Source: Candidatus Aminicenantota bacterium | GTDB lineage: Bacteria; Acidobacteriota; Aminicenantia; Aminicenantales; Saccharicenantaceae | DNA length: 45,160 nucleotides | Assembly (NCBI GenBank): GCA_026393975.1 | Contig: JAPKZD010000015.1 | Coordinates: 7,250 to 52,409 of the forward strand | Direction of reading: 5' to 3' | Shown here: positions 1 through 45,160 of the stretch, one piece after another | Layout: every line of letters begins with the position of its first letter | Position numbering within the stretch: position 1 is the stretch's first letter | Made by a program: the position numbers and the translations under genes | Notes under the pieces: model-generated | Seen by the model: only the letters and a program-made list of their open reading frames with translations | What the model was told of the DNA's origin: nothing | Database searches by the model: none

Positions 1-690
1 GGCCCCGGCCACGGCGCAGACCCGGTCGAGGAGCCCGGCGAACCCGAGCCCCGACTCCGGGTCCTTGTAGGAATTGACGTTCTGTCCCAGGAGTTGGACC
101 TCCAGGGCGCCCGCTCCGGCCGCGCGGCGGATCTCCTCGAGGATGTTCGGGAGGGGCCTGAACTTCTCCCGGCCGCGGCTGAAGGGGACGATGCAGTAGG
201 CGCAGAAATTGTCGCAGCCTTCCATTACCGGGACGAAGGCACTCCACCCGTTCTCCCGGACCGTCGCCTCCGGCCCGATCTCCCTCCAGTCCCCGCCCCA
301 ATCCGTCAGGACGGCGGGGGCTTCGGCCGCGTTCCTGACCATCGTGGGGAGGTCGAGGTAGTTGTCGGGCCCGACGACGAAGTCCACGAACGGCCTCTTC
401 TTGAGAAGCTCGGCCTTCCGGACCTGGGCGACACAGCCGGCGACGCCGAGAAGAAAATGCCTCTTCCTTTTCAGGCCGGACAGCCGCCCGAGATAGGAGT
501 AGAGCTTTTCCTCCGATTTTTCCCGGACGGCGCAAGTGTTGACGATGACGATGTCGGCGTCTTCAGGCCCGTCTGCCCTTCCGGCTCCGGCCTGGGCGAG
601 GACGCCGGCGATGTGCTCGGAATCGTTCTCGTTCATCTGGCAGCCGAACGTCCGGACGAAAAACTTCAGACCGCTCAGGCTGTCGTTCAT
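1..690 (-). CDS. miaB: tRNA-2-methylthio-N6-dimethylallyladenosine synthase MiaB, N-terminal 230 residues (3' end outside window)
   Basis: Radical SAM methylthiotransferase that adds the 2-methylthio group to i6A37 of tRNA. The reading frame is open from the ATG at 688-690 down to base 1, so the C-terminal TRAM part is missing. The N-terminal UPF0004 domain has its three cluster cysteines at C17 (TFGCQMN), C53 (NTCAVRE) and C86 (GVAGCVAQ). The radical SAM motif CDNFCAYC lies at residues 159-166, followed by SRGRE and LLGQNVNSY, which favours MiaB over RimO or MtaB. It is the last visible gene of a minus-strand run and starts 8 bases after the C_GCAxxG_C_C gene. RimO is the main alternative but fits less well. 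Confidence 0.9.
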   Translation of the reverse strand, partial: MNDSLSGLKFFVRTFGCQMNENDSEHIAGVLAQAGAGRADGPEDADIVIVNTCAVREKSEEKLYSYLGRLSGLKRKRHFLLGVAGCVAQVRKAELLKKRPFVDFVVGPDNYLDLPTMVRNAAEAPAVLTDWGGDWREIGPEATVRENGWSAFVPVMEGCDNFCAYCIVPFSRGREKFRPLPNILEEIRRAAGAGALEVQLLGQNVNSYKDPESGLGFAGLLDRVCAVAGA

Positions 691-698
691 GGGGGGTA

Positions 699-1133
699 TT
701 ATAAGATCTCTTCGAGGAGCGCGACAGCGTCCCGGACGTAATCTTCGCAACGCGTTTTATGGAGGTTCAGCTCCTCCGCCTTCTTCTGTCCCTCGGGCGT
801 CCCGATGTCGCAGCCGAGGAGGTCCTTGCAGCGGACATGACCGTGCCGGGCCGTGAACCGGCTGATGAATTCCTGGACGATGGCGTAGGTTCGGTCCCGT
901 GCGGCGGCGTCCTCGGCCCGGGTCCGGCCGTGCTTGAGCCCGATCGCCAGAAAAGCGCCGGTGATGGCACCGCACCAGTCCGCCCTTCGGGCGATGCCGC
1001 CGCCGAAGGGCTGGGAGACGCGAAGCGCCGTGTCCCTGTCGAGGCCGAAGTCCCCCGCGAAAGCGGCGGCTACCGCTTGGGAACAGCTGAAGCCCTGGCG
1101 GAAAAGGGAGACGGCATCGTCGGTTCGGGTCAT
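699..1133 (-). CDS. C_GCAxxG_C_C family (putative redox) protein
   Basis: A 144-residue protein of the C_GCAxxG_C_C family, which is often found beside redox genes and whose function is not established. The family pattern is visible: FSCSQAV near the N-terminus, the FGGGIARR glycine stretch, CGAITGAFLAIGLKHG in the centre, then conserved cysteines in CKDLLGCD and RCEDYV near the C-terminus. No signal peptide or membrane segment is seen, so it is probably cytoplasmic. It lies 4 bases downstream of recN and 8 bases upstream of miaB, so it should be co-transcribed with them. Some family members are selenoproteins, but no in-frame TGA is needed here. Confidence 0.8.
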   Translation of the reverse strand: MTRTDDAVSLFRQGFSCSQAVAAAFAGDFGLDRDTALRVSQPFGGGIARRADWCGAITGAFLAIGLKHGRTRAEDAAARDRTYAIVQEFISRFTARHGHVRCKDLLGCDIGTPEGQKKAEELNLHKTRCEDYVRDAVALLEEIL

Positions 1134-1137
1134 CGTA

Positions 1138-2820
1138 TCATCCTTTATCGCAATTGGCGTTGAGCATCTCTTGGGCGGCCTCCCGGGAGGCCGCCGTCAG
1201 CCGGCTGCCCACGGCAAGACGGGCGATCTCCTCGACCCGCTCCTCGCGGCCGAGCTTGCGGGCGCTTGTGAAGGTCCGGTCCTTTTCGACCTTCTTTTCG
1301 ACGTGGAAGTGGTGGGCGGCGGAAGAGGCGATCTGGGGCAGGTGGGTGATGCAGATCACCTGGTGACGGGCGGCCAGATGGCGGAGCTTCTGGGCGATGA
1401 ACTCGGCCGTCTTTCCCCCGATCCCCGCGTCGATCTCGTCGAAGACGAGCGTCTTGAGGATCTCCTTGTCCTTGCCCGCGGACTTGAGCGCCAGCATCAT
1501 CCTCGACAGCTCGCCGCCCGAGGCGATCCGCCTCAGGGGCCGGAGCTCCTCGCCCGGGTTGGGCGAGAGCAGGAACTCGGCGTCCTGGGAGCCCTGGTCG
1601 CGGATCGTCGCGCCGTCGTCGAGCGAGGGGGGGACGTCGGTCAGCTGGACCTCGAACCGGGCCTTCTTCATGCCGAGGAAGGCGATCTCCTTTTCGATGA
1701 GGCGGCCGAGCTTTCCCGCCGCCTTCGCCCGCTCGGCGCCGAGGCGGGAAGCGAAGCCGGAGTACTCGCCGAATTTCGACTGGATGGAGGATTCGAGCTC
1801 CTGGAGCCTCTCGCGGCCGGCTTCAAGCGAGGACCGCTCGTGCCGGAGGGCCTCGCCGTGCCCGAGGACCGCTTCGATCGTTCCCCCGTACTTGCGCTTG
1901 AGCTTCTCGATGACGCTCAGCCGCTCTTCGATCGTCTCCGGGTTCTCCGGGATCTCGGCCCTGCGGTCCTTGAACCGGACGAGTGCGTCGGCGGCGTCTT
2001 GGAGCAAGATAGAGGCCTCTTGGAGGCCCTGATGGAACTCGCCGAAAACGGCGTCGTAGACGGAAAGCTCACCGAGGACGGACCGGAACCGGGCGAGCCA
2101 GGGGGTGAGGGAGTCCTCGCTAAGATAGGCCAGGGCGAGGGCCTTGTCCACCAGGCCGGCGATCTTCTCGGCGTTCTTCAGGATCTCCCGTTCCCGGAGA
2201 AGCTCCTCGTCCTCGGCGGGCCGGAGTCGGGCGGCCTCGATCTCCTTCACCTGGTAGTCTATAAAATCGAGCCTCTGCACGCGCTCCTTCTCCCTGGCCT
2301 CGAGGTCGCGCTTCTCCTGGACGAGGCGCCTGAGGGCCTGAGCCGACCGGGCCGTGTCCCGAAGGAGGCCGGGGTCGTCGACGACGTCGTCGAGGTAGCC
2401 GAGGTGGTTCTCGAGATGGAGGAGGAAGACATGGTCGTTCTGGCCGTAGATGTCGATGAGCCGGCTGCTGAGCTCCCTCAGCCGGCGGACGGGCACGAGG
2501 ACGCCGTTGACGAAGGCCTTGCCCGTCCCCTGGTCGGTGATCGAGCGCTGGATGAGGAGTTCGCCGTCCTCGGGCTCCGGGAGTCCGGCCAGGTCGACAG
2601 GCTGTCGGGAAACGTCGAAGACGGCCTCGATGAACGCTTCTTTCCGGCCCGTGCGAACGAGGTCGGGCGAGCCCTTGTCGCCCAGGATGAGACGGATGGC
2701 GTCGATGATGATGGATTTTCCGGCGCCCGTCTCCCCGGTCAGGATGGAGAAGCCTTCGTCGAGGTGGATCTCGAGGTCCTCGATCGTGGCCAGATTCCTG
2801 ACCCTCAGGAACTTGATCAT
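1138..2820 (-). CDS. recN: DNA repair protein RecN
   Basis: SMC-like ATPase that acts at double-strand breaks in recombinational repair. It is 560 residues long, close to the usual 550-570. Walker A GETGAGKS is at residues 29-36, the ABC signature ASGGELSRMM near 433-442 and Walker B TLVFDEIDAG near 457-466, with a long charged coiled-coil middle. The start is placed at the ATG at 2818-2820 (MIKFLRVRNLATIEDLEI), which matches the family N-terminus; an in-frame extension upstream to 2889 would run back into the subtilase gene and is not supported. It starts 13 bases after the subtilase stop. Confidence 0.95.
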   Translation of the reverse strand: MIKFLRVRNLATIEDLEIHLDEGFSILTGETGAGKSIIIDAIRLILGDKGSPDLVRTGRKEAFIEAVFDVSRQPVDLAGLPEPEDGELLIQRSITDQGTGKAFVNGVLVPVRRLRELSSRLIDIYGQNDHVFLLHLENHLGYLDDVVDDPGLLRDTARSAQALRRLVQEKRDLEAREKERVQRLDFIDYQVKEIEAARLRPAEDEELLREREILKNAEKIAGLVDKALALAYLSEDSLTPWLARFRSVLGELSVYDAVFGEFHQGLQEASILLQDAADALVRFKDRRAEIPENPETIEERLSVIEKLKRKYGGTIEAVLGHGEALRHERSSLEAGRERLQELESSIQSKFGEYSGFASRLGAERAKAAGKLGRLIEKEIAFLGMKKARFEVQLTDVPPSLDDGATIRDQGSQDAEFLLSPNPGEELRPLRRIASGGELSRMMLALKSAGKDKEILKTLVFDEIDAGIGGKTAEFIAQKLRHLAARHQVICITHLPQIASSAAHHFHVEKKVEKDRTFTSARKLGREERVEEIARLAVGSRLTAASREAAQEMLNANCDKG

Positions 2821-2833
2821 GTCTTCCGGGAGG

Positions 2834-4198
2834 CTACTTGAGGATGTAGGGGGCGAGGGCCCTTTCCATGTTGATCCGGCCGTAGCCAATGTGGTCGTCG
2901 CGGCCGCGATAAACCGACGCGTTGACGTCGTCGGCCGAGTAACGGATGATCTTCATGATCTCGGCGGGCTGGAGCTCGGGCTTGAGGCTCTTGATCAGGG
3001 CGGCCATCCCGGAGACGTGGGGCGCGGCCTGAGAGGTCCCCGAGGCGAAAAGATAGGGGAGGTAGCCTTCCCCGACGAACCACTGAGGCGCCGGGCCGAG
3101 GATGTAGACGCCGGGCGCGGCCACGTCGACCTCGGGGCCGAAGTTCGAGAAGTCGGCGACCTCGTCGTTATAGTCTGTGGCGGCGACGGCGAGGACGTAG
3201 CTGTCGTAGGCGGCGGGATAGGAGACGGCGGCCGTATCGTTTCCGGCCGAGGCGACGACGACGACCCCGTGGTCGTAGGCGTACTTGCAGGCGTCCTCGA
3301 GGAAGGGGTCGTCGTAATCCCCGCCCATGCTGAGGTTGATGACGTCGGCCCCCTGGTCCGTCGCCCAGATTATGCCGTCGATGATCCAGCTGTAAAAGCC
3401 CGTGCCGTCGGCCTCGGTGACCTTGACCGGGAGGATCTTGCAGTTCCAGGCGACGCCGGCGATGCCTACCGCGTTATTGGTGTCCGCGGCGGCGATCCCG
3501 GCGACATGCGTGCCGTGCCAATGGTCGTCGGTCGCGTCGTCGTCGTTGTTGGCGAAGTCGTGGCCTGGGGAGACGACCTTAGCGGCGAGGTCGGGGTGCG
3601 TCATGTCGACGCCGGTGTCGACGATGGCGATGACGACTTCGGGATCGCCCTTGACCGCGTCCCAGGCCGTCATGGCCTTGATATCGGCGCCGGCGGTGGT
3701 CTGGGGCTGGAATGTGTCGCTGATGTCGAGGATTGTCCCCCGGTTGCGGAGGTTGTATTGATACCGCATGAAGTACGTGTCGTTGGGCGTATCGGCCAGG
3801 CGGGCCCGATAATCGGGCCGGGCTTGCTCGATGTCGCCGTTGCGGCGGAGCATGGCCAGGGTTTCGGCGACGGAGGCCCCGGGCGACGTCCGGACGCTGT
3901 AGACGCCGATCCGCGGGATCTTCCTGACCGATGAGAACCCGTAGGATCGGAGCAATCCCTCCGCGTAGGCATCGGCTACGTCGGGTTTGAAGCGGACGAG
4001 GACGCGGTCGGCCGCGTAGCGGGGGCCACGCCGGAGAGCCGGCCTCTCGACGCTCAACGTGCGCAAGGGCCGCTGGGAGAGACGGCCGCCGCGCTTGTTC
4101 TGTCTTATCCAGCCTCCGTCGGTCGTGCCCAGTCCGAGGACCAGGAGGACGAGGAGCGCCGGGAGGACCTTGAGATACTTTCCAGCCGGGAGCTTCAT
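2834..4198 (-). CDS. Secreted subtilisin-like serine protease (peptidase S8)
   Basis: A 454-residue exported protease. Residues 9-24 form a hydrophobic signal segment. Residues about 63-135 look like an inhibitor I9/fervidolysin-type propeptide (ADRVLVRFKPDV, ending in IEQARPDYRARL). The catalytic domain carries Asp194 (AIVDTGVD), His228 (HGTHVAG), the oxyanion Asn320 (ASAGND) and the nucleophile Ser389 (ASGTSQAAPHVSG), so the triad is complete. No C-terminal P-domain or surface anchor is seen, so it is probably periplasmic or secreted. It sits 15 bases after a barrel-protein gene and 13 before recN. A protease in a housekeeping run is unusual; its substrate cannot be read from the sequence. 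Confidence 0.93.
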   Translation of the reverse strand: MKLPAGKYLKVLPALLVLLVLGLGTTDGGWIRQNKRGGRLSQRPLRTLSVERPALRRGPRYAADRVLVRFKPDVADAYAEGLLRSYGFSSVRKIPRIGVYSVRTSPGASVAETLAMLRRNGDIEQARPDYRARLADTPNDTYFMRYQYNLRNRGTILDISDTFQPQTTAGADIKAMTAWDAVKGDPEVVIAIVDTGVDMTHPDLAAKVVSPGHDFANNDDDATDDHWHGTHVAGIAAADTNNAVGIAGVAWNCKILPVKVTEADGTGFYSWIIDGIIWATDQGADVINLSMGGDYDDPFLEDACKYAYDHGVVVVASAGNDTAAVSYPAAYDSYVLAVAATDYNDEVADFSNFGPEVDVAAPGVYILGPAPQWFVGEGYLPYLFASGTSQAAPHVSGMAALIKSLKPELQPAEIMKIIRYSADDVNASVYRGRDDHIGYGRINMERALAPYILK

Positions 4199-4213
4199 GT
4201 TCCTCTCCTTGCT

Positions 4214-5005
4214 CTAAAACAGGTACAAGAGGCCGACGGAAGCCAAGGCGTCCACGCCTCCGGCGTAGGGGATGAACCCCGCCTTGGCCTTGATCGTCAA
4301 ACGATCGGACACCCGGGCGTCCCCGCCGAGCGCAACGCTGAACGAGAAATCCCCTTTGATCCGCTTCGTCTCGCGGCCCTGGAGGTCTTCCAGGGTTTCG
4401 TCCATCCGAAAATCGGCCCGGAGCCAGCGGGCGCTCACTTCGAGGTAGGGAACGAACGCGCCGAAGAACAGGTAGGCGACCCGGGGACCGGCGGAAGCCT
4501 CTATCCAGTTCGACCGGCCCTTGGCCTCCCCTTCGACGGCGAAACCCTCGAGCGGCCATGTCCTGGACATTCCAAAAGAAGAGACGAGCCGTCCGGCGGC
4601 ATTTATCTCAAAGTCACCGGATTTAAGAAGAGGGGCCTCGATCTCTGCCCCCAGGACCAGGCCTTTGATGGGCGAAGCGTCGTATGCGAGGGAAATGGGG
4701 AGCGTCCCGAAGGCAAGCCCCTCGAAGTCGGTGAGGGACACGCCGGCGGAGAGGCTCAGGGTCAGGCCCTTGCCGAACCCGAAATCCGTGCGGGCCGAAA
4801 CCAGGCTGGCTTGGAGCCGGGAGGATTCCGTGTCGCCGTCCCAGACGACCGTCCTCGAAAAATAGTTGTAATCCAATCCGGCCATGAGCGTCTTGATCTT
4901 CGATTCGGCAGCCGAAGCTTCGCCTGCGGCCAGCACGAACACGACTCCCAGGAAAAAGAGGCGCCCAACCATCCTGCTTCGCTTTCTCATGAGGAAACCT
5001 CGCAC
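4214..5005 (-). CDS. Predicted outer-membrane beta-barrel protein, function unknown
   Basis: A 263-residue protein with an N-terminal signal peptide (RLFFLGVVFVLAAGEASA) and then alternating polar/hydrophobic strands typical of a small barrel (for example GLTLSLSAGVSL, GLVLGAEIEAPL, FVPYLEVSARW). It ends in GLLYLF, a C-terminal Phe as recognised by the Bam machinery. I do not recognise a specific family. Start choice is uncertain: the first ATG gives MRGFLMRKRSRM, and the ATG six codons in is equally reasonable. It lies between bamD and the subtilase gene in the same run, fitting an envelope role. Confidence 0.7.
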   Translation of the reverse strand: MRGFLMRKRSRMVGRLFFLGVVFVLAAGEASAAESKIKTLMAGLDYNYFSRTVVWDGDTESSRLQASLVSARTDFGFGKGLTLSLSAGVSLTDFEGLAFGTLPISLAYDASPIKGLVLGAEIEAPLLKSGDFEINAAGRLVSSFGMSRTWPLEGFAVEGEAKGRSNWIEASAGPRVAYLFFGAFVPYLEVSARWLRADFRMDETLEDLQGRETKRIKGDFSFSVALGGDARVSDRLTIKAKAGFIPYAGGVDALASVGLLYLF

Positions 5006-5019
5006 ACCCTCCCGCGGGG

Positions 5020-5853
5020 TCAGCTCTTCTTGTCTTTATTGACCTTGTTGTCCTTCGGGGCGGCCTTCAGCTTCTCGATCTCGGCCAGACGCTGTGTGGC
5101 CGCTTTGGCCAGGGCCTGGCTGGGGTAAGCCGTGACCACCTTGGTGAAGAACGGAATGGCCTGGTCGTACTGTCTCATCATGAAATGACAGTCGCCGAGG
5201 TAGTAATAGATCTCGTCCAGGCGGGAATAGTCGGGGTAGCTGGTCATGATCTCGGACAGCCGGCTGATGGAGGCCCGATAGGCCCGCCTCTTGTCGTATC
5301 CGATGGCGATCTCGGCGCTGTGGGCCGCCAGCCGCTCCTCGCAGTCCTTGATCTTCTCCTGGGCCGCCTTGGCCTGGTCGCTCGCGGGGAAGTCGGTGAT
5401 GACTTTCTTGAATTCCGCGAGGGCCTGGGAAGTCTTGGACTGGTCGCGCCCTGGCTTCAGGATCTTCTTGTAAAAGGTCATGGCCACCTGGTACTGGCTG
5501 TAAGCGGCCGAAGGGGAGTAAGGATAGGTGCGGATGAACTCCCGGTACTCGGCCGCGGCCAGGATCAGGTTGCTCTCGTCGCCCTTGCGGAAGTAGGCGT
5601 CGGCGATGAGGAGTTTGGCCCGCTGAGCGTAAAAGCTCTTGGGGAACGAGTCCATGATCTGACGGAGATAGAGGATGGCCTTTTCCTTGTCCTTTTTCAT
5701 CTCCGCCTCGCCCATCTTGTAGAGGGCTTCGTCGGAGGAGGCGAGGTCCGGCGTGATTTTGACCGTCTTCTTATGGCATCCCGCCGCCAGTCCGAACATG
5801 ATCAGCAGGGGGAGCAAAGTGGCGAGCGTTTTCATCGTGGCGTGTTTCTTCAT
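5020..5853 (-). CDS. bamD: BamD/YfiO-like outer-membrane assembly lipoprotein
   Basis: Lipoprotein of the beta-barrel assembly machinery. The N-terminus has a signal peptide with lipobox LAAGC, so C26 should be lipidated. The remainder is built of TPR-like helical pairs: EALYKMGEAEM, AILYLRQIMDSFPKS, YFRKGDESNLILAAAEYREFIRTYP (split here by family convention), and further repeats to about residue 250. The tail is Lys-rich. At 277 residues it is slightly longer than E. coli BamD. Its ATG overlaps the rpe stop by four bases (ATGA), so the two are translationally coupled. A generic TPR lipoprotein is the alternative, but size, lipobox and repeat phasing fit BamD. Confidence 0.82.
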   Translation of the reverse strand: MKKHATMKTLATLLPLLIMFGLAAGCHKKTVKITPDLASSDEALYKMGEAEMKKDKEKAILYLRQIMDSFPKSFYAQRAKLLIADAYFRKGDESNLILAAAEYREFIRTYPYSPSAAYSQYQVAMTFYKKILKPGRDQSKTSQALAEFKKVITDFPASDQAKAAQEKIKDCEERLAAHSAEIAIGYDKRRAYRASISRLSEIMTSYPDYSRLDEIYYYLGDCHFMMRQYDQAIPFFTKVVTAYPSQALAKAATQRLAEIEKLKAAPKDNKVNKDKKS

Positions 5854-6512
5854 GGCGTTTTCCTTGCGATCTCTTTCATGGCCCGGATGACCCCGGCGGG
5901 GTCGGGGGCATCGAAAATGGCTGACCCGGCGACAACGATCTCCATACCCGCGCGGATGATGTCCTCGACGTTGTCGAGCTTGATCCCGCCGTCGACTTCG
6001 ATGGGGATCTCTCGCTTCTCGGCGCGGATCCAGTCCCTCAGCTTTCTGATCTTCTCCCGGCAGGAGGGGATGAAGGATTGTCCTCCCCAGCCGGGGTTGA
6101 CCGACATCACCAGGATGAAGTCGAGCTCTCCCAGGACTTCTTTCAAGGTGTCGATCGGTGTCGCCGGGTTGAGGGCCGCCCCGGCTTTCCGCCCCAGGCC
6201 CCGGATCATGGTCAGGTCCTTGTGGAGATGCGCCGTGGCCTCGACGTGGAGGGAGATCCAGTCGGCTCCGGCCTCGTGGAACAGGGGAACGAAGGCGCGG
6301 GGATTCTCGACCATGAGATGGACGTCGATCGGCAGGCGCGTCTCGCGGCGGATGGCGGCGACGAGCTGGGGCCCGAGCGTCAGATTGGGCACGAAGTGCC
6401 CGTCCATGATGTCGACGTGGATGAGGTCGGCCCCGGCCTTTTCGGCGAGCTTGACCGCCTCGCCGAGCTTGGCGAAATCCGCGGACAGGATCGACGGGGC
6501 GATGCGGACCAT
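5850..6512 (-). CDS. rpe: Ribulose-phosphate 3-epimerase
   Basis: Interconverts ribulose-5-phosphate and xylulose-5-phosphate in the pentose phosphate pathway. The 220-residue TIM barrel shows the family landmarks: APSILSADFAKL at the N-terminus, HVDIMDGHFVPNLTLGP with metal-binding His and Asp, DVHLMVENP, MSVNPGWGGQSF, and VDGGI near the C-terminus. The ATG at 6510-6512 shares one base with the stop of the PASTA gene (TGATG), and the stop overlaps bamD. A PASTA protein next to rpe recalls the prkC-rsgA-rpe order of Firmicutes, although no kinase is present here. Confidence 0.96.
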   Translation of the reverse strand: MVRIAPSILSADFAKLGEAVKLAEKAGADLIHVDIMDGHFVPNLTLGPQLVAAIRRETRLPIDVHLMVENPRAFVPLFHEAGADWISLHVEATAHLHKDLTMIRGLGRKAGAALNPATPIDTLKEVLGELDFILVMSVNPGWGGQSFIPSCREKIRKLRDWIRAEKREIPIEVDGGIKLDNVEDIIRAGMEIVVAGSAIFDAPDPAGVIRAMKEIARKTP

Positions 6513-7228
6513 CAGCGGCTGACCTCGAGCGAGATCCTGTTCCTCTTCTGGACCCGGAAGCCGTTGGTCGGGTCTTGTTTGACGACGATGCCGGCCGAGG
6601 CCCCCGGGTAATAGACGTAGCGGATGTCGGCGACCTTGAAACCCAGGACGTTGAGCCGGCCGATGACGCCGTCTGCCTTGAGGCCGATGAGGTCGGGCAT
6701 GATGTAACGGTCGTCGACGTCGCCCTGGCTAAGGAGCAGGCCGACCGGAAGGTTGCGTTCGACGACGGCGCCGGGCGCCGGCTTCTGATCGAGAACCCGG
6801 CCGGCGGGAAGACGCGGCGTGTGGACTTGGGTCAGCTTGCCCTTGAGAAGGCCCGCCGCCTGGAGCAGGGTCAACGTTTCGTCCAGGCTCTTGCCCGCGA
6901 GGTCCGGAACGGTAACCTTCTCGCTTCCCGAGCTCGTCACCACCCCGACGACCTTGGTCACGCGGATCCTCGACCCGGCCGCCGGGTCTTGCCGGACGAT
7001 GAGTCCCCTCTCCCAGCGGTCGCTCAACTCCGTGCCGCTCTGAGCGACGGAGAGGTCCTTCTTGGCCAGCTCTGCCCGCGCCTGGCCGACGGTCTCGCCG
7101 GTGAGGTCGGGGACGCTAACGGTCTCGCTCTTGAGGAGGACCTGGGAAAAGATGACCGCGCTCAGGAAAAACAGAATGAGGAAGAGGAGCGAAGAAAGAG
7201 CCAAATTATAGAGTAATTTCTTCGCCAT
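6512..7228 (-). CDS. Membrane-anchored PASTA-repeat protein without kinase or transpeptidase domain
   Basis: A 238-residue protein with one N-terminal membrane helix (about residues 7-29) followed only by three PASTA repeats, beginning near VSVPDLTGETVGQAR (about 38), VTVPDLAGKSLDETL (about 104) and IMPDLIGLKADGVIG (about 172). PASTA domains bind uncrosslinked peptidoglycan or lipid II and normally sit behind Ser/Thr kinases or class A/B PBPs; here the repeats stand alone. The topology puts them in the periplasm. It is the first gene of the eight-gene minus run, so it may be a cell-wall sensor or scaffold; this is inference. Confidence 0.85.
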   Translation of the reverse strand: MAKKLLYNLALSSLLFLILFFLSAVIFSQVLLKSETVSVPDLTGETVGQARAELAKKDLSVAQSGTELSDRWERGLIVRQDPAAGSRIRVTKVVGVVTSSGSEKVTVPDLAGKSLDETLTLLQAAGLLKGKLTQVHTPRLPAGRVLDQKPAPGAVVERNLPVGLLLSQGDVDDRYIMPDLIGLKADGVIGRLNVLGFKVADIRYVYYPGASAGIVVKQDPTNGFRVQKRNRISLEVSR

Positions 7229-7260
7229 GCTCGCCGTTCACGATCAGGGATTCGACAACT

Positions 7261-7290
7261 ATTATTATCATAGATTTTGAACTTAGTAAA
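7261..7290 (-). promoter_or_regulatory. Candidate promoter of the PASTA-rpe-bamD run
   Basis: On the minus strand TTTACT (7290-7285) and AATAAT (7266-7261) are separated by 18 bases, and lie about 30 bases before the PASTA ATG. The stretch is strongly AT-rich against its surroundings. TATGAT, three to six bases upstream, is an alternative -10. Both boxes deviate from consensus. Confidence 0.35.
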
Positions 7291-7375
7291 CCGACGGAAG
7301 GTTGCCGCCGCTGACGGGCCTCGGGCATCGTCTCCGTCCGCTGCGGTGATTCTTAACGCCTTCCCGGGCCGGATC

Positions 7376-7578
7376 CGGTGGGAGCGGCAGGGAGCGGACT
7401 CTTGGGAGCGACCGATAGAAGTGCGGCAGAGTGACGCAGAGCCGCACTTCTAGGAAATATCTTAAGCAAGTCCAGGAAATAAATTTCTTTTCAGATATTT
7501 ACCAGAATTGTAGCTCCGGGTACTCCGCTACAATTCTGCTGGTCGCTACGAAGACTCCGCTCCCCGCCGCTCCCTCCG
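7376..7578. repeat. Imperfect 200-bp palindrome foldable as a four-way (cloverleaf) junction
   Basis: The outer stem pairs 7380-7413 with 7541-7574 at 30 of 34 positions, and three further pairs follow a mismatch (7376-7378 with 7576-7578). Inside are three stem-loops: 7416-7427 with 7441-7452 (12 perfect pairs, 13-nt loop), 7455-7462 with 7493-7500 (8 perfect pairs, AT-rich loop) and 7503-7514 with 7527-7538 (12 perfect pairs, 12-nt loop). Every junction linker is exactly two bases (7414-7415, 7453-7454, 7501-7502, 7539-7540). The two outer hairpins are related to each other, so the element is two inverted units of about 100 bases. It may be a palindromic interspersed repeat, a non-autonomous mobile element or a structured RNA. 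Strand cannot be decided. Confidence 0.8.
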
Positions 7579-7670
7579 ACGATACGCCTCGGCCCTTTTC
7601 TTCGGCGGCTTCCTCCGGACCGAGCGTTCTCTCCGGGATGATGTCAGATTTCTGAGCTCGGGGCATACTC

Positions 7671-7704
7671 AAGGGGACATGTACTGCCGGTACGTGTCCC
7701 CCTT
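7671..7704. repeat. REP-like hairpin / possible terminator
   Basis: GGGGACATGTAC (7673-7684) pairs with GTACGTGTCCCC (7690-7701) over 12 positions with one G-T wobble and a five-base loop (TGCCG). It is flanked by AA and CTT and followed by a T-rich run (CTTCTTTATT). The compact, nearly perfect form resembles REP palindromes mobilised by Y1/RAYT transposases, but no such gene is in the window. It could also stop plus-strand readthrough before ltaE. Confidence 0.6.
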
Positions 7705-7755
7705 CTTTATTCCAGGGCGATTGCGCCATAGTCCTTGTTCACGCGAAAGAAAAAA

Positions 7756-7785
7756 CTGCCTTTTCCCACGCCTTTTAAATATAAT
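7756..7785 (+). promoter_or_regulatory. Candidate ltaE promoter
   Basis: A consensus TATAAT lies at 7780-7785, 24 bases before the ltaE ATG. The best -35 at suitable spacing is weak (CTGCCT at 7756-7761, 18-base spacer). A GGAGGA ribosome-binding site follows at 7795-7800. Confidence 0.45.
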
Positions 7786-7809
7786 TGAAACTCCGGAGGA
7801 TAGAAAAAA

Positions 7810-8847
<1,038 letters not shown>

Positions 8848-8883
8848 ACATCGCCTGAAAGCGCCTAAGACGCCACCTTCTTT

Positions 8884-8920
8884 GGTCATGACGGGGGCTC
8901 TGGATGGCCCCGTCATGACC
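8884..8920. terminator. Strong 13-bp hairpin after ltaE, without a T-tract
   Basis: GGTCATGACGGGG (8884-8896) pairs perfectly with CCCCGTCATGACC (8908-8920) around an 11-base loop. It begins 36 bases after the ltaE stop, a terminator position, but no T-run follows on the plus strand. Each arm also contains the small palindrome GTCATGAC, so a protein-binding site or REP-type element is possible. Confidence 0.5.
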
Positions 8921-9012
8921 TGATTGGCATCTTAGTGGCTCTCAGGCGGTCTCCAGCCCCGCCAGTTGTCAATGACGTATAATAGCTCCATGCCCGGGCC
9001 GGCCCCCAAAGG

Positions 9013-9062
9013 GGACTGCCCTGCGGGAGCGAGCCCGCAGGACTGCCCGAAGCGGGACTGCC
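9013..9062 (+). repeat. Three direct copies of GGACTGCC with an embedded hairpin
   Basis: GGACTGCC occurs at 9013-9020, 9040-9047 and 9055-9062. Between the first two copies CTGCGGG (9021-9027) pairs with CCCGCAG (9034-9040) around six bases. The block lies immediately upstream of the radical SAM gene promoter. Similar GGGACTG/GGGGCTGCCCC text occurs at about 34557-34582, suggesting a dispersed short repeat family. Confidence 0.5.
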
Positions 9063-9071
9063 TCTCTTTGT

Positions 9072-9077
9072 TATAAT
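9072..9077 (+). promoter_or_regulatory. Consensus -10 box placed for a leaderless transcript
   Basis: TATAAT ends only six bases before the ATG at 9084, so transcription from it would start at or beside the A of the start codon. No ribosome-binding site is visible upstream of the ATG, which agrees with a leaderless message. No good -35 is seen in the GC-rich repeat upstream. Confidence 0.4.
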
Positions 9078-9083
9078 TGAAGC

Positions 9084-9845
9084 ATGTCGAGTCCTGTCAT
9101 CCGCGAGATCGAAGCCAAGTCCATCCTCAATCCTTCGAAGATCCACGATTACTGCGTCAATCCGTATACCGGATGCGAGGTCGGCTGCGTCTACTGCTAC
9201 GCGGCGCTGTTCATGAGGCGGTACAGCGGCCACAGCGAGCCCTGGGGCGAGTTCGTCGACGTCAAGGTCAACGCCCCGGCGCTCCTGGCTAAGCAGATCG
9301 TCAAGGCCAAGCGGGGGACGATCTGGTTCGCCTCGGTCTGCGACCCCTACCAGCCGCTGGAAGAACGTTACGCGCTGACACGACGCTCTCTCGAAGTCCT
9401 GGTCGGGCGAGACTTCCCGGTCGAGATCCAGACGAAGTCGGCCCGGGTACGCCGCGACCTCGATATCATCCGGAGGATCCCCGATGTCGAAGTCGGATTC
9501 ACCATCGCCACCGACGACGAAACGATCGCCGGCATGTTCGAACCGAGGGCATCACCGGTCGGGGAGAGGGTCGAGGCGTTGAAGGAATTCAAGGCCGCTG
9601 GGGTTTCTACTTTCGCTTTCGCCGGGCCTCTTCTTCCGGGAAACCCGGAGCGTTTGGCCGCGCTCCTCGCCGGGGCCGTCGACCGCGTCCTCATCGACCG
9701 GATGAATTATGTCCCGGCGGTGAAGGCCTTTTACGCCCGCCACGGACTCCTGGACGCCCTGACAGATTCCTTCTTCCGGACACAATCGGCGCGTTTGGCC
9801 AAGGCCTTACGAGCCCGCGGCATCCTCGTCGAGACCGTGTTTTAA
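9084..9845 (+). CDS. Radical SAM protein of the SPL (SplB/COG1533) type
   Basis: A 253-residue radical SAM enzyme. NPYTGCEVGCVYCYA carries the cluster motif C31-x3-C35-x2-C38 with the aromatic/Tyr context of spore photoproduct lyase-like proteins. TIWFASVCDPYQPLE and a later ALTRRSLEVL follow the COG1533 pattern. It is shorter than true SplB (about 340 residues) and lacks its photoproduct-contacting C-terminal Cys, so a DNA-repair role should not be assumed; the substrate is unknown. There are no functional neighbours: ltaE lies upstream and a foreign-looking ATP-grasp gene downstream. Start ATG at 9084 gives the normal short N-terminus. Confidence 0.85.
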   Translation: MSSPVIREIEAKSILNPSKIHDYCVNPYTGCEVGCVYCYAALFMRRYSGHSEPWGEFVDVKVNAPALLAKQIVKAKRGTIWFASVCDPYQPLEERYALTRRSLEVLVGRDFPVEIQTKSARVRRDLDIIRRIPDVEVGFTIATDDETIAGMFEPRASPVGERVEALKEFKAAGVSTFAFAGPLLPGNPERLAALLAGAVDRVLIDRMNYVPAVKAFYARHGLLDALTDSFFRTQSARLAKALRARGILVETVF

Positions 9846-9931
9846 CCCGATCGATGCTCCCGACCGGGTTCTCGGCCGCGCCGACCGGTTATCCAGGGGC
9901 AAGCACCCTATCCGAGGCTTTGAATGAGTTC

Positions 9932-9959
9932 TTGACTACGGTCGGCGGTCGGCGATAAC
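9932..9959 (+). promoter_or_regulatory. Candidate promoter of the ATP-grasp gene
   Basis: TTGACT (9932-9937) and GATAAC (9954-9959) are separated by 16 bases, about 60 bases before the ATG. The spacer contains a tandem GGTCGGC repeat. Confidence 0.35.
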
Positions 9960-9970
9960 ATCATTTCGTG

Positions 9971-10024
9971 ATGCGTGGCATAAGTTCCGAGTTCGCCTTT
10001 CTACGGAAGATGGCCACATTATGA
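9971..10024 (+). CDS. Possible 17-residue upstream reading frame coupled to the ATP-grasp gene
   Basis: An ATG at 9971 opens a 17-codon frame (MRGISSEFAFLRKMATL) whose TGA overlaps the ATP-grasp ATG in an ATGA arrangement. The downstream gene lacks a clear ribosome-binding site, so translational coupling through this frame is possible. It may equally be chance; there is no recognised leader-peptide signature. Confidence 0.2.
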   Translation: MRGISSEFAFLRKMATL

Positions 10025-11331
10025 ATCACGCTCATGAAATTCCCGGTGCCGTGATCCTGGGCGGAAACTTTGCCTGTCTGGAAGCGGCTCGTAATCTTGA
10101 TAAACACGGTGTTAGGGTGTGCGTTCTTGGCTCCGCCACCTCTGTTGCGCGCTTCTCGCGGTCGGTAGGTCGCTTCGTCAAGTGGCCAAGGGAACTGAAG
10201 GACGAAGAAATTCCCAACTTCCTGGTGGCGATGACTGAGAAGTTCGGCGTACGGGGATGGGTGCTTTTCCCGAGTTCTGACGAACACTTGCGTGTTCTGG
10301 CTCAACATCGTGCGCTACTGGCGGAGCACTTCGTCCTGACCACTCCGCCATGGGAGACGCTCAGGTTTCTTTACGACAAGCGGCTGACCTACACGCTTGC
10401 CCAGAAAGTGGGCATCCCCATTCCGAAGACCTATATCACCGGGAACGCGGATCAACTTGCCTCGCTCGACGTCGAATTCCCCGTGGTCCTTAAGCCGGCC
10501 ATCACTTCGCGGTTCCTGGAGACCACCAACAGGAAGGCCTACCGGGCCAACGATCGGCAGGAACTCCAGAAACTCTATGCGGCAATGTCACAAGTGATTC
10601 CGCCTTCAGAGGTGATCGTGCAGGATCTCCTGCCCGAACCGTCAAGGAACCTGTTCTCCTTTGCCGGGTATTACAGGCAAGGTGAGCCGATCGTCGGCCT
10701 ATCCGTAAAACGGACGCGCCAATTACCAAGGGATTTTGGCCGGTCCAGTAGCTTTGTGGTGGCGGTTGAGGTTCCAGGACTCAGGGAATTGGCGAGTCAA
10801 CTGCTTCGAGCCATCCAGTATACCGGGCTCGCCGAAGTCGAGTTTATGTGGAACGTGAAACGCGCGCGTTTCGAACTTCTCGAGGTGAATGCCAGGCTTT
10901 GGGCATGGCAAGGCCTTGCGGCTGCTGCGGGTCTCGACCTCCCCTACATGGCCTTTGCTTATGCCCTCGGACAGAATCCCCCCATTGGAGCCATGCGTCA
11001 GGGCGCCAAGTGGGTCAGGCTCTTGACGGATGTCCGTGCTGCGGCACAAGAAATCCGCTCGGGCACAATGAGCATTCGGCAGTACCTGACCTCACTGCGC
11101 GGTGCAACTGCATTTGCGGTTTTCTCATCCTCTGACCCCATGCCGTTCATTGCGGAACCGCTCCTCTTGTTGCTCGATCACTTGAACAGGGGGGCCTCCA
11201 GACGGCGGCGCGGCTTTCCCCTTCACCGGTTCGCATCCCTCCGAGAAAATGACATCGACAGTGTCACGCGACAGGGCGAGGACCTGAAGGCGATCAAGAC
11301 GGATGCAGATGACGCAGGACAGAACATCTGA
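10021..11331 (+). CDS. ATP-grasp carboligase-like protein (COG3919 type), probably acquired
   Basis: A 436-residue predicted ATP-grasp ligase. A Rossmann-like pre-grasp begins VILGGNFACLEAARNL, the ATP-grasp lysine lies in VVLKPA (158-160), and the metal-binding end is ELLEVNARLW (286-294). These match the predicted carboligases that join a carboxylate to an amine or thiol; the substrate is unknown. The C-terminal ~100 residues are family-specific. Codon use is visibly different from its neighbours: many A/T third positions in a region where adjacent genes almost always use G or C. Together with its isolation between two conserved genes, this points to horizontal transfer. The start is not marked by a good ribosome-binding site. 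Confidence 0.75.
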   Translation: MNHAHEIPGAVILGGNFACLEAARNLDKHGVRVCVLGSATSVARFSRSVGRFVKWPRELKDEEIPNFLVAMTEKFGVRGWVLFPSSDEHLRVLAQHRALLAEHFVLTTPPWETLRFLYDKRLTYTLAQKVGIPIPKTYITGNADQLASLDVEFPVVLKPAITSRFLETTNRKAYRANDRQELQKLYAAMSQVIPPSEVIVQDLLPEPSRNLFSFAGYYRQGEPIVGLSVKRTRQLPRDFGRSSSFVVAVEVPGLRELASQLLRAIQYTGLAEVEFMWNVKRARFELLEVNARLWAWQGLAAAAGLDLPYMAFAYALGQNPPIGAMRQGAKWVRLLTDVRAAAQEIRSGTMSIRQYLTSLRGATAFAVFSSSDPMPFIAEPLLLLLDHLNRGASRRRRGFPLHRFASLRENDIDSVTRQGEDLKAIKTDADDAGQNI

Positions 11332-11364
11332 AATGGTGATTCTTGCCGGCAAAGGATTGCTCAC

Positions 11365-13377
11365 CTAGAGGTTTTCAGCGACGAGCTGGGCGATGTCCTT
11401 GACCTTGATGTCCTCGCGGCCCTTGTCCTTGAGGCCGTCACGGAGCATGGTCAGGCAGAAGGGGCAGGCGGCCGCGGCCAGGCCGGCGCCCGAGGCGATC
11501 ACTTCGTCCGTCCGCAAATGGTTGATCCGGTTGCCCAGCGATTCCTCGGTCCACATCAGCCCGCCGCCCGCGCCGCAGCAGAAGCTGTCGTCGCCGTGGC
11601 GCTTGAGCTCTTTGGGCTTGCCGCCGAGGGCTGAACATAGGACGGCCCGCGGCTCCTTCGTCAGGCCGTTGTGACGCCCGAGGTAGCAGGGGTCGTGGAA
11701 GGTGTAATTCTCCGGCGCCGGGGCTTTCAGGGCGATTTTATCCGCGCCGATAAGGTCGTGGATGAGTTCCGAGTGGGAGACGACCTCGATCGTCTTTAGC
11801 TTCGCCTTGTCCTCGGCCGTTAGGCCCGGGACGAGATCCAGCAGCTTCGGGTATTCGTGCTTGAGCGTGTTGTAACCGTGGGGACAGATGGTGACGATCT
11901 TTTTTATGCCGTAGGTCTTGAAGAGGGCGATATTCTCCTGCGCCAAACTCTGGAAAAGATATTCGTTGCCGAGCCGCCGCGCCGAATCGCCGCAGCATTT
12001 TTCTTCGGTCCCCAGCGTCCCGAACTTGATTCCGGCCGCGCGGAGGATCTTGACGAGAGAGCCGGCGATCGTCTTTCCGGCGTCGTCGTAAGCGCCCATG
12101 CAGCCGACCCAGAAAAGGACCTCGGCGTCGGGGACGTCCTTGATGTGCTTGACCTCGAGCGCATCCGACCAGTCGGCGCGCTTGGAGAAACCGATGCCCC
12201 AGGGGTTGGAGTTCGTCTCCATGTTCCGGAAGAAGGCGTTGAGCTCCTGGGGGAACTTGCTCTGCATCAGGACTTGGCTGCGGCGGGCCCCGACGATCTT
12301 GCGGATGTGCTCGATCTCAACCGGGCATACCTTCTGGCAGGCGCCGCAGGTCGTGCAGGTCCAGATTTCGCCTTCCGTGAAGGTCGCGGGAACGAGCTCT
12401 TCGAGGTCGTCCCGCTTCTTTGCGGTCACGGCCTTGTCTTTGGCCAGCAGCGCCTTCTCCATGTTGAACATGATCATCTTGGGCGAAAGCGGCTTGCCGC
12501 TGGCGAAGGCCGGGCAGGCGTCCTGACAGCGGCCGCACTCCATGCAGGCGAAGGCGTCAAGGTTGTCCTTCCAGGTGAAGTCCGTGAGCTTCTCGACGCC
12601 GAAGACCTCGGACTTCTCGAGATCGACCGGAGCGAACTCACCGCTCGGCGTCGACCTGCGGAAGAAGACATTGAAGGGGCCGGCGAACATGTGGAGGTAC
12701 TTGGAGTGCGGGACGTAGGCGATGAAGCCGTAGACGGTAATGACGTGGGCCCACCAGGCGATCCTGAAGTGCGAGGCGATGGCCTCGGGGCTCAGGCCGG
12801 ACCTGCCGATGGCGCCGGCGATCCACGTTCCGAGGAACGCGAGGCGCGCCGTGTCGGGATGGTGGGCGATGGAGAAACCCTCGAAAGAGAGGTAGGTCGC
12901 CGTGGCCAAGGCGATGAGGAGATAGATGATCGCCGAATCGCCCGGCGTCGTAGCGTAGGCCTTGGGCCGGACGACGAACCGCCTGAATGCCAGGAAGAGG
13001 ACGCCGGCCATGACCGTGAAGGCGGCGACGTCGATGACGAGGGAGAAGAAAAGGCCGAAGTTGGATTTGCCGAAGAGATAGAATCCGTCGATGAAGCCCT
13101 CGAGCGTGTGGCTGACCGTCATCGTGTCGAAGGACAGGGCGCCGTAGAATATGCCGACGTGCATCAGTCCGGTGAAGAAGCGCTCACCGCGGAGCGTGCA
13201 GCGCTGGAAGAGGACCTTGACTACGGCGTGGCGGGACCTTTTCCAGAGCTCGTTGAACCGGTCTTCGGCCGCGCCCGCCGCGATAATCCTGAGCCGGCGG
13301 ACGATAGGCACCCAGAAGGCCGCCGCCGTGGCTATGATGAGCAGAACGAACATAGCTTTTTCCCAGGTCGTCAGCAT
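11365..13377 (-). CDS. Membrane-bound (Fe-S) oxidoreductase, ETF:menaquinone-reductase-like (NarI-like + HdrD-like fusion)
   Basis: A 670-residue fusion. The N-terminal ~260 residues hold several membrane helices with NarI-like cytochrome b character. Two 4Fe-4S motifs follow, CMECGRCQDACP and CTTCGACQKVCP. The C-terminal half is HdrD-like, with two CCG domains (CCGDSARR and CCGAGGG, and the paired HDPCYLGRHNG). This architecture is that of the DUF224 proteins described as ETF:menaquinone oxidoreductases in anaerobes that oxidise fatty acids or amino acids. No etfAB genes are in the window, so the electron donor is inferred. A ribosome-binding site AAAAAGGAG precedes the ATG at 13375-13377. 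It is divergent from cstA and has its own promoter. Confidence 0.85.
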   Translation of the reverse strand: MLTTWEKAMFVLLIIATAAAFWVPIVRRLRIIAAGAAEDRFNELWKRSRHAVVKVLFQRCTLRGERFFTGLMHVGIFYGALSFDTMTVSHTLEGFIDGFYLFGKSNFGLFFSLVIDVAAFTVMAGVLFLAFRRFVVRPKAYATTPGDSAIIYLLIALATATYLSFEGFSIAHHPDTARLAFLGTWIAGAIGRSGLSPEAIASHFRIAWWAHVITVYGFIAYVPHSKYLHMFAGPFNVFFRRSTPSGEFAPVDLEKSEVFGVEKLTDFTWKDNLDAFACMECGRCQDACPAFASGKPLSPKMIMFNMEKALLAKDKAVTAKKRDDLEELVPATFTEGEIWTCTTCGACQKVCPVEIEHIRKIVGARRSQVLMQSKFPQELNAFFRNMETNSNPWGIGFSKRADWSDALEVKHIKDVPDAEVLFWVGCMGAYDDAGKTIAGSLVKILRAAGIKFGTLGTEEKCCGDSARRLGNEYLFQSLAQENIALFKTYGIKKIVTICPHGYNTLKHEYPKLLDLVPGLTAEDKAKLKTIEVVSHSELIHDLIGADKIALKAPAPENYTFHDPCYLGRHNGLTKEPRAVLCSALGGKPKELKRHGDDSFCCGAGGGLMWTEESLGNRINHLRTDEVIASGAGLAAAACPFCLTMLRDGLKDKGREDIKVKDIAQLVAENL

Positions 13378-13407
13378 GCCGGGTCTCCTTTTTACTGAGC
13401 CGCCTCT

Positions 13408-13436
13408 TTTTTACAGATTTGCGCCGCACCTGTCAA
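13408..13436 (-). promoter_or_regulatory. Promoter of the membrane Fe-S oxidoreductase gene
   Basis: On the minus strand a perfect TTGACA (13436-13431) and TAAAAA (13413-13408) are separated by 17 bases, about 30 bases before the ATG. Confidence 0.6.
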
Positions 13437-13480
13437 ATCGCGCCCAGAAGCCATGACGCCACCTGGACGGCGTCCGAGTT

Positions 13481-13509
13481 TTGACACATCGGGCGGGCTG
13501 TGCTATTTA
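13481..13509 (+). promoter_or_regulatory. Promoter of cstA
   Basis: A perfect TTGACA (13481-13486) and TATTTA (13504-13509) are separated by 17 bases and lie 43 bases before the cstA ATG. It is back to back with the minus-strand promoter 45 bases to the left. Confidence 0.6.
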
Positions 13510-13521
13510 GACTAGTCCGGC

Positions 13522-13539
13522 GCGGGGCCTCCGCCCCGC
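13522..13539 (+). promoter_or_regulatory. Leader hairpin just before the cstA ribosome-binding site
   Basis: GCGGGGC (13522-13528) pairs perfectly with GCCCCGC (13533-13539) around CTCC. The GAGGAG ribosome-binding site begins two bases later (13541-13546). The hairpin could protect the message end or affect ribosome access; no alternative pairing with the site is evident. Confidence 0.45.
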
Positions 13540-13552
13540 TGAGGAGCGGAAG

Positions 13553-15307
13553 ATGAATGTCCTTCTGATACTGCTCGCGGCCGTGGCCGTTTTCGTCCTG
13601 GCAGGCCGCTTCTATTCCCGATACATCGCCCGGAGCCTTGGCGAGGACCCAAACCATCCGACGCCGGCCGTCGCCCGCAACGATGGACGCGATTTCGTGC
13701 CCACCAAGGCCTATATTGTTTTCGCCCACCATTTCTCGGCCATCGCCGGCGCCGGGCCCATCCTCGGCCCGACCATGGCCATTCTCTACGGCTTCGTCCC
13801 GGCCTGGCTCTGGGTCGTCCTGGGCGGGGTGTTCATCGGCGCCGTACACGACTACACGACTCTCTTCATCAGCATGCGCGAGGGCGGCAAGTCCATGGCC
13901 GAGGTCGCCCGCAAGACCCTGGGGAGTGCCGGTTTCAACCTGTTCATCGCCTTCACGCTGATCATGATCGTGCTGGTGACGTCCTCCTTCCTGAGCGCGA
14001 CGGCGATCTCGCTGACTTCGCTCTGGCCGCTGGCCAAGATCGGGGCCCGGGAAGGGGAGACGTTCCTCAAGACGGTCGTCCGGGATGGCGTCGTTATGGG
14101 CCGCATCGGCGGCATCGCCTCGACCTCGGTCATCTTCATCACGCTCTTGTCGCCCCTGCTCGGGTTCCTTCTCTACAAGAAGAGACTGAAGACCGCCTAC
14201 GCCTACGTCCTGGCCGCCGCGATCTGTGTCGGATCGGTTTTTCTGGGGATTGCCTTCCCGGTGATGTTGGCGCCGACGACCTGGATGATCGTCATCTCGG
14301 TCTACGTCCTCTTCGCCGCGGGTCTTCCCGTCTGGCTCATCCTCCAGCCCCGCGACTTCATCAACGTCCAGATCCTCTACGGCGGGATCGGCCTGATGGT
14401 CGTGTCGCTCTTCAGCTGCGGCTTCCAGGGCCTACGGGTGACCATGCCCCGGTTCAACCTGGCCGAGGGGGCCTTGAACCTGGGCTTCATCTGGCCCATG
14501 ATGTTCATCACCATCGCCTGCGGGGCCATCTCGGGCTTCCACTCTCTCGTCGCCGGCGGCACGACGGGAAAACAGCTGGCGAAAGAGACCGACGCTCGGC
14601 GCGTCGGCTACAACGCCATGCTCCTCGAGTCGCTCCTGTCGGTCTGCGTCCTCCTGGCCCTCGGCGCGGTCATGGCCTTCTCCGACTACAAGGCTATCGT
14701 CTGGCCGACCGACCCGGCCGTGAAATCCAACCCCATCCTGGGCTTTTCGTTGGCCGCGGGCCGGTTGTTCCACCAGGGCCTCGGTATCCCCGTCGCCCTG
14801 GGCACGGTCTTCGGGATCCTGCTCGTCGAGGGCTTCGTCATCACGACGCTCGACGCGGCCGTCCGACTCAACCGCTACCTTTTCGAGGAACTATGGTCCA
14901 TCGTCTTCAAGAAGGCGCCGCTCTTGCTGCGGCATTACTGGTTCAATTCGGGCCTGTCGGTTCTCTTGATGTGGACCCTGGCCTATTCGAACGCCTTTAA
15001 CTCCCTGTGGCCCATCTTCGGTACGGCCAACCAGCTACTGGCCGCGATGGCCCTGCTGACCGTGTCGGCCTGGCTCCTGCTCCGTAGAAAACGAAACTGG
15101 TTCACCCTGGTCCCGGCGGTTTTCATGGTCCTGACGACCCTCGTTTCGCTCGGCATCCTTCTCTCGGGATACATCCGGACGCGAAACTACATTCTCATCG
15201 CCGCCGACGCTCTCCTCTTCGCCTTGTCCGCGGGCGTCGTCGTGCTTTTCTTGAAAACGTTCCTGAAACGAACCGGCCGGGCGGGAGAGGCCCCCGCGGC
15301 GACCTGA
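13553..15307 (+). CDS. cstA: CstA-family transporter (carbon starvation protein)
   Basis: An integral membrane protein of 584 residues with many hydrophobic helices. It matches the CstA family: TPAVARNDGRDFVPTKAY near residue 40, HHFSAIAGAGPILGP, GAVHDYTTLFISMREGGKS, and ISGFHSLVAGGTTGKQL. Known relatives import peptides or pyruvate; the substrate here is unknown. It is shorter than E. coli CstA (701) and resembles the compact anaerobe form. A GAGGAG ribosome-binding site precedes the ATG. The lpd gene starts 11 bases after its stop, suggesting co-transcription and a link to pyruvate or amino-acid carbon use. Confidence 0.92.
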   Translation: MNVLLILLAAVAVFVLAGRFYSRYIARSLGEDPNHPTPAVARNDGRDFVPTKAYIVFAHHFSAIAGAGPILGPTMAILYGFVPAWLWVVLGGVFIGAVHDYTTLFISMREGGKSMAEVARKTLGSAGFNLFIAFTLIMIVLVTSSFLSATAISLTSLWPLAKIGAREGETFLKTVVRDGVVMGRIGGIASTSVIFITLLSPLLGFLLYKKRLKTAYAYVLAAAICVGSVFLGIAFPVMLAPTTWMIVISVYVLFAAGLPVWLILQPRDFINVQILYGGIGLMVVSLFSCGFQGLRVTMPRFNLAEGALNLGFIWPMMFITIACGAISGFHSLVAGGTTGKQLAKETDARRVGYNAMLLESLLSVCVLLALGAVMAFSDYKAIVWPTDPAVKSNPILGFSLAAGRLFHQGLGIPVALGTVFGILLVEGFVITTLDAAVRLNRYLFEELWSIVFKKAPLLLRHYWFNSGLSVLLMWTLAYSNAFNSLWPIFGTANQLLAAMALLTVSAWLLLRRKRNWFTLVPAVFMVLTTLVSLGILLSGYIRTRNYILIAADALLFALSAGVVVLFLKTFLKRTGRAGEAPAAT

Positions 15308-15318
15308 AAGGACATCCC

Positions 15319-16719
15319 ATGGCCGAGAAAAGAGACATCGTCATCATCGGCGGCGGTCCCGGCGGCTATCTCGCCGCCATGCGTGCCGCCCAGCTCAAAA
15401 AGAGCGTCACGCTCATCGACCAGGACCGCGTCGGCGGGACGTGCATCAACTATGGCTGTATCCCCACGAAATACCTCCTCCACCAGACCAAGGTCCTCAA
15501 GGAGGTCGCCGGAACGAAAACTCTCGAAGGGCCCGTCGGCGAAATCCGCCTGAACTGGAAGAAAGTCCAGGAAGGGCGGCGGAGTGTCGTGGACAAGCTC
15601 GTCAACGGCATCGTCTTCCTCCTCGAGAAGGAAAAGGTTGAGATCGTCAAGGCGCCGGCCCGGCTGAGGGCGGACAGATCGGTCGTCGTCCGGACGCCGG
15701 AAGGGGAGAGGGTCTTCGAAGCGGACAAGGTCATCGTGGCCACGGGCAGCCGGGCGGCCGGCCTGCCCTTCCTCAAAGCCGATGGCCGGACCGTCATCAC
15801 CAGCACGGAGGCGCTCGAACTTCCGGAGGTCCCGAAGAGTCTTCTCGTCATCGGTGCCGGGGCCATCGGTCTCGAGATGGGCTCGATCTACAGGCGTCTG
15901 GGGACGGACGTTACGGTGCTCGAGATTATGCCCCAGGCCCTGCCCGGGGCCGATCGGGAGTCGGTGACGAGGCTCGAGCGGGTTTTCAAAAAACAGGGCC
16001 TGAAGATCTTCACGGAGATGAGGATCGACGAGGCCGTCGTCGAAGAGGGCGCGGTGACCTTAAAGGGCCTTTGCTTCAAGACCAAGGCCCCCTTCGAGTA
16101 CCGGGCCGAGAAAGCCCTTCTCTCGGCCGGACGGAAGCCGAATACGGCCGACCTCTTCGACGGAGCGCCTTTTCTGGAGATGGATCGCGGCTTTATCAAG
16201 GTCGGGCCTTCACTCGAGACGAACGTCGTCGGCGTCTACGCCATCGGCGACGTCATCGGCGGCAAGCTCCTGGCCCACAAGGCCTACCACGACGCCCTCG
16301 TCGCCGCCGATAACGCGGCCGGTCTGCCCGTCCGGACCGTCGACTACAAAGCCCTGCCCATGGCCGTGTTCACCGAGCCGGAGTTCGCCTCGGTCGGGCT
16401 GACCCAGGAGGAAGCCGTCGCCAAGGGCATCAAGGTCCAGGTCGGCGTCTTTCCGCTCCAGGCTAGCGGCCGGGCCCTGACCATGGACGCAGCGGACGGC
16501 ATGATCAAGGTCATGGCCGACGAGTCCGACCGCGTCATCGGGGCCCACATCGTCGCCCCGGGCGCGTCGGACATGATCCCCGTCCTGACCATGGCGGTGG
16601 CCAAGGGGATGACGCTCGAGGAGCTGGACAGCATCATCTACATCCACCCGACTCTGTCCGAAGCCATCGGCGAGGCGTCCCTCAAGGCCAAGAACAAGGC
16701 CCTGCATATCCTTAATTGA
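15319..16719 (+). CDS. lpdA: Dihydrolipoyl dehydrogenase (E3)
   Basis: FAD disulfide oxidoreductase that reoxidises dihydrolipoyl groups with NAD+. It is 466 residues. The FAD-binding GGGPGG is at 11-16, the redox pair C42-x4-C47 lies in GGTCINYGCIPTK, the NAD-binding GAGAIGLEMG sits mid-protein, and the C-terminal catalytic His443/Glu448 lie in HPTLSEA. No E1, E2 or lipoyl protein gene is in the window, so it may serve a 2-oxoacid dehydrogenase or the glycine cleavage system encoded elsewhere. It follows cstA at 11 bases. Its stop overlaps the nuo promoter -35. Confidence 0.92.
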   Translation: MAEKRDIVIIGGGPGGYLAAMRAAQLKKSVTLIDQDRVGGTCINYGCIPTKYLLHQTKVLKEVAGTKTLEGPVGEIRLNWKKVQEGRRSVVDKLVNGIVFLLEKEKVEIVKAPARLRADRSVVVRTPEGERVFEADKVIVATGSRAAGLPFLKADGRTVITSTEALELPEVPKSLLVIGAGAIGLEMGSIYRRLGTDVTVLEIMPQALPGADRESVTRLERVFKKQGLKIFTEMRIDEAVVEEGAVTLKGLCFKTKAPFEYRAEKALLSAGRKPNTADLFDGAPFLEMDRGFIKVGPSLETNVVGVYAIGDVIGGKLLAHKAYHDALVAADNAAGLPVRTVDYKALPMAVFTEPEFASVGLTQEEAVAKGIKVQVGVFPLQASGRALTMDAADGMIKVMADESDRVIGAHIVAPGASDMIPVLTMAVAKGMTLEELDSIIYIHPTLSEAIGEASLKAKNKALHILN

Positions 16720-16744
16720 AAATTCCACGGCGATTCTATACAAT
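16716..16744 (+). promoter_or_regulatory. Promoter of the nuo operon
   Basis: TTGAAA (16716-16721) and TACAAT (16739-16744) are separated by 17 bases, each one base from consensus, and lie 22 bases before the nuoA ATG. The -35 overlaps the end of lpdA. Readthrough from cstA-lpdA is also possible, as no terminator is visible. Confidence 0.55.
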
Positions 16745-16765
16745 CGTCGCGGCCTTCGAGACATC

Positions 16766-17110
16766 ATGCTGGAACTGACGCTTTCCTTCCTCGTCTTCGG
16801 CCTTCTCGCCGCCGTCATGATCGTCATCAATTATCTCCTCGGCCCGCGGAAGCCCAACCCGGCCCGCGAGAAGCCCTTCGAGTGCGGCAGCCCGCCGCTC
16901 CAAGCGGGAATAGGCCCCGTCAACATTCCCTTCTTCCTCGTGGCCCTCCTCTTCCTCCTCCTCGATGTCGAGATCGCATTTTTCTATCCGCTGGCCCTCG
17001 CCTTCCGTGACCGGGGTTTCGGCGGCCTGGCCGCTTTGGGGACGTTCATCCTCGTCCTGGCCCTGGGCTTCGTTTACGCTTGGAAGAAAGGGATCTTCCG
17101 CTGGTCATGA
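16766..17110 (+). CDS. nuoA: NADH-quinone oxidoreductase subunit A
   Basis: Small membrane subunit of complex I at the junction of the peripheral and membrane arms. It has 114 residues with three predicted helices (near 4-24, 56-76 and 84-104). KPFECGSPPLQ carries the conserved Glu-Cys-Gly loop, and LLLDVEIAFFYPLA carries the conserved acidic pair. Its TGA overlaps the nuoB ATG (ATGA). First gene of nuoABCDEFGHI. Confidence 0.95.
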   Translation: MLELTLSFLVFGLLAAVMIVINYLLGPRKPNPAREKPFECGSPPLQAGIGPVNIPFFLVALLFLLLDVEIAFFYPLALAFRDRGFGGLAALGTFILVLALGFVYAWKKGIFRWS

Positions 17111-17583
17111 GCGGCCTCGATTTCCTCACGACCCGCCTGGAGACGGCCCTCGGCTGGGGCCGGAAATATTCCCTCTTCCATTACCCGTTCATCACGGCCT
17201 GTTGCGGCATGGAGTATATGTCGGCGGCCTGCGCCCACTTCGACATCGACAGGTTCGGGGCGGGCCTGACCCGCTTTTCGCCCCGGCAGGCCGACCTCCT
17301 CCTCGTCGTCGGCACGGTCACCCACAAACTCGCCCCCGTTCTCAAGACGGTCTACGACCAGATGCTCGAGCCCAAGTGGGTCATCGCCTTCGGGGCCTGC
17401 GCCGTGAGCGGCGGCATCTACCAGAACTACGCCGTCGTCCAGGGCATCGACCGGGTCATCCCCGTCGACGTCTACATCCCCGGCTGTCCGCCCCGTCCGG
17501 AGACGGTCCTCGACGGCCTCATGAAACTCCAGGACAAGATCCAGCACCAGAAACAGGATTGGCGATGGGCCGGGAAAGCCTGA
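17107..17583 (+). CDS. nuoB: NADH-quinone oxidoreductase subunit B
   Basis: Carries the terminal cluster N2 that reduces quinone. Of 158 residues, the tandem Cys pair is C32-C33 (ACCGMEYM), with C98 (GACAVSGG) and C127 (PGCPPRPE) completing the ligand set. The start is put at 17107, coupled by ATGA to nuoA; the frame extends upstream to 17080 but this would overlap nuoA without a ribosome-binding site. The end overlaps nuoC by 19 bases. Confidence 0.96.
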   Translation: MSGLDFLTTRLETALGWGRKYSLFHYPFITACCGMEYMSAACAHFDIDRFGAGLTRFSPRQADLLLVVGTVTHKLAPVLKTVYDQMLEPKWVIAFGACAVSGGIYQNYAVVQGIDRVIPVDVYIPGCPPRPETVLDGLMKLQDKIQHQKQDWRWAGKA

Positions 17584-18050
17584 TCGACGAGATCCGGACA
17601 AAGCTCGGCGATGCGGTCGAGGGTGTCTCGGATTCTTTCGGCGACCCGGTCCTCACGGTCCGGCCGAGCTCCCTCCGTTCCCTCATGACCGCTCTCCGCG
17701 ATGCGCCCTTCGACTACGCCGTCCTTCTCGACCTGACCTGCGTCGACTTCGCGGCCGGGGAGGGGCGGTTCGAACTCGTCTATCATCTGTATTCCCTCTC
17801 CCGGAACGTCCGCTTGCGGCTCAAGGCGTCTCTCTCTGCCTCAGACCCCGTCGCCGAAACCCTGACCGGATTGTGGAAGAACGCCGACTGGCTCGAGCGC
17901 GAGGTCTTCGACATGTTCGGTGTCCGCTTCACGGGCCACCCCGACCTGAGACGGCTCCTAACCTATGAAGGCTTCGAGGGGCATCCCCTGCGCAAGTCCT
18001 ATCCCTGGCGGCTGGCCCAGCCGCGCATCCCGATGAAGGACAAGGTCTAG
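17565..18050 (+). CDS. nuoC: NADH-quinone oxidoreductase subunit C
   Basis: Peripheral-arm subunit of 161 residues, a normal unfused NuoC. The family signature is clear: FELVYHLYSL, then WLEREVFDMFGVRFTGHPDL and the ending LRKSYPWR. The ATG at 17565 is the only in-frame one giving the normal length; the open frame continues far upstream through nuoB and nuoA as a shadow. It overlaps nuoB by 19 bases and is followed at one base by nuoD. Confidence 0.94.
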   Translation: MGRESLIDEIRTKLGDAVEGVSDSFGDPVLTVRPSSLRSLMTALRDAPFDYAVLLDLTCVDFAAGEGRFELVYHLYSLSRNVRLRLKASLSASDPVAETLTGLWKNADWLEREVFDMFGVRFTGHPDLRRLLTYEGFEGHPLRKSYPWRLAQPRIPMKDKV

Positions 18051-18051
18051 G

Positions 18052-19404
18052 ATGGAGACGAGGATCCAGCGGGAAGCCCGCCCGGAGAGCATGCTCATCA
18101 ACATGGGGCCGTCGCATCCCGCGATGCACGGCACGATCCGGATCATGCTCGAGCTCGACGCCGAGAGGATCCTCAACGCTGAGGTCGAGATCGGCTACCT
18201 CCACCGCGGTTTCGAGAAGACCTGCGAGAACAAGACCTATTTCAACCTCTTGCCGTACACCGACCGGCTCAACTACGTCTCGCCCCTGATCAACAACCTG
18301 GGTTATGCCATGACCATGGAGAAAATGCTGGGGGTCGGCGTCCCCGAGCGGGCCCAGCTCATCCGCGTCCTGATGAGCGAGCTCTCCCGCGTCTCCGACC
18401 ACCTGACCTGCCTCGCGGCCATGGCCATGGAGAGCGGCGCCTTCACCGTCTTTCTCTACATGATCAAGGCCAGGGAATTCCTCTGGGACGTCATCGAGTT
18501 CACGACGGGCGCCCGGATGACGACCTCCTATATAAGAATAGGCGGCGTCCGCGCCGACCTCCATCCGGATTGGCGGGGTTCGCTGGCCACGGCCGTCCGC
18601 GAAACAAGGCGGGTCCTCAAAGATGTCTCGGGCCTCCTCGACAAGAACAGCATTTTCCAGGGCCGGACCCGCGGCGTCGGCGTCATCTCGAAAGAGGACG
18701 CCCTGTCCTACGGCTGGACCGGGCCGTGCCTGCGGTCGACGGGCATCCCCTACGATGTCCGCAAGGCCAGCCCGTATCTCATCTACGACAAACTCGACTT
18801 TGAGGTCCCGGTCGGCGAGTTCGGGGATAACTTCGACCGCTATCGGGTCCGGATGCGGGAGATGGAGCAGAGCCTGAGGCTCCTCGAACAGGTCGCCGTC
18901 CTTATCCCCGACGCGGCGCCCATCACCGGAGAGCCGGCGAACGAACCGGCCGAAGCCATCCGCGTCTCGCGGCGGCAGAAGACCGCTGCCCGTATCCGCC
19001 TCTCGCCCAACCTCGAGGGGTCCGAAAAGGCGCGTTACGCGGACCTCCTGACCTCGGACAAACCCGCCGTGCTTGGCAGCACCGCGTGCGGTGTCGTCGT
19101 CCCTCCGAAAGAGGACACCTATACCACCATGGAAGGCCTCATCAGCCACTTCCTCTTCTTCATGAACGGCCACGGCATCCGGCCGCCCAAGGGGGATGTT
19201 TACTTTTCCGTCGAGGGCGGCAACGGCGAGGTCGGCTTCTACGTCGTCTCCGACGGCACGGACCGTCCCTACCGTCTGCATCTAAGGGCGCCCTGCTTCC
19301 ACGTCGTCTCCGCCCTGGAGCCGTTGATCAAGGGCCGGCTCCTGGCCGATATCATCCCGACCTTCGGGTCCATGAACATCATCGCGGGGGAGCTCGACCG
19401 ATGA
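18052..19404 (+). CDS. nuoD: NADH-quinone oxidoreductase subunit D
   Basis: The 49-kDa-type subunit that forms the quinone pocket with NuoB. It has 450 residues, slightly longer than usual. Conserved blocks are present: NMGPSHPAMHG (quinone-pocket His), EIGYLHRGFEK, RLNYVSP, MSELSRVSDHL, and the C-terminal ending DIIPTFGSMNIIAGELDR. The last ATGA couples it to nuoE. Confidence 0.96.
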   Translation: METRIQREARPESMLINMGPSHPAMHGTIRIMLELDAERILNAEVEIGYLHRGFEKTCENKTYFNLLPYTDRLNYVSPLINNLGYAMTMEKMLGVGVPERAQLIRVLMSELSRVSDHLTCLAAMAMESGAFTVFLYMIKAREFLWDVIEFTTGARMTTSYIRIGGVRADLHPDWRGSLATAVRETRRVLKDVSGLLDKNSIFQGRTRGVGVISKEDALSYGWTGPCLRSTGIPYDVRKASPYLIYDKLDFEVPVGEFGDNFDRYRVRMREMEQSLRLLEQVAVLIPDAAPITGEPANEPAEAIRVSRRQKTAARIRLSPNLEGSEKARYADLLTSDKPAVLGSTACGVVVPPKEDTYTTMEGLISHFLFFMNGHGIRPPKGDVYFSVEGGNGEVGFYVVSDGTDRPYRLHLRAPCFHVVSALEPLIKGRLLADIIPTFGSMNIIAGELDR

Positions 19405-19874
19405 CGTTTTCCCTGTCCGCCGGGAGCGCGAAGAAAATCGAGGAGCTCGTCCGCCGCTATCCGAAGAAAGAGGCCGCTCTCCTTCCCGTCCTCCACGTCA
19501 TCCAAAGGGACAGGGGCTACATCTCGCCGGAGGCGGAGGAGTGGGCCGCGGCGACGCTCGGCCTCCCGCCCCTTCGGGTCCGGGAGGTCCTCTCCTTCTA
19601 CGCGCTCCTCCGGCGCAAGCCCGCGGGGAAGTATGTCATTCAAGTCTGCCGCAATATCAGCTGTTTTCTGGCCGGCTCCGAGGACATCGTCGGGCACCTC
19701 GAGTCGAAGCTCGGGGTCAAGCCCGGGGAAACGACCGCGGACGGCAAATTCACGCTTCTCGCGGTCGAGTGCCTCGGCAACTGCGACCATGCCCCCTGCC
19801 TGATGGTCAACGACGACGACCACGGCCCCGTCAGCAAAGATGCGGTCGACGCGATCTTGAAGGGACTCTCCTGA
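19401..19874 (+). CDS. nuoE: NADH-quinone oxidoreductase subunit E
   Basis: The 24-kDa thioredoxin-fold subunit holding the [2Fe-2S] cluster N1a. Of 157 residues, the four ligands are in CRNISC and CLGNC (CLGNCDHAPC). The N-terminal helical part has the usual LLPVLHVIQRDRGYIS. Start by ATGA overlap with nuoD; the open frame upstream is the shadow of nuoD. One base separates its stop from the nuoF ATG. Confidence 0.94.
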   Translation: MTFSLSAGSAKKIEELVRRYPKKEAALLPVLHVIQRDRGYISPEAEEWAAATLGLPPLRVREVLSFYALLRRKPAGKYVIQVCRNISCFLAGSEDIVGHLESKLGVKPGETTADGKFTLLAVECLGNCDHAPCLMVNDDDHGPVSKDAVDAILKGLS

Positions 19875-19875
19875 G

Positions 19876-21089
19876 ATGGCCGAGATCCAGGCGACGCTCA
19901 TTCCCGCTGAGGAGAATTCCTTCCGGCTCGAGGCCTATCTTGTCCGGGGCGGCTACGAAGCGGCGCGCCAAGTCCTCCTGAGCAAAAAGCCCCAGGAGGT
20001 CATGGACGAAGTCAAGAAAGCCAATCTTCGGGGCAGGCGAGCGATTCGCCGAAATATCTCTGCGTCAACGCCGACGAGGGCGAACCCGGGACCTTCAAGG
20101 ACCGGGTCATCATGACCCGGGACCCCCACCTGCTTCTCGAAGGTATCATCCTGACGTGCTATGCCGTCGGCATCCACACCGCCTTCATTTATATCCGGGC
20201 GGAATACGAGGCCATCGCACGGAGGGTCGAGGATGCGATCGACGAGGCTCTGCAGAAGGGATTCCTCGGGAACGGCATCTTCGGCTCCGGGTTCGATCTG
20301 GAGATCCTCGTCCACCGCGGCGCCGGGTCCTACATCTGCGGCGAAGAAACGGCCCTTCTCGAGTCCATCGAGGGCAAGCGCGGCTGGCCGAGGCTCAAAC
20401 CGCCATTTCCCGCCGCGGTCGGGCTTTTCCGGGGGCCGACGGTCATCAATAACGTCGAGACTCTGGCCAACGTTCCCCTGATCTTCCGCTATGGGGCCGC
20501 CTGGTTCGTCGCCCGGGGGCTGCCCCGGGACGGGGGGACGCGGCTCTTCGGCGTCAGCGGCGACGTCCAGAAGCCCGGGCTGTACGAGCTCCCGGTGGGC
20601 ACGCCGCTCCGGAAGATCATCTATGACTGGGCGGGGGGACCTGCCGGGGGACAAGCGATCAAGGCCGTCGTTCCGGGCGGGCTTTCGGCGCCTTTCCTCA
20701 CGCCCGCGGAGCTCGACGTTCCCATGGATTATGAATCCTTGGCCCATGCCCACTCCATGCTGGGTTCGGCCGGTATCATCGTCATCGGCGAGCGGACACC
20801 GATCATCGACATTCTGAAGATCGTGGCCCGTTTCTACGCCCTCGAATCCTGCGGACAGTGCACGCCCTGCCGGATCGGGACGACCTGGATCCGAAAAACC
20901 GCGGACCGGATCGGGGCTGGCGAAGGGATGCCGGGCGATCTCGACCTCATCCGGCACATCGCGGAAGGCATGAAGGGAAAAACCCTTTGCCCGATGGGCG
21001 ACGCAGCGGCCTTTCCCGTCCTGTCGATCGTCGAAAAGTTTGGGCAGGAGCTCGGGGAGACGATCTCCCGGGGAGTCGAACGGACATGA
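19876..21089 (+). pseudogene. nuoF: NADH-quinone oxidoreductase subunit F, frameshifted by a deletion in the FMN-binding loop
   Basis: The NADH- and FMN-binding subunit, read in two frames. Residues 1-54 (to KKANLRGR, about 20037) are in one frame. From about 20040 the protein continues in another as SPKYLCVNADEGEPGTFKDR and runs intact to 21089. Between LRGR and SPKYL, other NuoF proteins carry GGAGFPTGLKW and a few more residues, about 16 codons that bind FMN and NADH; these are absent here and the number lost must be 1 mod 3. The rest is normal: GAGSYICGEETALLESIEG, cluster N3 SCGQCTPCR with the fourth Cys in TLCPMGD. Either a true loss that would abolish NADH oxidation, or an assembly error. 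Neighbours nuoE and nuoH are intact. Confidence 0.85.
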
Positions 21090-22530
21090 TCACTATCCAG
21101 CTCGACGGCCGGGCGCTCCAGGTTCCGCCGGGGACGACCGTCCTCAAGGCCGCCGAACAGGCGGGCATCGTTATTCCCCGCTTCTGCTACCACCCGGCCT
21201 TCGAGCCCGAGGGAAGCTGCCGGATGTGCCTGGTCGAGATCGAGGGCCTTCCGAAGCTCGACCTGGCCTGCTCGACGGTCGTCCGCGAGGGGATGAAGGT
21301 CTGGACTTCGACGCCGAAGGTCATCCAGGCCCGCAAAGACGTCCTCGAGTTCTTCCTGGCCGACCACCCCCTCGATTGCCCCATCTGCGACAAGGCCGGG
21401 GAGTGCAAGCTCCAGGAATACTACGACCGGCACGGGCTTTTCGCGGGGCGGTTCGTCGAAGCCAAAGAAAAGAGGGATAAGAAAGTTGCGATCGGCAAGG
21501 GGCTCCTCCTCGACCGCGAGCGATGCATCCTCTGCACCCTCTGCGTCCGTTTCCTGCGCAAGGTCACGGGGACGGGTGAGCTCGGCGTTTTCGAGCGGGC
21601 CGTGCGGGCAGAAATCGGGACTTACGACGGCGTCCCGGTCGACAATAACTACTCGGGCAATCTCGTCGACATCTGCCCCGTCGGGGCGATCACGGATGCC
21701 GATTTCCGGTTCAAGATGAGGGCTTGGTTCCTTATAAAGGGACCGACCGTCTGCCCCATTTCACGCGGTCGTCAGGTCAGAGGAAGGTTTTCCGGATCAG
21801 GGCGGGGGAGAACCCTGCCGTCAACGGCTATTGGATGTGTGATTTCGGCCGGGCCGGGCGCCGCGACATCGACGAGAGAAGACATGTGCGGGTCATGAAG
21901 AACGCCGTTCCGGAGGAAGAGCTCTCCTGGCAGAAGGCGCTCGCGGATGTCGCAGCACGGATCCGGGCCGTCCCCGGGACCGAGCGCGCCGCCAAGATCG
22001 CCGTTGTCCTGAACAGCCGCCTGACCTGCGAAGAGCTGGCTTTGGCGAAGAGGGTGTTCGCCGAAAGCCTCGGCCTCGGCAAGATCTTTTTCGCCGACCC
22101 GAAGCCGGGCGCCGCGGACGGGTTCCTGCTTACGGAAGAGCGCGTGCCCAACGCCCGCGGCGTCCTCCAGGCCGGGTTTTCGCCGCGCCTCCCGGACCTC
22201 GCTGTGCTCGCGGCCGCCGAAGTCCTCCTCGTCTTCGGATCGCATCTCCTCGAACAGTTCTCCGAAGAAGCGATTTCCCGGGTCCTGGCGGGAATTCCCT
22301 CGAAATTCCTCTTCTCCGCCCACGCCGGCCCGCTCGACCGGTTGGCCGACTTCGTCTTTCCCGTCGCCCTTCCGGCTGAGAAATCAGGGACCTATATAAA
22401 TGTCAACGGTCTCCGCCAGACCTTCGGCCGGGCCGTTGAGCCGCCGCCCGGCGTCGTTCCCGAACTCGAGATCCTTGCGTGCTTGGCGACCGGTCTCGGC
22501 CTGAACACGGGAGAGCTCGATGCTGGCTGA
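21086..22530 (+). pseudogene. nuoG: NADH-quinone oxidoreductase subunit G (compact form), frameshifted by a short deletion at the N7-cluster cysteines
   Basis: Iron-sulfur subunit of complex I. The first part (21086 to about 21756) has the plant-type [2Fe-2S] ligands (FCYHPAFEPEGSCRMC, then ACST), the His/Cys N5 motif HPLDCPICDKAGEC and N4 in CILCTLC with CPVGAI. After FLIKGPTVCP the frame breaks. The continuation HFTRSSGQRKVFRIRAGENP and YWMCDFGR is in another frame to 22530. Homologues have about eight residues with two cysteines (GCSxGCN) at the break, so roughly 22 bases are missing. The C-terminal domain is a short remnant of the molybdopterin fold; the whole would be about 490 residues, a compact NuoG. 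Start by ATGA overlap with nuoF; the end overlaps nuoH by 11 bases. Confidence 0.83.
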
Positions 22531-23599
22531 TGTGCTCATCGTCCTGGTCAAGGTCGTCCTCACCCTGATCTGGACGCTCCTCCTGGCCCTCTTCCTGACC
22601 TGGGTCGAGAGAAAGGAGAGCGCGGTCCTGCAGGACCGGATCGGGGCCAACCGGGCTTCCGTCTTCGGACTGCGGGTCTTCGGGCTCTTCCAGCCTTTCG
22701 CCGACGCCATCAAGATGCTCTTCAAGGAGGACTTCGCTCCGTCTTTCTCGCAGCGATTCCTCCACTGGCTGGCCCCGGCCATGTCCTTCTTTTTCGTGGC
22801 CGTGACCATGGTCGCCGTCCCATTCGGGGACGCCGTGCGCCTCTTCGGCCGGAGGATTCCCCTCCAGGTCGTCGACCTCAACGCGGCGCTCCTTTTCATG
22901 CTGGCCATGCTCAGCCTCGGCATCTACGGCATCCTCATCGGCGGCTGGGCCTCGAGGAGCAGGTTCGCCCTGATCGGCAGCCTCCGCGGCGCGGCCCAGC
23001 TCATTTCCTACGAGGTCGCCCTGGGGATCTCCCTGGTCGGTTTGATCATGGTTTTTCCGTCGCTCCGGCTGTCGAAGATCGTCGAGTTCCAGGGCGGGAT
23101 GCTCTTCGGGTTTCTGCCCAAATGGGGGATTTTCCTCCAGCCCCTGGGCTTCGCCGTCTTCTTCCTGGCCGGCCTGGCCGAGACGAAGAGGACGCCGTTC
23201 GACATGCCCGAAGGGGAGTCCGAAATCATCGGCTTTTACACCGAATACGGCGGGCTCAAGTTCGGCCTGTTCATGTTCACCGACTTCCTCGAGGTCATCC
23301 TTCTTTCGGCCCTGGCTACGACCCTGTTCTTCGGAGGCTGGCAGGTCCCCTGGCTGGGCGCCGGAGGGTTCGTCTTCCCGTGGGGTGGAAACCTCAAGTT
23401 CGCGCCCTGGGCGGTGACCGTTCTCCAGGTCCTCAGCTTCAACCTCAAGGTCTTCTTCTTCTGCTGGCTCCAGATCCTCTTCCGCTGGACGTATCCGCGC
23501 TTTCGCTACGATCAGGTCATGGACTTCGGCTGGAAGGTCCTCGTCCCCCTGGGTGTCGTCAACATCCTGGCCACCGGGCTCATCCTGGCGGCGCGTTAG
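22520..23599 (+). CDS. nuoH: NADH-quinone oxidoreductase subunit H
   Basis: Membrane subunit linking the two arms and forming the quinone entry channel. It has 359 residues and about eight helices. Conserved loops are WVERKESAVLQDRIGANR near the N-terminus, GSLRGAAQLISYEVALG, and AETKRTPFDMPEGESE with EYGGLKFGLF. The start overlaps the end of nuoG. Confidence 0.96.
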   Translation: MLADVLIVLVKVVLTLIWTLLLALFLTWVERKESAVLQDRIGANRASVFGLRVFGLFQPFADAIKMLFKEDFAPSFSQRFLHWLAPAMSFFFVAVTMVAVPFGDAVRLFGRRIPLQVVDLNAALLFMLAMLSLGIYGILIGGWASRSRFALIGSLRGAAQLISYEVALGISLVGLIMVFPSLRLSKIVEFQGGMLFGFLPKWGIFLQPLGFAVFFLAGLAETKRTPFDMPEGESEIIGFYTEYGGLKFGLFMFTDFLEVILLSALATTLFFGGWQVPWLGAGGFVFPWGGNLKFAPWAVTVLQVLSFNLKVFFFCWLQILFRWTYPRFRYDQVMDFGWKVLVPLGVVNILATGLILAAR

Positions 23600-23606
23600 G
23601 GCAACA

Positions 23607-24074
23607 ATGCTTAAAGGCTGGCTCGTCCTGAAGGAACTTCTGAGAGGGGCGGCGATCACCGCCCGCCACTTCTTCGTCAATATGACCTTCCACACGCTGA
23701 ACCTCTTCGGTGTCCGGACGAAGAGAAGGGGAGCGGTGACCATCCAATATCCCGAGGAGCGCAAGGAGCTCTCGCCTCGCCACCGCAGCCTCCACCGGGT
23801 CCTTTCCCGCGAGGACGGCAAGCCCCGCTGTGTTGCCTGCATGCTCTGCGTCACCGTCTGTCCCTCGGAGTGCCTCTCGGTCGAAGCCGCGGAGGACGAC
23901 GACCCCGAGGTCCAGAAATACGCGGCCCGGTTCGTCGTCGACCTCAACCGCTGCTGTTTCTGCGGCTTCTGCGTCGAGGCCTGCCCGGTCGACGCCATCC
24001 GCATGGACACGGGTGAGATCCGCCTCACTGCCGAAGCCCGGGCCGGGCTCGAGCTCCCCCTGGAGAAACGATGA
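23607..24074 (+). CDS. nuoI: NADH-quinone oxidoreductase subunit I
   Basis: The 8Fe ferredoxin subunit with clusters N6a and N6b. Two motifs, CVACMLCVTVCPSEC and CCFCGFCVEACP, are complete. Of 155 residues, the N-terminal ~45 form the amphipathic membrane-associated helix region. The start at 23607 gives the typical MLKGWLVLKELLRG; the frame runs upstream into nuoH. The stop overlaps the next gene's ATG by four bases. No nuoJKLMN follow. Confidence 0.95.
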   Translation: MLKGWLVLKELLRGAAITARHFFVNMTFHTLNLFGVRTKRRGAVTIQYPEERKELSPRHRSLHRVLSREDGKPRCVACMLCVTVCPSECLSVEAAEDDDPEVQKYAARFVVDLNRCCFCGFCVEACPVDAIRMDTGEIRLTAEARAGLELPLEKR

Positions 24075-24943
24075 TCCCTCCGTACGACCGCGTCGCCATC
24101 GGCGACATCGAAGTCATCCGGCTCCTCGACGGAACGTTCCGCGTCGACGGCGGAGCCATGTTCGGCGTCGTCCCCAGGACGCTCTGGGCCAGGCGGGTCG
24201 TCCCCGACAGGGAGAACCGGATTCTTCTGGCCCTCAATTGTTTTCTCATCCGGACGCCGGAAACGACCTTCCTCCTCGACACCGGGGTCGGCCCCGACGT
24301 CGACAGGCGCTTTGTGGACTTTTATTCTGTCGAGCGGGATCCGGGGCTCTTCGGAGCGCTCGCGGAGCTTCGCCTCGGACCCGAGGACATCGACATCGTC
24401 GTCAACAGCCACCTCCATTTCGACCATTGCGGTGGGAACACTCTGCGGACGGCCGAGGGCCGATGGGTCCCGGCTTTTCCGAAGGCACGCTACGTCGTCC
24501 AACGCGGCGAGTGGGAGCAAGCCCTCCACCCCGTTGAGCGGGACAAGCCCAGCTATCTCCCGGCCCGGCTGAAGCCGTTGGGGGAATCGAAGACGCTCTC
24601 GCTTCTCGATGGAGATGCGCTGGTGGCGCCGGGCATCGAGGCCGTCCTCATCCCGGGACACACGGCCTTTCACCAGGGCGTCAAGGTCGTCTCCGGTGGG
24701 CGGACGTTCTTCTATCTCGGCGACTCCGTTCCTACGGTGGCCCACATCGACCTGCCGTACATCATGAGCTACGACCTCTACCCCGTGGATACGTTCAACA
24801 ACAAGAAAGCGCTCCTGGCGCGGGCTGCGGAGGAGGGCTGGATCTTGGCCTTCAGCCACGACCTCGGCCATCCGTTCGGCACTCTCCAGCGCTCCGGGAA
24901 ACGCCTGGATTTCGTCCCCGCGGCCGGACCGGAAAACGATTGA
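24071..24943 (+). CDS. Metallo-beta-lactamase-fold hydrolase co-transcribed with nuo genes
   Basis: A 290-residue metallohydrolase of the MBL fold. The zinc motif HLHFDHCGG has H114, H116, D118 and H119; later ligands are GHTAFHQG and the LGDSV Asp. The pattern resembles N-acyl homoserine lactonase/glyoxalase II-like hydrolases (COG0491), with no signal peptide. The substrate is unknown. Its ATG overlaps the nuoI stop (ATGA), so it belongs to the nuo transcript, where nuoJ would normally be; no redox centre is present to suggest an electron-transfer role. Confidence 0.85.
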   Translation: MIPPYDRVAIGDIEVIRLLDGTFRVDGGAMFGVVPRTLWARRVVPDRENRILLALNCFLIRTPETTFLLDTGVGPDVDRRFVDFYSVERDPGLFGALAELRLGPEDIDIVVNSHLHFDHCGGNTLRTAEGRWVPAFPKARYVVQRGEWEQALHPVERDKPSYLPARLKPLGESKTLSLLDGDALVAPGIEAVLIPGHTAFHQGVKVVSGGRTFFYLGDSVPTVAHIDLPYIMSYDLYPVDTFNNKKALLARAAEEGWILAFSHDLGHPFGTLQRSGKRLDFVPAAGPEND

Positions 24944-24968
24944 CTTTTTGACTCCGCGTCTTTATGAT
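24940..24968 (+). promoter_or_regulatory. Promoter of the malic enzyme gene
   Basis: TTGACT (24940-24945) and TATGAT (24963-24968) are separated by 17 bases, 30 bases before the ATG. A GAGGAGG ribosome-binding site is at 24985-24991. Confidence 0.6.
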
Positions 24969-24998
24969 GTATTTTCCAAAATTTGAGGAGGTTCGTCA

Positions 24999-26348
24999 AT
25001 GAAAAAAGTCTCCGTTGAAGAGTTGTTGGCCAAAGCCCAGCAGCCTTCCCTGGACGCCCCGAGGCTCCACAAGTTCTACAAGGGCAAGATGGGCGTCGCC
25101 CTGAAGTGCCGTGTTCGGGACTTCAACGATTTCGCGATTTGGTACACCCCTGGGGTCGCGGCGGTCTGCAAGGAGATTGCCGCCGACAAGGAAAAGGTCT
25201 ACGAGTACACGAACAAATGGAACAGCGTGGCCGTCATCAGCGACGGGACGCGGGTGCTTGGTCTGGGAGACATTGGGCCCGAGGCCGGCTTGCCGGTCAT
25301 GGAAGGCAAGGGGATCCTCTACAAATACCTCGGCGGGGTCGATGCCTTCCCGCTTTGCTTGGACGAGAAGGACCCTGACAAACTCATCGACATCTGCCGT
25401 GCCCTCCAGCCGTCCTTCGGCGGCTTCAACCTCGAGGACATCTCCCAGCCGAAGTGCTTCAAGATCCTCGACACCCTGCGGGAGATCTGCGAGATCCCCG
25501 TCTGGCACGATGACCAGCAGGGTACGGCCTGCGTCACGGTGGCCGGTCTGATCAACGCTCTCAAGATCGTCAAGAAGGACATCGCCGAGGTCAAGTGCAC
25601 GGTCGTCGGCTCCGGCGCCTCGGGCATCAACATCGCCAAAATGATTATGGCTGCGGGCGCCGACCCAAAAAACATGCTCTCGGTCGACTCCAAGGGCATC
25701 CTGTCCCGCAACCGGGCCGACAAGGAAACCCTCCAGACAAAGTTCAAAGAAAAATGGGACCTCTGCTTGCGGACGAACCCGCTCGGCAAACAGGGCACCA
25801 TGGCCGACGCCATCAAAGGCGCCGACGTCCTTATCTGCTGTTCGACGCCCGGTCCCGGCACCGTCAAGGCCGAGTGGATCAAGACCATGGCCCACGACGC
25901 CATCGTCTTTGCCGAGGCCAACCCCGTTCCCGAGATCTGGCCATGGGAGGCGAAGGAAGCCGGTGCCCGGATCGTGGCCACCGGCCGGTCCGATTTCCCC
26001 AACCAGGTCAACAATTCGCTCGGCTTCCCGGGCATCTTCCGCGGCGCGCTCGATGTCCGGGCCAAGACGATCACGGACGAGATGTGCATCGCCGCCGCCC
26101 GCGAGCTGGCCAAGGTCGCCGAGGACAGGGGCATCCACGAGGAATACATCATTCCCAACATGGACGAATGGGAGGTCTTCCCGCGCGAAGCCGTGGCCGT
26201 CGGCAGCAAGGCCATCGAGCAAGGCGTCGCCCGCTTCAACTACCCGGCCGACGTCCGCTTCAAGATGGCCAATGAGGCCATCCGGGCAGCCCGCGAAGAC
26301 GTCCAGCGGAAGATGTCGGAAGGCATCATCGTCGATCCGGACAAGTGA
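24999..26348 (+). CDS. Malic enzyme (malate dehydrogenase, oxaloacetate-decarboxylating)
   Basis: Oxidatively decarboxylates malate to pyruvate with NAD(P)+. It has 449 residues, a short bacterial form without the C-terminal phosphotransacetylase domain of MaeB. Landmarks are [10 protein letters not shown] (catalytic Tyr), [20 protein letters not shown], the metal-binding FNLEDI and HDDQQGTA, the Rossmann motif [12 protein letters not shown], and [13 protein letters not shown]. It is monocistronic, with its own promoter and terminator. NAD or NADP preference cannot be read with confidence. Confidence 0.93.
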
Positions 26349-26385
26349 GGCCGGGTCCCGAGAGGCAAGGGAATTCGTCAGGATG

Positions 26386-26417
26386 AAGAGGGGAACGCGG
26401 GTTCCCCTCTTTTTTTT
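26386..26417 (+). terminator. Rho-independent terminator of the malic enzyme gene
   Basis: AAGAGGGGAAC (26386-26396) pairs perfectly with GTTCCCCTCTT (26401-26411) around GCGG, followed by an uninterrupted run of T to 26417. It starts 38 bases after the stop. Confidence 0.93.
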
Positions 26418-26426
26418 GTAAGCGGG

Positions 26427-26456
26427 TTGACAAAGGGTTCGCGATTGTGGTATAAA
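26427..26456 (+). promoter_or_regulatory. Promoter of the lipoprotein/L,D-transpeptidase operon
   Basis: A perfect TTGACA (26427-26432) and TATAAA (26451-26456) are separated by 18 bases. It lies directly behind the malic enzyme terminator and about 180 bases before the first start codon, leaving a long leader. Confidence 0.75.
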
Positions 26457-26515
26457 TTCCGGCTAGTTAGGTTTATATCTTACCTGGCCGGATGAAGTGT
26501 GTGACATATCCATGG

Positions 26516-26540
26516 ACGAGAAGAGCGAAAGCTCGTTTTT
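26516..26540 (+). promoter_or_regulatory. Small hairpin with T-run in the leader (possible attenuator)
   Basis: In the leader, ACGAG (26516-26520) can pair with CTCGT (26532-26536), or, exclusively, GAGC (26523-26526) with GCTC (26531-26534) closing a GAAA tetraloop. TTTTT follows. Both helices are short, so termination would be weak at best. Confidence 0.3.
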
Positions 26541-26636
26541 AGACTTTCCCCATCCCCCATAGACGACTCACTACAACCCGCAAACAAGGCGCCTATCTCA
26601 CGGAATTCATAAAAAATACCACAAGGAGGTAACATC

Positions 26637-27230
26637 ATGAAGAACATCGTGAAAGGCTTAACGCTGGCGCTCGTCGTCGTGTTCGTATTCACGAGCTGCG
26701 CCAAGGCACCCACTCAGATGATGGATTCGGCTAAGGCCGCCATCCAGGGTGTGGTCGACGCCAAGGGCGGCGTCTACGCGAAGGACGAGCTGAACAAGCT
26801 CAACGGCGACCTCCAGGCCGCCATGGACGAGGTCACGGCCCAGTCCAAGAAATTCTTCAAGAAATTCGGTCCGGCCAAGGAAATGCTGACCAAGATCATC
26901 GCCGACGCCGACGCCGTCAAGGCCCTGATTCCCGGGCGGATCGCGGCAGCCAAGAGCGCCGCCGACATAGCGGTGAGCGAAGCCAAGGCGACCTTGGAAG
27001 AGGCCAAGGCCCTTCTTGAGAAGGCTCCCAAAGGCAAGGGCACCAAGGCCGACATCGAGGCCATGAAGGCCGACCTCGCCGGTCTCGAGACCGCGATGGC
27101 TGACGTCCAGGCCGCCGTGGCTGCCGAGGACTACTTCGGCGCCAAGGACAAGGCCGTGGTCATCAAGGAAAAGGCCGCCGCGATCGTCGAACAGATCAAC
27201 GCTGCCATCGCCAAGGTCAAGGGAAGGTGA
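26637..27230 (+). CDS. Coiled-coil lipoprotein, possible peptidoglycan tether
   Basis: A 197-residue lipoprotein. Signal peptide with lipobox FTSC, lipidated Cys C21. The mature part is almost entirely Ala/Lys/Glu-rich helix with heptad character (for example AAAKSAADIAVSEAKATLEE and VVIKEKAAAIVEQI), ending in Ala-Lys-Val-Lys-Gly-Arg. I do not recognise a certain family; it recalls DUF4398-type envelope lipoproteins. A GGAGG site lies nine bases before the ATG. The next two genes are L,D-transpeptidases, the enzymes that join lipoprotein lysines to peptidoglycan in the Braun lipoprotein system, so the Lys-bearing C-terminus may be a linkage site. That is inference. Confidence 0.75.
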   Translation: MKNIVKGLTLALVVVFVFTSCAKAPTQMMDSAKAAIQGVVDAKGGVYAKDELNKLNGDLQAAMDEVTAQSKKFFKKFGPAKEMLTKIIADADAVKALIPGRIAAAKSAADIAVSEAKATLEEAKALLEKAPKGKGTKADIEAMKADLAGLETAMADVQAAVAAEDYFGAKDKAVVIKEKAAAIVEQINAAIAKVKGR

Positions 27231-28315
27231 TCTTTCGCAAGACAGCCGTCTTTGTCCTGGCTGTTTTGCTTTTCGGTTGCCGAACCTCGCCGGTCCCTCC
27301 GGAGGTTCTTGAAGCCGATTTTCAGGAACAGGACCTCTGGAGGGCCGGTGCTTCTCTTTTCGCCGGCCAGGAACACGCGGCTTATCTCCAATCCCTGAAG
27401 TCTGCCCGCCGAAGGCTCGACCGCGAGAGCCTCAAGCTGGGTTGGTTCCGGGATTATGGCCGTGCCCGCCGGGATTTCGAGACCGCCTTGAGCGCGGGTA
27501 AAGCCCTGAAGTCCACGGTCAGGTCCCTCGTCGCCGTGAAGACCTCGTCCATTGCGGAGACGGCGGCCGCGGTCCGCAGGAGACTCCGGACGCTCGACGG
27601 CCTGACCCTGGCCCTGGTCGAACGAGGTAAGGCCAGAAATCAGTTGGCCCAGGCTTCGATCCTGCTATCGGAGGCCGAGGGTCTGACGAAGCGGGCCAAA
27701 TTCGATGAAGCCGCCTCGAAGCTCGATTCCGCCTCCTCTTTGGCCGCGGAGGCCGAACGGAGTGTCGTTTCTTATATCGCCCGTTACCTCGACCCGGCCC
27801 AGGTCCGGGCCTGGAAGAACGCGGCGGACGAGACCATCGCCGACTCCAGGAAACGGGGTGTGACGGCCCTCATCGTTAGCAAGCTCGAACGGCGCCTTTC
27901 CGTCTACAAGAACGGGGAGGTCATCAGGACCTACGATGTCGGCCTCGGCTTCAACGGCCTTGCCGACAAGCGGCATGCCGGGGACAACGCGACGCCTGAG
28001 GGCCGGTACACGATCATCAGGAAAATCCCCTCGAGCCTGTATTACAAGGCCCTGCTCATCAACTACCCCAACGATGAAGATAGGAAGGGGTTCGCCCAGG
28101 AAAAGGCGAAGGGCAACATCCCCCGGTGGGTCGGCATCGGCGGCGACGTCGAAATCCACGGCGGGGGCGAGGACAGCCTGACCCGCGGGTGTGTTTCGCT
28201 CGACAACAACAAGATGGACGAGCTCTATGCCCTGGTTTCGGTCGGGACACCGATCACGATCATCGGAACCATGGAACTCGAAAACTACGTCATCAAAGCC
28301 ATCAGGGACAATTGA
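27227..28315 (+). CDS. L,D-transpeptidase (YkuD) lipoprotein
   Basis: A 362-residue predicted lipoprotein (lipobox LLFGC, C18). An Ala/Arg-rich helical region (about 30-205) precedes the YkuD domain (about 212-352). The active site is in IHGGGEDSLTRGCVSL: His311 and Cys322. It opens KLERRLSVYKNGEVIRTYDV and GLGFNGLADKRHAGDNATPEG, as in the ErfK/YbiS/YcfS group. Starts at GTG (27227), overlapping the lipoprotein stop; the N-terminal lipobox supports this start. It makes 3-3 crosslinks or attaches proteins to meso-DAP. Outer- or inner-membrane retention is undecided. Confidence 0.88.
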   Translation: MIFRKTAVFVLAVLLFGCRTSPVPPEVLEADFQEQDLWRAGASLFAGQEHAAYLQSLKSARRRLDRESLKLGWFRDYGRARRDFETALSAGKALKSTVRSLVAVKTSSIAETAAAVRRRLRTLDGLTLALVERGKARNQLAQASILLSEAEGLTKRAKFDEAASKLDSASSLAAEAERSVVSYIARYLDPAQVRAWKNAADETIADSRKRGVTALIVSKLERRLSVYKNGEVIRTYDVGLGFNGLADKRHAGDNATPEGRYTIIRKIPSSLYYKALLINYPNDEDRKGFAQEKAKGNIPRWVGIGGDVEIHGGGEDSLTRGCVSLDNNKMDELYALVSVGTPITIIGTMELENYVIKAIRDN

Positions 28316-28316
28316 G

Positions 28317-28967
28317 ATGTTCGTGAAGCGCATCCTCATCGCGGCGGCGGCCCTGGCCTACCTGGGTTTCCTGGCCGTCCTCGGGGCGGCCTATCTCATC
28401 GGCCTGAAGCAAGCTTCGGCTTGGCCGCCGATCGGGGGCGGGCGGGCAATCGGCAACAAGGACTTGCCCAAGGTCGAGAAAAACGTCCAGCAACTCGAGA
28501 AGAGGATGATCGGGCTCCTGCCAAAAGGTTTGTACATCGTCATCGACACGGCCGAGAACAGGCTTTATGTCAAGAACGGCAAGGATGTCGTCCGCACAGC
28601 CGTCGTCTCCTGCGGCAGCGGAGTTGTCCTCGAGGAGTCCGGGGGCAAGCAAAGAAAATGGGTCTTCGACACGCCGCGCGGCGAGTTCAGCGTCAAATCG
28701 AAGATCACAAATCCCTACTGGGTCAAGCCGGACTGGGCCTTCATCGAGGAAGGGGAGTCCATCCCGAAGGGGTTGGAGGACAGGATCGAAGGGGGGACGC
28801 TCGGGGACTACGCCCTGGGTTTCGGGCAGGGCTTCTTTATCCACGGCACCCTCTACACGCGCCTGCTCGGAAGGAACGTCACCCACGGCTGCGTCCGGGT
28901 CGGGGACGAGGACCTCAAGGCCATCTTCAAGGCCGTGCCGATGGGCGCGAAGATCTATATCTATTAA
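28317..28967 (+). CDS. Membrane-anchored L,D-transpeptidase (YkuD)
   Basis: A 216-residue protein with an N-terminal membrane helix (about 6-30, no lipobox) and a YkuD domain from GLYIVIDTAENRLYV. The active site spans HGTLYTRLLGRNVTHGC, with His176 and Cys192 (HGCVRVG). A Lys/Glu-rich linker joins helix and domain. Starts at the ATG one base after the TGA of the previous gene. Together the pair gives two anchoring modes for the same chemistry, lipidated and transmembrane. Confidence 0.88.
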   Translation: MFVKRILIAAAALAYLGFLAVLGAAYLIGLKQASAWPPIGGGRAIGNKDLPKVEKNVQQLEKRMIGLLPKGLYIVIDTAENRLYVKNGKDVVRTAVVSCGSGVVLEESGGKQRKWVFDTPRGEFSVKSKITNPYWVKPDWAFIEEGESIPKGLEDRIEGGTLGDYALGFGQGFFIHGTLYTRLLGRNVTHGCVRVGDEDLKAIFKAVPMGAKIYIY

Positions 28968-28971
28968 GATC

Positions 28972-29661
28972 ATGACAAAAACAAGAATGCTCGCGGCCCT
29001 CCTGATGGCTGGCCTCGTATGCGCCGGGCCGGCGGCGGGGGCGGACAAGGCCGACCTGGCCAAGAAGCAGAATTCTCTCAGCGCCGAATATTCTCTGGCC
29101 AAGGATTCGCCCTTTTATTTCGTCTTGGACATCCTCGGGCGTAAGCTCGAGCTAAGGGTTCGGGGGATGGTCCTCCGGTCCTGGCCGGTGAAGGTCATGC
29201 GCTTCTGGGGCCGGCCGGAATTGTCGGGAAACGTCGAACTCGTCCGGAAGACCGCCCTAAAAGCCCCGGAAAGGATCGTTATCAAGCCCGGGGGGGACGC
29301 CAAAAAAGTCGAAGCGGCCCCGGCGGCCGCGGCCAAGCCGACCGGGACGAGCGCCGCCCCGAGCAACCCGGCAGAATTCGACCTGGAGGCCCTGGAGCTC
29401 AAGGATATGCCCAAAGAGTTCAGCCTGGATTTCGATAACGGCCTCCATATCCTGATCAAGGCGAAAACGGGGGCCTCGGGAGGACTTTTGGGGTCGATTC
29501 GGGAGGGCTGGGGCTGGTATGTCGATTTGCCGTTGCGGAATCTCTTCGGCCCGCGCACGGGAAAAGGGCACTCGGAGCTCGAACTGACCTTCGAAAACGA
29601 CAAGGACGCCCAGTCCATCTACTGGCATTTATTCGACGGAATCAAGGGTATCATCCTCTAA
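28972..29661 (+). CDS. Secreted protein with YkuD-like N-terminal strands but no catalytic cysteine
   Basis: A 229-residue exported protein (signal peptide ending near AGPAAGA). Its segment YFVLDILGRKLELRVRG followed by VLRSWPVKVMRFWG mirrors the first strands of the neighbouring YkuD domain (YIVIDTAENRLYV, then VVRTAVVSCGSG). The mature protein contains no cysteine and no HGC motif. An Ala/Pro-rich insert (about 107-130) splits it, and the end is WHLFDGIKGIIL. It may be a degenerate transpeptidase acting as a binding or regulatory partner. Its ATG lies four bases after the previous stop. Last gene of the four-gene operon. Confidence 0.65.
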   Translation: MTKTRMLAALLMAGLVCAGPAAGADKADLAKKQNSLSAEYSLAKDSPFYFVLDILGRKLELRVRGMVLRSWPVKVMRFWGRPELSGNVELVRKTALKAPERIVIKPGGDAKKVEAAPAAAAKPTGTSAAPSNPAEFDLEALELKDMPKEFSLDFDNGLHILIKAKTGASGGLLGSIREGWGWYVDLPLRNLFGPRTGKGHSELELTFENDKDAQSIYWHLFDGIKGIIL

Positions 29662-29682
29662 AATCTAAGTCCTTTTCCTGAC

Positions 29683-29711
29683 TTGACAAACATATACTAA
29701 GATTATATAAT
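29683..29711 (+). promoter_or_regulatory. Consensus sigma-70 promoter of dnaK with HAIR-like inverted repeat
   Basis: TTGACA (29683-29688), 17 bases, TATAAT (29706-29711): both boxes match consensus exactly. CTTGACA (29682-29688), seven bases, ACTAAG (29696-29701) resembles the HspR operator HAIR (CTTGAGT-N7-ACTCAAG) with mismatches and one missing base. Repressor binding there would cover the -35. A perfect promoter needing repression fits the hspR gene downstream. Confidence 0.75.
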
Positions 29712-29747
29712 ATCATTTCGCTAAATCGAAAATTCAGGAGGACTGTC

Positions 29748-31700
<1,953 letters not shown>

Positions 31701-31764
31701 GCCCGGCGGCCTCTGACGGGATACATCCGGGCCGTGAAAAGGCCCGTCTGTCCGAGGTGCGGTG

Positions 31765-32874
31765 ATGGCGAAAGATTATTATCAGGTCCTGGGAGTCGCC
31801 AGGGGCGTGGCCCTCGTCGATATCAAGAAGGCCTACCGGAAGCTGGCCCGGAAATACCACCCCGACCTCAACCCCGGGGACAAGACGGCGGAGGCCCGGT
31901 TCAAGGAGATCCAGGAGGCGTACGCGGTCCTGAGCGACCCGAAAAAGCGGTCTCATTACGACCAATTCGGCCGGGCCGGCGACATGCCCCCGGGGGCGGG
32001 TCCGGGAGGGCCAGGCGGTCCGGGGTTCGAGGGCTTCGATTTTTCCGGCTCCGGATCCTCGACGTTCCGGGATTTTTTCGACCTGTTCGGCGGCGGCCGC
32101 GGGGCCGAGCAGGCGGGCGTCGGACCGGAGCGGGGGGAGGACCTCAATTACACGATGGAGATCGGCTTCGAGGACGCCATCCACGGTGTCCAGACCCGGA
32201 TCCGGGTCAACCGGCTGGCAGCCTGTGAGACCTGCGGCGGTCACGGTCGCGCTTCCGGAGGCCGAAAGCGGTCCTGCGCGGCCTGCGGCGGCACCGGCCG
32301 CGGCACCGTCCAGCGCGGCTTCATGAAATTCTCAGGGGCCTGCCAGGTCTGCGGCGGGTCGGGGTATTCCCCGGGCGAGGAGTGCCGAGCTTGCCGGGGA
32401 CAGAGCGCAGTCCCGAAATCCGACCTGATCTCCGTCCGCATCCCGCCCGGCGTCGACAACGGCTCCAAGGTCCGCGTCCCCGGGCGCGGCAACGCCGGCC
32501 GCAACGGCGGCCCCTCCGGGGACCTTTTCATCGTCATCGAAGTCGCCCCCCACGCTTTTTTCAAGCGGGAAGGGGCGATGATCTCCATCAAGGTGCCGAT
32601 CACCGTTCCCGAGGCCACCCTGGGCGCAAAGATCGAGGTTCCGACGCTCTGGGGCAAGACGACCATCCGCATTCCGCCCGGGACCAAGTCCGGCCAGAAG
32701 TTCCGCATCAAAGAACAGGGCGCGCCCCTGGCCGGAAGGAAGGGCCGAGGGGACGAGTACGCCGAGGTGTACATCGTCCCGCCTCCCTTCGACAACCAGA
32801 GGATCCGCGAAATGATGAAGGAATTGGAGCAAATCTCGGGTCCCAACCCGAGAGACACCACGGGGACGAATTGA
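31765..32874 (+). CDS. dnaJ: Chaperone DnaJ (Hsp40)
   Basis: Co-chaperone that stimulates DnaK ATPase. Domain order is complete: J domain with HPD at 32-34, Gly/Phe-rich segment (about 72-110), zinc centre with four CxxC repeats (CETC, CAAC, CQVC, CRAC), and the two C-terminal beta domains. 369 residues from ATG 31765; a GTG one codon upstream is an unlikely alternative. It lies 64 bases after dnaK, and its stop is one base before the hspR ATG. Confidence 0.96.
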
Positions 32875-32875
32875 C

Positions 32876-33289
32876 ATGAAAAAAGAGCGAAAGGCAGCGA
32901 AAAAGGGACCCAGCCGGTATTACCATATCAGCAGCGTCGCCGAGATGTTCAAGATCCATCCCCAGACCCTCCGGCTTTACGAGCGGGAAGGCCTGCTCGC
33001 GCCCTCCCGGAGCGAGGGCAATACCCGGCTCTATTCGGCCGAGGACCTCAAGCGCCTGGAGATCATCCTCAATCTCATCAGGGACCTCGGCGTGAACCTG
33101 GCCGGCGTCGAGGTCATCCTCAACATGAGGGCGAAGATCGAGGAGATCGAAGCCGAGGTCAACCAGTTCCTCGAGTACGTCCGCCGCGAGTTCTTCCAGG
33201 GCAAGGAGGACGAGTTCGAGAGGAAGAAACGGGCCCTGGTCAGCGTCAGGCCGGGCGGTGTCGTCAAGGTCAAAACCCCGGACGAGTGA
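32876..33289 (+). CDS. hspR: MerR-family heat-shock repressor HspR
   Basis: A 137-residue regulator. The winged-helix MerR DNA-binding domain is YYHISSVAEMFKIHPQTLRLYEREGLL..TRLYSAEDLKRLEII, followed by the dimerisation helix IRDLGVNLAGVEVILNM and a Glu/Lys-rich tail. This is the pattern of HspR, which represses dnaK operons through HAIR sites and uses DnaK as co-repressor in Streptomyces and Helicobacter. Location after dnaJ supports autoregulation. It is followed at two bases by a sigma-factor-like gene. Confidence 0.88.
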   Translation: MKKERKAAKKGPSRYYHISSVAEMFKIHPQTLRLYEREGLLAPSRSEGNTRLYSAEDLKRLEIILNLIRDLGVNLAGVEVILNMRAKIEEIEAEVNQFLEYVRREFFQGKEDEFERKKRALVSVRPGGVVKVKTPDE

Positions 33290-33291
33290 AC

Positions 33292-33813
33292 ATGGATTAC
33301 AGGGGTCTCTTCGATTCCAGGAACCTCAAGCACTACCTGGAGGACATCGCGAAGTTCCCGGCGCTCACCGAGGCGGAGGAGAAGAAACTCGGCGAGAGGA
33401 TCCGGCAGGGCGACGAAGAAGCCCTGCAGACGCTCATCCACGCCCTGACACTGTCCTCGCGCATCTTCACCGTCCCCCAGAAGCTGGCCGACCAGATCTC
33501 CCAGATGAAGAAGAAGACCGCCGAACTCAAAGCCGAGCTCGGCCGGGACCCCACCCGGGAGGAGGTCGCCAAGTCCATGGGCATCTCGGGAACGGACGTC
33601 GAAGACCTCGAGCTCCTCGGGGACCTGGATGAAAAAGAGGCACTTGTGCTAAAATTAAGGTTCGGGCTGGAAGACGACCGGCCGCTGACCCTTCAGGAGA
33701 TTGGCGACCAGCTGAAGCTGACCCGTGAGAGGATCCGTCAGATCGAGCAGAAGGCCATGAGGAAACTCAGCCGGTCCCAAAAACTCCAAGGCCTCAGAGG
33801 GTACCTCAATTGA
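33292..33813 (+). CDS. Sigma-70 family protein lacking region 2 and the region 3.2/4 junction
   Basis: A 173-residue protein that is a collapsed primary-type sigma factor. Region 1.2 is present (LKHYLEDIAKFPALTEAEEKKL, then RIRQGDEEALQTLIHA). The expected region 2 (NLRLVV to WWIRQAI), which binds the -10 and core polymerase, is absent: LIHA is joined directly to LTLSSRIFTVPQKLADQI (region 3.0/3.1). ELGRDPTREEVAKSMGIS is normal. Then VEDLELL is joined to GDLDEKEALVLKLRFGLEDD, omitting the region 3.2 linker. Region 4.2 (LTRERIRQIEQKAMRKL) is intact. Both joins are in frame, and together about 110-120 residues are missing. Without region 2 it cannot act as a normal sigma factor. Start ATG 33292, with hspR at two bases. 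Confidence 0.8.
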   Translation: MDYRGLFDSRNLKHYLEDIAKFPALTEAEEKKLGERIRQGDEEALQTLIHALTLSSRIFTVPQKLADQISQMKKKTAELKAELGRDPTREEVAKSMGISGTDVEDLELLGDLDEKEALVLKLRFGLEDDRPLTLQEIGDQLKLTRERIRQIEQKAMRKLSRSQKLQGLRGYLN

Positions 33814-34556
33814 GCGAACAGACGGTTTGTAAGAAGTGCCAGGGGACGGGCTGGCTCCTCCAGGACGCCGGCGGGACTCAGGTCGCCAAGCGCTGTTCCT
33901 GTTTCACCGACCGCTGGAAGCAGTCCCTGCTCGACCAGGCCAACATCCCCCGGCGCTACCAGGCCTGCCGCCTGGACAATTTCGAGGTCCACAACGACTC
34001 CCACCGGGACGCCCTGAAGATCTCCCGGCAGTTCGTCAAGAATTACCCGGCCCAAGACGTCGGGCTCGTCTTCATCGGCCCCTGCGGGGTGGGGAAGACG
34101 CACCTGGCAGCGGCCATCATCCAGGAGCTCATGCGGACGAAGGACGCGTCCTGCATCTTCTACGACTTCCGGGACCTCATCCGCGAGATCCAGAGCACCT
34201 TCACGCCCGAGTCGACCCTTTCCGAATCGGACGTCATCGCCCCCGTCTTCCAATCCGAGGTCCTGGTCCTCGACGAGCTCGGGGCGAAGAGGACGTCGGC
34301 CTGGGTCGAGGAGACGGTTTTCTACATCATCAACCACCGCTACAACCACAAGAAGATGACCCTGTTCACGACGAACTATCCCGACACCGAGGACGAAGAG
34401 GACAAGCGCGATTCCTTTTACAAAAAGGGGGGAGAGTCGCTCATCGACCGCATCGGCGTCCGGCTCCGTTCCCGGATCTACGAGATGTGCAAGGTCGTCG
34501 AGATGGGGGGCGACGACTACCGCAAGATGGCCAAGCAGGCCAGCTACCGGTTCTAG
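33810..34556 (+). CDS. DnaC/IstB-like AAA+ ATPase with N-terminal zinc-binding cysteines
   Basis: A 248-residue ATPase of the helicase-loader group. N-terminal cysteines CKKC (7-10) and CSC (29-31) suggest a small zinc site. Walker A GPCGVGKT is at 90-97 and Walker B VLVLDELGA about residue 150; FTTNYP is the sensor-1 region and RLRSRIYEMC the Arg finger end. Starts at TTG (33810), overlapping the preceding TGA. It probably acts in replication initiation or restart; a transposon IstB is unlikely as no IS is present. It ends the dnaK-dnaJ-hspR-sigma run. Confidence 0.8.
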   Translation: MSEQTVCKKCQGTGWLLQDAGGTQVAKRCSCFTDRWKQSLLDQANIPRRYQACRLDNFEVHNDSHRDALKISRQFVKNYPAQDVGLVFIGPCGVGKTHLAAAIIQELMRTKDASCIFYDFRDLIREIQSTFTPESTLSESDVIAPVFQSEVLVLDELGAKRTSAWVEETVFYIINHRYNHKKMTLFTTNYPDTEDEEDKRDSFYKKGGESLIDRIGVRLRSRIYEMCKVVEMGGDDYRKMAKQASYRF

Positions 34557-34626
34557 GGACTGTGTCTCCATGGGGGCTGCCCCTCTTGCCTTTTCGGCCT
34601 CTTTTTGTTAAATTAATCCGGCCTGC

Positions 34627-34702
34627 TCCCCGGTAGCTCAATTGGCAGAGCGGTTGGCTGTTAACCAATAGGTTGCAGGTTCGAGTCCTGCCCGGGGAGC
34701 CA
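34627..34702 (+). tRNA. tRNA-Asn (anticodon GTT), CCA encoded
   Basis: A complete cloverleaf. Acceptor TCCCCGG (34627-34633) pairs with CCGGGGA (34692-34698); D arm GCTC/GAGC; anticodon stem GTTGG/CCAAT with loop CTGTTAA and anticodon GTT at 34660-34662; variable AGGTT; T arm GCAGG/CCTGC with TTCGAGT. Discriminator G, then CCA at 34700-34702. T-rich DNA follows directly. Confidence 0.98.
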
Positions 34703-35131
34703 TTTTTCTTATTCCCTCCATGAGTTTCGCGAAATATCCGCGTTGTTTGTCCGACCGTCGCATCCCTGCGCGCTTCTAAATATGATGACGGGCAAGAACG
34801 CCCAGTTCTCGTGTTTTCTATGCTGGCCTCGTCAAGCTGCAGCAACGCTATCATCCCCGAAACGGCCCGCTACAGCGTCATAAATACGTCGATCAAATAG
34901 GACGCCCAACAGGTCCAGGACCCGTATTCGCCCGGCAAATAGCCTCTTTCAAGGGGTTTCCTCAATTAACCCAAATTTGTCCCATCCTTCATCGTTTCTT
35001 GATTCTTCTCCCCTATATTAAGCGCGGACACTAGGCGCGTTCCCTCCCTAGGAGCCAAGTCAAGGGAGGTTAAGGTGCACCGATTCTTGGCGGTAAGAGA
35101 ACAAATGAAAATTAAAAAAGGAGAGAAAAGG
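34703..35131. other. Gene-free region between tRNA-Asn and the phosphate porin gene
   Basis: About 430 bases without a credible gene, noticeably lower in GC than the neighbours. The T-run after the tRNA can serve as its terminator. The right part holds the candidate PhoB site and -10, and an inverted repeat CCTCCCT (35043-35049) / AGGGAGG (35063-35069) in the presumed leader. DNA 3' of tRNA genes is a common integration site, but I see no repeat of the tRNA 3' end and no integrase. Confidence 0.65.
34987..35019 (+). promoter_or_regulatory. Candidate PhoB-type direct repeat and -10 before the porin-pst operon
   Basis: Two adjacent 11-base units, CTTCATCGTTT (34987-34997) and CTTGATTCTTC (34998-35008), agree at 7 of 11 positions. 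They are followed after five bases by TATATT (35014-35019), with no -35 box. An 11-base direct repeat in place of the -35 is the arrangement of PhoB-activated promoters. The match to the enterobacterial Pho box is poor. Confidence 0.3.
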
Positions 35132-36295
35132 ATGAACAAAGGACAACAGTTGACCTTAGCCCTCATCTTCGGCACGCTGGTTCTGCCCCTGGCGAGCCTG
35201 CTGGCCCAGACGACCACTCCCCCGCCGCAGACTTTCAGCGCGACCATCTATCTGGATTATCGCTATTACCTAACAAACGCGGGCCCCATCACCCTGAAGC
35301 CTACGGACCCAACCAAAGCTTACCTCAGCAATCAGTTCGTCTTCCGTAGGGCCTATTTCACCTATGAGAACAAGATCAGCGACAACCTGAAGTTCCGGTT
35401 CCGCTTGGACGCCGACAACACGGCCAACGTCACCGGCGTTACGCTGACTGGCTCGCCGGTGACGGGGGCTTCTACGAGCAAGGACGACAAGCTGCGTCCC
35501 TTTATCAAGCACATTTACCTCGAATATTCCAATTTCCTGGTCGATAAGCTCGTCCTCAATGTCGGTATGATCGAAACCCTGACGTTCAAGCCGGCCGAAG
35601 AACGATGGGCCTACCGGAGCGTAGCTAAGACGTTGGTCGACGGCTACAAGGACATCACCAAGAAGGAGATCAGGGCCACGAGCGCCGACATCGGCGTGAG
35701 CTTGAAGTATCCTGTGGCCAAGTATTTCCGGCTGGCCGCCATGATTTCCAACGGGGCAGCTTACTCCCACGCAGAAAACGACCAGTTCAAAAAGCTCATG
35801 CTCCAGGCCCAGTTCGTTCCCGTCGCCGGTTTTTCCGTCGTCGGCTATTATGAATATGAACGGCAGCTCCGGGTGGCTTCGATCCCCGCGGAGACGAAGC
35901 CTGCCGGCCAGATGTTCAAGGTCGACGCTTTTTTCGAGATGGTCAAGAAGCTCATCCTTGGCGGAGAATGGTTCCAGTACAAGAACGATCTCTATCAGAC
36001 GGGCGGAACGAAGTACAACGTGGCCGGCTGGTCGGCCTTCGGCCGCTACATCCTCAGCCCCGATAAACTCTCGCTCTTCGCCCGTTACGACAGCTACATG
36101 CCGAACAGCCTGGACCGCGCTAATCAGGATATGAGCCTGGCCATCGTCGGCTTCGACTGGGCTCCTTATCACGCCAGCTGGAAGCTTCAGCCGAACGTCT
36201 GGTTCACCAATTACAAGAATCCGAACTACTATTCGACGGCCGCGACTTCGAAGAACGACGTCGCCTTCAACCTGACGTTCTTCCTGTCCTTCTGA
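35132..36295 (+). CDS. Outer-membrane porin, phosphate-selective (OprP/OprO-like) type
   Basis: A 387-residue predicted beta-barrel. Signal peptide LTLALIFGTLVLPLASLLAQ, then amphipathic strands such as FSATIYLDYRYYL, FVFRRAYFTYENKIS, LKFRFRLDAD, and a C-terminal FNLTFFLSF. The FRRAYFTYE-FRFRLD pattern resembles OprP/OprO. It stands first in the pst cluster, 49 bases before pstS, which supports phosphate uptake across the outer membrane. The start at 35132 is chosen for its AAAGGAG site and clean signal peptide; in-frame GTG at 35075 and ATG at 35105 give unlikely charged extensions. Confidence 0.75.
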   Translation: MNKGQQLTLALIFGTLVLPLASLLAQTTTPPPQTFSATIYLDYRYYLTNAGPITLKPTDPTKAYLSNQFVFRRAYFTYENKISDNLKFRFRLDADNTANVTGVTLTGSPVTGASTSKDDKLRPFIKHIYLEYSNFLVDKLVLNVGMIETLTFKPAEERWAYRSVAKTLVDGYKDITKKEIRATSADIGVSLKYPVAKYFRLAAMISNGAAYSHAENDQFKKLMLQAQFVPVAGFSVVGYYEYERQLRVASIPAETKPAGQMFKVDAFFEMVKKLILGGEWFQYKNDLYQTGGTKYNVAGWSAFGRYILSPDKLSLFARYDSYMPNSLDRANQDMSLAIVGFDWAPYHASWKLQPNVWFTNYKNPNYYSTAATSKNDVAFNLTFFLSF

Positions 36296-36344
36296 GGACC
36301 GGAGCGGACGAGGCATCTCACACAACGCAACAAGGAGAAATGAC

Positions 36345-37241
36345 ATGAAAAAGATGATCGTAATCACACTCACGACCCTGGCCCTCCTGAGCAGCATCCT
36401 CCTGGCCGCCCCGGCCAAGAAGATGATCCAGGTCAAGGGCTCGGACACCATGGTCAACCTCGTCCAGATCCTGGCCGAGGAATACATGACCAAGAACCCC
36501 GGCGCGGCCATTGCCGTCCTCGGCGGCGGGTCCGGCACGGGCATCACCGGCCTCATCAACCAGACCTGCGACATCGCCGACCACTCCCGGGACTGGAAAC
36601 AGAAAGAAATCGACCAGGCCTGGGAAAAGGGCGTCACTCCCCGATTTTTCATCATTGCCGTCGACGGCCTGAGCATCGTCGTCAACGAGAAAAATCCCAT
36701 CGAGAGACTCACTATGGCCCAGGTCGGCGCCATCTATAGGGGCGAGATCAAGAACTGGAAGACGCTGGGCGCCTATGACAAGCCGGTCTCCCTTTATGGC
36801 CGCCAGTCCAATTCCGGCACCTACACCTTCATGCAGGAATTCGTCCTCGGGAACAAGAACTTTTCGATGGATACCAAAGAAATGAACGGCAACGCCCAGA
36901 TCATCGAGAGCATCCTGCAGGATGAGGGCGGCGTCGGCTACGTCGGCGTAGGCTACCTCTACGATCAGACCGGGAAGATCCGCAAGGGCCTCAGGGTCCT
37001 GAACGTTTCCAAGGAGCCCAACGGCCAGGCCTATGCGCCGACGGACAAGGCCGCTATCGACTCCGGCAAATACCCGATTTCCCGGCCCCTTTACCAGGCC
37101 ACCAACGGCAAGCCGAACGCGGACGCCGCCAGGTTCATCGCCTGGGAAACGGGCTCCGAGGGGCAGGCGATCGTCGAGCGCGAGGGCTTTTTCGCCATCA
37201 GCCCGGCCCACAAGGCCCAGAACGACAAGAACCTCAAGTGA
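36345..37241 (+). CDS. pstS: Phosphate ABC transporter substrate-binding protein PstS
   Basis: Periplasmic phosphate-binding protein of 298 residues with a signal peptide cut near LLAAPA. The phosphate-site segments are GSDTMVNL, GGGSGTGITGLI, and GRQSNSGTYTFMQ. Domain two has the usual GGVGYVGVGYL. An AAGGAG site precedes the ATG. It feeds PstCAB encoded directly downstream. A Cys-type lipobox is absent, so it is soluble. Confidence 0.94.
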   Translation: MKKMIVITLTTLALLSSILLAAPAKKMIQVKGSDTMVNLVQILAEEYMTKNPGAAIAVLGGGSGTGITGLINQTCDIADHSRDWKQKEIDQAWEKGVTPRFFIIAVDGLSIVVNEKNPIERLTMAQVGAIYRGEIKNWKTLGAYDKPVSLYGRQSNSGTYTFMQEFVLGNKNFSMDTKEMNGNAQIIESILQDEGGVGYVGVGYLYDQTGKIRKGLRVLNVSKEPNGQAYAPTDKAAIDSGKYPISRPLYQATNGKPNADAARFIAWETGSEGQAIVEREGFFAISPAHKAQNDKNLK

Positions 37242-37265
37242 TTTGACGGGCGCCAAGGTATTCAC

Positions 37266-38195
37266 ATGGATTGGAGCAGGGGAGAGAGGCCTGGTAGCGG
37301 GATGAAAAAGAGGAAATGGGCAAGCCTCAAGGAGTCCGCAATCAGGGCCCTCTTTCTGACCTGCGGCATTTTGGCCGTTTTGGTTTTGGTCGGCATCTTC
37401 GCCACTCTTCTCACCACGGCCGTCCCCGCGTTTAAAGAGATCCACCTTTCCGAATTCCTCCTGAAGAAAAACTGGGACCCGACCTCCCCGGAAAAGGCGG
37501 AGTACGGGATCCTGTCCATGATCGTGAGCACCCTTATGGTGACGGGCGGTGCCCTCCTCCTGGCTGTCCCGATCGGCATCGGCGTCGCCGCTTATCTCTC
37601 GGATGTCGCCCATTGGCGTGTTCGGGAGATCGTCAAGCCCATCGTCGAGATCCTGGCGGGCATCCCCTCGGTCGTCGTCGGCTTTCTGGGGATCGTCCTG
37701 TTCGGGCCGGCCATCGCCAAGATCTTCCACATCGGCAACGGCCTGAACGCCGTCAACGGGAGTGTCCTGCTGGCGATCATGTTGCTGCCGACGATTATCA
37801 GCATCTCCGAGGACTCGTTGAACGCCGTGCCCCAGGCCTACGGCGAAGCGTCCCTGGCTCTCGGCGCATCCCAATGGCAGACGCTCTTCCGGGTGAAAGT
37901 TCCCGCCGCCCTGTCCGGCATCATCGCCGCCTGCATGCTGGGCATGGGCCGGGCCATCGGCGAAACCATGACCGTCCTCATGGCCACGGGCAACGCCCGG
38001 GCCTTTCCCCACGGCTTCCTGAGCTCCGTCCGGACCATGACCGCAAACGTCGCCATCGAGCTTGGGGAAGTCCCCTACGATACGACGCATTATTACGCCC
38101 TTTTCGCCATCGGCCTCGTCCTGTTCGTCATGACCTTCATCGTCAACCTGGTCGCCGACGTCATCCTCAGAAAATACCAGGAGCGAGAACAATGA
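37266..38195 (+). CDS. pstC: Phosphate ABC transporter permease PstC
   Basis: Inner-membrane permease of 309 residues with about six helices. The EAA-type loop is [19 protein letters not shown], and [18 protein letters not shown] follows as in Pst[16 protein letters not shown] is the characteristic periplasmic loop. The start is uncertain: the ATG at 37266 or the one twelve codons later at 37302 (MKKRKWASL); neither has a strong ribosome-binding site. The end overlaps pstA by four bases. Confidence 0.93.
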
Positions 38196-39052
38196 AACAG
38201 GCCAAGCGGAAAAAGATCGCCCAGTTCCTTGGCTTTTTCCTGCTCCGCGCCTGCCTCACCCTCGTCTTGGCCATTCTGCTCCTATTCCTCTACGACATCG
38301 GGCGGAAGGGCGGCGGCACGATCAGCTGGGAGTTCCTGAGCCAGGCCCCACGAAAAGGAATGACGGAGGGCGGGATATTTCCGGCCATTTTCGGGACCTT
38401 CCTCGTGACTCTCATCACGGCTATCCTGGCCGTGCCCCTGGGCATGTGCGCCGCGATCTATCTCAACGAATACGCCAGGCAGGGCCGCCTGACCCGCCTC
38501 ATCCGGCTGTCCATCCGGAACCTGTCCGGTGTGCCGTCCATCGTCTATGGCCTCTTCGGCGTCATCCTGTTCGTCAACATCATGCGCTTCGGGACGTCCG
38601 TCCTCTCGGCCGGCCTCACCCTGGGACTCATGACGCTGCCCTGGACCATCACAGCCAGCGAGGAAGCCCTGAAAACCGTCCCCAATTCCTATCGCGAGGG
38701 CGCATTGGCTCTTGGCGCGACCAAATGGCAGTCGATCCGGACCAACGTCCTGCCCTACGCCGTTCCCGGCATGTTGACGGGGACCGTTCTCGGCCTGGCC
38801 AGGGCGGCCGGGGAGACGGCGCCCATCCTCTTCACGGGGGCGGCTTTCTTCCTGCCCTATCTTCCGAAATCCCTGGGAGACCAGTTCATGGCGCTGCCGT
38901 ACCATCTCTACATCATGGCCACTCAGCATCATCAGATCGAGCAGGTCCGGCCGATCGCCTACGGGACAGCCCTGGTCCTGATCGTCCTGGTCCTGGGCAT
39001 GAACATGACGGCCGTGGTTATTCGCTACAGGTTGAGAAGGAAACGAAGATGA
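38192..39052 (+). CDS. pstA: Phosphate ABC transporter permease PstA
   Basis: Second permease of the Pst channel, 286 residues. The family EAA loop is [19 protein letters not shown], with [16 protein letters not shown] and [13 protein letters not shown] upstream. The ATG at 38192 overlaps the pstC stop; a long open frame upstream is the pstC shadow. The end overlaps pstB (ATGA). Confidence 0.93.
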
Positions 39053-39819
39053 GCGTCGAGACAGGCATCGCCAAGATCGAAACGAGAGACCTCGATTTCT
39101 ACTACGGACCCAGCCGGGCCCTGAAGCGCGTGAACATCTCCTGTCACACGAACCGGGTCACGGCTATTATCGGTCCCTCGGGATGCGGTAAGTCGACCTT
39201 CATCCGGTCCCTCAACCGGATGAATGAGGTCGTCCCCGGGACCCGGATGGAGGGGACGATCCTCTTGGACGGCCACGATATCCATGCTTCCGATGTCGAC
39301 GTCGTGGAACTGCGCCGCCGCGTCGGTATGGTCTTCCAGAAACCCAACCCCTTCCCCAAGTCTATCTTCGACAACATCGCCTACGGGCTCCGGATCAACG
39401 GACTGAAAGACAAGAGGAAGCTCGAGAATGTAGTCGAGAGGAGTTTACGTGGCGCCGCCCTATGGGAGGAAGTCAAAGACAGGCTGGGCGAGAACGCTTT
39501 CGCCCTGTCGGGCGGCCAGCAGCAGCGCCTCTGTATCGCCCGGGCATTGGCCGTCGAGCCCGAAGTCATCCTCTTCGATGAACCCTGTTCGGCCATCGAT
39601 CCCATCGCCACGGCCAAGATCGAGGACTTGATTGAAACCCTCGAAAAAAGCTACACTGTTGTCATCGTGACGCATAATATGCAGCAGGCAGCCCGCGTAT
39701 CCGACTACACGGCCTTCATGATGCTCGGGGAACTCGTCGAGTTCGACGTCACAGAGAAGATCTTCACGAACCCGGCGAATAAGCTCACCGAGGAATACAT
39801 CACGGGGCGGTTCGGGTAA
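39049..39819 (+). CDS. pstB: Phosphate ABC transporter ATPase PstB
   Basis: Cytoplasmic ATPase of 256 residues. Walker [10 protein letters not shown] (42-50), Q-loop [14 protein letters not shown], the PstB-typical signature [15 protein letters not shown], Walker [14 protein letters not shown] and the switch His in IVTHNMQQA are all present. Start by ATGA overlap with pstA. phoU follows at 32 bases with its own GGAGGAG site. Confidence 0.96.
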
Positions 39820-39851
39820 AACGGGCCGCGCCGGCGTCCGGAGGAGAAGCC

Positions 39852-40568
39852 ATGTCGAAAATGGAACGCCCGTTCGACGAAGAATTGAAACGGCTCAAGG
39901 AAAAGCTCCTGGACATGGCTTCACGTGCCGAGGAGCAGATCGGCTTGGCCGTCCGGGGGCTCAAGGACCGGAAGCAGGAAATGGCCTGCGAGGTTCTCGA
40001 GAAAGAGGAAGCGATCAACCGCCTCGATATCGAGATCGACGATATGGCCCTGAGGCTCCTGGCTCTCCGGCAGCCGATGGCCACGGACCTCCGCTTCATC
40101 ACCTCGGCCATGAAGATCGGGAGCGACCTCGAGCGGATCGGCGACCTGGCCGTCAACATCGCCGAGCGAACCTTGGAACTCCTCAAGTCCCCGCAACTCA
40201 AGCCGCTCATCGACATCCCCCGGATGGCCGAAATGGCCCAAGAGATGGTCCGGGACGCCCTCAACGCCTTCGTCAACGGCGATGCGGACCTGGCAAAAAA
40301 CGTCTGCCAGCGGGACGATCAGGTCGACCAGCTCAACAACCAGATCTTCCGGGAGCTCCTGACGTTCATGATGGCCGACGCGACGACCATCCCCCGGGCG
40401 GTGGACCTGATCCTCGTCGGCCGCCATCTCGAGCGGATCGCTGACCACGCCACCAACATCGGCGAGGACGTGATCTACATGGTCCGGGGCAAGACGATCA
40501 AGCACCACATCGAGGAAGGCCTGTTCACCGGCCTCAAAGGCTGCCTCGGCCCGGATCAAAAAAAATAG
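39852..40568 (+). CDS. phoU: Phosphate-signalling regulator PhoU
   Basis: A 238-residue, all-helical protein of two PhoU repeats. Each repeat has its metal-binding E/D-x3-D motif: EEAINRLDIEIDD in the first and CQRDDQVDQLNN in the second, followed by DLERIGDLAVNIAE and HLERIADHATNIGED. It links PstB state to PhoR and keeps the Pho regulon off when phosphate is plentiful. A GGAGGAG site precedes the ATG. Last gene of the porin-pst operon. Confidence 0.95.
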   Translation: MSKMERPFDEELKRLKEKLLDMASRAEEQIGLAVRGLKDRKQEMACEVLEKEEAINRLDIEIDDMALRLLALRQPMATDLRFITSAMKIGSDLERIGDLAVNIAERTLELLKSPQLKPLIDIPRMAEMAQEMVRDALNAFVNGDADLAKNVCQRDDQVDQLNNQIFRELLTFMMADATTIPRAVDLILVGRHLERIADHATNIGEDVIYMVRGKTIKHHIEEGLFTGLKGCLGPDQKK

Positions 40569-40587
40569 GGACCCGAAAAAGGCCCTA
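40566..40587. terminator. Short hairpin spanning the converging phoU and metallohydrolase stops
   Basis: TAGGG (40566-40570) and CC (40572-40573) pair with GGCCCTA (40581-40587) around CGAAAAA, with one bulged A. It includes both stop codons. There is an A-run on the left and TCTTCC on the right but no strong T-tract, so bidirectional termination would be weak. Confidence 0.35.
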
Positions 40588-41322
40588 GCTCATCTTCCGG
40601 ATTCGGACCTCGATCTCTTTTTCTCCCTGAAGGAGCTTCACCAATTTTGAGGTGTCCGTTTCTCCAAAATGGTAGGGATAGAGGATCTTCGGGCGAAAGG
40701 CCCGGGCCGCATCGGCGACCATCTCCGGACTCATGGTGTAAGGAAGGTCCATCGGCAGAAAGGCGACGTCGATCGTCTTCAACGCCTTCATCTCCGGCGT
40801 ATTCTCCGTGTCCCCGGCGATGTAGAGGCGCTTGTCGCCGAAGGTGATGATGTAGCCGTTGCCCGCGCCCTTGGGATGGAATGGATTTCCGTCCGGCCTT
40901 TTGTGAGCGATGTTGTAGGCGGGGACCGCTTCGACGCGGAGGCCGAGGACGGTCCGGGTGTCGCCGTTGGCCATGATGAGGGCGTTCGGCAGTTTTCCGG
41001 AACAGGCCTTGGAGGCGATGACCGTCGTGTCGGGCTTGAGGATGGCCTGCAAGGCCTTCGGGTCCAGGTGGTCGAAGTGTTCGTGGGTGACGAGGACGAG
41101 ATCGGCTTTAGGGAGCGTGGCGTAGTCGGCGACTTCACCGTAGGGGTCGACATGGATCGTCTTGCCCTCGAAGGTCATCATCAGGGTTCCGTGTCCGAGG
41201 AACGTGATCTCGAGGTCGCCCTTCGATGTCGGGATGATATCTTTTTCGAATTTTTGCCGAGCCGAAGCGATTCCGGCCAGGCCCAGAACCAGGAAACAGA
41301 GAGAGATGACGAGTTTGCCCAT
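40585..41322 (-). CDS. Exported UlaG-type metallo-beta-lactamase-fold hydrolase
   Basis: A 245-residue MBL-fold protein of the UlaG/COG2220 group. A signal peptide (LVISLCFLVLGLAGIASA) suggests a periplasmic location. The metal motif is THEHFDHLD, with H80, H82, D84 and H85; GDTENTPEM and YPYHFGETD supply later ligands. The start at 41322 is preceded by AGGAG and gives the signal peptide; the open frame upstream to 41433 has neither. Placed between phoU and phoB it could be a phosphodiesterase of the Pho regulon, but the fold alone does not show the substrate. Confidence 0.82.
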   Translation of the reverse strand: MGKLVISLCFLVLGLAGIASARQKFEKDIIPTSKGDLEITFLGHGTLMMTFEGKTIHVDPYGEVADYATLPKADLVLVTHEHFDHLDPKALQAILKPDTTVIASKACSGKLPNALIMANGDTRTVLGLRVEAVPAYNIAHKRPDGNPFHPKGAGNGYIITFGDKRLYIAGDTENTPEMKALKTIDVAFLPMDLPYTMSPEMVADAARAFRPKILYPYHFGETDTSKLVKLLQGEKEIEVRIRKMS

Positions 41323-41350
41323 GAAACGCTCCTGTGAACAGTTGTTATTA

Positions 41351-41389
41351 ATTATATACCGCCGGCCGTTCGAGCACAACCGGCCGGCG
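41351..41389 (-). promoter_or_regulatory. Candidate promoter of the metallohydrolase, with an overlapping inverted repeat
   Basis: On the minus strand TTGTGC (41379-41374) and TATAAT (41356-41351) are separated by 17 bases, 29 bases before the ATG. CGCCGGCCG (41360-41368) and CGGCCGGCG (41381-41389) form a 9-bp inverted repeat over the spacer and -35, a possible operator. Confidence 0.45.
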
Positions 41390-41426
41390 CCGCTCGAACC
41401 CCCTTGCAGAAGGACGAAAAAAATCG

Positions 41427-41455
41427 GTGTCAAATAACAACTTTTTCATTATAAT
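41427..41455 (+). promoter_or_regulatory. Promoter of phoB-phoR
   Basis: GTGTCA (41427-41432) and a consensus TATAAT (41450-41455) are separated by 17 bases, 29 bases before the phoB ATG. I see no convincing Pho box. Confidence 0.6.
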
Positions 41456-41484
41456 AGCCCCACATGAGAGGAGCGAGGTGACGG

Positions 41485-42162
41485 ATGCCTCCTGTGATCG
41501 CCGCCCTCGACGACGAGGCCGATATCCTCGAGCTTTTAAGGGTCAACCTCCAAAAGGCGGGCTACCGGTTCGAGGGTTTCCAGGAAGCGGAGGACCTCTA
41601 CCGTTATCTGGCCCGCGAGAAGCCGAGCCTCATTCTGCTCGACCTGATGCTCCCGGACACCGACGGACTCGAGGTTTGCCGGCAGATCCGGAAATCCGTT
41701 GAGCTTGCCCAAGTGCCCATCATTATGCTGACGGCCCGGGGGGACGAATCAGACAAGATCGTCGGGCTCGAGCTCGGCGCCGACGATTACCTGACCAAGC
41801 CCTTTTCCATCAAGGAGCTCGTGGCCCGGATCCACGCCGTGCTGCGACGGCCCGGGGGAGGGGAGGCCGCCAAGAGGATCTCCGTGGGGACCCTGGTCAT
41901 CGACGTCGATAAGTTCGAAGTCACGACGGAGGGGGCGAAGGTCGAGCTGACGGCGACGGAATTCAAGATCCTCCAGCTCCTGGCTTCGCGCAAGGGACGC
42001 GTGTTCACCCGGGACCAGATCCTCGATTTCCTTTGGGGCAACGAAAAAGCCGTCGTCGACCGGACCGTCGACGTCCACATCCGCAACCTTCGGGAAAAAC
42101 TGGGTGCGGCGGCCTCCCTGATCAAGAATATCCGCGGCATGGGGTACAAGCTCGAAGAATGA
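41485..42162 (+). CDS. phoB: Phosphate regulon response regulator PhoB
   Basis: OmpR-type response regulator of 225 residues. The receiver has acidic D9-D10 (ALDDEAD), phosphoacceptor D53 (LLDLMLPD), T83 (MLTARGD) and K105 (YLTKPF). The winged helix runs from about 130 (VELTATEFKILQLLASRKG, DRTVDVHIRNLREKL, IRGMGYKL). Identity as PhoB rests on its pairing with a PAS-containing kinase next to pst-phoU. Its last codons overlap the phoR ATG. Confidence 0.9.
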   Translation: MPPVIAALDDEADILELLRVNLQKAGYRFEGFQEAEDLYRYLAREKPSLILLDLMLPDTDGLEVCRQIRKSVELAQVPIIMLTARGDESDKIVGLELGADDYLTKPFSIKELVARIHAVLRRPGGGEAAKRISVGTLVIDVDKFEVTTEGAKVELTATEFKILQLLASRKGRVFTRDQILDFLWGNEKAVVDRTVDVHIRNLREKLGAAASLIKNIRGMGYKLEE

Positions 42163-43886
42163 AAAAGACGCTTTTTCTGAGGGTTTTTTCTGGATACACG
42201 GCGGTCATCTTCCTGTTGGCTCTGGCCGTGATGTTCTTCGCTCCGCCGCAAATGCGGAGGCATCACATCGAGGAAAGGGCGGCCGGCCTGGAACACATGG
42301 CGCTTCTCCTGGAAGGCCAGGTCCTCCCGTACCTCACCGGAATGGGCACCGGCGACCTGGCCGGGTTCGTAGCCTCCGTCGGGCAGAAAACGGCGACGCG
42401 GATCACGGTGATCGACGCGGCCGGCAACGTCCTGGCCGACTCGGAGAAGGAAGCCCGCGACATGGAGAACCACCTTTACAGGCCGGAGATCCAGGCCGCG
42501 CTCCAGGGCGAGAAGCGGATGTCCATCCGCCAGAGCTCGACCCTCAAGCAGGAGATGATGTACATGAGCGTCCCCCTCGAAGCGGGCGGCAAGGTCGTCG
42601 GCGCTCTCCGGCTGAGCTTTTTCATGAAGGACCTCGAGGCGCTCCTGGCCGCCCTGCGCGGCGATCTCCTGAAAATCGTCGGGCTGGTGACCCTCCTCGC
42701 CCTGACTAGCGCCTTCTTCCTCAGCCGCTCCGTTTCCCGACCGGTTCGGGAGTTCATCGATGCGTCGGCGCGCGTGTCTTCCGGCGATTTCGAGGTCGTG
42801 ATTTCGACGCGCCGGAGCGGGGAGTTCAGGGACTTCGCCCGCGGCTTCAATGCGATGACCGGAAAGCTCAAGGCCATGTTCGGGGAGATCCGGGTGCAGA
42901 ACGAGGAGATCAACGGTATCCTGGCCTCCATCCGGGAGGGCCTCTGCGTCCTCGACAAGGACCTCCGGGTCGTCCTATGCAACGCGAGTTTCCGCCGCAT
43001 CATTCACAACGACGCTCCGGAAGGGCGCCATTTCTGGGAGATCGTGAGGAGCTCGAGTCTCGGGGATGTCGTGCGGAAAGTCCGGGAGAGCAGGGCCGAA
43101 GCGTCCGAGGAGACGGCGGTCGGCGAGCGGGACTATTTCTGCAATATCGCCCATCTCGCTGCGGGCGACCGCCTGGTCGTGACGCTCCATGACATCACGG
43201 AATTCCGCGCCCTCGAGAAAATCAAGAAAGACTTCGTCGTTAATGTCTCCCACGAGCTCAAAACGCCGCTGACGGCGATCAAGGGTTTTGTCGAAACCAT
43301 GGAACCCAAGACGGAGGAGGAGAACCGGCCCTACCTCGAAATCATTCGGAGAAACACGGACCGTCTGATCGCCATTGTCGAGGATCTCCTCACCCTGTCC
43401 CAGCTCGAGGACCGGGGGATGAAGGTCGAGAAAACAAAGGTCCACGTCCGGCCGCTGGCCGAGAACGTCCTTGGGCTGTTCGAGAAACGGGCGCGGGAAA
43501 AGGGTCTCACCCTATCTCTAGAGGCATCCCCCGACCTGCCCTCGATTCAGGCCGACGCTCTCCAGGTCGAGGGCCTTCTGCTCAACCTCTTCGACAACGC
43601 CGTGAAATACACCGACAAGGGGAGCGTGACGGTTCGGCTGGCCGCCAAGGACGGGCGCTTCCTCATCGAGGTGATGGACACGGGCCTCGGCATAGACTCC
43701 GGCCACTTGCCCCACATATTCGAGCGGTTTTACGTCGTCGACAAGTCCCGGTCGAAGAAGCTCGGCGGCACGGGCCTCGGCCTGTCCATCGTCAAGCACA
43801 TCGTCCTGGCCCATCAGGGGACGGTGTCCGTCAAGAGCCGGCTGGGCGAGGGGACGACGGTCACAGTACTGCTCCCGATCGCTTAG
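42159..43886 (+). CDS. phoR: Phosphate regulon sensor histidine kinase PhoR
   Basis: A 575-residue membrane kinase. TM1 is near 11-28, the extracytoplasmic sensor about 30-165, TM2 about 168-188, HAMP about 190-243, a PAS domain about 248-348, and the HisKA H-box VNVSHELKTPLTAIKGF with H365. The ATPase domain has the N-box NLFDNAVKYTDKG, G1 DTGLGID, F-box FERFY and G2 GGTGLGLSI. A large periplasmic sensor is more like PhoR of Gram-positives than the short E. coli form. ATGA overlap with phoB. Confidence 0.92.
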   Translation: MKKTLFLRVFSGYTAVIFLLALAVMFFAPPQMRRHHIEERAAGLEHMALLLEGQVLPYLTGMGTGDLAGFVASVGQKTATRITVIDAAGNVLADSEKEARDMENHLYRPEIQAALQGEKRMSIRQSSTLKQEMMYMSVPLEAGGKVVGALRLSFFMKDLEALLAALRGDLLKIVGLVTLLALTSAFFLSRSVSRPVREFIDASARVSSGDFEVVISTRRSGEFRDFARGFNAMTGKLKAMFGEIRVQNEEINGILASIREGLCVLDKDLRVVLCNASFRRIIHNDAPEGRHFWEIVRSSSLGDVVRKVRESRAEASEETAVGERDYFCNIAHLAAGDRLVVTLHDITEFRALEKIKKDFVVNVSHELKTPLTAIKGFVETMEPKTEEENRPYLEIIRRNTDRLIAIVEDLLTLSQLEDRGMKVEKTKVHVRPLAENVLGLFEKRAREKGLTLSLEASPDLPSIQADALQVEGLLLNLFDNAVKYTDKGSVTVRLAAKDGRFLIEVMDTGLGIDSGHLPHIFERFYVVDKSRSKKLGGTGLGLSIVKHIVLAHQGTVSVKSRLGEGTTVTVLLPIA

Positions 43887-43957
43887 CGGACCCGGGTTTC
43901 GTGCGGCTCTCTCTCTGGCCCAAAGACTCAGGGCTTAGGACCGTGTCGAAGTATGTT

Positions 43958-43985
43958 TTGCCGCCGGCGGGGTCTCTGATATAAT
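43958..43985 (+). promoter_or_regulatory. Candidate promoter of the DsrMK-like module
   Basis: TTGCCG (43958-43963) and a consensus TATAAT (43980-43985) are separated by 16 bases, about 78 bases before the next ATG. Confidence 0.45.
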
Positions 43986-44062
43986 ATTCGACTTCGGTCC
44001 TCCGCCGGCCGTTTGACGGGAAGGGGTAGAAGCCGGAGCGGAGGGAACCGAAGGACCAGCCC

Positions 44063-44761
44063 ATGAGCGATTTATTGAAGTTCTTCGAAAACGAGGTCCA
44101 GATCGCGGCCCTCGCTTTTCTCGCCGTTGTCTACGCGGCCCGTCTGATATGGATCTTCCGTTTCCGTCCCCGGAAGGAGCGGACTTTCGCCGCGGGGAGC
44201 GGGGCCGCGGGGGCAAGCTATTCCCTCATGAACGTGGTCATGCCCTGGGCCATGGAATCGACACGAAAGAGACCCGGCTTTTACGCCCAGTTCGTCGTTT
44301 TCCACCTCGGCGTTGTCGCCGCCATCGCCGCGACGTTCATCATCCCCTATGCGCCCGAAATATTCAGAATCCGCGCTGTCGCGATCGCTTTCCAGGCCCT
44401 CCTGGCCGCGGCCTTCCTCGTCGGACTGCTGCGCCTGGTCCGGCGGCTGACGAATCCCGTCCTCCGCCTGATCAGCTCCGCCGACGATTACGTCTCTCTC
44501 ACGCTCATGATCATGTTCTTCGGCGCGGGGGTCCTGGCCGTCCCCAACGACTATGCCAAGGCGGAGTGGCCGCTCATCCTCTTTTTTGGACTCACGGCCT
44601 TTTTCCTCGTCTACGTGCCCTTTTCCAAGATCTGCCATTATCTTTACTACCCGTTCACCCGCTTCTACCTGGGCCGCTCGATGGGTCACCGGGGGGCTTT
44701 CCCGCGAGGAAGGAAGGCAGGGACGCAGGTCTCCGGGCCGGTGAAGGAGAATCGCGCTTGA
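44063..44761 (+). CDS. NarI/DsrM-like membrane cytochrome b subunit
   Basis: A 232-residue integral membrane protein with five predicted helices (near 12-31, 78-95, 103-122, 143-160 and 172-192). The arrangement and conserved histidines (for example FHLG in helix two and KICHYLYYPF near helix five) resemble the NarI/HdrE/DsrM b-type cytochromes that exchange electrons with menaquinone. The adjoining gene encodes a DsrK/HdrD-like Fe-S protein, overlapping by four bases. The Cys/Arg-rich tail is cytoplasmic. Confidence 0.75.
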   Translation: MSDLLKFFENEVQIAALAFLAVVYAARLIWIFRFRPRKERTFAAGSGAAGASYSLMNVVMPWAMESTRKRPGFYAQFVVFHLGVVAAIAATFIIPYAPEIFRIRAVAIAFQALLAAAFLVGLLRLVRRLTNPVLRLISSADDYVSLTLMIMFFGAGVLAVPNDYAKAEWPLILFFGLTAFFLVYVPFSKICHYLYYPFTRFYLGRSMGHRGAFPRGRKAGTQVSGPVKENRA

Positions 44762-45160
44762 AACGCGCGAAAAGCGTCTCCTCGGGCGTCGTCGACGCGC
44801 CGCTCGACACCCGTACGCAGGCCCAGGCGAAAGAGACCGGACTCCCGTCAGTGAAAGAAGGGCGACTCCGGACCTACGAACCCGGCGATAACGTCCAGAG
44901 GTTCCTCGACCTGCTCGGCCGGCGCATCTCCAGGTCCCTGGTTGTATCGATGACCGCCTGTGTTCATTGCGGGCTGTGCGCGGAGTCCTGCCATTATTTC
45001 CTGGCCAGGCCGGACGACCCAACGATGACGCCCGTCTGGAAGGCCGACCAGATCCGCAAGATCTTCAAGAGGCATATCGACTGGACGGGCCGGGTCGCCC
45101 CCTGGTGGGTCAAGGCCGGCTCGCCGCGCGGCGACGAGGACCTCAACGACCTCAAGAACA
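44758..45160 (+). CDS. DsrK/HdrD-like (Fe-S)-binding protein, 5' part (cut by window edge)
   Basis: Starts at TTG (44758), overlapping the previous stop; open to the window end (134 codons). A 4Fe-4S motif CVHCGLCAESCHYF is followed by RPDDPTMTPVWKADQIRKIFKRH, the pattern of DsrK/TmcB/HdrD subunits. The CCG domains expected downstream are beyond the window. With the preceding cytochrome b subunit it should form a menaquinol-linked membrane oxidoreductase; the cytoplasmic partner is unknown, and true sulfite-reduction DsrK cannot be claimed without dsrAB. Confidence 0.8.
   Translation, partial: MKRAKSVSSGVVDAPLDTRTQAQAKETGLPSVKEGRLRTYEPGDNVQRFLDLLGRRISRSLVVSMTACVHCGLCAESCHYFLARPDDPTMTPVWKADQIRKIFKRHIDWTGRVAPWWVKAGSPRGDEDLNDLKN

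Follow-up and report, generated by a model that had tools for sequence, protein, structure and literature searches.

A four-way-junction sequence as the likely core of a small MITE-like element in one Candidatus Aminicenantes genus

The four-way-junction sequence at positions 7376-7578 of the window (the whole analysed stretch of 45,160 nucleotides) is likely the core of a small, non-autonomous, MITE-like transposable element that is confined to one Candidatus Aminicenantes genus. The inverted ends and the 8-bp, A/T-rich target duplications of the element in a related genome (G002) place it among the MITE-like non-autonomous transposons. An earlier note on this DNA had listed the body of a non-autonomous mobile element among its readings, and this reading is supported by the many copies, by empty orthologous sites, and by the terminal inverted repeats (TIRs) with 8-bp duplications in the relative.

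Fold and genomic setting

Base-by-base inspection confirmed an outer stem (7376-7413 with 7541-7578), for which 33 of 38 positions are paired and five are mismatched (7379/7575, 7389/7565, 7399/7555, 7404/7550, and 7406/7548); the note had the stem right but gave it as 34 positions with 30 paired. The stem encloses three perfect hairpins on the forward strand, i.e. hairpin 1 (7416-7452; 12 bp, 7416-7427/7441-7452; loop 7428-7440), which covaries among copies, hairpin 2 (7455-7500; 8 bp, 7455-7462/7493-7500; AAATATCT/AGATATTT) with a variable centre (7463-7492), and hairpin 3 (7503-7538; 12 bp, 7503-7514/7527-7538; loop 7515-7526). The hairpins of 12, 8 and 12 pairs and the four two-base linkers (7414-7415, 7453-7454, 7501-7502, and 7539-7540) were re-found base by base as the note had described them. 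Folded as RNA, 7376-7578 has a minimum free energy of -111.9 kcal/mol, compared with -66.9 +/- 4.2 kcal/mol for dinucleotide shuffles (z = -10.8), and 0 of 200 shuffles were as stable.

The setting is gene-free, as had been stated: no credible gene is predicted between the flanking genes (7229-7809) or inside the element. The neighbours are a PASTA-like gene (6512-7228, reverse strand) and a Beta_elim_lyase/threonine-aldolase-like gene (7810-8847, forward strand), both with their 5' ends towards the element.

Architecture of the element

The core (7376-7578) comprises two inverted copies of one hairpin unit of about 80 nt; the note had recognised the fold but missed both the inverted-copy nature of its halves and the extension of the repeat to about 7307-7626. 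Each unit is composed of an outer arm of about 28 nt (GGCrGGGAGCG..TCT..AGCGACC), followed by the 12-bp hairpin and then by AAATATCT. The shape of the four-way junction results from a single inverted duplication of this unit: the hairpins of the half-units are stem-loops 1 and 3, the AAATATCT tails pair to form stem-loop 2, and the arms pair to form the outer stem. The left half-unit, as delimited by alignment (7386-7465, forward strand), carries the outer arm GGCAGGGAGCGGACTCTTGGGAGCGACC, the 12-bp hairpin and AAATATCT, and the half-unit model (R1) matches at 7375-7474 on the forward strand with 110.4 bits; the right half-unit (7490-7569, reverse strand) is its inverted counterpart, bears the second type of arm (GGCGGGGAGCGGAGTCTTCGTAGCGACC) and is matched by the model at 7481-7579 on the reverse strand with 109.3 bits.

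The doublet is embedded in a composite palindromic element (7307-7626, ends approximate). To its left, the host sequence shared with relatives ends at GTTGCC (7301-7306); to its right, the repeat consensus reaches CCGAGCG (7620-7626), a limit inferred by comparison with other loci (L002, L003, L016, L022, and L040-L059). The left frame module (7317-7385, forward strand; GGGCCTCGGGCATCGTC...GCCGGATCCGGTGGGAG) is a repeat of about 40 copies, with 39 matches in the own genome of the window (E <= 0.01), and is found elsewhere as a piece of a plain foldback element of about 160 bp without the cruciform (L040, L041, L044, L045, L048, L050, and L055). The right side retains a frame remnant (7570-7626, forward strand; CTCCCTCCGACGATACGCCTCGGCCC ... 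CCTCCGGACCGAGCG), as recognised by repeat comparison. At two loci (L056 and L061), the left frame repeat is split, at an identical position, by a second repeated insert (ACGTTCG...GGGTTTATTC).

A separate hairpin, GGGGACATGTAC-TGCCG-GTACGTGTCCCC at 7673-7713, belongs to a second repeat family, which often adjoins or sits inside the palindromic elements and also neighbours several of the Y1/RAYT genes of the genus (L032, L176, L170, L172, and L184); it looks like the repetitive extragenic palindrome (REP) of an Aminicenantes RAYT.

Copies, distribution and orthologous sites

Further copies, for which the note had proposed a search, were found in the own genome and throughout the genus (13 of 13 genomes). 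The own genome contains six near-full copies (91-95% identity) and many half copies, with a total of 35 matches to the half-unit model; the halves of its doublets (identity 0.835) are hardly less diverse than its singlets (0.817), i.e. no faster, REPIN-like decay of singlets was observed. Across the genus, the half-unit model has 2-108 matches per genome, and a DNA search with the element was likewise positive in 13 of 13 genomes; none of 47 genomes of the same family and order outside the genus gave a match in the DNA search. When the GTDB genome collection was scanned with an exact pattern, 49 stretches matched; they come from five MAGs, each labelled Candidatus Aminicenantes or Acidobacteria. 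A literature search on Aminicenantes repeats, chiefly of open-access papers, retrieved no description of this element family.

The orthologous intergenic region, including both flanks, was aligned in nine other genomes, and the site is filled in G010 only and empty in the other eight (G004, G011, G012, G001, G006, G003, G002, and G009); the flank in G004 is 94.6% identical to that of the own genome, yet the site is without the element. Another locus (L024) likewise has the insert in the own genome but not in G004, some orthologous slots hold different modules in these two genomes, and one orthologous site carries the doublet in a half-deleted form.

Termini and target duplications in related genomes

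In G002, G001 and G012, the doublet is located in the centre of an inverted-repeat element. The full form in G002 is 306 bp in length with inverted ends GGYTCTTCTCCC..., and the related copies listed number about 40; most of those of full length have 89-97% identity to the query. The terminal repeat GGYTCTTCTCCCRWYTCCGGGA occurs 60 times on the forward and 56 times on the reverse strand of G002, compared with 2 and 0 for a reversed control. For 17 copies in G002, the left and right flanking 8-mers match at 0.684 versus 0.418 in permutations (z 4.8; 0/5000, p < 0.0002), the match of the flanks peaks at length 8, and the insertion 8-mers are 86% A/T, compared with 33% in the loci around them. 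Shorter forms bounded by the same ends also occur, either without the doublet (195 and 85 bp) or with one unit (187 bp). The orientation of the genes that adjoin copies showed no bias, and hence gave no further mechanistic hint.

The doublet of the window occupies a palindromic frame other than that in G002; the ends of the window frame are approximate, and fixed ends and the 8-bp duplication are seen in the G002 frame. The clean termini and the duplication thus belong to the latter frame, and the window copy may have come by another route. The same doublet is found in two different frames, and at different depths of one frame.

Four contigs of the nearly complete genome G002 (C3, C5, C9, and C12) start within or near the element, which therefore breaks assemblies. 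In G012 (contig C310; L130, 1-368), the two 97-nt flanks of a doublet agree, as inverted copies, in 96 of 97 positions up to the contig end, probably through fold-back misassembly at the palindrome.

Conservation of the hairpins and of the enclosing stem

Among 24 half-units from the own genome, pairing of the hairpin stands at 98.1%, eight of its 11 pairs show changes on both sides, and its covariation score is 0.411, compared with 0.201 +/- 0.017 for shuffles, none of which (0/500) reached the score. In a set of 34 doublets from at least eight genomes of the genus, the three inner hairpins hold 122 double-change cells versus 38.2 +/- 5.9 in shuffles (again, 0/500 reached the score), and 11 of the 12 pairs of hairpin 3 are altered on both sides. 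Read in unit orientation, G.T exceeds A.C in the hairpins (about 17 versus 4 in doublets, 7 versus 0 in half-units); since these cells are not independent, the bias carries no weight as evidence.

The outer stem of the same 34 doublets is 81.8% paired, compared with 84.3% for shuffled arms (500/500 shuffles equalled or exceeded the observed value), and contains one double-change cell versus 11.9 in shuffles; two of its positions are unpaired in 30 of the doublets, because the two arms differ in type. In 23 doublets the left arm carries GACTC and the right arm GAGTC, and in four the order is reversed, so that 27/34 are heterotypic, as counts of sequences and not of independent events. At four loci (L099, L127, L129, and L130), the types of the inner hairpins run opposite to those of the arms, as though the interior had been inverted between the arms.

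The hairpins covary and the outer stem does not, and thus the hairpins are maintained and the closed four-way junction is not; what is preserved is pairing in the hairpins and sequence in the arms, with the enclosing stem as a by-product. Among the pairings that the note had expected to be kept across copies, those of the three hairpins are kept by compensatory change, whereas the outer stem lacks covariation. The note's suggestion of a cruciform DNA target holds in part only: it agrees with the compensatory change in the three hairpins, but not as an exact four-way junction, for pairing in the enclosing stem is poorer than between shuffled arms.

Proposed mechanism and search for the mover

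The MITE-like element would be moved by a DDE-type transposase, supplied in trans, that recognises the terminal repeats and inserts the element into A/T-rich intergenic sites; the fixed-length duplication is the one feature on which this choice of enzyme class is based. The window copy might have arrived as a second palindromic frame, or might later have been built into one. The hairpins are probably kept at the DNA level, either since extruded or single-stranded hairpins would aid transposition or replication of the element, or since one arm would template correction of the other. The single half-units would represent decay products of doublets, and the enclosing stem a by-product of the inverted duplication, presumably under no pairing selection of its own.

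A MITE commonly, though not necessarily, shares its ends with an autonomous transposon able to provide the enzyme; no autonomous partner was found among the ISL3, IS256 and Y1/RAYT families and the intervals between facing TIRs. ISL3 was rejected as parent, as G006 is the one genome with its transposases, and so was IS256, whose delimitable copies end in GATGTTCGCAAC and not in the ends of the element. Two stretches of 2 kb that lie between facing TIRs in G002, considered as candidate autonomous copies, contain host-type ORFs, and no transposase was recognised in them by eye.

With this element, the uncultured phylum would gain a family of small transposons that is well delimited and was recently active (within one genome, copies reach 97% identity to the query), and in which parts held by base pairing (hairpins) contrast with parts held by sequence (arms). 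The element would also account for some of the rapid intergenic turnover within the genus, and for the assembly breaks there. The heterotypic arms, and one core reused in two frames, call for a mover beyond the families examined.

Alternative explanations

The doublet, with its two distinct arm types, might itself be the mobile or exchangeable module; an enzyme that reads arms and hairpins would then place it at the apex of various palindromic frames, and intergenic palindromes would be composed of interchangeable parts. We regard this reading as possible, though rather unlikely.

Less probable is a REPIN-like origin, with the doublet as an oversized pair of REPs whose movement, in single-stranded form, would depend on a Y1/HUH transposase (RAYT) that recognises the hairpin of each half. 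The inverted doublets with spacer, the singlets as apparent remnants, the covarying hairpins and the extragenic position match REPINs (PMC3116915), and RAYT-type (Y1) genes are present in the own genome. However, the number of Y1 genes does not follow the number of units across the genus (51 units but no Y1 gene in G004, which is 96% complete; two units but three Y1 genes in G008), no full unit lies in the flanks of the Y1 genes of the own genome, and those of relatives have no clear unit, with one weak motif match in L170; RAYT was rejected as the mover on these counts and flanks. Several Y1 genes of relatives are flanked by a different repeat, GGGGACAYGTAC. At two sites (L020/L181 and L026/L183), units in the own genome correspond to a Y1 gene at the orthologous site in a relative; since these Y1 genes carry other repeats, the sites are read as shared intergenic hot spots. 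Transposition of the IS200/IS605 type leaves no target duplication, whereas 8-bp duplications are found in G002. At the base of its hairpin, the unit consensus also lacks a GTAG or CGTC tag (tags as described in PMC3733652).

Just as doubtful is a passive module with no movement, of its own or as a TIR element, at present, for which intergenic palindromes would be built and exchanged by template-switching during replication and by gene conversion among repeats. The occurrence of the doublet in two frames, at different depths of one frame and half-deleted at an orthologous site would fit, as would the one intergenic slot with different modules in the own genome and in G004, but the fixed ends and target duplications in G002 are not a product of template-switching. 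A REPIN-like origin and template-switching may each be part of how the core changed frames.

A structured non-coding RNA, as had been listed in the note, that spread as repeats and retained its four-way-junction fold for a function, is very improbable: its very stable fold and strong hairpin covariation would be expected, but a scan of Rfam at gathering and at relaxed thresholds matched no family, the closing outer stem is without covariation and mostly mismatched at two positions (above), any transcript would read one of the inverted halves in sense and the other in antisense, many units are single, and the units are polymorphic for presence at orthologous sites of close relatives.

Comparison with known systems

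Insertion sequences of the ISL3/IS256 type generate duplications of 8-9 bp, and their ends start with GGYTCTT in some members. The G002 element resembles them in its 8-bp, A/T-rich duplication and its GG-initial ends, and differs by the lack of ISL3 transposases outside G006 and by the other ends (GATGTTCGCAAC) of delimitable IS256 copies.

REPINs are extragenic, inverted doublets with a spacer, accompanied by singlets and with covarying hairpins (PMC3116915), and REPs carry a GTAG or CGTC tag beside the hairpin (PMC3733652). The element shares the inverted doublets, the spacer, the compensatory hairpin changes, the apparent-remnant singlets and the extragenic sites; unlike REPINs, its unit is about 80 nt rather than 20-40 nt and untagged, its copy number is independent of Y1 genes, and it has an 8-bp target duplication (G002) and heterotypic arms.

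Bacterial MITEs have target duplications of 7-9 bp (QMITE2) and foldback transcripts (PMC10969869), and TIMEs are mosaic MITEs (PMC4133298). Like MITEs such as QMITE2 and Nezha, the element is at most a few hundred bp in length, gene-less, intergenic and bounded by TIRs; its A/T-rich duplication (8 bp in G002) is comparable to that of QMITE2, and its mosaic and composite forms to those of TIMEs. Unlike MITEs, it is built around two inverted copies of a hairpin-bearing unit, the hairpins of which are maintained, and its G+C-rich frames are of several sizes, with one core in two of them.
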